Part shown: in pieces, positions 1 to 64,000 of the stretch
Position numbering within the stretch: the stretch's first letter is position 1
Layout: each line of letters begins with the position of its first letter
From: Thermoplasmata archaeon
GTDB taxonomy: Archaea; Thermoplasmatota; Thermoplasmata; Lutacidiplasmatales; UBA184
Assembly (NCBI GenBank): GCA_027315165.1
Contig: DAHUYN010000010.1
Coordinates: forward strand, 25,021-89,020
Direction: 5' to 3'
Length of the DNA stretch: 64,000 nucleotides
Position numbers and translations under genes: made by a program
Notes under the pieces: model-generated
Seen by the model: only the letters and a program-made list of their open reading frames with translations
Database searches by the model: none
What the model was told of the DNA's origin: nothing

Positions 1-81
1 GTCCGGGGGCTCGAGAGCTACCGCGCCCGCTGGCGCGAGGAGCCACCGGCCCCCGTGCCGCCCTCGGGGAACCCGCCGTGA
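1..81 (+). CDS. C-terminal end of an upstream CDS (truncated by window), product unknown
   Basis: Frame 1 reads VRGLESYRARWREEPPAPVPPSGNPP* with stop TGA at 79-81 overlapping the GTG start of the next gene (GTGA). Confidence 0.4.
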   Translation, partial: VRGLESYRARWREEPPAPVPPSGNPP

Positions 82-1025
82 AGGACCTGGCCCGGTTCCG
101 CTCCGACGCCGTCGCGCGGCTGCGCGAAGCGGTGCCGGGCCCGGCGATCGTCGCCGCGAGCGGCGGGATCGACTCGACGGTCGCCGCCCTCCTCGCGCAG
201 GAGGCCCTCGGCGACCGGGCGCATTCGCTGTTCGTCGACACGGGGCTCCTCCGCGCCGGCGAGGTCGAGCGCGTCGAGGGCTTCTTCGCCGCCTCCCACC
301 TGAGCTATCGCGTCCTCGACGCCGAGGCGCGATTCCTCTCGGCGCTCGACGGCGTCACCGACCCCGAGGAGAAGCGGCGGCGGATCGGCACGGCGTTCGT
401 CCGGCTCTTCGAGGAGGAGGCGACGACGCTCCACGCCGACCACCTGGTCCAGGGGACGATCGCCCCGGACTGGATCGAGAGCGGCGGCGCGCTCCGCGAC
501 ACGATCAAGACCCACCACAACGTCGGCGGCCTCCCCAAGGACATGCGCCTGAAGGTCGTCGAGCCGCTCCGCGACCTCTACAAGGACGAGGTACGAGCGC
601 TCGCGCTGTACCTCGGCGTCCCCGAGCACGAGCGCCAGCCGTTCCCGGGCCCGGGGCTCGCCGTCCGCGTCAACGGTCCCGTCACGCGCGAGCGGGTCGC
701 TCGCGTCCGCGTCGCGAACCGGATCGTCGAGGAGGAGGTCGACGCGGCCGTCGCGACGGGCCGCCTGCCGCGACCGTGGCAGTACTTCGCCGTCCTCCTC
801 CCGGTGCGCACCGTCGGCGTCACCGGCGACAACCGCGTCTACGGCGAGGCGGTGAGCGTGCGGATCGTCGAGTCGGTCGATGCGATGACCGCGACCTCGA
901 TGCACCCGCCCGCCGACCTCCTCGCGACGATCGCCGAGCGGATCACGCGAGAGCTGTCGGGCCAGGTGACTCGAGTCCTCTACGACCTCACCGATAAGCC
1001 CCCGGCGACGATCGAGTGGGAGTGA
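78..1025 (+). CDS. guaAB: GMP synthase, ATP pyrophosphatase subunit (GuaA-B)
   Basis: SGGIDSTVAALLAQ PP-loop, FVDTGLLR, LPKDMRLKVVEPLRDLYKDEVR and C-terminal TSKPPATIEWE-like ending (DKPPATIEWE), typical of GMP synthase C-terminal domains. Confidence 0.93.
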   Translation: MKDLARFRSDAVARLREAVPGPAIVAASGGIDSTVAALLAQEALGDRAHSLFVDTGLLRAGEVERVEGFFAASHLSYRVLDAEARFLSALDGVTDPEEKRRRIGTAFVRLFEEEATTLHADHLVQGTIAPDWIESGGALRDTIKTHHNVGGLPKDMRLKVVEPLRDLYKDEVRALALYLGVPEHERQPFPGPGLAVRVNGPVTRERVARVRVANRIVEEEVDAAVATGRLPRPWQYFAVLLPVRTVGVTGDNRVYGEAVSVRIVESVDAMTATSMHPPADLLATIAERITRELSGQVTRVLYDLTDKPPATIEWE

Positions 1026-1084
1026 CGAGCGTCGAGGGCGAAACGCCTATCTCCCGCGCCCGCGTCGGAGTCTCCCGAGGCGAC

Positions 1085-1303
1085 GTGGGCGACGGTACGG
1101 CGGTCGGCCGGACGATCGTGCTCCCCGAGGAGCTCGCCGTGGCCCTCGAGGCCCGGGTCCGCGGGACCTCGTTCCCCGACGTCGACGCGTTCGTCGCCTT
1201 CGTCCTCGCCCGCCTCCTCGAGAGCCCCGAGCGGGGCGGCTTCACCGAGGAGGAGGAGCGTCGCCTCCGCGAGCGGCTCCGGTCCCTCGGCTACATCGAC
1301 TGA
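1085..1303 (+). CDS. Small CopG-like/uncharacterized protein with C-terminal ERLRSLGYID
   Basis: ORF 1016..1303; GTG at 1085 is the likelier start. IVLPEELAVALEARV...VDAFVAFVLARLL resembles small ribbon-helix-helix-like archaeal proteins. Confidence 0.5.
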   Translation: MGDGTAVGRTIVLPEELAVALEARVRGTSFPDVDAFVAFVLARLLESPERGGFTEEEERRLRERLRSLGYID

Positions 1304-1342
1304 CCCGGCAACCCCTATACGCGAGCCCGGGCTCGGTCGGGC

Positions 1343-1600
1343 GTGCTCGCCTGCCCGTTCTGCGGCGCCCCCGAGACCGACCGGATCGACCTCGAGGGGA
1401 AGCGGTTCCTCGTCTTCCGCTGCCTCTTCACCCCCGAGGTCGACCCCGCGCTCTCGGAGCCCGAGCTCGACCTCGCGCTCCGGAGCCGCTATGCGGGGCC
1501 GGGGGCGGCCTACTTCCGCGGCACCTGCGACCGGCTCCACCTCTTCGTGACGAAGGGCGAGGGGGCGCGCGCGCTCACGCGAGCGGACGGTCCCGCGTAG
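1343..1600 (+). CDS. Small zinc-ribbon-like hypothetical protein
   Basis: CPFCGAPE motif at N-terminus; GTG start; 3' end overlaps the convergent gene. Confidence 0.5.
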   Translation: MLACPFCGAPETDRIDLEGKRFLVFRCLFTPEVDPALSEPELDLALRSRYAGPGAAYFRGTCDRLHLFVTKGEGARALTRADGPA

Positions 1601-2318
1601 CGCCGGCGGCGACGCGGCGCCGGGGGCGCCGTATCCGCCCGACGATCAGCTGGGCCGGCAGCAGCAGCACGAACAGGTCCACCGTGTAGCGGGGCGCGAC
1701 GAAGGCGACCCCGAGCGCGACCAGGAAGACGAGCGGGGCGAGGAGGACCCGCTGGGTCGTCCCCGCGACGATCGTCTCGGGGAGGCCGGGGGCCAAGAGG
1801 CGACGCGCTCGGGCGGCGTGGAGCCAGACGAGGGCCATCAGGCTCCCCGTGACGAGCTCGAGCATCGTGTAGGCGACGCCGGCCTCGGTCGTATTGGGGA
1901 AGGTGATCCACAGGTCGATGAAGAACGGCTGGACGGCGATCGTCATCAGCAGGGCGAGGTTCGTCCAGAGGAGCCCACGGTCCCACCGGTGGATGTGCAG
2001 GAAGAGCCGGTGGTGCGACGACCACCACACCGCGAGGACGAGGAAGCCGATCACGTAGGTCTCCAAGAGCGGCAGGTCCTGGCCGAGCCGGCCGATCGTG
2101 CTCGGCGGGACCAGGTAGATCACCAGCAGCGTCATCGCGAAGGCGAAGATGCCGTCGCTGAGCCCGAGCAGTCGCGAGAGGTCGGTGCCGCCGAGCTCGC
2201 CGGCGTAGCGGGCCTCTCGCACCTCCTCGGCCTCGGCGGCCCTCGTCGCGGTCGGGGCGGTGCCGGGACTTGGGGCCGTCGCGTCGGGGCGGGGTACGGC
2301 GCCCGACGCGGCCTCCAA
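1575..2318 (-). CDS. TMEM175/DUF1211-family membrane protein (putative K+ channel)
   Basis: GLSDGIFAFAMTLLVIYLVPP and VIGFLVLAVWWSSHHRLF motifs of the TMEM175 family; several hydrophobic helices. Confidence 0.8.
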   Translation of the reverse strand: MEAASGAVPRPDATAPSPGTAPTATRAAEAEEVREARYAGELGGTDLSRLLGLSDGIFAFAMTLLVIYLVPPSTIGRLGQDLPLLETYVIGFLVLAVWWSSHHRLFLHIHRWDRGLLWTNLALLMTIAVQPFFIDLWITFPNTTEAGVAYTMLELVTGSLMALVWLHAARARRLLAPGLPETIVAGTTQRVLLAPLVFLVALGVAFVAPRYTVDLFVLLLPAQLIVGRIRRPRRRVAAGATRDRPLA

Positions 2319-2331
2319 GGTCCTCCGGGCC

Positions 2332-3219
2332 CTACGCGGGCACCGCGACCTGGCCGATCTTGCGGAGGGCCGAGTCGGTCGCGACGAGGTGTCGGGGCAG
2401 CCCGAGCTCCTCCGGCGTCGCCCCGAGCGCGAGGCCCACGAGCTGCGGGAGGTGGAAGACGGGCATGTGGAGATCGTGGCCGACGGCCTTCTCCGCCTTG
2501 TTCTGGAACGAGTCGAGCGACGTGTGGCACAGCGGGCACGGCGTCGCCATCGCGTCGGCGCCGTGGGCCTTCGCGTCCTCGATCTGCGTCGCCGCGATCC
2601 GGTTCGCCGTCGCCTCCTTGACGAAGAGGATCGGGAAGCCGCAGCACATCACGCGGCCGCGGTAGAGGACGGGGGTCGCGCCGAGCGCCGCGATGAGGTC
2701 CTCGAAGGACCGGGGCTCTTCGCCGCTCTCGCTCAAGAGCTCCTTGGAGGGGCGCAGGAGGTGGCAGCCGTAGAAGGCACCGACCTTGAGGCCGGTGAGG
2801 GGGCGCGTCACCATCGCGCGCAGACGCTCGACACCGACGTCCTCGTGGAGGACCTCCAAGAGGTGGCGGACGCGCGTCGTCCCCTGGTAGGCGACGCCGA
2901 TCTTCGCGAGCGCGCCGTCGACGCGGTGGCGCATCTCGGGCGACGCGAGCTCGACGTTGGCGAGGCGGAGCATGCCCGTGCACGTCGAGCAGACCGTGAG
3001 GAGCTCGAGCCCGGCCCGCTCGGCGATCGCGAGGTTCCTCGCGTTCATCGCGACGTTGAGGGTCCGGTTCGCCTCGTCGACGAACCCCGAGCCGCAGCAG
3101 GAGAAGTTGGGGAACTCGACGAGCTCGAGCCCGATCTTCTTCGCGACCCAGCGGGTGGCGAGGTCGAGCTCCTTGCCCGACTCCTGCGCGACGCAGCCGG
3201 GGTAGTAGGCGAGCTTCAT
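2332..3219 (-). CDS. CCG-domain (HdrB/SdhE-like) subunit of a succinate dehydrogenase/fumarate reductase
   Basis: MKLAYYPGCVAQ..., two CCG motifs (NFSCCGSGF; VMCCGFPILF); overlaps sdhB by 4 nt. Confidence 0.85.
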   Translation of the reverse strand: MKLAYYPGCVAQESGKELDLATRWVAKKIGLELVEFPNFSCCGSGFVDEANRTLNVAMNARNLAIAERAGLELLTVCSTCTGMLRLANVELASPEMRHRVDGALAKIGVAYQGTTRVRHLLEVLHEDVGVERLRAMVTRPLTGLKVGAFYGCHLLRPSKELLSESGEEPRSFEDLIAALGATPVLYRGRVMCCGFPILFVKEATANRIAATQIEDAKAHGADAMATPCPLCHTSLDSFQNKAEKAVGHDLHMPVFHLPQLVGLALGATPEELGLPRHLVATDSALRKIGQVAVPA

Positions 3220-4193
3220 CGCGCCTTCTCCCCGGGCGCGTCGTCGAGCTCGCGGTAGAGGGTCTCGATCTGCTCGAGCTCCTGGATCTTGGGGGGTTTG
3301 CGCATCGTCTCCGGCTTCTTTCGCGCGACCTTGAGCCCCTGCGGGATCTGTCCGAGCATCGCGAGCGGCGACATCGTCTGGCGCACGAGCTTGAGCTCGT
3401 TGAGGATCCCCCGATCGCGGAGGTTCTCCTTGAACCCGAGGGCGTGACGGGAGCCGTTCTCGGTCGCGCCCTGCGCCGCGATGGCCATCTCCTTGAGGTC
3501 GCGGATCCGCTGCGACGGCTGGACGTCCTTCGGGCACGCCTCGGTGCAGAGGTGGCAGCGAAGGCAGAGCCAGAGCCCCTCGGTCTGGATCCGCACGAGG
3601 CGGTCCTGGCGCGCGCTGTCGCGGGGGTCGACGACGAACCGATAGAGCTTGGCGAGCGCCATCGGGCCGGGGAAGCTCGCGTCGGCCTCGACGGCGGGGC
3701 AGGCGGAGTAGCAGGCGCCGCAGGCGATGCACCGGGGGGTCTCCTTGAACCGCTCGACCTCCACCGGGGTCATCGGCGTCTCCCGGTCGGCCGGCATCGG
3801 GTGCCGCGGGTCGGTGATGAGGTGGGGCTCGAGCTTTCGGTAGTGACCCCAGAAGGGGGACATCTCGACGACGAGGTCGCGGAGGACCGGCAGGCTCCGC
3901 ATCGGCTCGATGACGATCTTCCCGTGCTTTTCGACCTCGGGGCCGACCGGGGTCTGGCAGACGAGGCGGCTCTTCGAGTTGACGACCATCGCGCAGGAGC
4001 CGCAGATCGCGCTCCGGCACGAGTAGCGCATCGTGAGCGTCGGGTCCCGGTCGGCGCGGATCTGCAGGAGCGCGGTGAGGATCGGCGTGTGCGGGGCGAG
4101 GTCGAGCTCGAAGCGGTCGTAGTGGGGCTTTGCGTCGTGGGTCGGGTCGAACCGGTAGACCTCGATGGGCACCTTGACCCGCGCTGCTGCCAT
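3216..4193 (-). CDS. sdhB: Succinate dehydrogenase/fumarate reductase iron-sulfur subunit
   Basis: MRYSCRSAICGSCAMVVNSKSRLVCQT 2Fe-2S region and CIACGACYSACP / CLRCHLCTEACPKDVQP ferredoxin motifs; start taken at [17 protein letters not shown]. Confidence 0.92.
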   Translation of the reverse strand: MAAARVKVPIEVYRFDPTHDAKPHYDRFELDLAPHTPILTALLQIRADRDPTLTMRYSCRSAICGSCAMVVNSKSRLVCQTPVGPEVEKHGKIVIEPMRSLPVLRDLVVEMSPFWGHYRKLEPHLITDPRHPMPADRETPMTPVEVERFKETPRCIACGACYSACPAVEADASFPGPMALAKLYRFVVDPRDSARQDRLVRIQTEGLWLCLRCHLCTEACPKDVQPSQRIRDLKEMAIAAQGATENGSRHALGFKENLRDRGILNELKLVRQTMSPLAMLGQIPQGLKVARKKPETMRKPPKIQELEQIETLYRELDDAPGEKAR

Positions 4194-5866
4194 CAGTACA
4201 CCCGCTCCTTCGGCTCCCACCGCGTGTAGGCGACCGGCGCATAGCTCAACGTCGGGCCCTCCGGGCCCGGCCGCGCGATCGTGTGCCGCATCCAGTTGAC
4301 GTCGTCGCGCTTGGGGTAGTCGAGGCGCGTGTGCGCGCCCCGGCTCTCCGTCCGCGCGAGCGCGCCGACGACGATCACCTCGGCGAGGTCGAGCATGTGG
4401 CCGGTCTCGAGCGCATCGGTGAGATGGAGGTTGTAGACCCGCGAGGTCTCGGAGATGCGAACGTTCTCGTAGCGGCGCTGGAGCGCGCGGAGACGCCGGA
4501 GCGCCTCCTCGAGGTCGCCCGGGCTGCGGTAGATCCCCACGTACCGGTCCATCGTCGCCTGCATCTCGGACCGCAGCGCCTGCGGCTCCTCGCCGTCCTT
4601 CCGCGCGGCCATCGCACGTACGTGGGCGGTCTCGCCTTCGAGGTCCTCGGGGGTCACGGAGGCCGTCGCCGCCGTCTCCGCGTAGGCGGCGGCCGCGAGG
4701 CCGGCCTGCTTGCCGAAGACGAGCGTCTCGAGCAGCGAGTTGCCGCCGAGGCGGTTCGCCCCGTGGATCGACACGCACGCGGCCTCACCGGCCGCGAAGA
4801 GCCCGGGGATCGTCGCCTCGCCGTGGAGGTCCGTCGAGATCCCGCCCATCATGTAGTGCTGGGCCGGCATCACGGGGATCGGCTGCGTCACGGGGTCGAC
4901 GCCGGCGAACGCCCGGGTGAAGTCGCAGATCTCCTGGAGGCGGGTCTCGATCTTCTCGCGACCGAGATGCATCAGCTCGAGGTGGACGTAGCGGCCGGGG
5001 AACCCGCGTCCCTCCTGGACCTCGGTCCAGATCGCGCGCGAGACGACGTCCCGTGACGCCAGATCGAGGACGTGGGGCGCGTAGCGGGACATGAACCGCT
5101 CGCCGTTGGCGTTCTTGAGGATCCCGCCCTCGCCCCGCGCCCCCTCGGTGATGAGGATCGACGACTCCAGGAGCGCGGTCGGGTGGAACTGGACGAACTC
5201 CATGTCCTTGAGCGCGGCCCCGGCGCGGTAGGCGGCCGCGAGGCCGTCTCCCGTGCAGCTGTGCGCGTTCGTCGTCCGGCCGTAGATGCGGCCCGCCGGG
5301 CCCGTCGCGAGGACGACGGCCTTCGCGGCGATCGCCGCGAAGTCGCCGTGGCGTCGGTCGAAGGCGACGATCCCCTGGACGCGGCCGTCGTGGACGACGA
5401 GGCTCGTGAGGTCCCACTCCTCGTAGATCGTGAAGCTCTCCGTCCCGAGCCGTTCGTAGAGCGCCTGGAGGAGCGCGAGACCCGTCCGGTCCGCCGCGTA
5501 GATCGTCCTCGGAAAGCCGGCGCCGCCGAACGGCCGTCGCGCGAGGCTGCCGTCGTCGGCCCTCGAGAAGATCGTGCCGAAGTGCTCCATCTCGACGACC
5601 GTCGGGCCGGCCTCGCGACAGAAGAACTCGATCGCGTCCTGGTCTCCGAGGTAGTCGGAGCCCTTGACCGTGTCGTAGATGTGCGTGTCGACGGAGTCCT
5701 CCTTCCCGACGGCGGCGTTGATCCCGCCCTGGGCGGCGCCCGAGTGGGAGCGGAGCGGGTGGAGCTTCGTCACGATCGCGACGTCGCGCCCGGCCTCGAT
5801 CGCGGCGAGGGCGGCCCGCTGTCCGGCGAGCCCGGCTCCGACGACAACGACATCGTGACGCTGCAT
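4193..5866 (-). CDS. sdhA: Succinate dehydrogenase/fumarate reductase flavoprotein subunit
   Basis: [31 protein letters not shown] (FAD-binding His), [20 protein letters not shown]; start at [10 protein letters not shown], the ORF-track N-terminal extension is unlikely. Confidence 0.93.
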
Positions 5867-5979
5867 CGAGGGAACTCCGCGCGCGCTGGAGCGATGGGCA
5901 GGTAAAGCGTTTCGCGCCTCGCGGGCGAGAGGTCTCGCCGACCGCGAGCCCGTCCGGGTCCCGCGGTCGGGCCGAGCGG

Positions 5980-6753
5980 CTACTGGGGGGGAGGCGGCGG
6001 CGGCGGGGGCGGGGGCGCCGTGCCGCCGGCGGGCGCCGACGGGGGCGACGCCATCGGCGGCGTCATCGGCGGCTGCTGGCGCTTGCGACGGCTCACGACG
6101 ACCAGGACGACGACCACGACGACGATGACAACGATGACGACCACCATGAGGATCGCCGCGAGGACCCACCAGGCGAGCGCGGTCCCGAGCGTGGCGCTCG
6201 TGCAGTTGGCGTTGAGGCAGGTGCCCGAGCCACCCCCGTTGACGAAGTCAGAGCCGATCCAGCTCGCGCTCCCCGAGCCCGAGCTCCCGGAGTAGGCCTC
6301 GGCGTTCGCGGTGAAGCTGCCCGAGGTCGGGAGGGACGTCTTGTTCAGCTGGAACTGGAGCGAGGAGCCCGAGTTCGTGATCGTCCCCGCGACGTTCCCG
6401 TAGCCGTAGGAACCGGCGGCGCTCGAGAACCAGAGCCCCGTGACGTTGCCGTCGAACTCGACGTAGGCCGTGGCGCTCGAGGAGGAGGAGCCCCCCGAGT
6501 AGAAGAAGTAGAAGTCCGAGCTCGACGAGAGCGAGACCTGCCCGCTGACCGTCAGCGTCACGAGGACCGTCGCGCCGTTGTCGCTCGTCGTGAGGCCGAC
6601 GAGGTCGACCGCACCGTTGACCCCGGAGGCTCCCTGGGAGAAGCTCAGATTGTAACCCGTCCCCGAGGCGCTCGCGAGCGGCACGAGCACCACGAGGGCG
6701 GCGAGAAGCCAGCTGGCGGCGGCGGCGACCTTGAGGGACCGAGGCAGCGGCAC
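5980..6753 (-). CDS. Secreted/membrane-anchored Ser/Gly-rich surface protein with Val/Ile TM helix and poly-Pro tail
   Basis: N-terminal signal-like segment, SG/SS-rich ectodomain, [17 protein letters not shown] helix followed by RRKRQQ and a terminal run of prolines. Confidence 0.7.
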
Positions 6754-6869
6754 CCGGAGCCTGACCGCCTCCCCCTTTTTCTTCGTTGGGGTCGAGGGTC
6801 CGCCGGCCGTGGGCGCCCGGCTCGGCGGGCGGAGGGATTATCACCGAGGAGCGGGGTGCCGCCGGACCG

Positions 6870-7373
6870 ATGGCCGAGCGTCCGAACCCGCCGCGAGAGA
6901 TCGCGCCGCCGCTCCCTCCGCCCACGCCGACCACGGTCGCGCTCGAGGTCGCGGAGGAGGCCGGCGCGACGTTCGACGAGCTCGGCACGCACCTCAGCGA
7001 GCGGCGGGAGTTCGCGGAGATCCGGCTCGAGCCCGTGCGCCCCCTCGCGATGGTCGAGCGCCAGCCCGGGACCCTCGTCTGGTCGCGCCGGGCGGCGGTC
7101 GTCGCCGCGGGGGCCAGCGGTCGGGTGGCCGGGGCCGGCAGCGGGTTCACGGTCTTCTACGCGGTCCTCCCCGGCGTCGACGAGGCATCACCGCCGGCCG
7201 ACTCGGACACGCCGATCGTCGGCCTCCGCTGGTCGGACTTCGCCTACGCCGAGCCGGTCCGGGGCCCCCCACGATCGATGCTGATGGTCCGCACCGACTC
7301 GCCCCGGTTCACCGGGGTCGCTCGCGCCTTCGGCGAGAAGCTGCGCGCGGCGTTCGAGACCGAGGGCGAGTAG
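6870..7373 (+). CDS. Hypothetical protein
   Basis: ORF with start at MAERPNPPREI; no recognized domain. Confidence 0.6.
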   Translation: MAERPNPPREIAPPLPPPTPTTVALEVAEEAGATFDELGTHLSERREFAEIRLEPVRPLAMVERQPGTLVWSRRAAVVAAGASGRVAGAGSGFTVFYAVLPGVDEASPPADSDTPIVGLRWSDFAYAEPVRGPPRSMLMVRTDSPRFTGVARAFGEKLRAAFETEGE

Positions 7374-7435
7374 CCCCCCACAAAAGCCTCTCCCGACGGA
7401 GGCTATAAACGGCCCGCGCCGCCCTTCCGGGTCCG

Positions 7436-8251
7436 ATGGGATCGGCGACCGGCGCCCCGCTGCCCGCCGCGCCGCCTCCGCCCGACGCGGCGCTCGAGGT
7501 CCGCGGGGTCTCGAAGTCGTTCGGCTTCGTCCACGCGCTCGAGGGGGTCTCGTTCGCGCTCCGTCCCGGCGAGATCGTCGGGCTCCTGGGGCCGAACGGC
7601 GCGGGGAAGTCGACGGCGATGAAGCTGATCCTCGGGCTCCTCCGGCCGGACGCCGGCGACATCCGCCTCTTCGGCCGCGATGTCCACGCCGAGCCGCTCG
7701 TGGCCAAGCAGCAGGTCGGCTACGTGCCGGAGAGCCCGCAGCTCTACGAGTTCCTCACGGGCGCGGAGTACCTCGATTTCATCGCCGACATGTACGGGAT
7801 GGCGGGCGACGGCCGGCAGGAGCGGATCGGTCGGTTCGTCGCGGCGCTCGAGCTCACCGGGCACGAGAACTCGATGCTGAGCGGCTACTCGATGGGGATG
7901 AAGCAGAAGGTCGCGCTCACCTCGGCGCTCCTCCACCGGCCCCGGCTCCTCGTGCTCGACGAGCCGCTCAACGGGCTGGACCCGCGCTCGGCCCGCATCG
8001 TCAAGGACCTCCTCAAGAGCCTCGCCGCGCGAGAGGGCGTCGCGGTCCTCTTCAGTACCCACGTGCTCGAGATCGCTCAAGCGATCTGCGACCGGATCGT
8101 CATCCTCCACCGGGGCCGCGTCCTCGCGACCGGAACGGTCGGGGCGCTCCGGGACTCCGTCGGTCGTCCGGGCTCCGGCCTCGAGGAGGTCTTCCTGAGC
8201 CTCACCGGGACCGAGGACATCCAGGGCGTCGTCGACGCGCTCGCCCGGTAG
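7436..8251 (+). CDS. ABC transporter ATP-binding protein
   Basis: Walker A GPNGAGKS, signature LSGYSMGMKQK, Walker B LLVLDEP. Confidence 0.92.
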   Translation: MGSATGAPLPAAPPPPDAALEVRGVSKSFGFVHALEGVSFALRPGEIVGLLGPNGAGKSTAMKLILGLLRPDAGDIRLFGRDVHAEPLVAKQQVGYVPESPQLYEFLTGAEYLDFIADMYGMAGDGRQERIGRFVAALELTGHENSMLSGYSMGMKQKVALTSALLHRPRLLVLDEPLNGLDPRSARIVKDLLKSLAAREGVAVLFSTHVLEIAQAICDRIVILHRGRVLATGTVGALRDSVGRPGSGLEEVFLSLTGTEDIQGVVDALAR

Positions 8252-8257
8252 GCGACG

Positions 8258-9886
8258 ATGGACCTTCGACGAGTCTACCGGCTCGCCTGGGTCCTCGTCG
8301 CCTCCCAGCTCCGTTCCGGTCGCAGCGGCTCCGACCCGACGAGCCTGTGGGGCCGCCCGAGCCTCCTCGCGCTCGTCGATGCGGTGGCCCTCGCGGTCGT
8401 GGCGCTCCTCGCCGACGCGGCCGCGAACGCGATCGCCCGTGTCGACGCGTCGGCCCTCGCCTTCGTGGCGCCGCTGCTGCTCGCCTTCCTCCCGCTGTTC
8501 GCGCTCGGGATCGTCCTCGTCGCCGGCGTGATGTTCGAGCTGTCGACGACGACGAGGTTCTCGACGAGCGATGCGGCGAACTGGCTCCCCCTCTCGCCGG
8601 TCGAGTACGTCGTCGCCTCGGCGAGCGCCGCGGCCTACTCCTACTCGACGATCCTGGCCGTCGGGCTCGGCGTCGGCCTCGGCCTCGCCCTCGTCACGGG
8701 CCTCGTCGCGGCCTTCCTCCTCGCGGCGGTCCTTTCGGTCCTCTCGCTCCTCTTGGGTGGGCTTCTCATCGAGATGCTCCGGGCCTCGACGCAACGCCTC
8801 TCGACGGTCGTCGCGCGACGGACCGGCCGGGCGACCCTCGTCCTCCGGATCCTCCTGTTCCTGGTCGTGATCCTCGCGTTCCAGTCGGCCTTCAACCCCA
8901 TCTTCCTCCTCGACCTCCTCCGCGGCTACGCCGGGATCGGACCCTACGGCGCGCTCGTGCCGCTGCTCTGGGCGCCGAGGTCGGTCCAGGCGTTCCTCGA
9001 CGGCGACCTCCTGCTCTCCGGGGCCCTCGCGGCGCTGGACCTGCTCCTGATCGGACTGGCCGTGTGGGCCGCGGTCGGGCTCCGGGTCCGCTTCTGGGTC
9101 CCGGTCGCCGCGGAGCTCCGGCTCGAGGAGCACCGGTACGCGGCGCCGCACCCCCTCCTCCGGCGCCTCGGGCTCACGCCCCGCGAGGCCTCGCTCGTCT
9201 CCAAGGACCTCAAGGGTTTGGTCCGCCGCCGCGAGCTCCTCCCGATCCTCGTCACGCCGCTCGTCATCGCGCTGTTCTCGGCGTTCTCGAGCGTCGGCAC
9301 GGGCGGGGTCGGCCCGGGCTCGGCGCTCGGGGTCGGTATCCTGGTCGCCTGGATCCCCGGGTTCTTCGCGCTCCTCCTGGCGAGCGCGAGCTTCGGCCAG
9401 GAGCGGCGCTCGATCCAGATGCTGTTCGCGCTCCCGCTCCCGCCGTCGAGCGTCTTCCGGGCCAAGCTCGCCGTCGCGCTCCTGCCCGCCGTCGTCTTTG
9501 GAGGCCTCTTCTGGGCGATCGCCGAGGGTCTCGAGCGCCTCCCGGCGCTCGGCGCCGTCGTGCTCCTCGCCATCGTCCTCGGGCTCGCCCCGATCGGCGC
9601 GTTCCTGGGTCTCGGCGCCGCCGCCCGCTGGTCCGACTTCCAGGAGCGACCGAGGCCGCAGTTCGTGCGGCCGCTGCCGATGCTCGGGATGCTGTTCCTC
9701 GGCATGGCGCTCGACTTCGGGATCGGCCTCCCCGTGCTCCTCTGGGCGATCGTCGGGGCGCCGCTCGGCGGGGCGTCGCTCCTCTCCGTCGCGGTGCCGG
9801 TGGCGCTGCTGCTCGTCCTTCTCCCGGTGCTGCTCGTGCTCGCCCGGCGCGCGACGTTGCGCTTTCTGGCCGAGCTCCCCGTGTAG
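8258..9886 (+). CDS. ABC-2-like membrane permease
   Basis: 542 aa, multiple TM segments, 6 bp downstream of the ATPase. Confidence 0.8.
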   Translation: MDLRRVYRLAWVLVASQLRSGRSGSDPTSLWGRPSLLALVDAVALAVVALLADAAANAIARVDASALAFVAPLLLAFLPLFALGIVLVAGVMFELSTTTRFSTSDAANWLPLSPVEYVVASASAAAYSYSTILAVGLGVGLGLALVTGLVAAFLLAAVLSVLSLLLGGLLIEMLRASTQRLSTVVARRTGRATLVLRILLFLVVILAFQSAFNPIFLLDLLRGYAGIGPYGALVPLLWAPRSVQAFLDGDLLLSGALAALDLLLIGLAVWAAVGLRVRFWVPVAAELRLEEHRYAAPHPLLRRLGLTPREASLVSKDLKGLVRRRELLPILVTPLVIALFSAFSSVGTGGVGPGSALGVGILVAWIPGFFALLLASASFGQERRSIQMLFALPLPPSSVFRAKLAVALLPAVVFGGLFWAIAEGLERLPALGAVVLLAIVLGLAPIGAFLGLGAAARWSDFQERPRPQFVRPLPMLGMLFLGMALDFGIGLPVLLWAIVGAPLGGASLLSVAVPVALLLVLLPVLLVLARRATLRFLAELPV

Positions 9887-9946
9887 CCCCGCCGGCCGTG
9901 CGCGGTCGGGAAAGCGGGTGGCCTCGGAGTAACCCTCGCGCGAGCG

Positions 9947-9954
9947 CTTATATA
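9947..9954 (+). promoter_or_regulatory. Archaeal TATA-like box upstream of psmB
   Basis: gcgcTTATATAccg, about 48 bp before the psmB start. Confidence 0.55.
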
Positions 9955-10001
9955 CCGACCTTCGGTCCCCCGCTCCGTTTCTCCTCGTCTTGGGAAGGTC
10001 C

Positions 10002-10673
10002 ATGCAGGGAAGGCTGGCGGGTCACGAGATCGAGCTGCTGAAGGGTACGACCACGATCGGCATCGTCTGCAAGGACGGTGTCGTGCTCGCCACCGAGCGG
10101 CGGGCGACGGCGGGCAACCTGATCGCGAACAAGATGACCCAGAAGCTGTTCAAGATCGACAGCAACATCGGGGTCACCGTCGCGGGCCTCGTCGGCGACG
10201 CGCAGGTCCTCGCGCGATACCTCCGGGCGGAGGTCGCGCTCTACCGACTCCGGCGCAACGGCCTCCTCTCGGCCGAGGGCGCGGCGACGCTCTTGGCCAA
10301 CATCCTCAGCGGCAACCGGATGTTCCCCTACTACGCGTGGATGCTCCTCGGGGGCGTCGACGCGAGGGGCGGTCACGTCTTCTCGGTCGACCCGGCGGGC
10401 GGCTCCATCGAGGACCGGTTCGTCTCCGTCGGCTCGGGCTCGACGTTCGCCTACGGCCTTCTCGAGGAGGGCTACTCGCGGGACATGAGCCTCTCGGACG
10501 GGGTCGATCTCGCGCTCCGCGGGCTCACGGCGGCGATGAAGCGGGACTCGGCGTCGGGCGATGGGTATATTATCCACACCATCACCTCCAAGGAGTACAA
10601 GGAGTACTCCGAGGACGAGATCAACAAGCGCCTCAAGGCGCTCAAGATCCCGCTCCCGCCGGCCCTCCCCTGA
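10002..10673 (+). CDS. psmB: Proteasome beta subunit
   Basis: KGTTTIGIVCKDGVVLATERRAT with catalytic Thr, GDAQVLARYL; start at MQGRLAGHE. Confidence 0.95.
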   Translation: MQGRLAGHEIELLKGTTTIGIVCKDGVVLATERRATAGNLIANKMTQKLFKIDSNIGVTVAGLVGDAQVLARYLRAEVALYRLRRNGLLSAEGAATLLANILSGNRMFPYYAWMLLGGVDARGGHVFSVDPAGGSIEDRFVSVGSGSTFAYGLLEEGYSRDMSLSDGVDLALRGLTAAMKRDSASGDGYIIHTITSKEYKEYSEDEINKRLKALKIPLPPALP

Positions 10674-10728
10674 ACCTCCCTCCCCGATCCGGGCCCAACC
10701 CCTTCCGCGCAACCCCTTCGTCGTGCGA

Positions 10729-12633
10729 ATGAGTTACGACTCGCTCCTAGAGCAAACCCAACAGGCGCTGCGTGAGGTCCTGCCGGAGACCATCGAGGTC
10801 ACCGACATCGAGCTCGAGGGCCCCCACATCGTCCTCTACACAAAGCATCTCGAGGCGTTCCTCTCGGGCGGCGACTACCTGCGGCAGATCGCGCAGCGGC
10901 TGCGACGGCGGGTCCTGGTCCGCTCCGACCCCGCCACGCTCATCGACCCCAAGGAGGCCGAACGGTCGATCCGCGAGCTGATCCCCGCGGAGGCCGAGAT
11001 CTCGGCGCTGTTCTTCGAGCCCGAGACCGGCGAGGTCACGATCGAGGCGGCGAACCCCGGCGCGGCCATCGGCCGCCAGGGGGCGGTCCTCAACGAGCTC
11101 AAGAAGCGGATCGGCTGGGTCCCGACGGTCCAGCGGACGCCGCCGATCCCCTCAAAGACCGTCGAGGAGGTCCGGATCCACCTCCGGCACCACTTCGAGG
11201 AGCGCCGCACGTTCCTCAAGAAGGTCGGGGTCCGCATCGCCCGGGACCGGCTCCCCGAGAAGATCTGGGCCCGGAACACCGCGCTCGGCGGCTACCGGGA
11301 GGTCGGCCGGAGCGCGCACCTGCTCACGACCCAGAACTCGAAGGTGTTGATCGACTGCGGGATCGACCCGGGGTCGGACCGGACGCCGTTCTTCAACGCC
11401 CCCGAGCTCCTGCCGCTCGACTCGCTCGACGCCGTCGTCGTCACGCACGCCCACCTGGACCACTGCGGCCTGATCCCCGTGCTGCTCAAGTACGGCTACC
11501 ACGGGCCCGTCTACTGCACGGCGCCGACGCGGGACCTGATGACGCTCATGCTCCTGGACGCGATCAAGGTGACGAACCAGGAGGCCCGCAAGGGGCTCTA
11601 CGACTCCTCGCATGTTCGCGAGCTCGTGAACCGGACGGTGCCGCTCCGATGGGGCGAGACGACCGACATCGCCCCGGACATGCGCCTCACGCTCCACAAC
11701 GCCGGGCACATCCTCGGCTCGTCGATGGCCCACTTCCACCTCGGCGACGGCGACTACAACCTGGCCTACAGCGGCGACATCAAGTTCGAGCGGAGCTGGC
11801 TGTTCAATCCGGCGGCGAACCGGTTCCCGAGGCTCGAGACGCTCATCCTCGAGTCGACCTACGGCGGCTACCGCGACGTCCAGCCGCCGCGACAGCAGGC
11901 GACCGAGGAGCTCTGCGCCTTCGCCTCGAAGGTCGTCTCGAGATCGGGCAAGCTCGTCGTCCCCGTCTTTGCGGTCGGACGGTCGCAGGAGGTCATGCTC
12001 GTCCTCGAGGAGAAGATGCGCGAGGGCAAGATCCCTCGCGTCCCCGTCTACCTCGACGGGATGATCTTCGAGGCGACGGCGATCCACACCGCCTACCCCG
12101 AGTACCTCAACAGCGCGCTCCGCACGCAGATCTTCCAGCAGGGGGACAACCCGTTCCTCTCCGACGTCTTCCACCGCGTCGACTCGGCCCAGATGCGCTA
12201 CGACATCCTCGACGCCAAGGAGCCGTGCATCGTCCTCGCGACGTCGGGGATGATGAGCGGCGGCCCCGTGATGGAGTACTTCCGGGCGTGGGCCCCCGAG
12301 GAGCGGAACGGGATCCTGTTCGTCGGCTACCAGGCCGACGGGACCTTCGGCCGCCGCCTGCAGCGGGGGCTCGGCGAGGCGACGTTCATGGACAGCGGCC
12401 GCCCGATCTCCGTCGGGGTCCGGCTCGAGGTCGCGACGATCGAGGGGTTCTCGGGCCACTCGGACCGGGTCCAGCTGATGAACTACATCGCGAGCGTCGA
12501 CCCGAGGCCGAGCCGGGTCATCCTCAACCACGGCGAGGAGTCGAAGGCCCTCGACCTCGCGACGAGCCTCCACAAGCGGTTCAACCTGGAGAGCCGGGTC
12601 CCCTACAACCTCGAGGCCGTGCGCCTGATCTAG
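10729..12633 (+). CDS. KH-domain beta-CASP ribonuclease (aCPSF1)
   Basis: N-terminal KH segment, metallo-beta-lactamase motif THAHLDHCGL, beta-CASP motifs and C-terminal SGHSDR/LNHGEESKALDLA; start at MSYDSLLEQ. Confidence 0.93.
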   Translation: MSYDSLLEQTQQALREVLPETIEVTDIELEGPHIVLYTKHLEAFLSGGDYLRQIAQRLRRRVLVRSDPATLIDPKEAERSIRELIPAEAEISALFFEPETGEVTIEAANPGAAIGRQGAVLNELKKRIGWVPTVQRTPPIPSKTVEEVRIHLRHHFEERRTFLKKVGVRIARDRLPEKIWARNTALGGYREVGRSAHLLTTQNSKVLIDCGIDPGSDRTPFFNAPELLPLDSLDAVVVTHAHLDHCGLIPVLLKYGYHGPVYCTAPTRDLMTLMLLDAIKVTNQEARKGLYDSSHVRELVNRTVPLRWGETTDIAPDMRLTLHNAGHILGSSMAHFHLGDGDYNLAYSGDIKFERSWLFNPAANRFPRLETLILESTYGGYRDVQPPRQQATEELCAFASKVVSRSGKLVVPVFAVGRSQEVMLVLEEKMREGKIPRVPVYLDGMIFEATAIHTAYPEYLNSALRTQIFQQGDNPFLSDVFHRVDSAQMRYDILDAKEPCIVLATSGMMSGGPVMEYFRAWAPEERNGILFVGYQADGTFGRRLQRGLGEATFMDSGRPISVGVRLEVATIEGFSGHSDRVQLMNYIASVDPRPSRVILNHGEESKALDLATSLHKRFNLESRVPYNLEAVRLI

Positions 12634-12705
12634 CGGTGCGGACGCGGCGCATGAGGTTTAGTATCTCGCGCCGCTCGTCCGCCGAGCGTCGGCGTGGAAG
12701 TCTCG

Positions 12706-14214
12706 ATGGCCCGCGATAGACCCCGTTTCCTGGTCCTCGGCCTCGACGGCGCCACCTTCGACCTGCTGGACCCCTGGCTCGCCTCGGGGGAGCTGCCGTT
12801 CCTCGCGTCGCTCGCCGACCGGGGCCTGCGGGCGCCGCTCGCCTCCGTCTTCCCCGCCAAGACGATCCCCGCGTGGTACTCCTTCGCGACCGGCCTCGAC
12901 CCGGGGGCGCTCGGCATCTACGGCTTCACCGAGCCGGACGGCGGCCCGGGGAAGAGCCGCCTCGTCCAGACGTTCCGGCCCGCGGAGGCGGTCTGGGACC
13001 GGCTCAGCCGCTCGGGCGCGACCGTCGGCGTCGTGAACTTCCCCCTCCGCGCCGGCTACCCGATCAACGGGTTCGTCCTCCCCGGCATGCTCACCGAGAG
13101 CCCCGACTGCTACCCCGCGAGGCTCCGCGGCGACCTCGAGGAGGCCCTCGGGGAGCCGTGCCTCCCCGAGCTGCCGCCGTACAAGGCGACCGAGCGAGCC
13201 GAGTGGCTCGACCTGGCCGTCCGCTCCGTCCAGCAGCGGGGCCGGCTCACCGAGATGCTGGTCGACCGCTACCACCCCGGCTTTCTGTTCGCGCTGTTCC
13301 GCGAGACCGATCGCGTCCAGCACCAGCACTGGGGCGAGCTCGCCCGGCCGATGGCGAAGGTCCCGGAGGACCTTCGGCGGTTCTGGCGGGCCGTCGACGC
13401 CGCGTGCGCCCGGATCGACGCCGCCTTCCGCGCCGACGGCGGCCCTGCGGTCTCGCTCGTCATCTCCGACCACGGCGCCGGGGCCGCGACGAGCGAGTTC
13501 TTCACGAACCGCTGGCTCGCCCAGCAGGGCTACCTCCGGTTCCGGGGCGGAGCGAGCGACCTACGGCGACGGGTCGTCTCGAGCCTGTTGCTCGCCTCCG
13601 ACCGCGTCCCGCTCGCCCGCCGCCTCCTCGGCCCGGTCGCGGACCGGCTTCGAGGCAGTCCCCGCGGCGAAAGGCTCTCGCGAGCGATCGCCGGCGAGAC
13701 GAGCTTCGAGGCGATGGCCCCGAGGATCGACTGGGAGAGGACGGTCGCCTTCTCCTACCCCGTGCCCGAGGGGATCTACCTCAACCGCTACAACCCCACC
13801 CTCACGCCCGAGCGCGGCGCCGAGGTGATGCGGGAGATCCGCGAGCGGCTCGCGCGGTTCCCCGACGCGCGCGTCGAGGTCTTCGACCCGAAGGAGCTCT
13901 ACCGCGCCAACCACGCCGACCGCGCGCCCGCGCTCCTGCTCCGCATCGACGGGATGGCGACGGACCTGCGCATGGACTTCAGCTACCCGCATCCGCTCCT
14001 CAAGCGCCGACCGGCCTACTTCTACGGCAGCGGCATCCACCGGATGAACGGGATCCTCCTGGCCGGCGGCGACGGCGTCGCGCACGCGCGGCTCCTCGAA
14101 CCGCTCAGCCTCCTCGACGTCGCGCCGACGGTCCTGGACGGGATGGGGGCGCCGATCCCGCCGTACCTGCACGGCCGCTCCTTCGCCGACCGCCTCGGGC
14201 TCGCCCCCGCGTAG
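12706..14214 (+). CDS. Alkaline phosphatase-superfamily/type I phosphodiesterase-like protein
   Basis: LVLGLDGATFDLLDPWL, FPAKTIPAWYSFATG, VISDHGAG. Confidence 0.82.
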   Translation: MARDRPRFLVLGLDGATFDLLDPWLASGELPFLASLADRGLRAPLASVFPAKTIPAWYSFATGLDPGALGIYGFTEPDGGPGKSRLVQTFRPAEAVWDRLSRSGATVGVVNFPLRAGYPINGFVLPGMLTESPDCYPARLRGDLEEALGEPCLPELPPYKATERAEWLDLAVRSVQQRGRLTEMLVDRYHPGFLFALFRETDRVQHQHWGELARPMAKVPEDLRRFWRAVDAACARIDAAFRADGGPAVSLVISDHGAGAATSEFFTNRWLAQQGYLRFRGGASDLRRRVVSSLLLASDRVPLARRLLGPVADRLRGSPRGERLSRAIAGETSFEAMAPRIDWERTVAFSYPVPEGIYLNRYNPTLTPERGAEVMREIRERLARFPDARVEVFDPKELYRANHADRAPALLLRIDGMATDLRMDFSYPHPLLKRRPAYFYGSGIHRMNGILLAGGDGVAHARLLEPLSLLDVAPTVLDGMGAPIPPYLHGRSFADRLGLAPA

Positions 14215-14219
14215 GCACG

Positions 14220-15374
14220 ATGCCGGCGTGGAGGATCGAGTTCCTCGCCTCCGTCCCCCCCGAGGAGACCTCCTCCGGGCTCGGCCGGGTCGTCTGGGAG
14301 CTCGGCGCGTCGCTCACGCGCCTCGGCCACACGGTCCGCGTCCTCTACCCGGCCGACCCCGCGACGCCGCACGCCCCGTTCCACGGCGTCGAGGCGGTCC
14401 CACTGCCGACGACCGGCGCCTCGCGGCGGCCGTTCGGCCGCGATATCGCCTTCGGGCGTCACGCGACCGAGGCGATCGCCCGCGACGCGGACCTCGTCGT
14501 CGGCAACGACGAGCGGGCCGGCGCCGTCGGGACGCTCAGCGGCGGCGCGCGCGCGACACCGGCGTGGGTCCACTTCGCCCACGACGTCTCGCTCCACACC
14601 TTCGACACGCTCCGGCCGACCGAGCCGGACCGGGGGCTCCGACAGCGCGTCGGCAACTGGCTGGACCGCCGCACCCTCCGCGGGCTCGAGGGGCGGGCCC
14701 TCGCGAGGGCCGGGGTCGTCCTCGTCGGCTCCCGCTCGAACGCCGACCTCCTCGAGCGCTACTATCCGGGGACCGCGCGGCGCGTCGCCTTCCTCCCGAT
14801 CGGCGTCCCCGCGCCGCTCGACGTCGGCACGAAGGCCCAGGCCCGGCTCGAGCTCAAGGTCCCCCCCGACGTCCCGGTCGTCGCCTTCGTCGGGCGGACG
14901 CCCGAGCGCCAGGGGCTCGCGACGGCCCTCGACGCGTTCCGGCGCGTCCGCTCGTTCTTCCCGGGGGCGCGGTTCCTCGTCGTCGGCAGCTCGCCCCCGG
15001 TCGAGCCGGGCGTCGTCCCGCTCGGGGTCGTCGACGAGACGACGAAGGCGCGTGCGCTCACCGCCGCCGACGTCTTCGTCTTCCCGGCCCGGTACGAGGG
15101 GTTCGGCCTCGCGCCCCGCGAGGCGATGCGCTACGGTCTCGCGACGGTCGTGAGCGCGCACGTGCCGCTCGACGGCGTCGGCGAGGGGGCGCTCCGGGTC
15201 GTCGCGAGCGACGAGGCGGGCGATTATGCGAGCGAGCTCGCCGAGCTCCTCGCCGACGTCGCGCTCCGCCGGAGCCTCGGCGAGGCGGCGCGCGCCGCCT
15301 CCGCGTCGTGGAGCTTCGACACGATGGCCGAGCGGTTCGAGAAGGCCGTCGCGCCCCTCCTCAAGGGCGCGTAG
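14220..15374 (+). CDS. Glycosyltransferase, GT4-like
   Basis: SSGLGRVVWELGASLTRLGHTVRV N-terminal and PVVAFVGRTPERQGLATALDAF...FVFPARYEGFGLAPREAMRYG C-terminal motifs. Confidence 0.85.
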   Translation: MPAWRIEFLASVPPEETSSGLGRVVWELGASLTRLGHTVRVLYPADPATPHAPFHGVEAVPLPTTGASRRPFGRDIAFGRHATEAIARDADLVVGNDERAGAVGTLSGGARATPAWVHFAHDVSLHTFDTLRPTEPDRGLRQRVGNWLDRRTLRGLEGRALARAGVVLVGSRSNADLLERYYPGTARRVAFLPIGVPAPLDVGTKAQARLELKVPPDVPVVAFVGRTPERQGLATALDAFRRVRSFFPGARFLVVGSSPPVEPGVVPLGVVDETTKARALTAADVFVFPARYEGFGLAPREAMRYGLATVVSAHVPLDGVGEGALRVVASDEAGDYASELAELLADVALRRSLGEAARAASASWSFDTMAERFEKAVAPLLKGA

Positions 15375-15375
15375 G

Positions 15376-15891
15376 CTACGCGAACTCGTCGAGCCGAAGA
15401 TCCGAGGTCGACCGCCGACCGGGACCGACGAGCCTCGGGGCCCCCGAGAGCCCCCAGCCGACCCCCTCGGGGACCTCGCCCCGGGCGAGCGCGGCGAGGA
15501 GCTTGCGGAGGCGTTCGCGCGAGGCGGCGAACGGGTCCGGCTCGCCCTCCCCCCGGAGGGGCTGCGCCGGGCGGATCTCCTCGACGCGGTCGTCGGCGAC
15601 GCGCCAGACGCCGACGCGGGCGGCGACCTCGGGCTCGCGGACGTCGGCGAGCCGGCGCGCGGCGCGCACGCCCGGGACCGCGACGGCGACCCAGTCGGCC
15701 CACGCGCGCCGTCGCAGCGCCTGGCCCAAGACGGCCCTCGCGTCGGCGAGCTTCAGCTCGACGAGCCCGACCTCCTCGCCGCGGATCGCCGCGATGTCGA
15801 AGTAGTCGCGCCCGTCCGGGTCGGCCCACGCGAGGTAGCCCCGGGCTCGAAGGTGCGCGAGGACCGGCGCGCGGAGGTCGGCCTCGATCAC
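15376..15891 (-). CDS. Putative PD-(D/E)XK-superfamily nuclease in operon with mutSL
   Basis: DYFDIAAIRGEEVGLVELKLADARAVLGQALRRRAWADWVAVAVPG: D-x(n)-E-x-K arrangement plus downstream Gln; GTG start overlaps mutL stop (GTGA). Confidence 0.6.
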   Translation of the reverse strand: MIEADLRAPVLAHLRARGYLAWADPDGRDYFDIAAIRGEEVGLVELKLADARAVLGQALRRRAWADWVAVAVPGVRAARRLADVREPEVAARVGVWRVADDRVEEIRPAQPLRGEGEPDPFAASRERLRKLLAALARGEVPEGVGWGLSGAPRLVGPGRRSTSDLRLDEFA

Positions 15892-17681
15892 GCGGGGCTC
15901 CGCAGGAACCAGCGGTCGACGCGCGCCCGGTCGAACCGGACGAGGATGGGGCGGCCGTGCGGGCAGGCGTACGACGCCTCGGGGAGCTTGTAGAGCGCCT
16001 CGAGGACGCGCCGGAGCTCCTCGGGACGCACGACGTCGCCGCCGCGGATCGCCGCGTGGCAGGCGAGCATCGCGTCGGCGCGCTCGGTCATCCCGTCGGG
16101 GACCGTCGCGCGGCCTCCCTCGCCGAGCTCGTCGAGGAGGGCGAGCAGCTGCTCGGCCTGGGCGCGCCGCCCGCGGTACGTCGGCACCGACAAGAGCCGG
16201 TGCGCGCGGGGCCCGAACGACTCGAGCCCGAAGCCGCTGCGCGCGACCGCCTCGACGTGGGCCTTAAGGACCGAGGCGCGTCGGGGCGACAGCTCGAGGA
16301 GGATCGGCTCGACGAGCTCCTGCCGGGCGAGGCGACCCGATCGCCGGAGCTCCTCGTAGAGGACCCGCTCGCTCGCGGCGTGCTGGTCGACGAGGACGAG
16401 CGCGCCGTCCGACTCCGCGAGCCAGTAGAGGTCGAAGATGGGTCCGACGAGGCGCAGCGCGGGATGGTGGGGGCCCGCCGCGAGCGGCTCCGCCCCGGGA
16501 GCCTCGCCGAGCGTCCGCTGGACGCCGGCGGCGCCGCCGCTCGAGGCCGCACCCGACGCGGCCGGCCCCGGCACCGGGCCCGCGGCCGCGCCCTCGCGCC
16601 ACCCCGCGGGTCCCGGCTCCCTCGGGCCCCGCAGGGTCCCCGGGCCGGGCGCCCCCGTCCGGTCGGCGTAGTGGGGGGTCCTCGTGAGGCTGTCGCGGAC
16701 CGCGACCCGGAGCAGGTCGGCGACCTCGCGCTCCCGGGCGATCCGGACCTCGCGCTTCGTCGGGTGGACGTTCACGTCGACGCGCGCGAGGTCGAGGTCG
16801 AGATGGACGACGCCGAGCGGGCTTCGCGTTCGAGGGAGGTAGTCGGCGTAGGCCTGCCGCAGCGCCTGGACGAAGAGGCGGGAGCGGACGGCGCGGCCGT
16901 TGACCGACAGGTAGATCCCCGAGGGGCTCGAGCGGCTGAGGGCCGGCCGCGCGAGCACGCCCCGGATCGCGACCGGCCCTCCGAGGCCCGCGCGGACCTC
17001 GAACGACTGCTGGAGGAACTCGGGACCGAGGACGCGCCCCGCCGCGTCGCGGAGCGTCGTCGAGGGCGGGAAGCGCGCGAGCTCGCCCGACTCGTTCGAG
17101 AGCGTGAGGCCGACGCGAGGGCGGGCCAGGAACAACCGCTCGACCGTGTCGGCGACCTCGACCTGCTCGGCGGCCGGCGCCTTGAGGAACTTCCGACGGG
17201 CGGGCGTGTTGAAGAACAGATCGCGCACCTCGACCGTCGTCCCGAGGGCCCGGCCCTCGAGAAACTCGCCGGCGAGGTTGCCGGCGACGACGGAGAGGCC
17301 GTGGGCCTCCTCGTGCCCCGCGGCCCTCGAGAGGATCCGAAGCCTCGAGACGGCGCCGATGGCGGCGAGCGCCTCGCCGCGGAAGCCGAGCGTCGAGACG
17401 ACGTTAAGCTCCTCCGCCGTCGTGAGCTTGCTCGTCGCGTGCCGCTCGAGGGCGAGCGGCAGCTCCTCGGGCCGGATCCCGTGGCCGTCGTCGTCGACGA
17501 CGACGGCGTCGAGCCCCCCGTTCTCGAGCCGCACGCGGACCTCGTTCGCGCCGGCGTCGACGCTGTTCTCGACCAGCTCCTTCACGACGGAGGCCGGACG
17601 CTCGACGACCTCGCCCGCCGCGATACGGAGGACCGTCTCCTCGCTCAGGCGGCGGATCGGTCGGGGCTCTCGGCCCGTCAT
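15888..17681 (-). CDS. mutL: DNA mismatch repair protein MutL
   Basis: IAAGEVVERPASVVKELVENSVDAGA, GFRGEALAAI GHKL ATPase motifs; C-terminal DQHAASERVLYEE, ACHAAIRGG, CPHGRP. Confidence 0.95.
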   Translation of the reverse strand: MTGREPRPIRRLSEETVLRIAAGEVVERPASVVKELVENSVDAGANEVRVRLENGGLDAVVVDDDGHGIRPEELPLALERHATSKLTTAEELNVVSTLGFRGEALAAIGAVSRLRILSRAAGHEEAHGLSVVAGNLAGEFLEGRALGTTVEVRDLFFNTPARRKFLKAPAAEQVEVADTVERLFLARPRVGLTLSNESGELARFPPSTTLRDAAGRVLGPEFLQQSFEVRAGLGGPVAIRGVLARPALSRSSPSGIYLSVNGRAVRSRLFVQALRQAYADYLPRTRSPLGVVHLDLDLARVDVNVHPTKREVRIAREREVADLLRVAVRDSLTRTPHYADRTGAPGPGTLRGPREPGPAGWREGAAAGPVPGPAASGAASSGGAAGVQRTLGEAPGAEPLAAGPHHPALRLVGPIFDLYWLAESDGALVLVDQHAASERVLYEELRRSGRLARQELVEPILLELSPRRASVLKAHVEAVARSGFGLESFGPRAHRLLSVPTYRGRRAQAEQLLALLDELGEGGRATVPDGMTERADAMLACHAAIRGGDVVRPEELRRVLEALYKLPEASYACPHGRPILVRFDRARVDRWFLRSPA

Positions 17682-20293
17682 CGTCCGGGGGTGTCGCCTC
17701 CGACGAGACGTCGCCGCCACTCGGCGAGGAAACTGAGCGCCTCGAACGGCGTCATCCGCTCCGGGTCGAGGGCCCTCAGCGCGGCCTCGACCTCCGAGGT
17801 CGGGCCCGCCTCGGAAGAGAGCAGGACCGCCTGCGTGTAGCGCGTCGGCGGCGAGCGCCGGGCCGTCGGGCCGACCGTCACGCCCTCCGCCTCGAGCCGT
17901 CGCAGCAGGCGCTTCGCATCGTCGAGGAGCGGCTCGGGAAGGCCGGCGAGCCGCGCGACGTGGAGCCCGTAGCTCCGGTCCGTCGACCCCGGCACGAGGC
18001 GATGGAGGAAGGTGACCTCGTCTCCCTCCTCGCGGACGGCGAGGTGGGCGTTCCGGGCCGCCGGGAGGCCCGCGACGAGCTCCGTCAGCTGGTGGTAATG
18101 GGTCGCGAGGATCGTGCGGCAGCGCACCCGGTCGTGGAGGTGGCGCAACGTCGCCCAGGCGAGGGCGAGCCCGTCGAAGGTGCTCGTCCCCCGGCCGACC
18201 TCGTCGAGGAGGACCAGCGCCCGCGCGTCGGCGCCGCGGAGGATCTCCGAGACCTCGGTCATCTCGACCATGAAGCTCGACTTGCCCCGACCGATCTCGT
18301 CGGTGAACCCCATCCGCGTGTAGAGGGCGCTCACGACGCCGACGCGGGCGAAGCGCGCGGGGACGAAGGCGCCGACCTGGGCGAGGAGGACCGTGAGCCC
18401 GACCTGGCGCATGTACGTCGACTTCCCCGACATGTTGGGCCCGGTGAGCACGAGAAGCCGCCCCGACTCGGCGTCAAGGTCGACGTCGTTGGGGACGAAC
18501 CCGGACTCGAGCGTCCGGTCGAGCACCGGATGGCGGCCGTCGCGGACGGAGAGGACCGAGGAGTCGTCGACGACGGGCCGCACGAGCCCACGCTCCTGGG
18601 CCAAGAGGGCGAACGTCGCGATCGTGTCGAGCTCGCCGACCGCCTGGGAGAGACGGTGGACCTCGGGGGTCGTGCGCTCGACCTCCTCGAGGAACCGCTC
18701 CCAGGCCGACCGCTCCGCCTCCTCGCGCCGGCCGCGCGCGTCGAGGATCCGCGACTCGATCGCGGCGAGCTCCTCCGAGGTGAACCGCTCGCCCGCGGCG
18801 AGGGTCTGCCGCCTCCGATAGTGGGGCGGGACGCGGCCGAGGTTCGGCCGCGTCACCTCGAGGTAGTAGCCGAAGACGTTGTTGTAGCCGACCTTGAGGC
18901 CCCGGATCCCCGTCGTGTCCTGTTCCCGGCGCTCGAGCGAGGCGAGCTCGGCGAGCCCCTCGGACTCGGTCCGCGCGAGCGCGTCGAGCTCGGGGTCGAA
19001 CCCCGGACGGAACAGGCCGCCCGCGTCGGCCGTCGCGGGCGGCTCCTCGGGCAGCGCGGCGGCGAGCAGGTCCGAGAGCGACGTGACGGGGGCGAGCCGG
19101 GCGACGAGGTCGGCGAGCCGTCCCGGGGCCGCCGACGCCGAGAGCCAGGTGCGGACACGACCGACGGCGTCGAGCCCGGCGCGGAGCGCGGCGAGCTCTG
19201 GAGGCCGGACGCGGCGGCCCGCGACCCGCGCCGCGATGCGCGCGAGATCGGGGACCGGTCCCAGCTCCGAGCGCAGCACGAGGAGGTCGCTCCCGCGGCC
19301 GACGAGCGCCTCGACGGCGTCGAGGCGCTCGCGGATCGCCCCGACCTCGGCGAGCGGGGTCCGGAGCCAGAAGGCGAGCGTGCGCCGGCCCGGCGGCGTG
19401 ACCGTCTCGTCCCACGTCGACAGGAGCGTCGGCCCGCCGGGGTCGTCCGGGTTCATCGGGTGCACGACCTCGAGGTGCCGGAGTGTCTTCCCGTCGAGCA
19501 AGAGCCGACGCGTCGTCGTCCCGTCGCCGACGAGCTCGAGGTATCGGAGCAGCCGCGGCTGCGCTCTCGCGACGTACCGCGCGAGGTCGTCCTCGGCGGC
19601 GGCGACGGACGCGGTCGCGGACGGCGGGACCGACGCGGGCATGGTGACGGCGACGTCGTCGGGGGGCGGTGGCGCCTCGAGGTGGGCCCGAGGGAACTCG
19701 CGACGGAGCCCGGCGGCGAGCGCTCGCCCCGGGTCTCCTTCGCGCTCGGAGACCAGCACCTCCGACGGCTGGAACGGCGCGAGCGCCGCGAGGAGCCCGT
19801 CGACGCCCGCCTCGGCCGCCTCGCCGCGGAACCACTCCCCCGTCGTCACGTCGACGCACGCGAAGCTGCCGCGGCCGGTCGCCGAGAGGCGGAGGCTCGC
19901 GAGGAAGTTGTGGTCGGGGCCGGCGAGGATCCGGTCCTCGACGACCGTCCCGGGCGTGACGACGCGCGTGACCTCGCGCCGGACGAGCCCCTTGGCGAAC
20001 TTCGCGTCCTCGACCTGGTCGCAGAGCGCGACCTTGTACCCCTTCCGGACGAGTCGGGCGAGGTAGCTCTCGACGGCGTGGTGCGGGACGCCGGCCATCG
20101 GCGTCCGTTCGCCGTTCGTGTCCGGCGAGCGGGCGGTGAGGACGACCTCGAGCTCCCGCGAGAGGAGCCGGGCGTCGTCGCCGAACGTCTCGAAGAAGTC
20201 CCCGACGCGGAAGAGGACGAGATGGCCCGGATACCGCTGCTTGACCCGCTCGTACTGCTCCATGAGCGGGGTCGTGACAACGCCGTCGGGCAT
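17678..20293 (-). CDS. mutS: DNA mismatch repair ATPase MutS
   Basis: RVGDFFETFGDDA mismatch-binding Phe-X-Glu, LTGPNMSGKSTYMRQ Walker A, LVLLDEVGRGTSTFDG. Confidence 0.97.
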   Translation of the reverse strand: MPDGVVTTPLMEQYERVKQRYPGHLVLFRVGDFFETFGDDARLLSRELEVVLTARSPDTNGERTPMAGVPHHAVESYLARLVRKGYKVALCDQVEDAKFAKGLVRREVTRVVTPGTVVEDRILAGPDHNFLASLRLSATGRGSFACVDVTTGEWFRGEAAEAGVDGLLAALAPFQPSEVLVSEREGDPGRALAAGLRREFPRAHLEAPPPPDDVAVTMPASVPPSATASVAAAEDDLARYVARAQPRLLRYLELVGDGTTTRRLLLDGKTLRHLEVVHPMNPDDPGGPTLLSTWDETVTPPGRRTLAFWLRTPLAEVGAIRERLDAVEALVGRGSDLLVLRSELGPVPDLARIAARVAGRRVRPPELAALRAGLDAVGRVRTWLSASAAPGRLADLVARLAPVTSLSDLLAAALPEEPPATADAGGLFRPGFDPELDALARTESEGLAELASLERREQDTTGIRGLKVGYNNVFGYYLEVTRPNLGRVPPHYRRRQTLAAGERFTSEELAAIESRILDARGRREEAERSAWERFLEEVERTTPEVHRLSQAVGELDTIATFALLAQERGLVRPVVDDSSVLSVRDGRHPVLDRTLESGFVPNDVDLDAESGRLLVLTGPNMSGKSTYMRQVGLTVLLAQVGAFVPARFARVGVVSALYTRMGFTDEIGRGKSSFMVEMTEVSEILRGADARALVLLDEVGRGTSTFDGLALAWATLRHLHDRVRCRTILATHYHQLTELVAGLPAARNAHLAVREEGDEVTFLHRLVPGSTDRSYGLHVARLAGLPEPLLDDAKRLLRRLEAEGVTVGPTARRSPPTRYTQAVLLSSEAGPTSEVEAALRALDPERMTPFEALSFLAEWRRRLVGGDTPGR

Positions 20294-20352
20294 CGGGGAG
20301 CGAACCAGCCCGCCGCCGCTTATAGGCGTCGGTGGGGCCCGGAGATCGAGGG

Positions 20353-20436
20353 CGCTGAGGGGGAGATTTGAACTCCCGTGGCGGAACCGCCACCAGCTTT
20401 CAAGGCTGGCGCCTTGCCGGGCTAGGCTACCTCAGC
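20353..20436 (-). tRNA. tRNA-Ser(UGA), no intron
   Basis: Minus strand GCTGAGGTAGCC...CCAGC CTTGAAA GCTGG, long variable arm TGGCGGTTCCGCCA, T-arm GGGAGTTCAAATCTCCC, acceptor CCTCAGC. Confidence 0.93.
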
Positions 20437-20607
20437 GCGACCCGAGGACGGCGGCCGGCCGAGAAAAACTTACCCCCGCCGCGCCGGACCGCGGTCCCGG
20501 CCCTTCGCGGGGCGGCGTGGATCCCGTCGGCGACGCCGACGCGACCCGGGTCCCGAGGGTCCGTCGGACGGCCGGGGCGGAGGCTCGGGGAAGGGCCCGG
20601 AGGCCGA

Positions 20608-20708
20608 TGCAGGCGCCGGGAGTCCCGCGCGAACGCGGGAGGCGTCCGCGATTCGAACCCGGGTGGTCAGCTTGGAAGGCTGACATCCTACCGCTAGATT
20701 ACACCTGC
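20608..20708 (-). tRNA. tRNA-Gly(UCC) interrupted by a 30-nt intron in the T-loop
   Basis: Minus strand GCAGGTG TA ATCTAGCGGTAGGAT G TCAGC CTTCCAA GCTGA CCAC CCGGG TTCGAA[intron]T CCCGG CGCCTGC A; acceptor and T-stem pair only when the intron is removed. Confidence 0.88.
20622..20651 (-). other. Predicted BHB intron (30 nt) of tRNA-Gly(UCC) at about 59/60
   Basis: Minus strand TCGCGGACGCCTCCCGCGTTCGCGCGGGAC: 8-bp stem CGCGGACG/CGTTCGCG, central helix UUCG/CGGG (two GU), 3-nt bulges AAU and ACU. Confidence 0.8.
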
Positions 20709-20746
20709 ACGGGCCGCCGGGCCGGGCGACGGACCGGCTGCCTCGA

Positions 20747-21313
20747 CTAATGCTTTGGGGTCGGCGCGCCGCCGCCGTGCGCGGCGCTGAGCTCCAGAAG
20801 CGCGACCCGCTCGAGGACGAGCCCCTCCCACGCCTCTCGCGGGACCGTCCGGCGCTCTTCGGGCCCCACGCCCAGCCGATCGAGCGTCCCCTCGTCGACG
20901 GGGCGCGGGTAGGCCGAGGGCTCGTCGACGAGGCCGAGCGCCTCGAGGAGCGAGGCGAGCGTCCGGGGGCGCTCGGCGACGACGACGAACGTCTCGGTGT
21001 CGTCGGAGATGCCGACCTTCTGCAGGGCCCGCGGCAGCTGGTCGTCGCCGGCGACCCAGAGCGAGTACTCCGCGCCGCGCACGCGGAGCCGGCTCTCCCC
21101 GCGCTGGCGGGAGCGGCCGAGGTGGGCCCACGCCGAGAGGAGGTGCCGCTCGCCGGCGATCGACCGCGCGTCGAAGACCGCGACGAGCGCCTCGCCCGCG
21201 CTCTCGGCCCTCAGCCGCCGGACCAGCTCCGAGGACGTCGGCTCGCCGGGAGTCCGACGACGGGCGCCGACGGCCTGGAGCGTGCGGCTCTCCGTCGGGG
21301 GCAGCGGGGCCAC
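20747..21313 (-). CDS. KEOPS subunit Cgi121-like
   Basis: LVAVFDARSIAGERHLLSAWAHLGRSRQRGESRLRVRGAEYSLWVAGDDQLPRALQKVGI follows the Cgi121/TPRKB pattern; GTG start at 21313. Confidence 0.75.
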   Translation of the reverse strand: MAPLPPTESRTLQAVGARRRTPGEPTSSELVRRLRAESAGEALVAVFDARSIAGERHLLSAWAHLGRSRQRGESRLRVRGAEYSLWVAGDDQLPRALQKVGISDDTETFVVVAERPRTLASLLEALGLVDEPSAYPRPVDEGTLDRLGVGPEERRTVPREAWEGLVLERVALLELSAAHGGGAPTPKH

Positions 21314-21320
21314 GACGCGC

Positions 21321-21932
21321 TCACTCCTTGAGGAAGCGGAGGAACGCCTCGCGCGTCCTCGGCTGGAGGACATAGTTCTCGCGCTTCTCGCGGCCGATCG
21401 TCGAGGTCGGCGTCGGGCCGTAGTCGTGCCCGGGGAGGATGACGAGACCGTCGTCGAGACGGACGAGGCGCTGGAAGAGGGAGTCGTAGAGCTTGGACGG
21501 GTCCCCGCCGGGAAGGTCCGTGCGGCCGCACTCACCGACGAACAGCGTGTCGCCCGTGGCGACGTGCCCGTCGAAGACGTAGAGGACGCTGTCGTCGGTG
21601 TGCCCGGGCGTGTGGACGACCTGGAAGCGGAGACCGCCGACCTCGAGCGAGGCGCCGTCCTCGACGCTCACGTCCTGGCCGATCGGGGCCGCGACATGGG
21701 CGACGACCTGGGCTCCCGTGCGCGCCTTCACGTCCTCGTTCCCGGCGATGTGGTCCGGATGCCGGTGCGTGTTGAGGATGTAGCGGACCTTGACGGACCT
21801 CGCGTCGATCGCCTCGAGGACCGGCGTCACGCCGAACGAAGGGTCGATGACGACGCCCGCGCCCCCCTCTCTCTCCGCGACGAGGTAGGTGAAGTTCTGG
21901 TACGGGCCGATGACGTACTGCTCGAGGAGCAC
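21321..21932 (-). CDS. Metallo-beta-lactamase-fold hydrolase (glyoxalase II-like)
   Basis: LNTHRHPDHIAGNEDV, HTPGHTDDSVLYVF, GDTLFVGECGRTDLPGGD, LPGHDYG; start GTG at 21932. Confidence 0.9.
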   Translation of the reverse strand: MLLEQYVIGPYQNFTYLVAEREGGAGVVIDPSFGVTPVLEAIDARSVKVRYILNTHRHPDHIAGNEDVKARTGAQVVAHVAAPIGQDVSVEDGASLEVGGLRFQVVHTPGHTDDSVLYVFDGHVATGDTLFVGECGRTDLPGGDPSKLYDSLFQRLVRLDDGLVILPGHDYGPTPTSTIGREKRENYVLQPRTREAFLRFLKE

Positions 21933-21976
21933 GCGCCGCCGAAGCCCGCCGGATATTAAGCGAGCGGCTCGCGGCG

Positions 21977-22897
21977 CTACCGGACGGTGTCGATCTCCCG
22001 CTCGTCGGGCAGGGCTCGAGCCCCGGTGACGGCGTCGAGCACGACGCGCCCCTCGGGGCCTTCGACGTACCAGTAGGGCACGTGGAGGAGCACCGTCGGC
22101 CCGAGCCGAAGGTCCCCAGGACCCGGCGGCACGCGCCGGCGCTCGATCACGAGGGCGCCGCCGTGCTGCTCGCTGTGGTCGACGCTCACCGTATGGCGCT
22201 TGAGGACCGCCTCCTCGGCGATCGCCCGGCTCTGCTCCTCCGAGAGCTCCGGCTCGAGCCGCTGGCTCGAGACCTCGAGACCCCCCGTGACCTCGCGCTC
22301 GCCGGCCTCCCACACCTCGGCGTGGCCCGTGAGCGCGTTGACGGCGATCAGGTGGTCGCTCGTCGCCCCCGTGCCGCCGTGCGCCGAGGCGACTCGCACG
22401 CGGTACGGGGTCACGAAGAACGGCACGAGGCGGAGCGAGTAGCGGCACCCCTCGACGCCCGCGAGCGCCTCGGCCTCCGCCTGGCCCAGGCGCGGGACGA
22501 TGATCCGCTCGCCCTCGGGGAAGACCGTCGCCGGGGGCTCGAGGGCCGCGCGCGCCGACGGCTCCTCCTCGCCGATGGGGCCCGTCGGGCCCGGCAGGAG
22601 GATCTCTCCGAGCGCCGGCCCGAGCGTCGTCGGGTCGAGGACCTCGATCCCGCGCTCGGCGGCGATCTTGCGCGCCACCTCGCCGGGCTCTTCAGCGTAG
22701 ACGAGCGTGCGGTGGACGACGTCGCCGGGGAACTCGCCCTCGACCTCGACCGGGGAGCGGAGGCCCGAGACGAGGAAGACGGCGCGATGGTCTCGAGCCC
22801 GAACGGCCCGGAGCCCGTTCGAGCGGTCCTCGAGCCGATAGCCCGCGGCCTCGAGCAGCCGGCGCAGCGTCGGCGTCGTACCGCCGCCGGGCGACAT
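21977..22897 (-). CDS. Conserved hypothetical protein
   Basis: 306-aa ORF with coding-like composition; no recognized domain. Confidence 0.65.
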   Translation of the reverse strand: MSPGGGTTPTLRRLLEAAGYRLEDRSNGLRAVRARDHRAVFLVSGLRSPVEVEGEFPGDVVHRTLVYAEEPGEVARKIAAERGIEVLDPTTLGPALGEILLPGPTGPIGEEEPSARAALEPPATVFPEGERIIVPRLGQAEAEALAGVEGCRYSLRLVPFFVTPYRVRVASAHGGTGATSDHLIAVNALTGHAEVWEAGEREVTGGLEVSSQRLEPELSEEQSRAIAEEAVLKRHTVSVDHSEQHGGALVIERRRVPPGPGDLRLGPTVLLHVPYWYVEGPEGRVVLDAVTGARALPDEREIDTVR

Positions 22898-22995
22898 CCT
22901 CCGAACGAGCCCTCCCGGGGTTATCTCACTTCCGTCGCCACCGCCGGTGGACGCCGGGTCGAAACCCTCATCCTCGGCGCCGCCGGTCCCGGGCC

Positions 22996-23814
22996 GTGGG
23001 CCGGTATCGGGTCGGCTGCACGGGCTGGGGCTACGACGACTGGGTCGGGGGGTTCTATCCCCCGGGCACGCCGGCGGGCGAGTACCTCGCCCGGTACGCG
23101 CGTGTCTTCGACCTCACCGAGGTCGACTCGAGCTTCTACCGGGCGCCGGGCCGCTCCCTCTGCGCGCGGTGGGCCCGGACGACCCCCGAGGGGTTCCTCT
23201 TCGCCCTGAAGGTCCCGCGAGAGGTCACGCACGCCGTCGGGGCCCCGTTCGCGGCGGGCGCGCTCGCGGCGTTCCTCGAGGGTCTCGCCCCGCTGCGGGA
23301 GGCGGGGAAGCTCGGCCCCCTCGTCGCCCAGTTCCCGCCGTCGTTCCGCCAGGACCGCCACGGGGGCCGGCTCGCCGAGCTCCTCGACGCCGTCCCGCCG
23401 GAGTTCGCGCTCGCCGTCGAGCTGCGGCACGCCTCCTGGTGGACCCCCGGGACGCTCTCGGCCCTCGAGGCCCGCGGCGCCGCCCTCGTCTGGTCGGTCT
23501 ACCCTCAGGTCCACCCGCCCTACCGGCTCACCGCCCCGTTCCTCTACGCGCGGTGCGTCGGCGACCGGGCCCTGACCCGGTTCGACGCGATCCAGCGCGA
23601 CCAGGGGCCGGCGATGGAGGAGTTGCGCGCGCACTTCGAGGACGAGGGCCGCTCCGCCCGGGACGTCTTCGTCCTGCTCAACAACCACTTCATGGGCTTC
23701 GGCCCCGGGACGGCGCAGCGCATGCAGGAGGTGCTCGGGGTGCCGAAGGCCGACCTCGCCCGGGCCCTCCGGCTCCGAGGCCAGCCCGGGCTCGAGGGGT
23801 TCGACGGCCCCTGA
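22996..23814 (+). CDS. DUF72 family protein
   Basis: YRVGCTGWGYDDWVGGFYPPGTPAGEYLARYARVFDLTEVDSSFYR is diagnostic of DUF72. Confidence 0.93.
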   Translation: MGRYRVGCTGWGYDDWVGGFYPPGTPAGEYLARYARVFDLTEVDSSFYRAPGRSLCARWARTTPEGFLFALKVPREVTHAVGAPFAAGALAAFLEGLAPLREAGKLGPLVAQFPPSFRQDRHGGRLAELLDAVPPEFALAVELRHASWWTPGTLSALEARGAALVWSVYPQVHPPYRLTAPFLYARCVGDRALTRFDAIQRDQGPAMEELRAHFEDEGRSARDVFVLLNNHFMGFGPGTAQRMQEVLGVPKADLARALRLRGQPGLEGFDGP

Positions 23815-23840
23815 GGGAGCCGCGGGACCTCCGAAGCAAC

Positions 23841-23850
23841 GTATATATCG
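23841..23850 (+). promoter_or_regulatory. TATA-like box upstream of cdc48
   Basis: GTATATATCG about 30 bp before ATG at 23878. Confidence 0.6.
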
Positions 23851-23877
23851 CGACCGGCGGTGCAATCGCTCGTACCG

Positions 23878-26100
23878 ATGGGAGAGGCAATCACCCTCCG
23901 CGTCGCCGAGGCGTTCCAGCAGGACATCGGTCTCGGCACCGCCCGCCTCGACGTCGGCACCCGCCAGCGGCTCAAGGTCGGGGTCGGCGACATCGTCGAG
24001 ATCCGCGGCCGCAAGACGACCGCGGCGCTCGTCAACCGCGCCCAGCAGGAGGACGAGGGGAAGGGGGTCCTCCGCGTCGAGGCGGTCGTCCGGCGGAACG
24101 CGGGGGTCAGCATCGGCGACCGCGTCATCGTCCAGCGGATCGACTGCCCGATCTCCGACTCGATCACGATCGCCCCGATCTACTCCGGCTCGGCGAAGAT
24201 GGACCTCGGGCCCGGTCTCGAGGCGTTCGTCTCGAAGGCGCTCAGCCGACGGCCGTTCGTGCGCGGGGACGTCTTCGTCATCCCCGGGGTCTTCCTGATG
24301 GGCGGCTCGCTGCCGTTCATGGTGCTGCAGACGCAGCCCAAGGGGACCGTCCAGGTCGGCCCGACGACGCTCATCACGATCAAGGACGAGACCGTCACCG
24401 AGACGGAGGTCGCGGCCCCTCGGGTCTCCTACGAGGACATCGGCGGCCTCAAGGAGAAGCTGGGACGCGTCCGCGAGATGATCGAGCTGCCCCTCAAGCA
24501 CCCCGAGCTGTTCGACCGGCTCGCGATCTCCCCGCCGAAGGGGGTGCTCCTCTACGGTCCCCCCGGGACGGGCAAGACGCTGATCGCGAAGGCCGTCGCG
24601 AACGAGGCCGGCGCGCACTTCATCGGCATCCAGGGGCCCGAGATCATCTCGAAGTACTACGGGGAGAGCGAGAAGGAGCTTCGGGAGAAGTTCGAGGAGG
24701 CGGAGAAGAACGCCCCCTCGGTGGTCTTCATCGACGAGCTCGACTCGATCGCCCCCCGCCGTGACGAGGTCGTCGGCGAGGTCGAGCGCCGCGTCGTCGC
24801 GCAGCTCCTCACGCTGATGGACGGCCTCTCGGGCCGGGGGAACGTCATCGTCATCGCCGCGACGAACCGCGAGGAGGCGATCGACCCCGCCCTCCGCCGT
24901 CCCGGCCGGTTCGACCGCGAGATCGAGATCGGCGTGCCGACGCAGGCCGGCCGGCTCGAGATCCTGCAGATCCACACGCGCGGGATGCCGATCGAGGGGG
25001 GCGAGAAGGAGCGGGAACGGACCCTCAAGGAGCTCGCGGCGCTCTCCCACGGCTTCGTCGGCGCCGACCTCGCGGCGCTCGCGCGCGAGGCGGCGATGCG
25101 GACGCTGCGCCGCTACCTGCCCGAGATCGACTTCGACAAGCCGATCCCGTTGAGCCTCCTCGAGAGGATGAAGGTCACCGACCGCGACTTCAAGGAGGCG
25201 CTCAAGCAGATCGAGCCGTCGAGCCTCCGCGACGTCTCGATCGAGATCCCGAGCGTCCGCTGGTCGGACATCGGGGGGCTCGACCGCGTCAAGCTCTCGC
25301 TGCAGGAGTCCGTCGAGCTGCCGTTCCGGAATCCCGCGGTCTACAAGCACCTGGGGATCGACGGGCCGCGAGGGATCCTCCTCTACGGCCCGCCCGGGGT
25401 CGGCAAGACCCTCCTCGCCAAGGCCGCCGCGACCGAGAGCCAGGCGAACTTCATCTCCGTCAAGGGCCCCGAGGTGATGAGCAAGTGGGTCGGGGAGAGC
25501 GAGAAGGCGGTCCGGGTGATCTTCAAGAAGGCCCGTCAGGCCTCGCCCGCGATCGTCTTCATCGACGAGATCGACGCGATCGCCCCCCGCCGCGGCCTCC
25601 AGACCTCGAGCGGCGTCACCGAGCGGATCGTGAACCAGCTCCTCACGTCGATCGACGGCCTCGAGTCGCTCGAGCGGGTGCTCGTCCTCGCCGCCACGAA
25701 CCGGCCGGACATCCTCGACGAGGCGCTGCTCCGGACCGGGCGGTTCGACCGGCTCGTCTACGTCGAGCCCCCCAACGTCGCCGGGCGGCTCGAGATCCTC
25801 AAGGTCCACACGAAGCGGATGCCCCTCGAGGACGTGAGCCTCCTCGAGATCGCCCAGCGGACCGAGGGGTTCGTCGGGAGCGACCTCGCGACCCTCTGCC
25901 GCGAGGCGGGGCTCGTCGCGATCCGCGAGAACGTGAAGGCCTCGAAGGTCACGATGGCCCACTTCGACGAGGCGCTGCGGCTCGCCCACGCCTCCCTCTC
26001 GCCCGAGACGCTCAAGTTCTACGAGGAGTTCCAAAAGCGCCTCGGTCGAGAGCGCGTCGCCGAGGCCCGCCAGGAGACGGCGCAGGCGATCTACCGCTGA
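23878..26100 (+). CDS. CDC48/VAT-type AAA ATPase (two AAA domains)
   Basis: N-domain [18 protein letters not shown]..., two Walker A ([16 protein letters not shown]) and two Walker B ([16 protein letters not shown]); C-terminus AIYR. Confidence 0.96.
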
Positions 26101-26190
26101 GCCCCGGCGCCCCCGCCCGACCCCCGTGACGTTCGGCGCCCGCCGGCGGCGAGCCCCCCTCGGGCGACGCGCGAGCCTCCTCGGTCGGCA

Positions 26191-26200
26191 AGCTATATGT
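26191..26200 (+). promoter_or_regulatory. TATA-like box upstream of surface protein gene
   Basis: AGCTATATGT about 67 bp before ATG at 26267. Confidence 0.45.
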
Positions 26201-26266
26201 AGGGGGGCTAGGTTCGCCGCCGCGTTCCTCGATAGGGGAATCCACAACCGGGAGACGTGAAACACG

Positions 26267-29200
26267 ATGGGAAACGCGCTGTCCCGAGTCCCCCTGCTGG
26301 CTCTGACGTTCGTGCTGCTGGCGGCGACGCTCGCATCACTTGCCGGAGCGCAGGCCGGCTCGACGCCGAACTATACCCTACTGGGGTACGCTGAGCAGGC
26401 CGGCGGCATCGCCCCGCCCCCGGTCCCGGCGGGCGTCACCGTGGACCTGATCTCCTCGGCCTCGCACCAGACCTACACGACGACCACGGCGAGCGCGAGC
26501 GGCCAGTTCAGCTTCACCTCGGCCAACACGGGCGGCACCCTCGCGCCCGGCTGGTGGGGCGTCTGGGTCCCGCCGCAGGCGAAGGTCCCGCTCTTCGGCA
26601 AGCCGTACGCCGTGCTGCCGGCGAACCAGAACCCCCAGTACTACTGGGAGAACTCGACCTCGCTCGCGACGCAGTCGACCTCGGCGAACCCCGTGACGAT
26701 CTCGGGGGTCACGCTCGTCCCCTACAACGCCACGATCTGGGGGAACGCGACCTACCAGGGCGCGCCGGTCGGCGGCGCCACGGTCGAGCTGCTCGACCCG
26801 ACGTTCAACGGCTTCGTCCTCTCGACGAACACGACCGTCGCGACGGCGACGAACACGACGGTCGTCGGCGAGTTCTCGCTCCAGGTTCCCTGGGGCACGT
26901 GGGTCCTCGAGACGATCGTCCCGGGCAGCCCGCCCCACTACAGCGTCGTCCAGACGACGATCAACGCCTCGAAGGTCACCGTGAACCCCTCGGTCTCGAA
27001 CTACCTCGCCTGGGGCTACGTCAACCAGGCGTCGACGCCGACCGCGCACGTCCCCTCCGGCGGCAACGTGACGGTGTTCGACCCGACCAACGGCCTCATC
27101 TACAGCTCGCCCACGCCCTCGGGCGGCTTCTACAGCTTCGGGACCTACCCGGCGGGCTTCATCGGCCCGGGCGCGCAGACCCTCGACGTCGTCCTCTCCG
27201 AGGTCGGCTGGCAGACGGTGAGCTACGCGCTCAGCGTCTCGAGCTCGAACCCGACGGGCGGGGCCGCGCCGAAGGTCGTCTACACGACGCCGATGGCCGC
27301 GCCCGCGGTCTACAACACGACCCTCAACTTCTCGGCCGGCTTCGGCAAGGTCACGATCGGCACGTCGGCGAAGCTCGCGAACGACTCGACGCTCCCCGAC
27401 CTGGCGAACGCCTCGGTCGGGCAGCTCTGGGCCCAGCTCGCGCTGGACTGGCAGCACAACCTCACGTTCTCGGCGGCGAACCTTCCCGCGTTCCTGAGCT
27501 GGGTCAACTCCTCCGGGCCGTTCTTCCCGGCGGGGCAGAACCTCCTCACGGTCAACGGGACGGGCTTCGGACAGCCGACGAACTACACGTTCACGAACGC
27601 GAGCGGCTGCTCGTCGTACTGCGGCCTCACGAGCGCGGCGGGCCTTTCGCTCGGCTGGAGCCAGACGTACAACGCGACCGCCTCCGTGCCCACGAACGCG
27701 AAGTCCTACACGATCTCGTTCGTCTACCGCCACCCGACGAACGCGGAGTCGATCAACTACACCGTCCAGCTCCCGACCGGCTACGTCCTCAACGCGGGGA
27801 CGGGCGCGCCGGCGCAGAGCCGGCTCGCCCCGGCGGGTCCGGACGGCACCTGGACGTCCTTCACGCTCGTCTCGCTCCCGTCGACGGCGGCCGCCTCGAC
27901 GGCGTCCTTTACGATCGTGAAGTACGCCGCGGTCACCGCGAACGTCAACGTGACGACCTCGAACTTCGCCTTCTCGAAGGCGAACGTCCTCAACTCCACG
28001 CGCGGCAACTACACCGTCCTCGTCGGGGTCAGCGAGAACACGACGTTCTCGGCGCTCAACTCGACGTTCCCCGCGGGGAACAACGGGACGAAGTACTCCT
28101 GGAACTTCGGGGACGGGTCGGGCGTCACGAACACCTCGCAGCCGACGACCTACCACACCTACGGCGCGGCCGGTGAGTTCGCGGGCTCGCTCACGCTCAC
28201 GAGCTCGGGCGGACAGTCGTCGACGGTGCCGTTCTGGATCTACACCGACAACGAGAACCCCGTCGCCACGATCAGCACGAACGGGACGGTCCAGACGGCG
28301 ACCTCGGGAGGGACCTACCTCCTCGTCAACGCGTCGACGGTGCTCCAGTTCAACGCCTCGAAGAGCACGGATGCGATCAACGCGCAGACGACCCTCAAGG
28401 GGATCATCGCGGTCGCCTCGTGGAACGTCTCGACCGGGACGCACGCCGTCCGGCTCGCGAACTACTCCGCCGGCGCGGGGGCCCGGCCGTCGACGAACCT
28501 GACGATGGCGTTCACGGGCGGCGGCAGCTACCTCACGCAGGGGGACGTCAACGGCACCCCGATCGCGTTCACGGGCTGGCAGTTCAACGTGACGCTCCAG
28601 GTCTGGGACGGCGCGGGCCACCGCTCCGTCGCCTACCTCGACGTCCTCGTGCGCGACACGGAGAAGCCGACCCCCGTCGTGACGCTCCTCGACTCCCGCG
28701 GCCGCAACGTCGGCAGCTCGGGGATCGTCGAGGGCTCGAACGCGACGGCCGCGGTGACGCTCTCGGCCGCGAACTCGAGCGACCCCCACAACGGGTCGAT
28801 CGCCTGGTACAACTGGACGATCACGAACTCGGGGAACAGCTCGGTGAGCTACACGCTCAACCAGACGGCCGGCGCGGGCTACAAGCTCCCGACGCCCAAG
28901 CCCCAGTACTGGCTCCCGCCCCAGGTCAAGGCGTACACGGTGAACCTCACCGTCGGCGACCGGGCCGGGAACAAGGCGTGGGTCACCGCGTCGCTCACGG
29001 TCACGGTGAACACGAGCACGAGGCCCGTCCTCGTCGTGCAGAACCTGACGGCCCCGTCGACGATGACGGGCGGCTCGAGCTACACGGTCTGGGTCAACGT
29101 CACCAACACGATCGGGAAGAACTCGACCGCGAACGACCTCGCCGTCCGCTTCTACCTGCTGCCCCCCTCGGGGAGCGGGTCGGGGACGACGATCGGCGGG

Positions 29201-29620
29201 ACCGTCGAGTTCTACAACTACACGTCGAACACGACGATCGCCTCGAGCCCGATCCCGTCGCCGGTGAACCTCGTCTACAACCACACCGTGCGCGCCGTGA
29301 TCCGCTACTCGCCGAGCTCGACCGGCACGTTCGACCTCTGGGCGAACGCGACGGCCTCGAACGAGTTCGTCTCGGACTACCGCAACGGGGCCAACACGGC
29401 CCACGTGAGCGTCAGCCTGAACCCGAACCCGCTCGTCCTCTACGAGGAGGTCGGCGCGGGGGTCGCGGTCGCGGCGCTCGCGATCGTCCTCGTGCTCGTG
29501 TGGTACCGCCGGCGCACCTCGGGGGGCGGCGCGAAGCCCGCCAAGAGCGGCGCCCCGTCGAGCAAGAGCGGCCTCGAGCGCGGCAAGGATCGCAAGAGCG
29601 AGGACGACGACGACGAGTAG
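26267..29620 (+). CDS. Large Ser/Thr/Asn-rich surface protein with PKD-like domain and C-terminal TM anchor (S-layer candidate)
   Basis: Signal peptide LLALTFVLLAATLASLAGAQA, PKD-like WNFGDGSGVTNTSQPTTYHTYGAAGEFAGSLTLTSS, many N-X-S/T sequons, C-terminal VAALAIVLVLVWYRRR then charged tail. Confidence 0.88.
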   Translation: MGNALSRVPLLALTFVLLAATLASLAGAQAGSTPNYTLLGYAEQAGGIAPPPVPAGVTVDLISSASHQTYTTTTASASGQFSFTSANTGGTLAPGWWGVWVPPQAKVPLFGKPYAVLPANQNPQYYWENSTSLATQSTSANPVTISGVTLVPYNATIWGNATYQGAPVGGATVELLDPTFNGFVLSTNTTVATATNTTVVGEFSLQVPWGTWVLETIVPGSPPHYSVVQTTINASKVTVNPSVSNYLAWGYVNQASTPTAHVPSGGNVTVFDPTNGLIYSSPTPSGGFYSFGTYPAGFIGPGAQTLDVVLSEVGWQTVSYALSVSSSNPTGGAAPKVVYTTPMAAPAVYNTTLNFSAGFGKVTIGTSAKLANDSTLPDLANASVGQLWAQLALDWQHNLTFSAANLPAFLSWVNSSGPFFPAGQNLLTVNGTGFGQPTNYTFTNASGCSSYCGLTSAAGLSLGWSQTYNATASVPTNAKSYTISFVYRHPTNAESINYTVQLPTGYVLNAGTGAPAQSRLAPAGPDGTWTSFTLVSLPSTAAASTASFTIVKYAAVTANVNVTTSNFAFSKANVLNSTRGNYTVLVGVSENTTFSALNSTFPAGNNGTKYSWNFGDGSGVTNTSQPTTYHTYGAAGEFAGSLTLTSSGGQSSTVPFWIYTDNENPVATISTNGTVQTATSGGTYLLVNASTVLQFNASKSTDAINAQTTLKGIIAVASWNVSTGTHAVRLANYSAGAGARPSTNLTMAFTGGGSYLTQGDVNGTPIAFTGWQFNVTLQVWDGAGHRSVAYLDVLVRDTEKPTPVVTLLDSRGRNVGSSGIVEGSNATAAVTLSAANSSDPHNGSIAWYNWTITNSGNSSVSYTLNQTAGAGYKLPTPKPQYWLPPQVKAYTVNLTVGDRAGNKAWVTASLTVTVNTSTRPVLVVQNLTAPSTMTGGSSYTVWVNVTNTIGKNSTANDLAVRFYLLPPSGSGSGTTIGGTVEFYNYTSNTTIASSPIPSPVNLVYNHTVRAVIRYSPSSTGTFDLWANATASNEFVSDYRNGANTAHVSVSLNPNPLVLYEEVGAGVAVAALAIVLVLVWYRRRTSGGGAKPAKSGAPSSKSGLERGKDRKSEDDDDE

Positions 29621-29735
29621 GCCCTCGTCCCCGTAGTCGCGAACCCCTTCCGAGGTCCGCGGGGCACGACGCCCCGCGGCCCCCCCTGTTCTCGGGCGCG
29701 CTAGATTATGCGCGCGGCCCGCCCTCTCGGTCGCG

Positions 29736-30500
29736 ATGGCGCCAAGACCCCGCGCCCCGCTCTTGACGGCGATCCGCGCGCTCGCCCGGGGGCGCGCCGT
29801 CGGGCTCGAGCCGGTGCACGAGCTCCACCGGAGGCTGAGGCGGGCGCGCCTCGAGGGTCGGCTCACCGGCGCGCCCCCGCCCTCGGCGCCTCTCCGCGAG
29901 CTCGAGCGCGCCCTCGGCGCGTCGAGGGACCTCTCCCTGTTCCGGCTCGTCCTCGCCCGCGCCGAGCCCCGGGGGCTCAGGGCGGCCGACCGCCGCTGGC
30001 GCGCGGTCGCCTACGCGAGAGCCCGACGCGAAGAACGCGAGGCCGCCTCGAGGGCGCTCGTGGCCGCGCGCCGGGCGGCCGCCGGGCCCACCGGACCCTC
30101 CCGAGGCCCCCGACCCCCCCGCACGGCCCGGGCGCGGCTCCGGAGCGGGCGGCGCGACGCCCGTGAGGCCCTGCGGCGCGCCCGCGCGAAGCTGACGCTG
30201 CGTCGGGCGCACGCCCTCCGCAAGGAGCTACGGCGGTTGGGGCTGCTCGCGACCCTCGAGGGGCGGGAACGGCGCGGGACGGCGAGCGCGAAGCCGGCGG
30301 CGGTGCGCCGGGCAATCGAGGGGCTGGGCCGCCTCCATGACCTCGACGTGGCCCTCGCGCGCCTGGAGGGCTACCCCGAGGGCGGGGAGAGGTGGCGACG
30401 ACGCCTCGAGCGCGCGAGGACGGCGCTAGAGCCGGAGATCTCGCGGCTCCTGCGCTCGAAGGCGCTCCGCCGGTTCACGCGGGGCGGGCGCTACCCGTAG
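29736..30500 (+). CDS. CHAD-domain-like protein (Arg-rich)
   Basis: VHELHRRLRRARLEG, HALRKELRRLGLLATLEG, IEGLGRLHDLDVALARL resemble CHAD helices; 3' end overlaps convergent rpoN. Confidence 0.55.
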   Translation: MAPRPRAPLLTAIRALARGRAVGLEPVHELHRRLRRARLEGRLTGAPPPSAPLRELERALGASRDLSLFRLVLARAEPRGLRAADRRWRAVAYARARREEREAASRALVAARRAAAGPTGPSRGPRPPRTARARLRSGRRDAREALRRARAKLTLRRAHALRKELRRLGLLATLEGRERRGTASAKPAAVRRAIEGLGRLHDLDVALARLEGYPEGGERWRRRLERARTALEPEISRLLRSKALRRFTRGGRYP

Positions 30501-30688
30501 GGTCCGACCTCGTCGAGCAGGTCGACGTGGGAGAGGATCATCCGACGGCAGCAGTAGCGCTCGAGGCCGAGCGCGGTGAGCACCTCGCCGGCGGGCTCGC
30601 CCCGGCTGGTCCGCTCGCGGTACTCGTCCCAGTGCTGACCGATGACCGTCCCGCAGGTGAAGCAGCGGACCGGCACCATCATCGTCAT
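30491..30688 (-). CDS. rpoN: DNA-directed RNA polymerase subunit N
   Basis: PVRCFTCGTVIGQHWDEY...LGLERYCCRRMILSHVDL. Confidence 0.97.
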   Translation of the reverse strand: MTMMVPVRCFTCGTVIGQHWDEYRERTSRGEPAGEVLTALGLERYCCRRMILSHVDLLDEVGPYG

Positions 30689-30700
30689 CGCGCGTCCTCC

Positions 30701-31108
30701 CTACCGGTACGACTTCTGCCGGCGCTTGCGGGCTCCGCGGCCGCCCGGGCGCTTGGGCAGCTTGCGCCGCGGGTCGTTGACGATCAGCGATCGGTCGTAG
30801 TGCTTGAACATCGCGGAGAGCTCGGGGTCCTTGAGCCACGCGAGAAGGCCCCGCGCGACGGCCGTCCGGGCCGCCGACGCCTGGCCGATGATCCCGCCGC
30901 CCCGGATATCGACGGTGATGTCGAGGGCCTTCCACCGGTCGCCGGCCATGAGCAGCGGCTCCTGGATCTTCTGGCGGACCCCCTCCGGCTCGACGAACTC
31001 GAGGGGGCGCTCGTTGACCCAGACCCGGCCGGCGCCCTTGCGGATCGTCGCGCGGGCCACGGCCTCTTTACGCTTTCCGGTCGTTTGGAGGATGACGGGG
31101 GCTTTCAC
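30701..31108 (-). CDS. rps9: 30S ribosomal protein S9
   Basis: TTGKRKEAVARATIRKGAGRVWVN ... DPRRKLPKRPGGRGARKRRQKSYR. Confidence 0.97.
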   Translation of the reverse strand: MKAPVILQTTGKRKEAVARATIRKGAGRVWVNERPLEFVEPEGVRQKIQEPLLMAGDRWKALDITVDIRGGGIIGQASAARTAVARGLLAWLKDPELSAMFKHYDRSLIVNDPRRKLPKRPGGRGARKRRQKSYR

Positions 31109-31788
31109 AAGCGGGCTCCGAGCAGGCGCGTGATCTCCTCGAGGGTGAGCGGGGCGTTCAGCGACGGGCGGGCGCGGGCCGTCTCGACGCTCTGGCGCGG
31201 CAGGCCCGCCACCGGCGCGGGGACGCCGATGTAGACCTCGAGGCGGTCGAGCGCCTGCTTCCCGCGGGTCTTGAGGTGCGGCAGCATCCCGCGGACCGTG
31301 CGCCGGAAGATCCGGTCGGGGTAGCGGGGAAAGTGCGGCCCGCTGCGGACGGAGCCGCGGGCCCGGTTGGCCGTGTAGAAGGCGAGGACGTTGCGCCTCG
31401 ACCCCGTGACAACGCTCTTCTCGGCGTTGACGACGACGATCGACTCGCCGCGGAGGAGCCGGAAGGCGATCGCGCTCGCCGCGCGGCCGAGGACGAGGCC
31501 CGAGACGTCGACGACGGTCCCCTTGGGGGGCTCGGCGATCTTTCGGGGCTTGACGGCGCGCGCCGGGGCCGTCGGGGCGCTGGCCGGCTTCGCCGCCGGC
31601 TTCGCGGCCGGCTTGGCCGTCGCGGGTGGGGCCGTCCCCTCGCCCGAGGGCTTCGGGCGGCGGGCGGGCTTCGGGGCGGTCGTCGTGGCCGGCGCGCCCG
31701 AGGGCCTCGGCGCCGGCTTGGGCCGGGCGGCGGGCGTCGGGGTCGGCGACGACGGGGCGGGCTCGGCGGGAGGGGCCGCGTCAGGCAA
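31105..31788 (-). CDS. rpl13: 50S ribosomal protein L13 with long Ala/Pro/Lys N-terminal extension
   Basis: VVDVSGLVLGRAASAIAFRLLRGESIVVVNAEKSVVTGS...RTVRGMLPHLKTRGKQALDRLEVYIGVP; first ~85 aa low complexity. Confidence 0.93.
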   Translation of the reverse strand: MPDAAPPAEPAPSSPTPTPAARPKPAPRPSGAPATTTAPKPARRPKPSGEGTAPPATAKPAAKPAAKPASAPTAPARAVKPRKIAEPPKGTVVDVSGLVLGRAASAIAFRLLRGESIVVVNAEKSVVTGSRRNVLAFYTANRARGSVRSGPHFPRYPDRIFRRTVRGMLPHLKTRGKQALDRLEVYIGVPAPVAGLPRQSVETARARPSLNAPLTLEEITRLLGARL

Positions 31789-32146
31789 GGAGGCGCACCC
31801 CCGTGCCGTCCGGCTTGGCCTTGAGGAGCTCGTGGATCGTGAGCGCGGTCCCGCCGGCGCTGTGGACCTTCGAGCGCGCCTCTTGAGAGTAGTGGAACGC
31901 GGCGACGGTGACCTTCTTCGAGAGAGAGCCCTCGGCCAGGAGCTTGCCGGGGACGACGACGGTCTCGTTCTCGGCGACGAGCCGCTCGAGATGCCCGACG
32001 TTCACCGGCGTGCGCTGGTGGCGCGGGCGGGAGAGCTGCTCGGCGACGTTGGCCCAGATCGGTGCGTCGTGGGCCCGAGCGGCCCGCTTGAGCTCGAGGA
32101 GCGTCCGGACGAGCTCCGGATTCTCCTTGCGGATCGTGCGCAACAT
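31781..32146 (-). CDS. rpl18e: 50S ribosomal protein L18e
   Basis: NPELVRTLLELKRAARAHDAPIWANVAEQLSRPRHQRTPVNVGHLERL; start ATG at 32146. Confidence 0.95.
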   Translation of the reverse strand: MLRTIRKENPELVRTLLELKRAARAHDAPIWANVAEQLSRPRHQRTPVNVGHLERLVAENETVVVPGKLLAEGSLSKKVTVAAFHYSQEARSKVHSAGGTALTIHELLKAKPDGTGVRLLA

Positions 32147-32170
32147 GCGGGAGCGCCTCGACAGGGGTGC

Positions 32171-32180
32171 CTCATATAAG
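32171..32180 (-). promoter_or_regulatory. TATA-like box upstream of rpl18e-rpl13-rps9-rpoN
   Basis: Minus strand CTTATATGAG about 25-30 nt before the rpl18e start. Confidence 0.55.
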
Positions 32181-32304
32181 CGTTGCCCGCCGAGAGGCGG
32201 GCTCCGCGCGCCGGTCGCCTCCCGGCGGCGGTGGCGGGCTCGTGCGCTTCCGTTCCCCGACAACGGTTAAATAGCGAGCGCCGCCATCGGCGGGCGAGGG
32301 CCTC

Positions 32305-32547
32305 ATGCGCAAGTTCCTCACCGAGCTCCGTGGCAAGACCGTGATGACGAACGATGGGCAGATCCTCGGCCTCATCGAGAACTTCGTCGTCGATACGACC
32401 ACCGGGGGCATCGCCCATGTGCTCGTCACGCCGAGCGAGGACGTCGAGCCTCGCCTGTTCCAGACCGACGCCGGCGGCCGCCTCGTGCTCCCCTTCAAGA
32501 GCATGCGGGCCGTCAAGGACGTCGTCGTGATGGAAATTGGGAAGTGA
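32305..32547 (+). CDS. PRC-barrel domain protein
   Basis: ELRGKTVMTNDGQILGLIENFVVDTTTGGIAHVLVTPSED. Confidence 0.88.
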   Translation: MRKFLTELRGKTVMTNDGQILGLIENFVVDTTTGGIAHVLVTPSEDVEPRLFQTDAGGRLVLPFKSMRAVKDVVVMEIGK

Positions 32548-33382
32548 GCCCGCCGGCCCGGCGCTGATCTCGGTCGTCACCACCGTCAAGAACGAGGAGC
32601 CGAACCTCCCGCGGCTCCTCGACAGCTTAAGCGGCCAGGAGCCGCCGTTCGAGGTCATCGTCGTCGACGCCCTCTCGCGCGATCGGACCTTCGCGATCGC
32701 CGAGGCGTGGGCGAGAGAGCACCCGGGGCTCGGCCGCGCCGTCCGACGCTTCGGCTCCCGCGGGATCGGACGCAACGAGGGCGCCCGGCTCGCGCGGGGC
32801 GACTACCTCGCGTTCGTCGACGGCGACTGCGTCGCCGACTCGCGATGGCTCCACGAGCTTCGGGAGGGGTTCCGCACCTCCGACGTCGTCGCCGGCGAGA
32901 CCGTCTCGCTCGGCAAGTCCCAGTACGTCCAGCTCGGCCGTGTCGAGCTGTTCCAGGAGGGGAGCGACGTGACGTTCCCCTCGTGCAACCTCGGCTACCG
33001 CCGGCGCCTGTTCGAGACGCTCGGGGGCTTCGACCCGCGGTTCATCACCGCCGAGGACATCGACCTCAACCTGCGCGCCGTTCGCGCGGGCGCGCGCCTC
33101 CTGGGCCGGCCGACGGCGATCGTCTACCACCAGATGCGGCCGAACGTCGCCCGGTTCCTCGTCCAGGCCTACTGGAACGGCTACGGACGCAAGCAGCTCA
33201 CCGAAAAGCACGGGAGCCTGTGGGGGAACTACCGGGTCCGCCGCCTCCTCGAGACGCAGCGCAGCCCGATCGCGATGCTCCGGCTCCTCGCGGCGCTCGG
33301 CGGCTACACGAGCCGCGTCCTCACCGGCAGCGGCCGCCGCCTGTCCGAACCGGTCCCCGTGGCTCTTCCACCGGCCGCGTAG
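32537..33382 (+). CDS. Glycosyltransferase family 2
   Basis: SVVTTVKNEEPNLPRLLDSLSGQEPPFEVIVVDALSRDRT, FVDGDC. Confidence 0.92.
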   Translation: MGSEPAGPALISVVTTVKNEEPNLPRLLDSLSGQEPPFEVIVVDALSRDRTFAIAEAWAREHPGLGRAVRRFGSRGIGRNEGARLARGDYLAFVDGDCVADSRWLHELREGFRTSDVVAGETVSLGKSQYVQLGRVELFQEGSDVTFPSCNLGYRRRLFETLGGFDPRFITAEDIDLNLRAVRAGARLLGRPTAIVYHQMRPNVARFLVQAYWNGYGRKQLTEKHGSLWGNYRVRRLLETQRSPIAMLRLLAALGGYTSRVLTGSGRRLSEPVPVALPPAA

Positions 33383-33406
33383 CGGCCGGGCGGGCGGGAC
33401 GCTCGA

Positions 33407-33766
33407 CTAGCTCGTCTTGAGGAGCTCGGCGACCTTGCCGACCTCGCTCAGGACCTTCGTCGCGTCGGCCGTGTGGTCGACGACGGCGACGAGCAGCGCC
33501 TTCTTCCCCGAGCCGACGATGATCGTCTTCGAGTCGTTCCCCTCGATGACGATCCGCTCCGGCGGAGCCCGGTTGAGCTCCGTGTTCGCCGTCGCGGCGG
33601 CGCCGAGGATCGTCGCGCACATGATCGCGAAGGTCTCGGTGTAGACGCCCGCGGGCACGTCCGCGTAGAGCACCAGACCGTCGCGCGAGACCAGCGCCGT
33701 TGCGATGCCGCCGATACGGCTCTTGAGGTCCTTGATCACCGCGCCAACGTTCCCTGATGCCATCAT
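33407..33766 (-). CDS. Roadblock/LC7-domain protein
   Basis: IGGIATALVSRDGLVLYADVPAG...FAIMCATILGAAATANTEL pattern. Confidence 0.8.
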   Translation of the reverse strand: MMASGNVGAVIKDLKSRIGGIATALVSRDGLVLYADVPAGVYTETFAIMCATILGAAATANTELNRAPPERIVIEGNDSKTIIVGSGKKALLVAVVDHTADATKVLSEVGKVAELLKTS

Positions 33767-33779
33767 TGACCCGGATCCC

Positions 33780-34196
33780 TCACATCTCCTCGATACGGAA
33801 GCGACACTCAGCCTGCCCGACGCTGGCGCACGCCTCTTCGGTACATTTGACGCGCGCCCCCTTAAAACGTTCGTAGAACTCCCGAAGGATGCCACGCAGC
33901 CGGTGGCACGTCGGGATGTCGCTTGGAGCGACCTCGATCGACCCCTTGACGACGACCTCTCCGTCGTGGAACGAGATCTCCTCGATCCACCCCCGCTCCT
34001 TGAGGAGCTGGCCGGCCCGCTCCTGGAAGTGGGCCCGGTCCTTGAGGGCCTCGACGGCCATGTCCGAGCCGATCACGGAGCCCTCCTTGAAGAAGAGACC
34101 GTGGCAGGCATGCGACATCACGCCCTCGTAGAGCTCCTTGATCTTGTGGAGCTCCGACTGGTTGAGCTTGACGTAGCGCATCGGCACCCGCGCCAC
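33780..34196 (-). CDS. V4R-like domain protein
   Basis: FKGARVKCTEEACASVGQAECRFRIEEM resembles the V4R C-terminal signature; immediately upstream of the roadblock gene. Confidence 0.6.
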   Translation of the reverse strand: MARVPMRYVKLNQSELHKIKELYEGVMSHACHGLFFKEGSVIGSDMAVEALKDRAHFQERAGQLLKERGWIEEISFHDGEVVVKGSIEVAPSDIPTCHRLRGILREFYERFKGARVKCTEEACASVGQAECRFRIEEM

Positions 34197-34251
34197 CGTC
34201 AGTCGGGATATATAGGCGTTGGCCCGGAGCGGCGCGCCGGTCGTCGCGGTC

Positions 34252-35031
34252 CTAGCCGACGGGGCCTTCGTCGGAGGAGGTCGCGGTTGCGTCGACGCCG
34301 GGCGGCCGCTCGACGAGCGCCGGGATCTCGGCGAGCGTCCGCACGCGCGGACCCTGGGCCCGCACGCCCGTGACGCCGCGGTCGACGAGCACGGCGGCGA
34401 GCCCCGCGCGGCCGGCGGCGCGCACGTCGCTCCAGAACAGGTCGCCCGCGTAGAGGACCTCGCGGACCCCGAGGCCCAGGCTCGTCACGGCCGCGCGGAA
34501 GCCGGCGGCGGCGGGGGGCCGCGGCCCCCTCGCGTCGCCGGCGGAGACGAGCAGCCCCTCGTCGAGCCCGCTGCGACGGAGGGCGAGCCGCGCCGTCTCG
34601 AGCGGCAGGTCGGAGAGGACCCCGACCTGGAGGCCGCGCTCGCGGAGGGCGCGGAGCGCCGGGGCGGCGTCGGCGAAGCTCTCGGGATCGTGCGCCGGTC
34701 GCAGGAACCGCTCGACGACGGCGTGCTCCTCCTCGGCCGGGAGCGTAAACCCGGCGATCGCGCGCAGCGTCTCCGAGAGCGAGCGTCGGTACGCCTCGAC
34801 ATCGGGGACCGGGCCGCGCCCGACGAGGCCCAGCCAGCGCTCACGGTCCCAGAGGTGGAGCTGCCGACGGACGGCGGCGCTCGTGTGTCGCTCCGAGAGG
34901 AGCGGGCCTCGAGGACGCCACGCCCACTGCCAGTGGCGGGGCGTCTGCCACGGCACCAGCGTGTCGTCGAGGTCGAGGAGGACCCCTCGCAGCGGGGCGG
35001 GCGCGGCGACGCGCTCGGGCGGACTAGCCAC
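34252..35031 (-). CDS. HAD-superfamily hydrolase
   Basis: VLLDLDDTLVP, GVLSDLPLETAR, EVLYAGDLFWSDVRAAGRAGL. Confidence 0.9.
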   Translation of the reverse strand: MASPPERVAAPAPLRGVLLDLDDTLVPWQTPRHWQWAWRPRGPLLSERHTSAAVRRQLHLWDRERWLGLVGRGPVPDVEAYRRSLSETLRAIAGFTLPAEEEHAVVERFLRPAHDPESFADAAPALRALRERGLQVGVLSDLPLETARLALRRSGLDEGLLVSAGDARGPRPPAAAGFRAAVTSLGLGVREVLYAGDLFWSDVRAAGRAGLAAVLVDRGVTGVRAQGPRVRTLAEIPALVERPPGVDATATSSDEGPVG

Positions 35032-35914
35032 GGCCGGTCTTCTGGAGCTCGAGGAGGTCCTCGGTCGAGACCTTCTCGCCCTTCTTCAGGCGGGCGAGGA
35101 AGTCGTCCTCGCGGGGCGGCTCCGCGTCGGCCCACGAGATCGGGGCGCGTCCGCCGCGCGCGGCGTAGAGCAACTTTTCGAGGTCGCGGACCTCCTCGAT
35201 CGCCGCGATGTGGGCGCGGTGCGCCTCGTCGGCCTGCGACTTCACCTCGATTAGCTTGGCCTGGACCTCGTCGGCCTGTCGTCGGAGCTCGTCGACGGCC
35301 TCGTAGAGCCCGACCATCGACTCGTGCTCCCGCTGCGCCTCTTCGGCGAGCTGGCCGACGGCGGCGTGGTGGCGCTCGGCCTCGACGCGCGCGGCGTCGG
35401 CGTCGACGATCGCCTTGTCGATCTCGGGGTCCTGGTGCAGCTGCTCGTCCTGCTCGCGGATCTGGGCCTCGAGGCGCTTCATCTCCTCGATGAGGCGCTT
35501 CTCCTGGTCGCCCGTGAGCGCGGTCGTCATGTGCCGGAACTCGAGCTCGCGAAGCTCCTTTCGAAGGCGCCAGACCGGGATCGCGCCGGGGCGCGGGGCC
35601 CGGCTCCGCTTGAGCTCGGCGACCTTGTCGGCGGCCTCCTGGAGCTTGTGGTTCCACTCCTCCCGGAGCCGCTTGGCCTCGCGGACCTGGTCGTTGAGCT
35701 CGTCGCGGTGCCGCCGGTGGTCCTGGGCCTCCGCGCTCTTGGCGTGGAGGTCGTCGAGCACCCGGCCCCGCTCCTCGGCGCGCATCCGCGCCTCCGCGTT
35801 CAGCTTGTCGCGGACGCTGCGGTGCTCGTCGGCCCTAAGGTTCGCCTCGGCTCGCTTGCGTTCGAGCTCTTGGATCGCGTCGGTCACTCGGCTCACCCGT
35901 CCCATCGAGGACAC
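35024..35914 (-). CDS. COG1340-like coiled-coil protein
   Basis: Long charged heptad-rich region ELERKRAEANLRADEHRSVRDKLNAEARMRAEER... Confidence 0.75.
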   Translation of the reverse strand: MSSMGRVSRVTDAIQELERKRAEANLRADEHRSVRDKLNAEARMRAEERGRVLDDLHAKSAEAQDHRRHRDELNDQVREAKRLREEWNHKLQEAADKVAELKRSRAPRPGAIPVWRLRKELRELEFRHMTTALTGDQEKRLIEEMKRLEAQIREQDEQLHQDPEIDKAIVDADAARVEAERHHAAVGQLAEEAQREHESMVGLYEAVDELRRQADEVQAKLIEVKSQADEAHRAHIAAIEEVRDLEKLLYAARGGRAPISWADAEPPREDDFLARLKKGEKVSTEDLLELQKTGRG

Positions 35915-36058
35915 GGGGGAGGGTTCGACAAAGAGGGGCGTTATAAAGACTTCCGGCGGAGGCGCCGCGGCCCATGAGGGCCGCCGGCGGCCCCGGGTCG
36001 CGCTCCGGGTTCAAGTGCGGGGTCACGCTAATAAGCGACGCCCCCGCTCGAACCCGCC

Positions 36059-37510
36059 GTGGATGAGGTCGGCCGCATCTATGGCGACGTCGGCCTCGGG
36101 GCCTTCCAGGTCGCGCTGACGACGCCGGTCGAGCGCGGCGACTACCTCTGCGTCGAGGACGAGCTCCACGGCCGCGTCCTCTGCCAGCTCGACGATCTGC
36201 GGCGGAAGAGCGACCTCGATCTCGCGCGCGCCGACGAGCTCGTCAAGGGCGCGGTGACGCCGATCCACGAGAACCTTCTCGGGATCGCCCGCATCATCGG
36301 CTACCGCGAGAAGGACGGCCCGGTCAAGCTCCCGACGATCCCGTTCCGCCCGGGCGCGCACGTCTTCCTCGCCGAGGAGCCCCTCATCGCCGACGTCCTC
36401 GGCCTCAAGCACCGGGGGAACACGGGCGCCTACGTCGGCCTGCTCCGCAACCACTCGCTCCGCATCGAGCTCGACATCAACCAGCTCGTGCAACGCCACG
36501 TGAGCGTCCTCGCGAAGACGGGCGGCGGGAAGAGCTACCTGCTCGGCGTGCTCATCGAAGAGCTGCTCCGGCACAAGGTCACCTGCGTCATCATCGACCC
36601 GCACGGCGAGTACCACTCGCTCGCGGAGCCGGCGCCGAAGAACGGCGTGCACGCGAAGTTCGGCGTCGAGACCCAGGGGTTCGGCAAGCAGCTGCTCGAG
36701 TTCTCTCCCGACCCGACGCTCAACCCGACGGCCAAGCCGCTCACCTTCTCGCTGCACCACATCGACCCGCGCGAGCTCCTCGTGTTCATGGGGCTCATGA
36801 ACGTGAAGCAGTACCTCGCGCCCCTCAAGGCGATCGTCGAGGAGGTCGCGTCGGTGAGCCCCGACTACACGGTCAAGGACCTCGAGCGCGCCGCCGAGCG
36901 CGGCGAGGGGGCCGTCTCCGAGGTCCTCGCCGAGCGCCTCGCCTACGTCGAGCAGACCAAGCTCCTCGGGCCGAAGGGGACGAGCCTCAACGAGCTCGTC
37001 GTCAAGGGCTCGGCGACCCTGATCAACCTGCGCGGCGTCGCGCCCGACGTCGCCGAGCTCGTCGTCGCGAGGATCGCCGCGACGCTCTTCGACAACCGCA
37101 AGAAGGGGAAGATCCCGCCGCTGTTCCTCGTCATCGAGGAGGCCCACAACTTCGCCCCGCAGCAGGGGACCGCCGCCTGCTCGCGCATCCTCAAGAACAT
37201 CGCGAGCGAGGGGCGCAAGTTCGGCCTCGGCCTCTGCGCCGTGACGCAGCGGGCGGCGCGCATCGACAAGAGCGTGCTCTCGCAGTGCAACACGCAGCTG
37301 ATCCTCCAGGTGACCAACCCCCTCGACCTCAAGGCCATCGCCCAATCGATCGAGGGGCTCACCGCCGGCATGACCGAGATGATCCAGTCGCTCCCCGTCG
37401 GCGTCGCGCTCATCACCGGCGGCGGCTACCACACACCCTTGTTCTGCGAGGTGCGTCCTCGCGCGAGCCGCCACGGCGGCGAGTCGGTCCCCGTCGTCGA
37501 GAACAACTGA
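36059..37510 (+). CDS. herA: HerA-like DNA translocase/helicase
   Basis: VQRHVSVLAKTGGGKSYLLGVLIEELLRH, IIDPHGEY, PLFLVIEEAHNFAPQ, LGLCAVTQRAARIDKSVLSQCNTQ. Confidence 0.92.
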   Translation: MDEVGRIYGDVGLGAFQVALTTPVERGDYLCVEDELHGRVLCQLDDLRRKSDLDLARADELVKGAVTPIHENLLGIARIIGYREKDGPVKLPTIPFRPGAHVFLAEEPLIADVLGLKHRGNTGAYVGLLRNHSLRIELDINQLVQRHVSVLAKTGGGKSYLLGVLIEELLRHKVTCVIIDPHGEYHSLAEPAPKNGVHAKFGVETQGFGKQLLEFSPDPTLNPTAKPLTFSLHHIDPRELLVFMGLMNVKQYLAPLKAIVEEVASVSPDYTVKDLERAAERGEGAVSEVLAERLAYVEQTKLLGPKGTSLNELVVKGSATLINLRGVAPDVAELVVARIAATLFDNRKKGKIPPLFLVIEEAHNFAPQQGTAACSRILKNIASEGRKFGLGLCAVTQRAARIDKSVLSQCNTQLILQVTNPLDLKAIAQSIEGLTAGMTEMIQSLPVGVALITGGGYHTPLFCEVRPRASRHGGESVPVVENN

Positions 37511-37543
37511 GCCGGGGAGCTCCCGGGGCGGGCGGCCGTCGCG

Positions 37544-39070
37544 CTACCGCGACTGCGGCTCGGAGAGGTATCGCGTGAGGAGGCGCACGCCGAAGGCCGT
37601 CGCGCCGATGTTCATGTACGCCGGCTGGTACTTGCGCGTCGTCGCAACGGTGTAGGCCGGGCCGGCGATGTCGAGGTGGGCCCACGAGGTCCGGCCCACG
37701 AAGTTCTCGAGGAAGGCGGAGGCGGTGAGGAGCCCCGCGGGGGGGATCTCCGTCGAGTTGCGGACGTCCGCGATGTCGCTCTTGACGAGCTCGCGGTGGT
37801 AGTCGGTGAGCGGCATCCGCCAGATCGGTTCCCCCGTCGCCCCGGCGGCGTCGAGGAGGCCGGCGGCGAGCCGGTCGTCATTGGAGACGAGCGCCGCCGT
37901 GTCGTCGCCGAGCGCGACGACGCAGGCGCCCGTGAGCGTCGCGAGGTCGATGAGCTCGTCCGGGTGGAACTTGTCGACGACGTAGCCGAGAGCGTCGGAG
38001 AGGACGACCCGGCCCTCGGCGTCGGTGTTGAGGACCTCGATCGTCTTGCCGTTGTACGTCCGCACGACGTCCCCCGGCCGGTAGGAGGAGCCGCTCGGGA
38101 GGTTCTCGGCGCAGGCCATCACGCCGATGACGCGCGGCGGGACCTTGAGGAGCGCGGCCGCCCGGAGCGCGCCGAGCACCGCGACGGCGCCCGACTTGTC
38201 GAACTTCATGTGGTCCATCGAGAGCGCGGGCTTGATCGAGATGCCGCCGGAGTCGAAGGTGATCCCCTTGCCGACGAGCGCGACGGTCTTGCCGCTCCGC
38301 GCGCCGCCCGAGTACTCGAGGACGATCATCCGGGGCGGGTGCGCGCTCCCGCCGCCGACGGCGAGCAGGCCACCACAGTGCATCTCCGCGAGCTTCTTCT
38401 CGTCGTAGACCGTGATCTTGAGCCCGACCTCCTTCGCGACGCGTCGGGCCTCCTCGGCGAGGTACTCCGGCGTCGCCGTGTCGGCGGGGAGGTTCGCGAG
38501 GTCGCGCGTCCACAGGACGTTCTCGGCGACGACCGACTCGTTCTCGAGGGCCTTGCGGAGCGCCGCCTCCTCTCGAGAGAGCTCCTCGCCGAGGTGGAGC
38601 GTCACCTCCTCGACCCCCGCCTCGTGGGTCGTCCGATAGCGCAGGAACTCGTAGCTGCCCAGGGTCGCGCCGTCGACGATCGCGCGGACCGCGACGTCGC
38701 CGGCGACCGACTCGGCGACGAACGACGAGAGACGGAACCCGAGGGTCCGGACCCCCTTGCCCCGGAGCCCCTTGATGACCTCGGCCGCCGCCCGGCGGAG
38801 CGTCTCGACCGTGTAGGAGGTCTGCGGGCCCAGGCCGACGAGGACCACGCGCCCGCGGCCGTCGGGCCGGTGGAGGACGGTGAGCTCCTTGCGGCGACCG
38901 CGGACCTCGCGCTTCTCCCACGCCTGGCCGACAAGCCCTTTGGCCGCGGCGTCCTCCTTGGCGAGGCCCCGAGGGAGCGGGTCGGGCTTTTCCGAGCGCT
39001 CGAAGACCCCGGAGACCGAGGCGTCGACGGAGCCGAGGGTCGCCTCCCGGCGGTCGAGGGCCAGCTTCAT
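37544..39070 (-). CDS. pepA: Leucyl aminopeptidase (M17)
   Basis: VGKGITFDSGGISIKPALSMDHMKFDKSGA and NTDAEGRVVLSDALGY. Confidence 0.95.
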   Translation of the reverse strand: MKLALDRREATLGSVDASVSGVFERSEKPDPLPRGLAKEDAAAKGLVGQAWEKREVRGRRKELTVLHRPDGRGRVVLVGLGPQTSYTVETLRRAAAEVIKGLRGKGVRTLGFRLSSFVAESVAGDVAVRAIVDGATLGSYEFLRYRTTHEAGVEEVTLHLGEELSREEAALRKALENESVVAENVLWTRDLANLPADTATPEYLAEEARRVAKEVGLKITVYDEKKLAEMHCGGLLAVGGGSAHPPRMIVLEYSGGARSGKTVALVGKGITFDSGGISIKPALSMDHMKFDKSGAVAVLGALRAAALLKVPPRVIGVMACAENLPSGSSYRPGDVVRTYNGKTIEVLNTDAEGRVVLSDALGYVVDKFHPDELIDLATLTGACVVALGDDTAALVSNDDRLAAGLLDAAGATGEPIWRMPLTDYHRELVKSDIADVRNSTEIPPAGLLTASAFLENFVGRTSWAHLDIAGPAYTVATTRKYQPAYMNIGATAFGVRLLTRYLSEPQSR

Positions 39071-39083
39071 CGCCGGCGTGGCC

Positions 39084-39464
39084 TTAGAACGACGGGCGGA
39101 GCTTCTGGCGGTCGATCCTCAGGCCGGTCGGCGTGAGGGCGAGGAGGTTCTTCGCGATCCCCGCCACGTCGCCGTTGATGTCCTTGGCGACGTTCTTGAG
39201 CTCGAGGCTCATCCGCTTCACGGCCGTCTGGTCGTTGGCGATCGAGGTGTAGTCGAGGATCACGATGTCGCCGTTGTAGGCGAGCTTGGTGACGTTGTGG
39301 AGGTCCTCGAACCGGAGGATCTCCGCCATGCGGATCGCCCCCCTCGCTCCCGCGAGCGACGCCACCTCGTCCTCGAACTCCATCGCGCCGAGGTCGAGGA
39401 ACGTCCCTTCTTCGAGAGTGTCCGAGCCGTGATGCCGCCGGAGGATCCCCTTCTTCCCTAGCAT
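39084..39464 (-). CDS. sepF: SepF-family cell division protein
   Basis: FLDLGAMEFEDE...AEILRFEDLHNVTKLAYNGDIVILDYTSIANDQTAVKRMSLELKNVAKDINGDVAGI. Confidence 0.85.
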   Translation of the reverse strand: MLGKKGILRRHHGSDTLEEGTFLDLGAMEFEDEVASLAGARGAIRMAEILRFEDLHNVTKLAYNGDIVILDYTSIANDQTAVKRMSLELKNVAKDINGDVAGIAKNLLALTPTGLRIDRQKLRPSF

Positions 39465-39508
39465 GCCAACGCCACCCGAGGTCGGGCGGAACGAGGGGGA
39501 TTCGGCAC

Positions 39509-40303
39509 TTAAGGCTGCCGTCCGACGCGAATCGGTACCTGGCGGCCCCCGCCCTCCCGGACCGGCGGCACCGCCGCGTCCGGCACGCGGAGGCAGAACG
39601 TGACGCGGTAGACGTCCCGACCGTTGCGCCGGCCCCAGAGCGTCGCCGACTCCTTGAGCTCGGCCCCGAGCCGGCTTCGCGCGAGGCGTGCGACGGAGCG
39701 GGCGGCGAGCGTGTCGGTGAGGTAGTAGTCCCAGCCCTCCGGGCGCTCCTCCCGCCAGCTGAAGGCCCGGCGCCACTCCGCCTTCGTGTTCGTGAGGACC
39801 GTGTCGAACGCGCGCTCGAGCCGGTCGCGGAGCGCCCGCGGGGGCCCTCGTAGCCTCTCCGAGGTGCCTCGCACCTGGATCAGCGCCGTGTAGTAGTGGC
39901 CCGAGCGGCGCGAGCAGGCCGAGCAGGTCGCCGATTGGACCCGAACGGGCAGCTCGACCGAGACCGTGCGCTCGGTCCCGCGAAAGCGCAGACGGACCTC
40001 CCCGAGGAACCGGCGCTGCGCCGGGTCGCCGACGCCCTCGGTCCAGGCGGCCTTGCGGATCCCGACCTCGGGATGCACGCTCAGGAGCGGCGTCAGGTCC
40101 TCCGCCGAGAGGAGCGTCGGGCTCGCGCCCTCCCGCTCCCAGTGCTGGCCGACCTTTCGCGCCCCGCAGGTGGGGCAGAGCGTGATCGTCGGATGGCCTT
40201 CGATCCACACGAGCGGCGTCCGGTCGGCGAAGCAGTCGGGGCAGAGCCCGTCGGTGAGGGCGAGGTCGGTACGACCGCAGATCACGCAGAACTCATCGCT
40301 CAT
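39509..40303 (-). CDS. NMD3-family protein
   Basis: N-terminal zinc motifs FCVICGR/CPDCF/CPTCGARKVGQHW and RRSGHYYTALIQVR. Confidence 0.85.
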   Translation of the reverse strand: MSDEFCVICGRTDLALTDGLCPDCFADRTPLVWIEGHPTITLCPTCGARKVGQHWEREGASPTLLSAEDLTPLLSVHPEVGIRKAAWTEGVGDPAQRRFLGEVRLRFRGTERTVSVELPVRVQSATCSACSRRSGHYYTALIQVRGTSERLRGPPRALRDRLERAFDTVLTNTKAEWRRAFSWREERPEGWDYYLTDTLAARSVARLARSRLGAELKESATLWGRRNGRDVYRVTFCLRVPDAAVPPVREGGGRQVPIRVGRQP

Positions 40304-40311
40304 CGGTCGCG

Positions 40312-40626
40312 CTACCCGGGAACGGTGAAGATCTCGGCGTGGGGGACGCCCCCGAGACGCCCCTCGCCGTCCGTACCGACGATCCCCTCACGGCGGGCGA
40401 GGGCGATGACGCGGCCCCCGAGGAGGTTCGCGACCGTCGACCGGCGGAGCGCCCAGAGGAGCTCCTCCTCCGAGACGACGCGCTCGCCGTAGAAGTGTGG
40501 AGACACCTCGACGGTCCGGCCCGAGGCGCCGACCGGCAGGTGCCGGCCCAACAGCTCGGCGTCGCACGCCGCGACGACGAACTCCGCGCGGACCCGGTGG
40601 ACCCGCATGACGATCCCGTCGGCCAT
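40312..40626 (-). CDS. DUF424 family protein
   Basis: MRVHRVRAEFVVAACDAELLGR...FYGERVVSEEELLWALRRSTVANLLGGRVIALA. Confidence 0.85.
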   Translation of the reverse strand: MADGIVMRVHRVRAEFVVAACDAELLGRHLPVGASGRTVEVSPHFYGERVVSEEELLWALRRSTVANLLGGRVIALARREGIVGTDGEGRLGGVPHAEIFTVPG

Positions 40627-40684
40627 CGCTGCCCCCTTCGCTAGCGCGCGCGGGGGATATCACAATTTGCAGAGGGGGCCCGCG

Positions 40685-42799
40685 CTAGAACCGGACGAGC
40701 TGCCAGCGGCCGGGTCGGAGCTCCATGACCTCGCCCTGGCCCCGGAGCATCCCGAAGAGCGTGTCGACGCGCCCCTCGGCGATCCCGTGCTTCGCGGCCT
40801 CGCTCCTGAGCTCCTCGAGGCCGAAGGCGCCGCCCCCGCTCTCCTGCAGCTTTCGCATCAGGTCCTGCAGGAGGTCGATCCGCTCGCGCTGGCTGTGGCT
40901 CACGCCCGTCGTGACGACGTCGATGTCGAGCTTCTCGTTGGGCGGGGTGATCCGGTCGAGGAACCGCTGGACGATGCGCGTCGCGCGGGTCGCGTCCTCG
41001 ACGCTGACGACCATGGAGAGCCGGGCCCGAGCGGCGGCCTCGCTCAGGCGCACGAGCGCCTCGAGCTGTCGGGCGGTGATCGGCACCGGCGAGTTGGGCT
41101 CTTCGCCGCGGCTGCGGGTCTTGACGTAGAAGTCCTCGAGGGTCCGCAGCGCCTCGTTCGAGAGGACCGGGCGCACCGTGCGCCTGGCGTAGGCGATGTA
41201 CTTGCGGAGGAAGTCGGGCGAGAACGGCGCCATCGCCGAGGGTGGTGTGTCGGAGGCGGTGAGCCCCGTCGGGGACGCCTCCCCCTCCTGGTGGGACTGG
41301 AGGATCTGGCTGGCGAGGAGGCGGTCCCGGGACTGGTCCGGGCGGTCCTGGATCGAGTAGATGACGTCGAACCGGGAGAGGAGCGTCGGCGGCAGGTCGA
41401 TCTGCTCGGCGATGAACTTCTCGCGGTTGAAGCGGCCCCACTTCGGGTTCGCGGCGGCGAGGACGGGGCAGCGCGCGTTCAGCGTCGCGGTGATCCCCGC
41501 CTTGGCGATCGAGACCGTCTGCTGCTCGAGGGCCTCGTGCATCGCCGAGCGGTCCTCGGGGGTCATCTTGTCGAGCTCGTCGACGATGGCGATCCCCCCG
41601 TCCGCGAGGACGAGCATGCCGGCCTCGAGGACCCAGCGCCCGCCGGCGAAGTCGTCCTTGACGGCGGCGGCGGTGAGCCCGGCGGCGGTGGCCCCCTTGC
41701 CGCTCGTGTAGATGCCCCGAGGGGCGACGTCGGCGACGTATCGCAAGAGCTGGCTCTTCGCCGTCCCCGGGTCCCCGACGAGCAGGATGTGGATGTCGCC
41801 GCGGAGCCGGATCCCGTCGGCGTGGCGCTTCTCGACGCCGCCGAACAGCTGGAGGGCGATCGCCTCCTTCTCGTCCTCCATCCCCTTGATCGTCGGGGCG
41901 AGCGAGAGCACGATCTGGTCGACGACGCGCGGATCCCCGCGGTACTTGAGGATCAGTCGCTCGTCCTCCTCGGGGATCTCGATCTCCTCGTACTCCTGCT
42001 GCTGGTACTCGAGGGAGTTGCCCAGGAGCATCAGGTCGAACGTGGTGCTCCGGAGCACCCCGGTCCGGGAGGCGGAGGCCCGCTGGAGGCTCTTGAGGAC
42101 GCCGTTGACGACGACCCGGTTGCCGGGGATGACCCGTCCCGTGAGGTCCTCGGTGAGGAGGACCGTGAGCCCCTGCGGGTGCGCGCCGCCCTTGAGCGAC
42201 TCCGGGTTCTCCTGGACCTCGATCCGCTGGGCATCGATGTACGTCGAGCGCTCGGGCAGGAGCCTGAACCGCGTGCGTCCCGCCGGTTTCCCGCACGACG
42301 GGCACTCGAGGGGCTCGCGCAGGATCGGCGAGCCCTCGTCCTGGAGCTCGTGGATCTCCGACCGGCAGGCCAGGCAGGAGAAGACGGCGTCCCGGATCTG
42401 CGGGCGCACCTCGGTCGCCTTGCGGACGATCCCCTCGACCGCGAGGAACCGCTGGAGGTCCGACTCGCGGACCGCCCGGATCGACCGGCGGGCCGTCGTC
42501 GGGAGGCCCGTGACGCGAAGACGGAGCCCCTCCGCCTCGTCGCCCGCCATCGGGATGAGCTCGCGCATGGCCCGGGCGCCGTGGAGGAGGACCTCCTCGG
42601 GGCGCTCGAGCAAGAGGTCGGCCAGCGCCGTGTCGGCCTCCTCGATCCTCGAGAACGGGATCTCGAGCGCGCGCTCCTCGGGGAACCGGTCGGCGACCTC
42701 GAGGATGCGGGGACGGAGCTCCGCCTCCTCGATCACCTGGACCCAGCGCCCGGTGAGCTCGGGGGGAGCGGGGAGCGCGCGCGCGTTGACGGCTGCCAT
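40685..42799 (-). CDS. mcm: Replicative helicase MCM
   Basis: HILLVGDPGTAKSQLLRYVADVAPRGIYTSGKGATAAGLTAA, GIAIVDELDKM, LLSRFDVIYSI; start at MAAVNARALP. Confidence 0.96.
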   Translation of the reverse strand: MAAVNARALPAPPELTGRWVQVIEEAELRPRILEVADRFPEERALEIPFSRIEEADTALADLLLERPEEVLLHGARAMRELIPMAGDEAEGLRLRVTGLPTTARRSIRAVRESDLQRFLAVEGIVRKATEVRPQIRDAVFSCLACRSEIHELQDEGSPILREPLECPSCGKPAGRTRFRLLPERSTYIDAQRIEVQENPESLKGGAHPQGLTVLLTEDLTGRVIPGNRVVVNGVLKSLQRASASRTGVLRSTTFDLMLLGNSLEYQQQEYEEIEIPEEDERLILKYRGDPRVVDQIVLSLAPTIKGMEDEKEAIALQLFGGVEKRHADGIRLRGDIHILLVGDPGTAKSQLLRYVADVAPRGIYTSGKGATAAGLTAAAVKDDFAGGRWVLEAGMLVLADGGIAIVDELDKMTPEDRSAMHEALEQQTVSIAKAGITATLNARCPVLAAANPKWGRFNREKFIAEQIDLPPTLLSRFDVIYSIQDRPDQSRDRLLASQILQSHQEGEASPTGLTASDTPPSAMAPFSPDFLRKYIAYARRTVRPVLSNEALRTLEDFYVKTRSRGEEPNSPVPITARQLEALVRLSEAAARARLSMVVSVEDATRATRIVQRFLDRITPPNEKLDIDVVTTGVSHSQRERIDLLQDLMRKLQESGGGAFGLEELRSEAAKHGIAEGRVDTLFGMLRGQGEVMELRPGRWQLVRF

Positions 42800-42807
42800 C
42801 GTCCCTC

Positions 42808-43959
42808 CTACGGGTCCAGCCGGTAACGGTCCCGGGGGAATAACCGTGCCTCCCGGATGTTCGCGACGCCCGCGAGCTTCCAGACGAAGCGGTCGAGCCC
42901 GAAGCCCCAGCCGCCGTGGGGCGGCATCCCGAAGCGGAACGCCTCGAGGTAGCCGGGGAACGCCGCCGGGTCGAGCCCCGCCGCCGCGAGGTTGGCGAGG
43001 AGTCGGTCGGTCCGGTGCTCGCGGGGGCCGCCGCTCGCGAGCTCGGTCCCGCGGTAGTCGAGGTCGAAATACCCCGTGAGCGACGGGTCGTCGTCCCGGC
43101 GCGCCGCGTAGAAGGTGTGCGCCTTCACGGCCGTCGGGAAGTCGGTGATGAAGTAGAACTCCGCGTGGTGCTCCTTCTCGGCGACCTCGCCGATGCGCTT
43201 CTCGTCCTCGGTCCCGAGGTCCTGCGCGGCGCCGGGCCGCCCGAGCCACCGCTCGCACTCGGAGAAGGCGAATCGCGGGAACGGCGCCCGGGCCTCCGGG
43301 AGCTTCTCGGCGAGGCCGTTCCCCTCGAGGGCGAGCCGGGCCCGGGCGCGCCCGAGCGCGCCGACGACGACCGCCTCGAGCTCGGCGCGGACGTCCTCCG
43401 CCGAGTCGATGTAGCTCAGCTCGGCGTCGAGGCTCGTGAACTCCGTGATGTGCCGCACGGTGTCCGACGGCTCGGCGCGGAACGCCGGCGCGATCTCGAA
43501 GACGCGCTCGAAGCCGGCGCCCATCAGCATCTGCTTGTAGAGCTGCGGGCTCTGCGCGAGGTAGGCGCGCGTCTCGAAGTAGTCGACCGGGAAGAGCGTC
43601 GCGCCGCCCTCCGCGCCCTGTCGGAGCAGCTTCGGGGTCTCGACCTCGAGGTAGCCCCTCTCCCCGAAGGTCGCCCGGAACCCCTCGAGAAGGGCCGCCC
43701 GGAGCTCGAAGACCTCGCGGACCGCCGGCTTTCGCAGGTCGAGGACGCGGTGGTTGAGCCGTGTGTCGAGCTCGGCGCCGACCTTGTCGACGATCCCGAG
43801 CGGCAGCGGCACCTCGGCGACCGACAGGACGGTGACGTCGGACGGCAGGAGCTCGACGCCCCGTTTCGCCTTCGCCGAGCGCTGGACGGTCCCGACGACC
43901 TCGACGACCGACTCGCGCGGCGTCTGGGCGAGCCGGTCGAAGAGCGCCGGGTCGGACAC
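42808..43959 (-). CDS. aspS: Aspartyl-tRNA synthetase (5' end disrupted or mis-framed; homologous sequence continues to about 44093)
   Basis: Class II motifs, GGATLFPVDYFETRAYLAQSPQLYKQMLMGAGFERVFEIAPAFRAE; OB-fold strands ELAELDGQTVRVAGHLEDYRALGGVAFALVRDRSGTTQVTLKKGVSD read in the same frame upstream of this ORF. Confidence 0.9.
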   Translation of the reverse strand: MSDPALFDRLAQTPRESVVEVVGTVQRSAKAKRGVELLPSDVTVLSVAEVPLPLGIVDKVGAELDTRLNHRVLDLRKPAVREVFELRAALLEGFRATFGERGYLEVETPKLLRQGAEGGATLFPVDYFETRAYLAQSPQLYKQMLMGAGFERVFEIAPAFRAEPSDTVRHITEFTSLDAELSYIDSAEDVRAELEAVVVGALGRARARLALEGNGLAEKLPEARAPFPRFAFSECERWLGRPGAAQDLGTEDEKRIGEVAEKEHHAEFYFITDFPTAVKAHTFYAARRDDDPSLTGYFDLDYRGTELASGGPREHRTDRLLANLAAAGLDPAAFPGYLEAFRFGMPPHGGWGFGLDRFVWKLAGVANIREARLFPRDRYRLDP

Positions 43960-44089
43960 CCCCTTCTTCAGCGTGACCTGGGTGGTGCCGGAGCGGTCGC
44001 GGACGAGCGCGAAGGCGACGCCGCCGAGGGCCCGGTAGTCCTCGAGATGGCCGGCGACGCGGACCGTCTGGCCGTCGAGCTCGGCGAGT

Positions 44090-45724
44090 TCACGCGCCGG
44101 GCGTCGGGGCAGGGACAGGGGACCGCACCTCCTGGCGGACGAGGGCGGCCCGGACGAGCTCGAGGTAGAGCGGGTGCGGCGCCTCGGGACGGGAGAGGAA
44201 CTCCGGGTGGTACTGGACCCCGACGAAGAACGGGTGGCCCGAGAGCTCGAGCGCCTCGACCCGCCCGTCGACGGAGAACGCCGTCGCGGTGAGTCCCTTC
44301 TCCGCGAACCGCTTGAGGTACGACGGGTTGATCTCGAAGCGGTGGCGATGCCGCTCCCACAGCTCGGTCTTGCCGTAGACCTGCGCGACCTTCGAGCCCG
44401 GCGTCACGGTGACGCGCTGGGCGCCGAGCCGCATCGTGCCGCCGAGCTCGGAGACGGCCCTCTGGTCCTCGAGGAGGCAGACGACGGGGTCGGGGGTGTG
44501 CGGGTCGACCTCCGTCGTGTTCGCGGCGGGAAGGTGGAGGACGTTCCGAGCGAACTCGACCGCCGCCATCTGGAAGCCGTAACAGACGCCCAGGAACGGA
44601 AGCCCCTGCTCGCGCGCGATCTGGATCGACTGGATCTTCCCCTCGATCCCGCGGGAGCCGAAGCCGCCGGGGACGAGGACCGCGTCGCTCCGCTTGAGGC
44701 GGGCGATCGCCCCCGGGTTCCGCGGGAGGTCCTCCGAGTCGTACCAGGTGAGCTTGACCGAGGCGCCGAGCCGGCCCTGGACGTGATGGAACGCCTCGAT
44801 GTGCGAGAGGTAGGCGTCGCGAAGGTCGGTGTACTTTCCCACGACCGCGACCTCGACCGTCGCCGACTCGCGCCGGTAGGTCGCGAGGAACTCCTTCCAG
44901 GCCCGGTAGTCCGGCTCGCGGTCCGGCAGCTCGAGGAGCCGGCAGAGGTAGGCGCCGACGCCCTGGGCCTCGAGGACGAGGGGGACCTCGTAGATGATCG
45001 CCTGGTCGGGGACGGAGATGACGGCCTCGGGCGTGACGTCGCAGAACAGCGAGATCTTCGCCTTGATGTCGGAGGAGAGCGGCGCGGGGCCGCGCGCGAC
45101 GATCATCGTCGGCCGGATGCCGATGGCCCGGAGCTCGCGGACCGAGTGCTGGGTCGGCTTCGTCTTCGCCTCGCCGACGGGCCCGACGAACGGCACGAGC
45201 GTCGTGTGGACGAACGCCATGTGCCCCTCGCCGACCTCGTAGGAGAGCTCTCGAAGCGCCTCGAGGAACGGCATCGACTCGATGTCGCCGACGGTGCCGC
45301 CGACCTCGACGAGGACGACCTCCGCGCCGGAGGACTGCGCGACCTCGCGGATCGTCCGCTTGATCTCGCCCGTGACGTGCGGGATGATCTGGACCGTATT
45401 GCCGAGGTAGTCGCCGCGCCGCTCCTTCTCGATGACGGCCCGGTAGATCTTGCCGGTCGTGAGGTTGTGGGCACCGTTGACGCTCTGGCCGAGGAAGCGC
45501 TCGTAGTTCCCGAGGTCGAGGTCCGCCTCGGTCCCGTCGTCGAGCACGAAGACCTCCCCGTGCTGGTACGGGTTCATCGTGCCCGCGTCGACGTTCAGGT
45601 ACGGGTCGATCTTGAGGATCGTGACGGCGATGCCGCGGGCCTTGAGGAGACGGCCGAGCGAGGAGGTCGTGATCCCCTTTCCGAGCCCGGAGATGACCCC
45701 GCCGCTCACCACAATGACCTTCAT
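44090..45724 (-). CDS. pyrG: CTP synthase
   Basis: MKVIVVSGGVISGLGKGITTSSLGRLL, LKIDPYLNVDAGTMNPYQHGEVFVLDDGTEADLDLGNYERF, LGVCYGFQMAAVEFARNV. Confidence 0.97.
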   Translation of the reverse strand: MKVIVVSGGVISGLGKGITTSSLGRLLKARGIAVTILKIDPYLNVDAGTMNPYQHGEVFVLDDGTEADLDLGNYERFLGQSVNGAHNLTTGKIYRAVIEKERRGDYLGNTVQIIPHVTGEIKRTIREVAQSSGAEVVLVEVGGTVGDIESMPFLEALRELSYEVGEGHMAFVHTTLVPFVGPVGEAKTKPTQHSVRELRAIGIRPTMIVARGPAPLSSDIKAKISLFCDVTPEAVISVPDQAIIYEVPLVLEAQGVGAYLCRLLELPDREPDYRAWKEFLATYRRESATVEVAVVGKYTDLRDAYLSHIEAFHHVQGRLGASVKLTWYDSEDLPRNPGAIARLKRSDAVLVPGGFGSRGIEGKIQSIQIAREQGLPFLGVCYGFQMAAVEFARNVLHLPAANTTEVDPHTPDPVVCLLEDQRAVSELGGTMRLGAQRVTVTPGSKVAQVYGKTELWERHRHRFEINPSYLKRFAEKGLTATAFSVDGRVEALELSGHPFFVGVQYHPEFLSRPEAPHPLYLELVRAALVRQEVRSPVPAPTPGA

Positions 45725-45938
45725 ACCGCGACCCCGCGCGCAGTAGTTGGGGGCGAGCATAAAGGCTGTGCCCAACACCGACGCACCGGCCGCGTCGGAG
45801 CGCCCGTACGACGCACGGTTCCCACCCCGAGGCTCCCGAAGAATCCTCGCGCACGGCCGGGGCCCTCTGGAGAGGCGCCGCGCGCCGCGGACGCGCCCCG
45901 CCGAGGGGCGCCGGGGCTCTCGGCGAGCGACGGCTCCG

Positions 45939-46658
45939 TCAGTTCCCGGTCGAGGCGAGCGGCCGCTTGCACTTCCGGCAGTTCGTGATCCACGCCTCGT
46001 TCAGCGTGCCGCAGTGGCCGCACTTGCGGGAGGGCCGGCTGCCGCTGGCCGCCGGCGTCGGGGACTCGCTCCCTCCGGAGGCGCCGAGGGGTCCCGAGGG
46101 ATAGGTCGTCTCCTCCGCGGTCGAGGCGACCACGACCGGGCCGGAGATCTCGGGGGAAGCGGTCGAGAACGGTGTCTCGACCGGAGCGGCCGGCGCGGCT
46201 TCGGCGGGCGGGGCGCGCGGCTGGGCCCGGTAGCCGAGGAGCGCGAGGATGGCGCCGACGACGAGCAGTCCGACCCCGAGGAGCTGGCCGGGGGAGATCC
46301 CCGAGAGGGTCATCTTCGCGGCGACCGGGGCGCTCGTCCCGGTCGCGGTCACCGCGTAGGTGCTGCCCGCCTGGACCGAGAACGTGACCGAACCCGACGC
46401 CCCGGTGACGCTCGCGAGCGTGCTGCCGGCCGCCGAGCACGTACCGCCCGGGCACGAGTAGACGGTGATCTGCGTCGTCGAGGCCGCCCCCGACCAGGAG
46501 ATGGTCGCGGAGCCGGAGCCGACCAGGTTCGGCGTGATCTCGAGGGCGCTCGGGCTCGCCGGGATGTTGAAGGTCGTCGGAGTGAGGAGCGGGAGCGCGA
46601 CGAGAACGACCCCGATGATCAGCAGGACGATCCCGATCGCGAAGACGCCGCGGCGCAT
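45939..46658 (-). CDS. Membrane protein with ectodomain and C-terminal zinc ribbon
   Basis: N-terminal TM, second TM GVGLLVVGAILALLGY, C-terminal KCGHCGTLNEAWITNCRKCKRPL. Confidence 0.75.
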   Translation of the reverse strand: MRRGVFAIGIVLLIIGVVLVALPLLTPTTFNIPASPSALEITPNLVGSGSATISWSGAASTTQITVYSCPGGTCSAAGSTLASVTGASGSVTFSVQAGSTYAVTATGTSAPVAAKMTLSGISPGQLLGVGLLVVGAILALLGYRAQPRAPPAEAAPAAPVETPFSTASPEISGPVVVASTAEETTYPSGPLGASGGSESPTPAASGSRPSRKCGHCGTLNEAWITNCRKCKRPLASTGN

Positions 46659-47086
46659 ACCTCGGCCACGACCTCAAGGGGAAAAGGGTTCGCCCTCGGT
46701 AGCCGGAGCCTCCGCCGGGTCCCTCGGCCCCGTCGAGGGCCCCGACCCCACGCGTCGTCGGACCTCGTGTCGGCCCTCCGAGCGTCTCTGACGGAGCTCC
46801 GGCCGCGCCCCCGGGAGGGCGGGTCCGGTCTCTCCCGCGCGGCGGGAGTCCGTCCCGGTCCGCGCGTTCTTCCGGATCGAACGGCCGTGGGTCTCGACCG
46901 CGAGGTCGTGCGACGCGCTCGTCAGGATCGTCTCGCGGCGGATCCAGCGCCGGTCCCCCCCGCGGACGGCCTCCGGGGTGGAGGGCACCCAGCGGTCGTC
47001 CGCGAGGCGGGGGCTCGCGCGGCGTAGAGAGGACCCGCTCCGGACGCCGTGGGCCCGGAGTCTCCCCGAGGCCCCCGGCCACGGCG

Positions 47087-47899
47087 CTAGGGGCCGTGAG
47101 CCGCCGGGCCGGGCGCGGACGGCCGCGCGTACGGCCGCCGGCGCCCGGAGGCATCCCGGTAGAACTCGGAGAAGCCCGGCGCCGCCAGGAGGGTCTCGCC
47201 GGGGAACACCGGCCCGTCGATGCAGACGTGGTACGGCCCGAGGGCGCAGGCGTCGCAGAGGCCGAGCCCGCACTTCATCCAACGCTCCACCGAACAGAAC
47301 GTCGGGATCCCCGCCGTCCGACCCGCGAGGACGACCTTGCGCATCATCACCTCGGGTCCGCAGGTCCAGACCGCGTCGAACGTCTGGTGCCGGAGGAGCC
47401 CTTCGACGACCCCGGTGACGAACCCCGGCGCCCCGGCGCTCCCGTCGTCGGTGGCGAGGTGGACGACCGCGCCCGCGTCGCGCAGGCGGTCGGCGAACAG
47501 GAGCTCGGAGGCGGTCGTGGCGCCGAGGGCCGCGACCGCGTCACCGCCCCGTTCGACGAGCGCCTCGATCGCGGGAGCGAGGACGGCGGTCCCGGACCCG
47601 CCCCCGACGGCGAGCAGCCGGCGGGGGCTCAGGTCGAAGGCGTTGCCGTACGGACCGCGCACGCCGAGAAGGGTCCCGGGAGAGATCGACTGGATCCGGC
47701 CGCTCGCCTCCCCCATCACCTTCACCGTGATGCCCTTCGGGTCGCCCGCGTAGGCGAGCGACATCGGCAGCTCGTCGACGCCGGGCACCCAGACCATCAC
47801 GAACTGTCCGGGTCGGGCGGGGGTCGGGTCCGTGAACCGGAGCGTCACCGTCGAGGGGGTCTCGACGACCCGCTCCGACACGGTCACGATCCGGCGCAC
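47087..47899 (-). CDS. pyrK: Dihydroorotate dehydrogenase electron transfer subunit
   Basis: PGQFVMVWVPGVDELPMSLA, GGGSGTAVLAPA, CSVERWMKCGLGLCDACALG...CIDGPVF (2Fe-2S cysteines). Confidence 0.93.
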   Translation of the reverse strand: MRRIVTVSERVVETPSTVTLRFTDPTPARPGQFVMVWVPGVDELPMSLAYAGDPKGITVKVMGEASGRIQSISPGTLLGVRGPYGNAFDLSPRRLLAVGGGSGTAVLAPAIEALVERGGDAVAALGATTASELLFADRLRDAGAVVHLATDDGSAGAPGFVTGVVEGLLRHQTFDAVWTCGPEVMMRKVVLAGRTAGIPTFCSVERWMKCGLGLCDACALGPYHVCIDGPVFPGETLLAAPGFSEFYRDASGRRRPYARPSAPGPAAHGP

Positions 47900-47924
47900 G
47901 ACCCCTCGTAGGGGTGGGCCTACA

Positions 47925-48869
47925 TTACGGTGCGGCCGCCGTCGCGCCGGCGCCGCTCTCGCGGTGGGCGGCGCCGACGAGGTCGGAGAGGCGCGAGACG
48001 CCGAGCGCGTCGAGCCTCGACGACAGGTCCCGAGCGAGCCTTCCGAAGACGCCGACCCCCTCGAACGCGACGGCGGTGCCGACCTCGACCGCCCGCGCGC
48101 CCGCGAGAACGTACTCGAGCGCGTCCTCCGCGCGGCCGATCCCGCCGACCCCGACGATCGGGATCCGGACCTTCTCGTAGATCTGCCAGACGCAGGCGAG
48201 GCCGACCGGCTTGATCGCCGGCCCGCTCAGGCCGCCGAGCCCGTGGGAGAGCGTCGGGCGACGCAGCGTCGCGTCGATCGAGAGCCCGCGCACCGTGTTG
48301 ATGGCGCTCACGGCGGCGGCGCCGGCCCGCTCCGCGGCGACGGCGAGGGCGGCGATGTCGTGCGTGTTCGGTGTCAGCTTCGCGATCACGGGCAGGCGCA
48401 CGCGACGGACCACGGCCCGGCAGATCTCCTCAACGGCGCCGGGGTCGGAGCCGACCTCCGCGCCGAGCCCCTCGGCGTGGGGGCAGCTCAGGTTGAGCTC
48501 GAGGGCCGCGACGCCCGTTGCTGCCAGGCGCTCGGCGAGGTCGGCGAACTCGTCCGCGTCGTGGCCGAAGACGGAGCCGACGACGAGCGCGCCGGCGCCG
48601 CGCGCGATCGCGATCTCCTGCGGATACTCCTCGATCCCGGGATTGGGAAGGCCCATCGCATTGAGGAATCCCCATCGGTCGTACGATTCGACCGTCGGGT
48701 TCGGATAGCCCGCGCGAGGTTCGCGGCCGATCGACTTCGTGATGACGCCACCGGCGCCGGCCGCCCAGACCCCCTTGAGCGATTCGCCGCTCTCGCCCCA
48801 GATCCCGGAGGCCAGGAGGAACGGGTTCCGCAGCGCGACACCCGCCAGGTCGACGCGAAGGTCCGCCAC
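47925..48869 (-). CDS. pyrD: Dihydroorotate dehydrogenase catalytic subunit
   Basis: NPFLLASGIWG, LNLSCPHAEGLG, VIAKLTPN, AINTVRG, GVGGIGRAEDALEYVLAGARAVEVGTAV. Confidence 0.95.
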   Translation of the reverse strand: MADLRVDLAGVALRNPFLLASGIWGESGESLKGVWAAGAGGVITKSIGREPRAGYPNPTVESYDRWGFLNAMGLPNPGIEEYPQEIAIARGAGALVVGSVFGHDADEFADLAERLAATGVAALELNLSCPHAEGLGAEVGSDPGAVEEICRAVVRRVRLPVIAKLTPNTHDIAALAVAAERAGAAAVSAINTVRGLSIDATLRRPTLSHGLGGLSGPAIKPVGLACVWQIYEKVRIPIVGVGGIGRAEDALEYVLAGARAVEVGTAVAFEGVGVFGRLARDLSSRLDALGVSRLSDLVGAAHRESGAGATAAAP

Positions 48870-48890
48870 CGGCGTGCGGACGGGGCGTCC

Positions 48891-48900
48891 GTTTATATGG
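48891..48900 (+). promoter_or_regulatory. TATA-like box upstream of clpB
   Basis: GTTTATATGG about 25-30 bp before ATG at 48923. Confidence 0.5.
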
Positions 48901-48922
48901 CTATGTCGGGTGGTCGAGGTCG

Positions 48923-51535
<2,613 letters not shown>

Positions 51536-51538
51536 GCG

Positions 51539-52474
51539 GTGGTCGGGTCGGTCACCATCGCCGTCGTCGGCGGCCGGGAGGTCGCGAAGGAGCTCGGGAA
51601 GAAGGGGACCTCCTCCGACATCACGCTCTACAACGCCGTCCGCGACGGTCACGCCCTGACCGTCGTCGAGCCGACGCAGTTCCCGGAGCGGTTCCCGCCG
51701 CTCCTCTTCGCCCTCGCGATGAGCGACCGCGTCGTCCTCACCGTCCCGGGCCTCTCGAGGGAGGTCGCCGAGACCTTGGCGACGCTCGAGATGTTCGACC
51801 GGCCGATCGTCGCGAGGCTCGGGCCCGAGGTCGGGGCCGACGAGCTCCGCCGGCTCCTCAAGGGCTCTGCGCTCGAAGCCCTCCCCCTCGAGCCCCTCGA
51901 TATGGTCCACCTCCGGGCCGAGGTCGACGGCTGGCTCGCCGAGGAGCGGCCCGGGCCCGTGCAGGTGCCCGTCGACCACGCCTTCCCCGTCAAGGGCGTC
52001 GGGACGGTCGCGCTCGGGGTCGTGCGGCAGGGCACGCTCCGCGCCCACGACCGCCTGCGGCTCTATCCGACGGAGGCGGTCGTCGAGGTGCGCTCCGTCC
52101 AGGTCCACGACGTCGACGTTCGCGAGGCCTCGCGAGGGGAGCGCGTCGGGGTCGCGCTCAAGGGCGTCGAGGCCGACCAGGTCGGCCGCGGCTTCTTGCT
52201 CGCGCCCGACGGCTCGGTCCCGGTGGGCTCACGGGTCGGAGGCGGGTTCGCGCGGTCCCGCTACTATCGGGGACCGCTCGCCGTCGGCGGCCAGCTCCAG
52301 CTCCTGCTCGGGCTCCAGCTCGTCCCGGCCCGGATCCGTTCGCTCGACGCGGCTTCGATCGAGCTCGAGACGGACCGCCCGATCGCGATGCCGCCGGGAG
52401 AGCCGGCGGTCCTCGCGGACCTCTCGCCGCCGAGCGGGCCGAGGATCGTCGGCCGCGTGCTCACACCGGCGTAG
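51539..52474 (+). CDS. EF-Tu/SelB-like protein lacking recognizable GTPase motifs
   Basis: EF-Tu domain 2-like VDHAFPVKGVGTVALGVVRQGTLRAHDRLRLYPTEAVVEVRSVQVHDVDV; N-terminal VVGGREVAKELGKKGTSSDI replaces the P-loop. Confidence 0.7.
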   Translation: MVGSVTIAVVGGREVAKELGKKGTSSDITLYNAVRDGHALTVVEPTQFPERFPPLLFALAMSDRVVLTVPGLSREVAETLATLEMFDRPIVARLGPEVGADELRRLLKGSALEALPLEPLDMVHLRAEVDGWLAEERPGPVQVPVDHAFPVKGVGTVALGVVRQGTLRAHDRLRLYPTEAVVEVRSVQVHDVDVREASRGERVGVALKGVEADQVGRGFLLAPDGSVPVGSRVGGGFARSRYYRGPLAVGGQLQLLLGLQLVPARIRSLDAASIELETDRPIAMPPGEPAVLADLSPPSGPRIVGRVLTPA

Positions 52475-52525
52475 GGCGGGCCCGGGAGCGGTCCCGACCG
52501 CGGGTCGGGTCGTGGGGCGGCGCCT

Positions 52526-53731
52526 TCAGGCGAACATCGTGACCGACTCCTTGCGGAGCTCCTCCTCCCCGACGACCTTCTCGATCGCCCGGTCGAAGTC
52601 CTGGGCCGTCACCTGGTCGCGCTCCTCGCGGATCGCCCACATGCCGGCCTCGGTGCAGATCGCCTTGATGTCGGCTCCGGTGGCCCCCTCGCAACGTCCG
52701 GCGAGGGCCTCGAAGTCGATGGTCTCCTTGAGCGCCATCCCGCGCGTGTGGATCTTGAAGATCTCGGAGCGGCCGACGTAGGTGGGGACCGGCACCTCGA
52801 TGATCCGGTCGAACCGTCCCGGTCGCAAGAGCGCCTCGTCGAGGATGTCCGGCCGGTTCGTGGCGGCGACGATCTTGACGTTCGCGAGAGGCTCGAAGCC
52901 GTCCATCTCCGCGAGGAGCTGCATCAGCGTCCGCTGGACCTCGCGGTCCCCGCTCGTCGCGACCTCGAGGCGCTTGGCGCCGATCGAGTCGACCTCGTCG
53001 ATGAAGATGATCGTCGGCGCCTTCTCGCGCGCGAGCTGGAACAGCTCCCGCACGAGGCGGGCCCCCTCGCCGATGTACTTCTGCACGAGCTCGCTACCGA
53101 CCAGCCGGATGAACGTCGCGTGCGTGTGGTGGGCCACCGCCTTCGCGATCATCGTCTTGCCCGTGCCGGGCGATCCGATGAGGAGGACGCCCTTGGGCGG
53201 GTCGACGCCGACCTTTCGATAGAGCTCGGCCCGGAGCAGCGGATACTCGACGGCCTCGCGGATCTCGCGGATCTGCTCGCCGAGCCCGCCGATGTCCTGG
53301 TAGGTGACGTTCGGCTTGTCGACGATCTCGCTCGCCGCGACGAGCGGGTCGAGCGAGGCGGGGAGGACGCCCATCACCGCGAGGGTCTGCTTGTTCAGCG
53401 CGACCCGGGAGCCGATCGTGATCTTGTCGTGCTCGACCGTCTCGGCGGAGTTGACGACGAAGTCGGGCCCCGTCGAGGACTTCACGACGACCCGCCCGTC
53501 CGTGAGGACGTCGCGGACGCTGCCGACGATGAGGGGCGGATAGCGCAGTCGATCGAGCTCCGTCTTGAGACGCTTGACCTCGCGCTGGAGGCGGAGGATC
53601 TCGGCCTCCATGTAGTGGCGCTCGCTCTCGACGCGCTTGATCGCCTCGCCGAGCTGGCTGTTGCGCAGCTCGAGGAAGTTCACGCGGTCGAAGTTCTCCC
53701 TAGCGCCGGCCGGGGCCTCCGGGTCGCTCAT
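52526..53731 (-). CDS. pan: Proteasome-activating nucleotidase
   Basis: N-terminal coiled coil and OB, GSPGTGKTMIAKAVAHHTHATFIRLVGSELVQKYIGEGARLVRELF; start at MSDPEAPAG. Confidence 0.95.
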   Translation of the reverse strand: MSDPEAPAGARENFDRVNFLELRNSQLGEAIKRVESERHYMEAEILRLQREVKRLKTELDRLRYPPLIVGSVRDVLTDGRVVVKSSTGPDFVVNSAETVEHDKITIGSRVALNKQTLAVMGVLPASLDPLVAASEIVDKPNVTYQDIGGLGEQIREIREAVEYPLLRAELYRKVGVDPPKGVLLIGSPGTGKTMIAKAVAHHTHATFIRLVGSELVQKYIGEGARLVRELFQLAREKAPTIIFIDEVDSIGAKRLEVATSGDREVQRTLMQLLAEMDGFEPLANVKIVAATNRPDILDEALLRPGRFDRIIEVPVPTYVGRSEIFKIHTRGMALKETIDFEALAGRCEGATGADIKAICTEAGMWAIREERDQVTAQDFDRAIEKVVGEEELRKESVTMFA

Positions 53732-53827
53732 GCGTTCCGAAACGCTCCTCACCCGTCGCCGCGAGGTGAGTTCTATCCTCTCTAAGGCGCCCCACCTTAT
53801 AAGAAGGCGCGGCTCGGACGACCCCGG

Positions 53828-54802
53828 ATGTCGCCTTCGCGACGGTCCTCGGCGACACGGACCGCGAGCGCGTTCGCCCCGTCGCACCTCACCGGCATCT
53901 TCGCCCCGGAGCTCTCGCCGCGCGACCCGAGAGCGCGCGGCTCCGTCGGCGCGGGCCTCGTCCTCGAGGTCGGGGTCACGGCCCGGGCCACGTTCGTTCC
54001 CGGTGCGCGTCGCACGCTTCGTGTGCGTGCCGGCCGCGTGACGACGCTCCCGATCTCGACGGAGGTCGCCGAGCGCCTCAGCGCGGGCGCTCGGGGCGCG
54101 CTCACGGTCGAGCTCGAGCACGCGCTCCCCATCGGCCAAGGGTTCGGGGCGAGCGCGGCGGGGGCGCTCGCGACGGGTCTCGCCGTCGCCGAGCTGTTCG
54201 GACGACCGAAGTCCGAGGCGGTCGAGACCGCCCATCTCGCCGAGCTGTTCCTTGGCGGCGGGCTCGGCGGCGTCGCCGCCATCCTCGGCGGGGGCCTCGA
54301 GCTCCGCACCCGGACCGGCGTGCCCCCCTGGGGGCGGGTGCTGCACGCGCCGTTCCCCCACCCGATCCTCCTCAGCGTCCTCGGGCGGCCGGTCCCCTCC
54401 CCTCGCCTCCTCGGCGATCCCCGGTTCCTCGAACGGGTCCGCGTCGCCGCCGAGAGCGGCCTCCGACGTCTCGGCGGGCGACCCGAGGCCGGTCGGTTCC
54501 TCGACGCCTCGGAGGAGTTCACCGATACGCTCGGGCTCGCCCCGCCGGCCGTCCTCCGGGCGATCCGGGCGCTGCGCCGCGCCGGTGGGCGCACGGCGCA
54601 GGCGATGTTCGGGTCGGCGCTGTTCAGCGTCCCGACGACCGCGGCGGCGCGGCGCGCCGTCGTGCGCGAGCTCGAGCGGCGTGGGCTCTATGCGGTCGAG
54701 CTCCGGGCCGGCACGCGCGGGGCCGGCCGGAGCCGCCGGGTCGTGCGCCGTGCGGCGGGGGAAAGCCTTTTACCGCGAGGTCGGGTGGGCACGGGTCCAT
54801 GA
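53828..54802 (+). CDS. Pantoate kinase (archaeal GHMP kinase)
   Basis: AFAPSHLTGIFAPE, GSVGAGLVLEVG, LPIGQGFGASAAGALATGLAVAE. Confidence 0.85.
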   Translation: MSPSRRSSATRTASAFAPSHLTGIFAPELSPRDPRARGSVGAGLVLEVGVTARATFVPGARRTLRVRAGRVTTLPISTEVAERLSAGARGALTVELEHALPIGQGFGASAAGALATGLAVAELFGRPKSEAVETAHLAELFLGGGLGGVAAILGGGLELRTRTGVPPWGRVLHAPFPHPILLSVLGRPVPSPRLLGDPRFLERVRVAAESGLRRLGGRPEAGRFLDASEEFTDTLGLAPPAVLRAIRALRRAGGRTAQAMFGSALFSVPTTAAARRAVVRELERRGLYAVELRAGTRGAGRSRRVVRRAAGESLLPRGRVGTGP

Positions 54803-55299
54803 CGCGCAAGCCCGCCCGCATGTACCGCTCCATCGAGGGGCAGGTCTACACGAGGCAGGAGTACATGGGCGGCATTCCGACGTGCCGCGTCACCCAGTTC
54901 GACACGGGGAACCTCAAAGAGGCGTTCCCGATGAAGATCTCCCTTGGCTGCGAGGAGGCCGCGCAGGTCCGGGACATCGCCCTCGAGGCCGCCCGCATCA
55001 GCGCGGTGAGGGTCCTCGACAAGAACGCGCCCAACGGCTTTCATCTCAAGGTCCGGCGCTACCCGCACCAGATCCTGCGCGAGCACAAGATGGCGATGGG
55101 GGCCGGGGCCGACCGTATCTCCGACGGGATGCGACGCGCCTTCGGAAAGCCGGTCGGCCACGCGGTGCGTGCGCAGATCGGCGACGAGCTGATGACGGTC
55201 TACACGACGGTGGCGAACCTCGAGCACGCCAAGGAGGCGCTGCGGAAGGCGGCCCACAAGCTGCCGATCCCGACGCGCGTCCTGATCAGCCCGACGTAG
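54799..55299 (+). CDS. rpl10e: 50S ribosomal protein L10e (L16 family)
   Basis: RKPARMYRSIEGQVYTRQEYMGGIPTCRVTQFDTGN...HLKVRRYPHQILREHKMAMGAGADRISDGMRRAFGK. Confidence 0.96.
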   Translation: MTRKPARMYRSIEGQVYTRQEYMGGIPTCRVTQFDTGNLKEAFPMKISLGCEEAAQVRDIALEAARISAVRVLDKNAPNGFHLKVRRYPHQILREHKMAMGAGADRISDGMRRAFGKPVGHAVRAQIGDELMTVYTTVANLEHAKEALRKAAHKLPIPTRVLISPT

Positions 55300-55756
55300 C
55301 CGAGGCCGGCGGAGCGCGGACGATCAGGACCGGACAGCGCACATGGTGCGCGACGGCGTCCGAGACACTGCCCAGGAGGAGCCGCTTGGCGGCCCCGAGA
55401 CCGCGTGAGCCCATCACGAGGAGCTCGTGCGGGTGGGCCTCGAGATACCCGAGGATCTCGTCGACGACGACCCCCTCGAGGCAGACGCCGGTGACCGCGT
55501 TCTGCCCGGCGGCCTTGACCTGGGCGACGGCCCGGTCGACGACCTCGCGGTAGTGTCGGCTCTCGGTCTCGGGCACCTCGGACGGCACCCACGCCTCCGT
55601 CGACGCGACGTAGATCGGCACGAGCGGGGCGACCGCGAGGACCGTGAGCTCGCTCTCGTAGCGCTTCGAGAGGTCGAGGGCGAGCTCGAGGGCCCGCTGG
55701 GCGTACGAAGAGCCGTCGATCGCGACCGCGATGCGGCCAAAGGGGGAGGCGACCAT
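55286..55756 (-). CDS. Universal stress protein (UspA family)
   Basis: IAVAIDGSSYAQRALELALDLSKRYESELTVLAV and LLVMGSRGLGAAKRLLLGSVSDAVAHHVRCPVLIVR. Confidence 0.93.
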   Translation of the reverse strand: MVASPFGRIAVAIDGSSYAQRALELALDLSKRYESELTVLAVAPLVPIYVASTEAWVPSEVPETESRHYREVVDRAVAQVKAAGQNAVTGVCLEGVVVDEILGYLEAHPHELLVMGSRGLGAAKRLLLGSVSDAVAHHVRCPVLIVRAPPASATSG

Positions 55757-55937
55757 CGCTTCGAGTACGGCCCCGGGGTAGATGGCGGTTTCGTCGAGCC
55801 CGGTCGGCCCGGGCCGGCGTCGCGCGACCCGCCCGGGCGCTCCCGCGGTCCGGGGCCTCCCGAGCCGCCGCCGTCTCCCGCCGAAGGAAAGGTATAATGC
55901 CGTGGGACCGGCTCCTCGATGGCGGAGACCTCTCCGC

Positions 55938-56549
55938 ATGCCCCCCGTCTGCACCAACTGCCAGGGTACCGACTTCGTCTGGGCGAACGAGCTGAAGACG
56001 GGGTCGATGGGGACCGGCCTCTCCCTGCGCTCGCGCGGCGAGGTTCCGCTCGGGGCCCGGATCTGCCGTACCTGCGGCCACGCCGAGCTGTTCCTGCGCG
56101 ACCTCACCCTGCTCCACCACCCGCAGCACTGGCGACCCGGCGAGTTCGTTCCGATCGTCGTCAACCCCGCGGCACACGCCACCGAGGGCCACCGGCACCA
56201 GGCCCCGGGGCCTGCGGCCCCGGCTCCCGCGGCGGCACCTTCGCCACCGCCCCCCGCCCCACCGGCCCCTCCGACCGTCGTCCCGTCGCTCCCCCCGCCG
56301 CCCCCCGCTCCGCCGGCCGCTCTCCCCGAGCCCCCGAGCGCCCCTCCGCCGGACGCGACCCCGGCCGAGCCGGAGCCCGAGCCGACCCCAGCGTCGCCCG
56401 CCGAACCGACCGAAGCCGCGACACCGACGACGCCGGCCGAACCCGTCGAAACGACCCCCGAGGCGTCGGACGCTCCGGCCGCGGAGTCCTCCCCGACGCG
56501 GGCCCGCCCGCGGACGACCCGGCGCCGCTCCACCCGGTCCAAGAACTAG
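55938..56549 (+). CDS. Zinc-ribbon protein with long Pro/Ala/Glu-rich C-terminal region
   Basis: CTNCQGTDFVW...ICRTCGHAELFLRDL then PAAPAPAAAPSPPPPAPPAPP...; start at MPPVCTNC. Confidence 0.7.
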   Translation: MPPVCTNCQGTDFVWANELKTGSMGTGLSLRSRGEVPLGARICRTCGHAELFLRDLTLLHHPQHWRPGEFVPIVVNPAAHATEGHRHQAPGPAAPAPAAAPSPPPPAPPAPPTVVPSLPPPPPAPPAALPEPPSAPPPDATPAEPEPEPTPASPAEPTEAATPTTPAEPVETTPEASDAPAAESSPTRARPRTTRRRSTRSKN

Positions 56550-57130
56550 CGACCGGCGCCCGTCGGCGGCGCGTCCCTCGGCCTTGTACGAGGTCGATAA
56601 GCACGGGTCGTCGCGCGAAGGTCGCGTCGACGCTGGGGCGGTATGGGCCTCGTCGGCTTCGCGGTCGCACGCGATCGACCGCTCACCGCTCCCTCGACCC
56701 TCGCCGACGCAACCGGCCGACGCTCCCTCCCGCGTACCCCCGCGGGATCGTCGAGCTCGTGATCGCCGCGGCTCACGGTCGGCCTCCCCGGCGTCGCCAC
56801 GGTGCCCCCGGCGCCCGCGCCTTGCGGCTCCCGCGGCGAACGGAGAGACCCTTGAGATCGACCGACGCTGGCGTGAGACGTCGCGCGCCCCCGGTCCGAG
56901 ACCTCGCCGAACCGTCCCACGGGGCGCTCGCCGGCGCTCGAGGGCCCTCCGCGCAGGGCTCGCAGGCCTCGGCTCAAGGCCAAGTCGAGGTCGATCGGCG
57001 GTCCGCGATCGGGCGCGCCACGGGTCCGGTCCCGCCCAAGGCCGTGAGGTCGACCCGTCGGCCCCGTCTCCGACGACCCTCGCGTGTGCGGCGCTCCCCA
57101 ATCGGTCAGCCGGTCGGCTCACCCAGTGGA

Positions 57131-57233
57131 TAGCGGGGCATGGATTTGAACCATGGATCTACGGGTTATGAGCCCGTCGGGATTTCAGGGCGAGCGACCG
57201 CGTCGCCCGCTTTCCTGACTACCCTACCCCGCT
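57131..57233 (-). tRNA. Initiator tRNA-Met(CAU) interrupted by a 28-nt intron in the D-loop
   Basis: Minus strand AGCGGGG TA GGGTAGTCAGGAA[intron]ATCCC GACGGGCTCATAACCCGTAGAT CCATGGTTCAAATCCATG CCCCGCT A; A1-U72 pair and GGG/CCC anticodon-stem run of archaeal initiators. Confidence 0.92.
57184..57211 (-). other. Predicted BHB intron (28 nt) of initiator tRNA-Met in the D-loop
   Basis: Minus strand AGCGGGCGACGCGGTCGCTCGCCCTGAA: 8-bp stem GCGGGCGA/TCGCTCGC, central 4-bp helix CAGG/CCTG, two AAA bulges. Confidence 0.87.
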
Positions 57234-57255
57234 GCGGCGCGGCCTACAGGGTGAC

Positions 57256-57264
57256 GGTATATGA
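57256..57264 (-). promoter_or_regulatory. TATA-like box for initiator tRNA gene
   Basis: Minus strand TCATATACC about 25 nt upstream of the tRNA 5' end. Confidence 0.5.
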
Positions 57265-57597
57265 GGCTTCAGCGGGGCCGGAGGGCCGCCGACCCGGTCG
57301 CGCCCATGACGGCCCTCTCGGGGACCGCCCGACTACGACGAGCGTCCGCCGCTCGGTCGGCCATCCCGCCGGGAAGGGCACGTCGGCCGGGGGGATCGGC
57401 GCGAGGACGGTCGATACGACGACGGCCCCGCCGCAGTCACGCCTCCGCGACCGCCGGGGCGGACCCTCGTTCGAGGGTCATCAGGACGGCCCGGAGGCGC
57501 GGCGAACGACGGCCCGAACGGCGAAGCCGCGGGGGAGGGCACGGCAGAAGGGTTCGAATCCCCCACCGGGATTGCCCTCGCCGCAATCACTGCAGTT

Positions 57598-58218
57598 GTG
57601 CTTGCCCTCCTGACTCCAGAGGAGGTGGTCGTCGGACCGGCCGCGGTTCTACTGGTCCCCTTGGTGATATCGGCGATGGGCGGCAAGAGTGGGTTATCCA
57701 CCGGCGGACAAACGTCGTTGTCGTCGACGACCTCAGCAGGAGTACTCGAGCTGGCGGGTTCCTCCGTGCAGACCTTAACCGGCGTGACCCCGCCTTGCAC
57801 GCCGTCTCCATCCAATAACGGTTGCTATGAGTGGACGAACGCCGCACCAGATCAAACCGGCGGAGGCGTTGCGATTCTGGTTGCGTACACCCTCATCCTC
57901 GATCTCGCGGCAATGCTCGTTGCCGGCTGGGCTGCGAAGTCAGTCGCAGTCGCGCTAGCAGTTGGCTCTGTGATAGCGGATGTGGTCAGCTTCTCGCTAC
58001 TCATCGCAGCGGCGTATTCCTGCGATGGAGTGGGCTATCAGGCCCCTGCGACGTTTAGCCTCCTTACCGGTGTGATTGGAGTCGGACTCGGCCTCGCAAG
58101 CATTCCATTCTCCGCAGCGGACGGGAACGTCTTTGGAGTTGTGATGGGTGGCGTCGGGGCAGGAGTTGGGGCAGCTTCTGTCGGCGCTACGCTCTTGTAT
58201 GAGAATTCTCGCTGCTAG
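57598..58218 (+). CDS. Multi-pass membrane protein, unknown function
   Basis: Several hydrophobic helices; reading frame open upstream of the GTG (GIALAAITAVVLALLTP); lower GC than the flanking chromosome. Confidence 0.6.
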   Translation: MLALLTPEEVVVGPAAVLLVPLVISAMGGKSGLSTGGQTSLSSTTSAGVLELAGSSVQTLTGVTPPCTPSPSNNGCYEWTNAAPDQTGGGVAILVAYTLILDLAAMLVAGWAAKSVAVALAVGSVIADVVSFSLLIAAAYSCDGVGYQAPATFSLLTGVIGVGLGLASIPFSAADGNVFGVVMGGVGAGVGAASVGATLLYENSRC

Positions 58219-58233
58219 CCTCGGAGCGTAGGC

Positions 58234-59091
58234 ATGTTGTCGTACGTGGTCCTGCGTGCCTACGCTGCCCCCGTCTGGGATGCCCTGGTCGTGCTCGTGA
58301 TCTGCGCCGACGCCGCGGGTGCTACGGGTGCATTGCTGTTGGGAGCCCCCTTGCAGGTCGCAGCGGGGGCCCTGGTAGGCACCGTCCTCCTTGCCGGGGC
58401 CCACCTCTACGGGTGGTCTGCTCCTCGTCGCTGGCCGCATTCGATGAAAGAACGGAGTGCCTCGGTCGATTGGCGCACGGCATTCCCGGTGTTACGCGGG
58501 GAGCGCATCCTCGCCTGGGTGGGGAAGCTGACGACGCCCGGGGTGCACTCCCCGGCTCGATGGAGAGCGATGAGTCTCGATGTCGCGAAGGCCCTCGCTC
58601 CTGATGGGGACCCGTGGAAGGCCTCCAATGCCGGTGCCCTCGATGCTCGAGCCAGGCTGTACCATGCGGTTTCGAGTCAGCCGTTCGTCGATCGGACTGC
58701 GCTGCTCGCCAGGGCTCGACTCTTCGTCTGGGTCGAATCTGCCGTGATCGCGATCCTGATCCCTGCGTTGGCCGTCTACTTCGAGGGCGTCGTAGGCCCG
58801 CTAGGATCCCTCAGCATGATCGGCTTCGGGGTCGGCGTCATCGCCTTCATGTCGCTGGCAGTGCGTGCGCAACCGATTGGTCCCCGTCCGCCTAAGGGGA
58901 CCGCTTGGTCGGTCGTGGAGCCAACGGGCCTCCGGATGCAGGGCGAGCTCGTTCCGTGGCAGTCTATCCAGCTCGAACAAACGTCCTCCCCATCCTTTCC
59001 CCGCCTCACGTTGCGCGCGACCATGCTGCTTCCCACAGGCCGGTTGGTCCTGCGCCAGCTAAGGTCAGTCGATCCGGTCGGTCCCCCTTAG
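58234..59091 (+). CDS. Membrane protein, unknown function
   Basis: N-terminal two TM helices and a second pair around LFVWVESAVIAILIPALAVYFEG; 285 aa. Confidence 0.6.
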   Translation: MLSYVVLRAYAAPVWDALVVLVICADAAGATGALLLGAPLQVAAGALVGTVLLAGAHLYGWSAPRRWPHSMKERSASVDWRTAFPVLRGERILAWVGKLTTPGVHSPARWRAMSLDVAKALAPDGDPWKASNAGALDARARLYHAVSSQPFVDRTALLARARLFVWVESAVIAILIPALAVYFEGVVGPLGSLSMIGFGVGVIAFMSLAVRAQPIGPRPPKGTAWSVVEPTGLRMQGELVPWQSIQLEQTSSPSFPRLTLRATMLLPTGRLVLRQLRSVDPVGPP

Positions 59092-59157
59092 GACGTGTCG
59101 GGTCGGTAGCAAGACCGGTCGGCTCGGATGGCTCGAGTGTGAAGCTCGTTCGAGGTC

Positions 59158-59757
59158 TTGGCGCCCGGCCGACCCGAGATCCGCGAGCAGGTCACGGAAT
59201 CCACACGATATAGGCAGGGGACATCATGCGCGCTCCTCGCGGTTGGGGATCGGCCGCGCGGCCCCTTCATGAAGGACCGGGCCCGCGTGATCAGAGTATC
59301 GACGAGCGCGCCGCGAAGCGCGCGGCCGTGCGCCGACCCCGTCCCGTCGCAGACCGTCGCCTGGGCCGCCTCCGGGACCGTGGAGGTCCGTCTCCCCGGA
59401 ACCTCGTGGAGGTACGGCTCCGGCGAGCTCCTGAAGGCGATCGGCCTCGGCTGGGACCCCGCGACGTACGCGTGGCACGGGCGGATTGCCGGGGGCGACC
59501 ACGCCGCGCTCGCCCTCGACGGCGCCTCCCGCGTGACGCGCGCCGCTCCCCTGGAGTCATTCGCCGGGGCATCGCGCGAGGAGAGCGAGGGGAAATCGCG
59601 GCCGCCGCGCCCACCCATCGAGCCACCTCGGAGGCCCCTCCCGACCCCTCGGGTCCGCCCCCCCGACTTTCGCCCGCACGAGGGATTTGAACAAAGAAGG
59701 AATGCCCTCCCTCGGGTGGGCCGACAGCGCTTTGGAGGGTCGGTCTGCCGGAGCTAG
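59158..59757 (+). CDS. Hypothetical protein (doubtful boundaries)
   Basis: Segment VEVRLPGTSWRYGSGELLKAIGLGWDPATYAWHGRIAG looks like a small domain; C-terminus runs over tRNA-like sequence. Confidence 0.35.
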   Translation: MAPGRPEIREQVTESTRYRQGTSCALLAVGDRPRGPFMKDRARVIRVSTSAPRSARPCADPVPSQTVAWAASGTVEVRLPGTSWRYGSGELLKAIGLGWDPATYAWHGRIAGGDHAALALDGASRVTRAAPLESFAGASREESEGKSRPPRPPIEPPRRPLPTPRVRPPDFRPHEGFEQRRNALPRVGRQRFGGSVCRS

Positions 59758-60080
59758 ACCGAGAGCTGGCGGAGCCCCCGCTCGACGCTGTCGAGCTCCG
59801 ACTCGACAAATTCCCACAGGCCGTCTGGATCGAGCCGAAAGGACTCGCGGACGATCTCGTTGCGTAGGCCGATCAATCGCGACCAGGGAAACTCGGTGTG
59901 TTCTCGGCGATACGACTTGGAGACGTGGCTCGCTGCTTCCCCTAGCTTTAGGAGTTCGTATGCCACGGCGGTCTGGGTCTTCTCGTCGGATAGGAACGTG
60001 GCCCGGCCCCCGGCGCTGAACCCGCGAACCTTCTCCAGTGCCTCGAACATATCGGCTAGGCGGAGGCGGTCCTCCCTCAC
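59754..60080 (-). CDS. HEPN-domain protein (HepT/DUF86-like) with altered RxxxxHxY motif
   Basis: AVAYELLKLGEAASHVSKSYRREHTEFPWSRLIGLRNEIVRESFRLDPDGLWEFVESEL; immediately downstream of an MNT gene. Confidence 0.82.
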   Translation of the reverse strand: MREDRLRLADMFEALEKVRGFSAGGRATFLSDEKTQTAVAYELLKLGEAASHVSKSYRREHTEFPWSRLIGLRNEIVRESFRLDPDGLWEFVESELDSVERGLRQLSV

Positions 60081-60523
60081 ACGCCCACCGCTTCGGCCAG
60101 GACGGACGGTCGGATCAACCAGTGGAGCGCCTCGGGGGTGGAGATGTCGACCGGCCTCCCCAGGAGCTCCGTGGCTCGCCCTTTGAGCTCCATCCTCGCG
60201 AGGAGTCCGATGGGCGGATGGAATCGGACCAGCAAGTCGACATCGCTTCGCGGGCGGGCGCTACCCCTCGCCACCGAGCCGAACACTTGGAGATCGGTGC
60301 CGCCATACTCGGCGGTCAGCGCCAGCAAGGCGACCCGCTTCGGTCCGATGACCTCGGCGATGCCCTGGCCATGCCTTCGGTGTCTGTGCGCCGGCAACGC
60401 CGGGGCCGGCTGGTCCCACGCCTTCGACTTGCACCGCGGACACAACCGGACCGGAGACTTCCGGAGACGCCAGACGTACCCACATCGGTAGCATCCGAGT
60501 AGCCCGCCTCCCAGATCCGGCAT
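60077..60523 (-). CDS. MNT-type nucleotidyltransferase with N-terminal zinc ribbon (MntA-like)
   Basis: CYRCGYVWRLRKSPVRLCPRCKSKAWDQP then VFGSVARGSARPRSDVDLLVRF (GS-x9-DxD). Confidence 0.82.
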   Translation of the reverse strand: MPDLGGGLLGCYRCGYVWRLRKSPVRLCPRCKSKAWDQPAPALPAHRHRRHGQGIAEVIGPKRVALLALTAEYGGTDLQVFGSVARGSARPRSDVDLLVRFHPPIGLLARMELKGRATELLGRPVDISTPEALHWLIRPSVLAEAVGV

Positions 60524-60535
60524 CGACCCTGGAGA

Positions 60536-60555
60536 GTAGGCGTTCAGGTTTGTGG
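60536..60555 (+). repeat. Left terminal inverted repeat of IS66-like element
   Basis: GTAGGCGTTCAGGTTTGTGG. Confidence 0.8.
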
Positions 60556-62067
60556 TCAGCCTGACGGAGCGCCGAAGGCTGGGTAGCCCTTCCCCTGCAA
60601 GGCATCTCTTGTCACTGTCAGGAAGTTCACACGTCGCATCCGGCATGTCCGATAGATCGACATCAACCGCTCGAGCACCCACGCCCCCTCCCACGACCGG
60701 CGGCCTCCGCTGATCTTCCGGTAGAGCACGCCCTGCCTCACGTGGTTCTCCGCGAGGTTGTTATGCCACGCCACCCCGGGCTTGCGCACGAAGGTGAAGA
60801 TCATCCGTCGTTTCCCCCATAGCTCCTTCGAGATCCGTGCGGCGTCCCGGTCCCTCCAGTCATGGAGCGCGAGGTGGGCCAGCGCCCGCCTCGCTCCTTG
60901 GTGAACCCTCCGCCGCTCCCGTCCCGGGGCGTTCGGATGGCCTTCCGACCAGAGCACCGTCGTGCGCAGCAGCCCTCGCAACCGATCGGCGAACTCTAGG
61001 AACTCCTCCGGAGGATGCCCCGCGCTGACCAGCTTCGCCGGGACCTCCCTCAGCAGCGGCCGAGGCTCGATTCGGTGGAGCACCTCGGCCCGCTCGAGCC
61101 ACCGATTGATGTCGAGGAGGTCGAGCTGGTGGCTCGCGGTGGTCACGCAGTTGTAGGGGTCCCACCCATCGCGCACGAGAGTTCCCTCGAACCCCTCGAG
61201 GATCTCCCGGACCACGTCCTGCCCCCGGCTCGGCGCGATGCGGTAGACGACCGCCTGGAGGTGGACGAACACCCACAGCCAGCCGTTCTCCCCGCGGATG
61301 CGGAAGCTGGTCTCGTCTCCGTGGACCACCGGGACGTGGCGCACCTGGGCCTTGAGCGATTCGTAGAGCGGTCCCAGCGCCTCGGCGGCCCAGTGCTCCA
61401 TCTTCAGGATCGCCGCGGGGCTCACGTGAACCCCGTGCGCCTCCTCGAGGCACTCGACCACTTTCGCGATGCTCAGCCCGAGCATCCGAAGGTGGATCAC
61501 CCTCGAGATCAGCACGAACCCGAACTGCTGATGGGGTGGGAACGGGTCCGGGGGCTCGACGCGATGATGGCAGCCCGGACAGCTGTAGCGGGGAATCTCG
61601 ACCTCGAAGACGAGCGGCTCGGGAGGGGGAAGGTCGGTGATCGTTCGGTGCCGGACCTCGAAGGGAGCTCCGAGCCGTCGGCCGCAGTCGGTGCACCGCT
61701 CGAGGGAGAGGCGCAGCGGTGGGGCGTTGGGCTCGGGCCGCGGTCGACCCCGGCCCGGGTGGCCGACCTGGCCTCCCGCGGGCTTGGGAGGATCCTCTCG
61801 AACGGGCCGGCGGTAGAACACACGGCTGGAGGGAACGCCCCACGCCTCGGCGGTCTTGTCGTCAGGTACAAGGAGGTGGAGGGTCGACTTGTAGCGGCGC
61901 AGTTCCTCCCTGGTGCGGCGGAGCTCCTCGCGGAGCCGCTCGACTTCCTCGTCAAGCCTCTCGGCCCTACGGAGTCGGGCGAGGATGGCGCGGCGCTCCT
62001 CTTGGGAGAGGGGAACATCCCCCTCTCGATCCTCGTCGAGTGCGTGCTCGAGCCGAAGGGTGCTCAT
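60556..62067 (-). CDS. IS66-family-like transposase
   Basis: GGQVGHPGRGRPRP, CxxC zinc pairs, VVHGDETSFRIRGENGWLWVF, DGWDPYN, WHNNLAENHVRQGVLYRKISGGRRS. Confidence 0.92.
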   Translation of the reverse strand: MSTLRLEHALDEDREGDVPLSQEERRAILARLRRAERLDEEVERLREELRRTREELRRYKSTLHLLVPDDKTAEAWGVPSSRVFYRRPVREDPPKPAGGQVGHPGRGRPRPEPNAPPLRLSLERCTDCGRRLGAPFEVRHRTITDLPPPEPLVFEVEIPRYSCPGCHHRVEPPDPFPPHQQFGFVLISRVIHLRMLGLSIAKVVECLEEAHGVHVSPAAILKMEHWAAEALGPLYESLKAQVRHVPVVHGDETSFRIRGENGWLWVFVHLQAVVYRIAPSRGQDVVREILEGFEGTLVRDGWDPYNCVTTASHQLDLLDINRWLERAEVLHRIEPRPLLREVPAKLVSAGHPPEEFLEFADRLRGLLRTTVLWSEGHPNAPGRERRRVHQGARRALAHLALHDWRDRDAARISKELWGKRRMIFTFVRKPGVAWHNNLAENHVRQGVLYRKISGGRRSWEGAWVLERLMSIYRTCRMRRVNFLTVTRDALQGKGYPAFGAPSG

Positions 62068-62142
62068 CTCGCCCTCGCGTTGCGAGGGCGCAGAGGACCG
62101 GAAAGTTGTTACGCTCGACAGGAATCAGGCAGCTTGGGGGCG

Positions 62143-62162
62143 CCAGAATCCTGAATGCCTAC
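62143..62162 (-). repeat. Right terminal inverted repeat of IS66-like element
   Basis: Reverse complement GTAGGCATTCAGGATTCTGG. Confidence 0.8.
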
Positions 62163-62196
62163 GGAGATGTTAGTCCCAATCTAGGAGGTAGAAAGG

Positions 62197-62751
62197 ATGC
62201 GGTTCGATGTCGCCCGGGCCAATGCTGAAGGTGAGCGTTGGGAGGTCGCCGTCATCGGAGGGGTGATTGTCGTGATTGCAGTCCTCGCTTTCGGAGCATA
62301 CGAGTTTCTCCGGTCCGGGGGCGACTCGCTTCTGGCTTTCATGGCGGGAGTCGCTGTTGTTGCCTTCCTGGCGACTGCGACTCTAATCGTCGTTCGATCC
62401 CTATCCTCACCTCTGGAGCGGGTAGATGTCGAGGGATTCGTCGTCACGCTGAGGTTCAGGAAAGGGCAATCGAGATCGATCAACTTAGCCGAGACAGACG
62501 GCGGCGACGGAATTCGAATACTGATCCGCCCACCCGGTACCACTTCCCACGACCGCGGTCAGCAATCCTACCTAATCAGCCTGGGATCTGGCGGCTCGAG
62601 ATGGCGCGTCACTCCTGAGGCCCACGAGGGACTTCTCGCTGCGGCTCGCCAACTCAAGCTAGATGTAACTACCGGCCCGTGCCCAGAGTTCGGCTCGAGA
62701 GCGACGCAAGAGGTCAGGATTTGGCCGAAAGGAACAGCTCGAAGGGCGTGA
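62197..62751 (+). CDS. Small membrane protein (two TM helices) with soluble C-terminal domain, unknown
   Basis: ATG preceded by AGGAGGT-like TAGGAGGTAGAAAGG; VAVIGGVIVVIAVLAFGAYEFL and LLAFMAGVAVVAFLATATLIVV helices. Confidence 0.65.
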   Translation: MRFDVARANAEGERWEVAVIGGVIVVIAVLAFGAYEFLRSGGDSLLAFMAGVAVVAFLATATLIVVRSLSSPLERVDVEGFVVTLRFRKGQSRSINLAETDGGDGIRILIRPPGTTSHDRGQQSYLISLGSGGSRWRVTPEAHEGLLAAARQLKLDVTTGPCPEFGSRATQEVRIWPKGTARRA

Positions 62752-63567
62752 CCAACTTGGCATCCACTTGCTCCTTTCGTTGGCGAGGGCAACGAGTAGT
62801 CCCACCGGCGAGCTTGTGCACTGCGACCGGTCCGGCCGAGACGTGAGCTCGACTGGGATTAGGGTAGAGTTCTCTCCTCTCGACCGGTCCGAGAAGAGTC
62901 GCAGTCTGTCGGGAATCCGTGCGACTGCTAGCGCCTCTCGACTGCGGTCGAGGGTCGGCTACCCGAAGCCGGAATACCTCCCGCTTCGAGCCCTGGTCTC
63001 CTCCCACGGTTCGTCCGGCCTCGAGGCCGAGGTATGGCGACTGGGGCCCGCGTTTCGCGGCTAGCCCGGGCCTAGGTTTCTTCGACCTTGACCTTCGTCG
63101 ACTCGGACTCGCGCCTCAGCACTCCCGTTTGCGGCTGGCCATTCGCCGCGGCTACCAGCCTCGAGTCCCGAGTCAGGCGGAAAGAGGAGGTCCTCGATTG
63201 GAGCGCGAGAGAGGACGAAGGGACAGTTCTGCGCCGAGGGTCGGCGCTCGGGTGACGACGTAGACGGCTGCGAGCCCTTCAGACTCATCCGGGCGCCTCA
63301 TTGCACGGACCGTCTAGCGCGACGGGGCAGCCAGTCTCGTCGAGTTGGAGCTTGGTTCCTCGCTGGCGCGTTCGTTGCCTCCCCCCAGGATGGGGGGGCT
63401 CGACTCTCGAAGCACCCCGAGTGTTCGTTAGGCTCCCTACGAACACCCTCCGTCGTCCGGCAGGTTTTCGTCTCAAATCTGAAGGGGGCCATCACGAGAG
63501 ACTGACTCGAGAGTGCACGCATAGGCCTCCCCTCCATGACCCTTGTCGGATGTTTGAGACGTCCGAT

Positions 63568-63708
63568 CTATCGTTCGAGCAGCAGGGCTCGAGGTCCGTC
63601 GGCAATCTTGCCGAACTCGCGATCGGTCGTGACTATCGTGGGAATCGACTTCACTCGCGCGAGCGCCAGAAGAATGCAGTCAGAGAAGCTGAAGTCGTAA
63701 CCCTTCAC
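63568..63708 (-). pseudogene. C-terminal remnant of a PIN-domain (VapC-like) gene
   Basis: Minus strand reads VKGYDFSFSDCILLALARVKSIPTIVTTDREFGKIADGPRALLLER*, a PIN C-terminal half with no N-terminal half in frame; absent from the ORF track. Confidence 0.55.
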
Positions 63709-63790
63709 GAATGGGCTTGGCAGGTCACGGGGCCGCAGTTGTTCCGCCGGACCGTCAGTACTTTATCCGGGAAGCTCTTCCCCTCTCGGC

Positions 63791-64000
63791 GTGAGCAAGC
63801 GCCGATCGGTGCGGCCGGTCACCTTCACCGCCGAGGAATGGCGGACCCATTTGGAACTGGATGCCCAGCTCCGCGAACAGAATCGAATCCAGCGGCAGTT
63901 GATCGCGCGCCTCGAAGAGAACCTCGAACTCCTCCAGGGGCGGCTGCCGCCACCCCCGGACTGGGTCAAGCCCAACGTCCCCGAGCGCCCCGAGGAGGAG
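63791..64000 (+). CDS. N-terminal part of a second transposase-like protein (runs off window)
   Basis: GTG start; VSKRRSVRPVTFTAEEWRTHLELDAQLREQNRIQRQLIARLEENLELLQGRLPPPPDWVKPNVPERPEEE, resembles the N-terminus of IS66-type transposases. Confidence 0.6.
   Translation, partial: MSKRRSVRPVTFTAEEWRTHLELDAQLREQNRIQRQLIARLEENLELLQGRLPPPPDWVKPNVPERPEEE

What the first reader, a model, noticed from the sequence alone, without database searches (positions are those of the whole stretch)
20608..20708. tRNA-Gly(UCC) with a 30-nt BHB intron in the T-loop (about position 59/60)
Seen directly: read contiguously, the T-stem and acceptor do not close after TTCGAAT. Removing TCGCGGACGCCTCCCGCGTTCGCGCGGGAC gives CCGGG-TTCGAAT-CCCGG and acceptor GCAGGTG/CGCCTGC with all positions paired (one GU). 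The insert folds into an 8-bp stem CGCGGACG/CGUUCGCG with a 7-nt loop, a 4-bp central helix UUCG/CGGG (two GU) and 3-nt bulges AAU and ACU, and the 2|3 bulge cleavage gives the correct product. Together with the iMet gene, two of the three tRNA genes here carry introns outside the anticodon loop, which suggests a lineage-wide expansion rather than a one-off. A contiguous-tRNA annotator could miss this gene or call it pseudo.
Basis: partly seen in the sequence, partly recalled or inferred. Interest (0 to 1): 0.78.

Follow-up and report, generated by a model that had tools for sequence, protein, structure and literature searches.

The report
T-loop introns widespread in archaeal tRNAs
A soil-type archaeon's glycine transfer-RNA gene carries a 30-letter intron in its T-loop rather than next to the anticodon, and at least 13 of this organism's 44 located transfer-RNA genes do the same, in a branch of archaea whose splicing enzyme was thought to handle almost only anticodon-loop introns.

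Summary
Window 20608-20708 (minus) is the only tRNA-Gly(UCC) located in the genome; removing 20622-20651 (30 nt, between positions 59 and 60) restores T-stem and acceptor and leaves a strict bulge-helix-bulge. Shuffled inserts match this in 8 of 1,000,000 trials. Every family locus read (65 distinct sequences) has the intron, fast-evolving but with strong compensatory changes; 23 Thermoplasmata genomes outside the family have this tRNA uninterrupted, so it was most simply gained on the family stem. The genome has one EndA, of the alpha'2 type without the loop that broadens crenarchaeal EndA, plus RtcB. This breaks the published rule that alpha2/alpha4 euryarchaea have few introns, all canonical. 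Most likely the T-arm (5-bp stem, 7-nt loop, cut after loop nucleotide 6) mimics the anticodon arm, so EndA can cut it. Splicing is inferred; no RNA data. Site 59/60 is known elsewhere; I found no report of this expansion in Thermoplasmata.

The parts
20608..20708 (-). tRNA-Gly(UCC) gene, interrupted (101 nt; 71 nt after intron removal)
   Evidence: only tRNA-Gly(UCC) found in the genome
20652..20708 (-). 5' exon (positions 1-59); anticodon UCC at 20674-20676
   Evidence: comparison with 65 relatives
20622..20651 (-). 30-nt intron at 59/60 in the T-loop
   Evidence: BHB scan, covariation in relatives, absent in 23 class-mates
20608..20621 (-). 3' exon (U60, T-stem 3' strand, acceptor 3' strand, discriminator A73)
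20654..20657 (-). central helix, exon strand U54-U55-C56-G57
   Evidence: sequence read directly
20624..20627 (-). central helix, intron strand CGGG
   Evidence: 97.1% of cells paired for this helix in 61 distinct relatives
20651..20653 (-). 5' bulge AA|U with the 5' splice site
20621..20623 (-). 3' bulge AC|U with the 3' splice site
20628..20650 (-). intron hairpin, 9 bp with 5-nt loop
20353..20436 (-). tRNA-Ser(UGA), contiguous; conserved neighbour of tRNA-Gly(UCC) in 61 of 65 relatives
57131..57233 (-). initiator tRNA-Met gene with a D-loop intron
57184..57211 (-). 28-nt D-loop intron of iMet (central helix CAGG/CCUG, bulges AA|A and AA|A)
   Evidence: same arrangement in relative L117

Best explanation
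This is a genuine archaeal BHB tRNA intron at 59/60 of the sole tRNA-Gly(UCC), one of at least 13 T-loop introns in this genome. Proposed working: the pre-tRNA folds so that the T-stem is the outer helix, U54-G57 pairs with the end of the intron as the 4-bp central helix, and the two 3-nt bulges are cut by the genome's single alpha'2-type splicing endonuclease (EndA); RtcB joins the exons to restore the T-loop. Site 59/60 is favoured because the T-arm has the same build as the anticodon arm (5-bp stem, 7-nt loop), and 59/60, like 37/38, lies after the sixth loop nucleotide, so the same BHB geometry forms in both. Shown: anatomy, conservation, compensatory changes, no second gene found, presence and type of EndA, presence of RtcB, phylogenetic spread. 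Inferred: actual cleavage and ligation, and the mimicry argument.
For: Complete cloverleaf only after removal; strict BHB rarely matched by shuffles. All family loci read have the intron. On 61 distinct introns 92.7% of cells pair against 80.9% shuffled, covariation 0.321 against 0.132 shuffled and at most 0.136 when slid; all 7 inner pairs have double changes. Exon nucleotides 54-56 face intron letters that can pair in every Gly locus, and G57 faces C in 67 of 68 cases. T-loop introns obey the same grammar in 13 isoacceptors of this genome and in sister families. A single EndA with two PF01974 domains in one frame aligns almost end to end with the A. fulgidus alpha'2 enzyme with catalytic Tyr/His/Lys kept; RtcB at E=2e-171.
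Against: No RNA evidence of splicing. A strict reading of the literature says alpha'2 enzymes are narrow (PMC6379350), and about 20% of the T-loop introns (18 of 91) have A57 facing G, a mismatch in the central helix, which a narrow enzyme should cut poorly. Seven of 61 Gly introns share that mismatch.
Confidence: 0.93

Rival explanations
1. The insert is retained: the mature tRNA works with a long extra hairpin in its T-arm.
For: No transcript data; RNAfold of the unspliced RNA gives one long T-arm hairpin.
Against: The exon sides stay an exact T-stem and T-loop in every relative while the insert changes in sequence and length (28-38 nt) and keeps two 3-nt bulges around a 4-bp helix, which only a splicing endonuclease needs. 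The same tRNA lacks the insert in 23 other genomes.
Confidence: 0.04
2. The locus is a pseudogene or an assembly error.
For: Contiguous annotators give low scores and wrong ends.
Against: It is the only tRNA-Gly(UCC) found in the genome; the same structure is in 65 distinct sequences from separately assembled genomes, with conserved synteny to tRNA-Ser(UGA).
Confidence: 0.01
3. EndA of this lineage has acquired broadened specificity by a new route (for example the conserved PRGG...KTP loop of its N-terminal half), and this, rather than T-arm/anticodon-arm mimicry, opened the site. This rival concerns the enzyme; it is compatible with the main reading of what the element is.
For: Many introns depart from the strict BHB (A57 facing G); D-loop introns are also present; the loop is present in most lineages with T-loop introns and shortened in two lineages without detected ones and in A. 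fulgidus.
Against: Correlation over few lineages; family f8 has the loop with few or no T-loop introns seen; the loop may simply be ancestral; EndA lacks the CSL insertion.
Confidence: 0.35

Closest known systems
Archaeal BHB tRNA introns at non-canonical positions, including 59/60 (Thermoproteales and other Crenarchaeota; PMC4090602, PMC3218864)
   Same: BHB at the exon-intron junction, small size, site 59/60 already listed, several introns per tRNA gene possible.
   Different: Those occur mainly with the (alpha-beta)2 EndA and are scattered over many positions; here they concentrate at 59/60 (13 of 18 non-canonical introns) in a Thermoplasmata genome with an alpha'2 EndA. In Thermoproteales similar intron sequences recur in different tRNAs (PMC4033280); here no clear similarity between isoacceptors was seen.
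Circularly permuted tRNAs joined at 59/60 (Thermofilum pendens, Cyanidioschyzon merolae; PMC3218864)
   Same: Same junction and a BHB in the T-loop.
   Different: Here gene order is normal; the intron interrupts a collinear gene.
Canonical 37/38 tRNA introns of Euryarchaeota cut by alpha4 or alpha'2 EndA
   Same: Same enzyme class; same loop geometry (after the sixth nucleotide of a 7-nt loop on a 5-bp stem).
   Different: T-arm instead of anticodon arm; frequent A57-G mismatch in the central helix.
epsilon2 EndA and introns of ARMAN-2 (PMC6379350)
   Same: A lineage outside Crenarchaeota with non-canonical introns.
   Different: EndA here is a two-unit alpha'2 protein, not three-unit epsilon2.

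Membership tests
Archaeal BHB tRNA intron | Two 3-nt bulges separated by a 4-bp helix, cut sites between bulge nucleotides 2 and 3 | tested here: met
Archaeal BHB tRNA intron | Removal restores a standard cloverleaf | tested here: met
Archaeal BHB tRNA intron | EndA and RtcB in the genome | tested here: met
Archaeal BHB tRNA intron | Cleavage and ligation of the transcript demonstrated | not testable with these tools
   no transcript or biochemical data available
alpha'2 (homodimeric) EndA | Two tRNA_int_endo units fused in one chain; catalytic Tyr, His, Lys in the C-terminal unit | tested here: met
alpha'2 (homodimeric) EndA | Dimer in solution, narrow specificity | not testable with these tools
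   needs purified protein
[quoted passage not shown]
   one gene with two domains; no insertion at the CSL site, compare 3P1Y
Broad-specificity EndA of the epsilon2 type | Three-unit protomer | tested here: not met
   two units, about 353 aa
Group I or II self-splicing intron | Catalytic core of a hundred or more nucleotides | tested here: not met
   30-nt insert, a single hairpin; no Rfam intron family found in the window
Host lineage Lutacidiplasmatales (Thermoplasmatota) | Genome about 2.1 Mb, GC near 69%, mutLS present (PMC9287336) | tested here: inconclusive
   2.04 Mb, window GC 71.6%, MutS- and MutL-like ORFs at 15888-20293 (named by reading, not by a family search); no name attached to the genome.

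The most novel reading that the evidence does not exclude
Thermoplasmata have an overlooked class of site-specific T-loop (59/60) introns, massively expanded in one order, processed by an alpha'2 EndA that has evolved tolerance for the T-arm and for an A57-G pair without the known specificity loops; the T-arm acts as a second, anticodon-arm-like docking place for BHB introns and may also explain why permuted tRNAs join at 59/60.
Probability: 0.45. Interest if true: 0.75.

Novelty: new variant of a known kind. Interest (0 to 1): 0.62.

Why it matters
Reviews tie non-canonical tRNA introns to (alpha-beta)2 or epsilon2 endonucleases and state that alpha2/alpha4 Euryarchaeota have few, single, canonical introns (PMC4090602, PMC6379350). 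A lineage with one alpha'2 EndA and 18 non-canonical introns in 44 located tRNA genes contradicts that and makes the enzyme-intron coevolution idea directly testable with a recombinant enzyme. The many related genomes, with the tRNA-Gly(UCC) intron gained on one branch and kept in all loci read, allow intron gain to be studied. In practice, tRNA genes of these archaea are mis-bounded or missed by contiguous models.

Tried and rejected
Strict 4-of-4 BHB scanning missed introns with A57; a tRNA-aware finder was written instead. Intron mobility between isoacceptors was tested by pairwise similarity against shuffles: mean z 0.5, best 3.6 of 78 pairs, no clear copies. The single genome-contig scan used a pattern with a D-loop two nucleotides too long and caught only order-mates, so the family's names could not be read directly. 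An RF00005 survey of eight genomes was truncated at 150 rows and repeated on three. Retained insert, pseudogene and self-splicing intron were considered and rejected. A crenarchaeal-type loop in EndA was sought and not found.

Full report
What is there. On the minus strand, 20708-20608 encodes tRNA-Gly(UCC). Read straight through, the T-arm does not close; ARAGORN returns a 71-nt gene with wrong ends and the Rfam model gives 35.1 bits with non-pairs. Taking out 20651-20622 gives a complete 71-nt tRNA with a 7-bp acceptor (one GU), 5-bp T-stem and T-loop UUCGAAU. The junction is a strict BHB: T-stem, bulge, UUCG/CGGG, bulge, 9-bp hairpin with a 5-nt loop. Shuffling the insert gives a structure as good in 8 of 1,000,000 trials.

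Conservation. A pattern lying wholly upstream of the intron matched in 93 of 101 genomes of the family. All tRNA-Gly(UCC) loci read from it (60, further ones fetched; 65 distinct sequences) have an insert of 28-38 nt at the same place. Exons hardly change; the intron does. On 61 distinct introns the BHB structure forms in 92.7% of cells against 80.9% after shuffling; the covariation score is 0.321 against 0.132 shuffled and at most 0.136 when the strands are slid; each of the seven inner pairs has changes on both sides; the central helix pairs in 97.1%, the seven exceptions all being A57 facing G. These sequences are related, so shuffles overstate significance, but the slid controls keep relatedness.

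Origin. Outside the family, 23 Thermoplasmata genomes in eight other families, including the two sampled genomes of sister family f3, have the same tRNA with an uninterrupted T-arm. The simplest reading is one gain on the family stem, with no loss in any locus read. Sister family f2 could not be scored for this tRNA. The gene pair Gly(UCC)-Ser(UGA) is conserved in 61 of 65 relatives.

The rest of the genome. Using the Rfam model, my intron-aware finder and a covariance model of T-loop-interrupted tRNAs (R1), 44 tRNA genes were located. T-loop (59/60) introns: Gly-UCC, Glu-CUC, Ser-CGA, Ser-GCU, Ser-GGA, Asn, Arg-UCU, Arg-UCG, Asp, Gln-CUG, His, Lys-UUU, Leu-UAG (13). D-loop introns: iMet, Arg-GCG, Pro-UGG, Lys-UUU, Leu-UAG (5; Pro, Lys and Leu are inferred mainly from D-arm length and from relatives, without a strict BHB shown). 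Anticodon-loop introns: Met, Tyr, Leu-UAA, Trp (4; Trp read by eye from L071). So 20 of 44 genes are interrupted. Ala-GGC and Val-GAC were not located. In a check of the spliced forms ARAGORN recognised 14 of 16 as ordinary tRNAs of the expected identity; the other two, Lys-UUU and Leu-UAG, still contained their D-loop intron in that test. Unspliced, the 13 T-loop genes give nothing or wrong ends.

The rule of the T-loop introns. Over 91 sequences from several genomes and isoacceptors, 54 and 55 (U) face A or G and 56 (C) faces G; G57 faces C in 67 of 68; A57 faces G in 18, U in 4, A in 1. My finder required pairing at 54-56 (the Gly loci were also extracted without that demand), but not at 57, so the 57 result is unforced. 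Position 59/60 follows the sixth nucleotide of a 7-nt loop on a 5-bp stem, exactly as 37/38 does in the anticodon arm; this equivalence is my inference and gives a reason why this site, and not others in the T-arm, is used.

Spread. Sister family f2 has T-loop introns in Arg-UCU, Ser-UGA, Ser-GCU and Lys-UUU, some only 13-15 nt; f3 in Ala-CGC, Arg-CCG and Lys-UUU; another genus of the own family (G006) in at least 11 tRNAs. In the rest of the class, loci read show T-loop introns mainly in Arg-UCU, Arg-CCG and Lys-UUU, some together with a 37/38 intron. Two single-contig genomes of family f15 gave no long hit among those listed, and another lineage (f12) only two hits of about 128-130 nt that were not read. 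Rfam's tRNA model missed six of eight such loci at its curated threshold. From contig lengths (1,488,669 and 1,937,883 bases) I recall family f7 to include Candidatus Methanoplasma termitum and ISO4-H5, i.e. Methanomassiliicoccales; this is memory, not a test.

Enzymes. The genome has one EndA, two PF01974 units in one frame, aligned over 310 residues with A. fulgidus alpha'2 EndA and without an insertion at the Crenarchaea-specific-loop site. All 14 sampled Thermoplasmata genomes have a single EndA locus, two fused units in 12, and in the two f15 genomes one detected unit in a 289-292-aa frame, the length of the known T. acidophilum alpha'2 enzyme (PMC6379350). RtcB ligase is present. In most lineages with T-loop introns the N-terminal half keeps a loop with the motif PRGG...KTP, shortened in A. 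fulgidus, f12 and f15; a correlation only.

Literature. Site 59/60 is on published lists, and permuted tRNAs of Thermofilum and C. merolae join there (PMC4090602, PMC3218864). [quoted passage not shown] Reviews differ on alpha'2 leniency: narrow in PMC6379350, able to cut BHL-like motifs in PMC8707768. The paper that describes Lutacidiplasmatales, the order this genome resembles by GC, size and mutLS, does not contain the word 'intron' (PMC9287336). I found no report of T-loop introns in Thermoplasmata, but the library lacks most subscription journals, and GtRNAdb could not be consulted.

Verdict. Finding confirmed. The single intron is a new member of a known kind; the order-wide, site-specific expansion under an alpha'2 enzyme is a new variant.

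Noticed in passing
L103, L104 and 33 of 65 family tRNA-Gly(UCC) sequences (e.g. L039, L042, L057): Position 33 of tRNA-Gly(UCC) is C instead of the near-universal U (loop CCUCCAA). The window's own gene has U33.
   Followed up: partly
L222, L223, L224, L225 (own genome): tRNA-His (T-loop intron), Pro-GGG (uninterrupted), Pro-UGG (D-loop intron) and Leu-UAG (D- and T-loop introns) are not reported by the Rfam tRNA model even at lax E-values.
   Followed up: yes
L070, L122, L138, L155: tRNA-Lys(UUU) carries both a D-loop and a T-loop intron in all three families of the order, so these look older than the Gly intron.
   Followed up: partly
L193, L194, L195, L196: tRNA-Arg(UCU) and Arg(CCG) in other Thermoplasmata families carry a 37/38 intron and a T-loop intron in the same gene.
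   Followed up: partly
L031, L250-L261: EndA of many Thermoplasmata keeps a PRGG...KTP loop in the N-terminal half, shortened in A. fulgidus and in families f12 and f15.
   Followed up: partly
L071:256-416: tRNA-Trp with a long (roughly 90-nt) anticodon-loop intron containing a GATGA box C-like motif, as in the box C/D introns of other Euryarchaeota.
   Followed up: no
window 15888-20293: MutL- and MutS-like genes (named by reading the translations) directly next to the tRNA-Ser/tRNA-Gly pair.
   Followed up: no
window 63907-63997: ARAGORN calls a tRNA with an 8-nt anticodon loop in coding-like sequence at the contig end; a false positive.
   Followed up: yes

What the first reader, a model, noticed from the sequence alone, without database searches (positions are those of the whole stretch)
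57131..57233. Initiator tRNA-Met with a 28-nt bulge-helix-bulge intron in the D-loop
Seen directly: on the minus strand, ...GTCAGG-AAA-GCGGGCGA-CGCGG-TCGCTCGC-CCTG-AAA-TCCC... The exon CAGG pairs with intron CCTG (4-bp central helix), flanked by two 3-nt AAA bulges on opposite strands, and an 8-bp intron helix (one GU) closes a 5-nt loop. Cleaving between the second and third bulge nucleotides and ligating gives ...CAGGAA+ATCCC..., a normal archaeal initiator tRNA (AGCGGGG...CCCCGCT, A1-U72). The intron is not in the anticodon loop. Established knowledge: such non-canonical BHB introns are best known from Crenarchaeota/Thermoproteota. Inference: an essential single-copy-type tRNA here depends on a splicing endonuclease that accepts sites outside the anticodon loop.
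Basis: partly seen in the sequence, partly recalled or inferred. Interest (0 to 1): 0.8.

Follow-up and report, generated by a model that had tools for sequence, protein, structure and literature searches.

The report
Intron inside the initiator tRNA D-loop
The only start-codon tRNA gene of this uncultured soil archaeon is interrupted by a 28-base intron outside the anticodon, which its cells must cut out to start protein synthesis; relatives carry the same intron, although the one intron-cutting enzyme found lacks the loop thought to be needed for such unusual sites.

Summary
Window 57131-57233 (-) is an initiator tRNA-Met gene with a 28-nt intron at D-loop position 20/21 (57184-57211). Removing it gives a 75-nt initiator that ARAGORN recognises; the unspliced gene is missed. 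It is the only initiator-type gene found in the 94%-complete genome. The organism is a Thermoplasmata archaeon of the UBA184/Ca. Lutacidiplasmatales group, not Thermoproteota. All 33 initiator genes recovered from 32 genomes of the genus have the intron at the same site; its stem covaries (7 of 8 pairs changed on both sides; 0 of 500 shuffles reach this). Sister genera and families are intronless, with D-arms like the predicted spliced product. The motif is not fully strict: the 5' site is a clean 3-nt bulge, but the 3' site lies in an internal loop (relaxed HBh'/BHL-like). The gene is one of 17 interrupted among 40 tRNA genes (11 T-loop, 3 D-loop, 4 canonical introns). Only one splicing endonuclease gene was found, an alpha'2-type protein lacking the Crenarchaea/ARMAN-specific loop in all 111 orthologues checked. 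Published views conflict on whether such enzymes cut relaxed motifs. Real, conserved; a known kind of intron in a new lineage and enzyme context; splicing itself is inferred.

The parts
57258..57262 (-). TATA-like promoter box (ATATA) starting 29 nt upstream of the initiator tRNA
   Evidence: AT-rich pentamer starting at -28 to -30 in 33 of 33 initiator genes of the genus, at -29 in 28
57131..57233 (-). initiator tRNA-Met(CAU) gene, A1-U72, unspliced 103 nt
   Evidence: single pattern match in the genome
57212..57233 (-). 5' exon, ends ...GUCAGGAA
   Evidence: intronless relatives continue with A/UCCC
57184..57211 (-). 28-nt intron at D-loop position 20/21
57214..57217 (-). central helix H, exon strand CAGG
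   Evidence: pairs with 57186-57189; invariant in the 25 distinct 28-nt versions; compensatory UAGG/CCUA in G060 (L194)
57186..57189 (-). central helix H, intron strand CCUG
57211..57213 (-). 5' splice-site bulge AAA (3 nt, strict)
57183..57185 (-). 3' splice-site AAA, within an internal loop (relaxed)
57190..57210 (-). intron hairpin h' (8 bp, 5-nt loop; 9 bp in the fold)
   Evidence: 7 of 8 pairs changed on both sides across the genus
57131..57183 (-). 3' exon with CAU anticodon loop and three G-C pairs in the anticodon stem

Best explanation
This is the cell's initiator tRNA gene, and its 28-nt intron is a real archaeal tRNA intron. The precursor folds so that D-loop exon CAGG pairs with CCUG at the intron end. 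The single alpha'2-type splicing endonuclease cuts in the two AAA stretches flanking that helix, and RtcB joins the exons to ...CAGGAAAUCCC.... The gene, fold, conservation and enzyme genes are shown; cleavage by this enzyme and joining are inferred. The intron most likely arose inside the UBA184 family, after the split from the intronless genera, and has been kept by vertical descent.
For: Sole initiator-type gene: one pattern match; the other two CAU tRNAs found are an elongator Met with a canonical intron and a probable Ile2. All 33 genes of the genus have the intron at the same site, 27-32 nt; 20 further congeners listed in the class survey do too. h' covaries, 0/500 shuffles. H is invariant in the 28-nt set and changes compensatorily in G060. 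Same-order relatives G037-G039 and same-family genera g24, g26, g27, g28 are intronless, with D-arms such as GTTAGGAAATCCC, GTCAGGTATCCC or GTCAGGTCATCCC. Excision gives a tRNA that ARAGORN recognises. One EndA gene with two domains, fold like A. fulgidus alpha'2 EndA, and one RtcB, 569.9 bits. Thirteen further noncanonical introns were found in the same genome; the T-loop ones follow a common exon-intron pairing rule.
Against: No RNA data. The genome is 94% complete, so a second copy cannot be wholly excluded, although the 100%-complete congener G029 also shows one initiator match, with the intron. The relaxed 3' site is, by part of the literature, not an efficient alpha'2 substrate (PMC6379350, PMC12397907).
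Confidence: 0.93

Rival explanations
1. The gene is a decayed or unexpressed copy and an intact initiator exists elsewhere.
For: Assembly is 94% complete in 61 contigs.
Against: Single match in own and in most genus genomes; intron at an invariant site in 33 of 33 genes with perfect acceptor and T-stems and a conserved TATA-like box; the complete congener G029 shows one intron-bearing match.
Confidence: 0.03
2. The 28 nt is not spliced but kept as an expanded D-arm, giving an unusual initiator tRNA.
For: No transcript data; the hairpin is stable.
Against: The exon-intron pairing and bulge pattern (CAGG/CCUG, AAA on both sides) is what a splicing endonuclease reads, and 13 other noncanonical introns sit in the genome, 11 of them at T-loop 59/60 with a shared pairing rule; intronless relatives have a normal D-arm.
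Confidence: 0.03
3. The intron is spliced, but a different, unrecognised nuclease or an additional EndA subunit supplies the relaxed specificity.
For: Reviews call alpha'2 enzymes narrow (PMC6379350, PMC4033280); the genome is not complete.
Against: Only one gene with the EndA domain in own genome; 28 of 28 relatives at least 90% complete have matches, typically two domains in one reading frame; PMC8707768 states that homodimeric enzymes do cleave 3-nt bulge plus internal loop motifs.
Confidence: 0.12

Closest known systems
[quoted passage not shown]
   Same: Short BHB-type introns outside the anticodon loop; 20/21 and 59/60 are listed positions
   Different: Host is Thermoplasmata, not named among those lineages; EndA is alpha'2 without a specificity loop
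Disrupted initiator tRNA genes: Nanoarchaeum split iMet (37/38) and Thermofilum permuted iMet (59/60) (PMC3218864)
   Same: Essential initiator tRNA made only after endonuclease processing
   Different: Here a continuous gene with a cis D-loop intron, kept across a genus
Korarchaeum alpha2 EndA with noncanonical introns (PMC4033280)
   Same: alpha2 enzyme together with noncanonical introns
   Different: The Korarchaeum enzyme is said to share the specific loop of (alpha beta)2 enzymes; Lutacidiplasmatales EndA has no insertion there
Atabeyarchaeia and Freyarchaeia (Asgard) tRNA intron load (PMC11291895)
   Same: Many noncanonical tRNA introns in an uncultured archaeal lineage
   Different: 92-95% of tRNA genes interrupted there, about 42% here

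Membership tests
Archaeal BHB tRNA intron | Exon-intron helix of 4 bp | tested here: met
   CAGG/CCUG, invariant in 25 of 25 distinct sequences
Archaeal BHB tRNA intron | 3-nt bulge at the 5' splice site followed by an intron helix | tested here: met
   AAA then h'
Strict (hBHBh') BHB motif, a subclass | Strict 3-nt bulge at the 3' splice site with an outer exon helix directly adjacent | tested here: not met
   3' AAA sits in an internal loop; outer D-stem not contiguous. This places it with relaxed HBh'/BHL motifs, which the literature counts among BHB introns (PMC4090602, PMC6379350)
Archaeal BHB tRNA intron | Excision gives a normal tRNA | tested here: met
   ARAGORN tRNA-Met(cat), 75 nt; agrees with intronless relatives
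Archaeal BHB tRNA intron | Cut by EndA and ligated in vivo | not testable with these tools
   EndA and RtcB genes present
Archaeal initiator tRNA | A1-U72, CAU anticodon, three G-C pairs in the anticodon stem | tested here: met
alpha'2-type EndA | Two EndA repeats in one chain, catalytic Tyr/His/Lys in the second | tested here: met
   GFKYG, HAxYL and VRK-type motifs conserved; Foldseek TM 0.77/0.86 to 1r11. Dimer state not tested
Broad-specificity EndA with CSL or ASL | Loop insertion before the conserved LSLLE helix of the catalytic repeat | tested here: not met
   No insertion in 111 of 111 orthologues; insertion site located by the A. fulgidus-CSL chimera 3p1y

The most novel reading that the evidence does not exclude
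A loopless alpha'2 splicing endonuclease processes relaxed, noncanonical-position introns, including one in the only initiator tRNA, across a whole archaeal genus, so the CSL or ASL loop is not required for intron spread as the co-evolution model proposes.
Probability: 0.6. Interest if true: 0.65.

Novelty: new variant of a known kind. Interest (0 to 1): 0.52.

Why it matters
The spread of tRNA introns to unusual places is usually explained by endonucleases gaining a specificity loop. Here a lineage with a large noncanonical intron load, including its essential initiator tRNA, has a single found enzyme without that loop. That makes a disputed point, whether alpha'2 enzymes cut relaxed motifs, directly testable with one protein and one RNA. 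It also shows that simple tRNA finders truncate or miss many tRNAs in these genomes.

Tried and rejected
A search of viral contigs with a neighbouring ORF found no relative. A first BHB scan with strict 4-bp helices missed most T-loop introns because A57-type tRNAs form only 3 bp; it was replaced by closure of T-stem and acceptor stem. A first regex for the EndA loop found nothing and was replaced by tblastn-anchored columns. The idea of an intact second initiator copy was tested and not supported. Marck and Grosjean 2003 is not held, so prior reports of iMet introns in Crenarchaeota could not be checked in full; PMC4307357 says two of three A. pernix Met tRNAs are interrupted, without naming which.

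Full report
What is there. On the minus strand at 57131-57233 lies AGCGGGG-TA-GGGTAGTCAGGAA[agcgggcgacgcggtcgctcgccctgaa]ATCCC-GACGGGCTCATAACCCGTAGATC-CATGGTTCAAATCCATG-CCCCGCT-A. Removing the bracketed 28 nt gives a 75-nt tRNA with A1-U72, a CAU anticodon and three G-C pairs in the anticodon stem; ARAGORN calls it tRNA-Met only after removal. Rfam matches 57131-57204 only, reading intron as acceptor stem, and ARAGORN misses the gene in the window.

Where it is. EndA searches give Thermoplasmata MAGs of the UBA184 / Ca. Lutacidiplasmatales group as nearest named relatives, 70-73% identity. G000 is 2.04 Mb, 94% complete; the window is about 72% G+C. The paper naming the order (PMC9287336) does not use the word intron in its main text. 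I found no held paper reporting noncanonical tRNA introns in this lineage, but much subscription literature is not held.

Is it the only copy? The initiator pattern has one match in the genome. The Rfam hits contain two other CAU tRNAs: an elongator Met with a canonical intron (L020) and a probable Ile2 (L015). The 100%-complete congener G029 also shows one initiator, with the intron.

Conservation. Thirty-two genomes of the genus yielded 33 initiator genes, and all 33 carry the intron at the same junction, 27-32 nt long. In the 25 distinct 28-nt versions the central helix never varies, while 7 of 8 pairs of the intron stem show changes on both sides; 96.8% of cells pair against 92.0% in shuffles, and no shuffle of 500 reaches any measure. 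In the class survey 20 further congeners and two same-family genera (g25, g29) have the intron, whereas genera g24, g26, g27 and g28 of the same family lack it, with D-loops such as GTCAGGTCATCCC. Families f2 and f3 of the same order are intronless. The simplest reading is one gain inside the family; no tree was built to test it. G053 and G060, in other families, have longer introns at the same site, G060 with UAGG/CCUA in place of CAGG/CCUG; G052 has a T-loop intron in its initiator instead. A TATA-like box starts at -28 to -30 in all 33 genes of the genus, at -29 in 28.

The motif. The 5' splice site is a strict 3-nt bulge between a 4-bp helix and the intron stem. The 3' site is not: beyond AAA, U22 faces U16, and the D-stem starts only after a 4x4 (in the fold 3x3) internal loop. 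This is a relaxed HBh' or BHL-like motif.

Company. Own genome: 17 of 40 tRNA genes carry 18 introns, 4 at 37/38, 3 in the D-loop (iMet, Arg-GCG, Lys-TTT) and 11 in the T-loop at 59/60 (the Asn intron). In the T-loop set the T-stem is the outer helix, UUCR pairs with intron bases, and the two bulges are AAN and NNU; tRNAs with G57 mostly make 4 bp, those with A57 make 3 bp plus a mismatch (8 and 14 of 22 in two genomes). G029 has introns in largely the same tRNAs at the same positions with different sequences.

The enzyme. One EndA gene was found, with two domains in a single reading frame, as in the great majority of the relatives searched. An AlphaFold model (pLDDT 89.5) matches Methanopyrus and A. 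fulgidus EndA best. At the place where the Crenarchaea-specific loop was grafted into A. fulgidus EndA (3p1y), none of 111 orthologues has an insertion. RtcB is present.

Against the literature. Reviews state that alpha'2 enzymes are narrow and that only (alpha beta)2 and epsilon2 enzymes remove relaxed motifs efficiently (PMC6379350; PMC12397907), and that Korarchaeum is the only alpha2 archaeon with noncanonical introns (PMC4033280). PMC6379350 also notes that A. fulgidus EndA removes a BHL intron at 37/38 from full-length pre-tRNA. Another group states that homodimers do cleave a 3-nt bulge plus internal loop (PMC8707768), citing earlier work, and shows that the Ferroplasma enzyme (a euryarchaeal homodimer; Thermoplasmata by my own knowledge) cuts a minimal BHB at 30 C. 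The present case fits the second view but does not prove it, since no cleavage was measured.

Verdict. Real, conserved, almost certainly spliced, in a lineage not previously listed for such introns in the papers read. The intron is of a known kind; the initiator D-loop location with a loopless alpha'2 enzyme is the new part.

Noticed in passing
window 20609-20708 (-), intron 20622-20651: tRNA-Gly(UCC) has a 30-nt T-loop (59/60) intron; ARAGORN and Rfam both report a falsely truncated gene ending inside the intron.
   Followed up: yes
L041 (G000:C1:9900-10500) and L236 (G029): tRNA-Lys(UUU) carries two noncanonical introns, one in the D-loop and one in the T-loop, in two congeneric genomes.
   Followed up: partly
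L042 and L234: tRNA-Trp has a long intron (5' part 135 nt instead of about 48) with GATGACGA-like stretches that might be a box C/D guide RNA, as in other archaea.
   Followed up: no
L193 (G052): A class relative has an intron in the T-loop of its initiator tRNA instead of the D-loop.
   Followed up: partly
L153 (G059:C57): A partial repeat of the initiator D-arm (ATAGCCAGGAAATCCCC) lies a short way upstream of an intronless initiator gene.
   Followed up: no
window 63907-63997 (-): ARAGORN reports a tRNA with a 4-base anticodon (gacc) near the contig end; no Rfam match supports it, probably a false call.
   Followed up: partly
G031 C76 and C112: Two initiator genes with identical introns in one genome, possibly duplication or strain mixture.
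   Followed up: no
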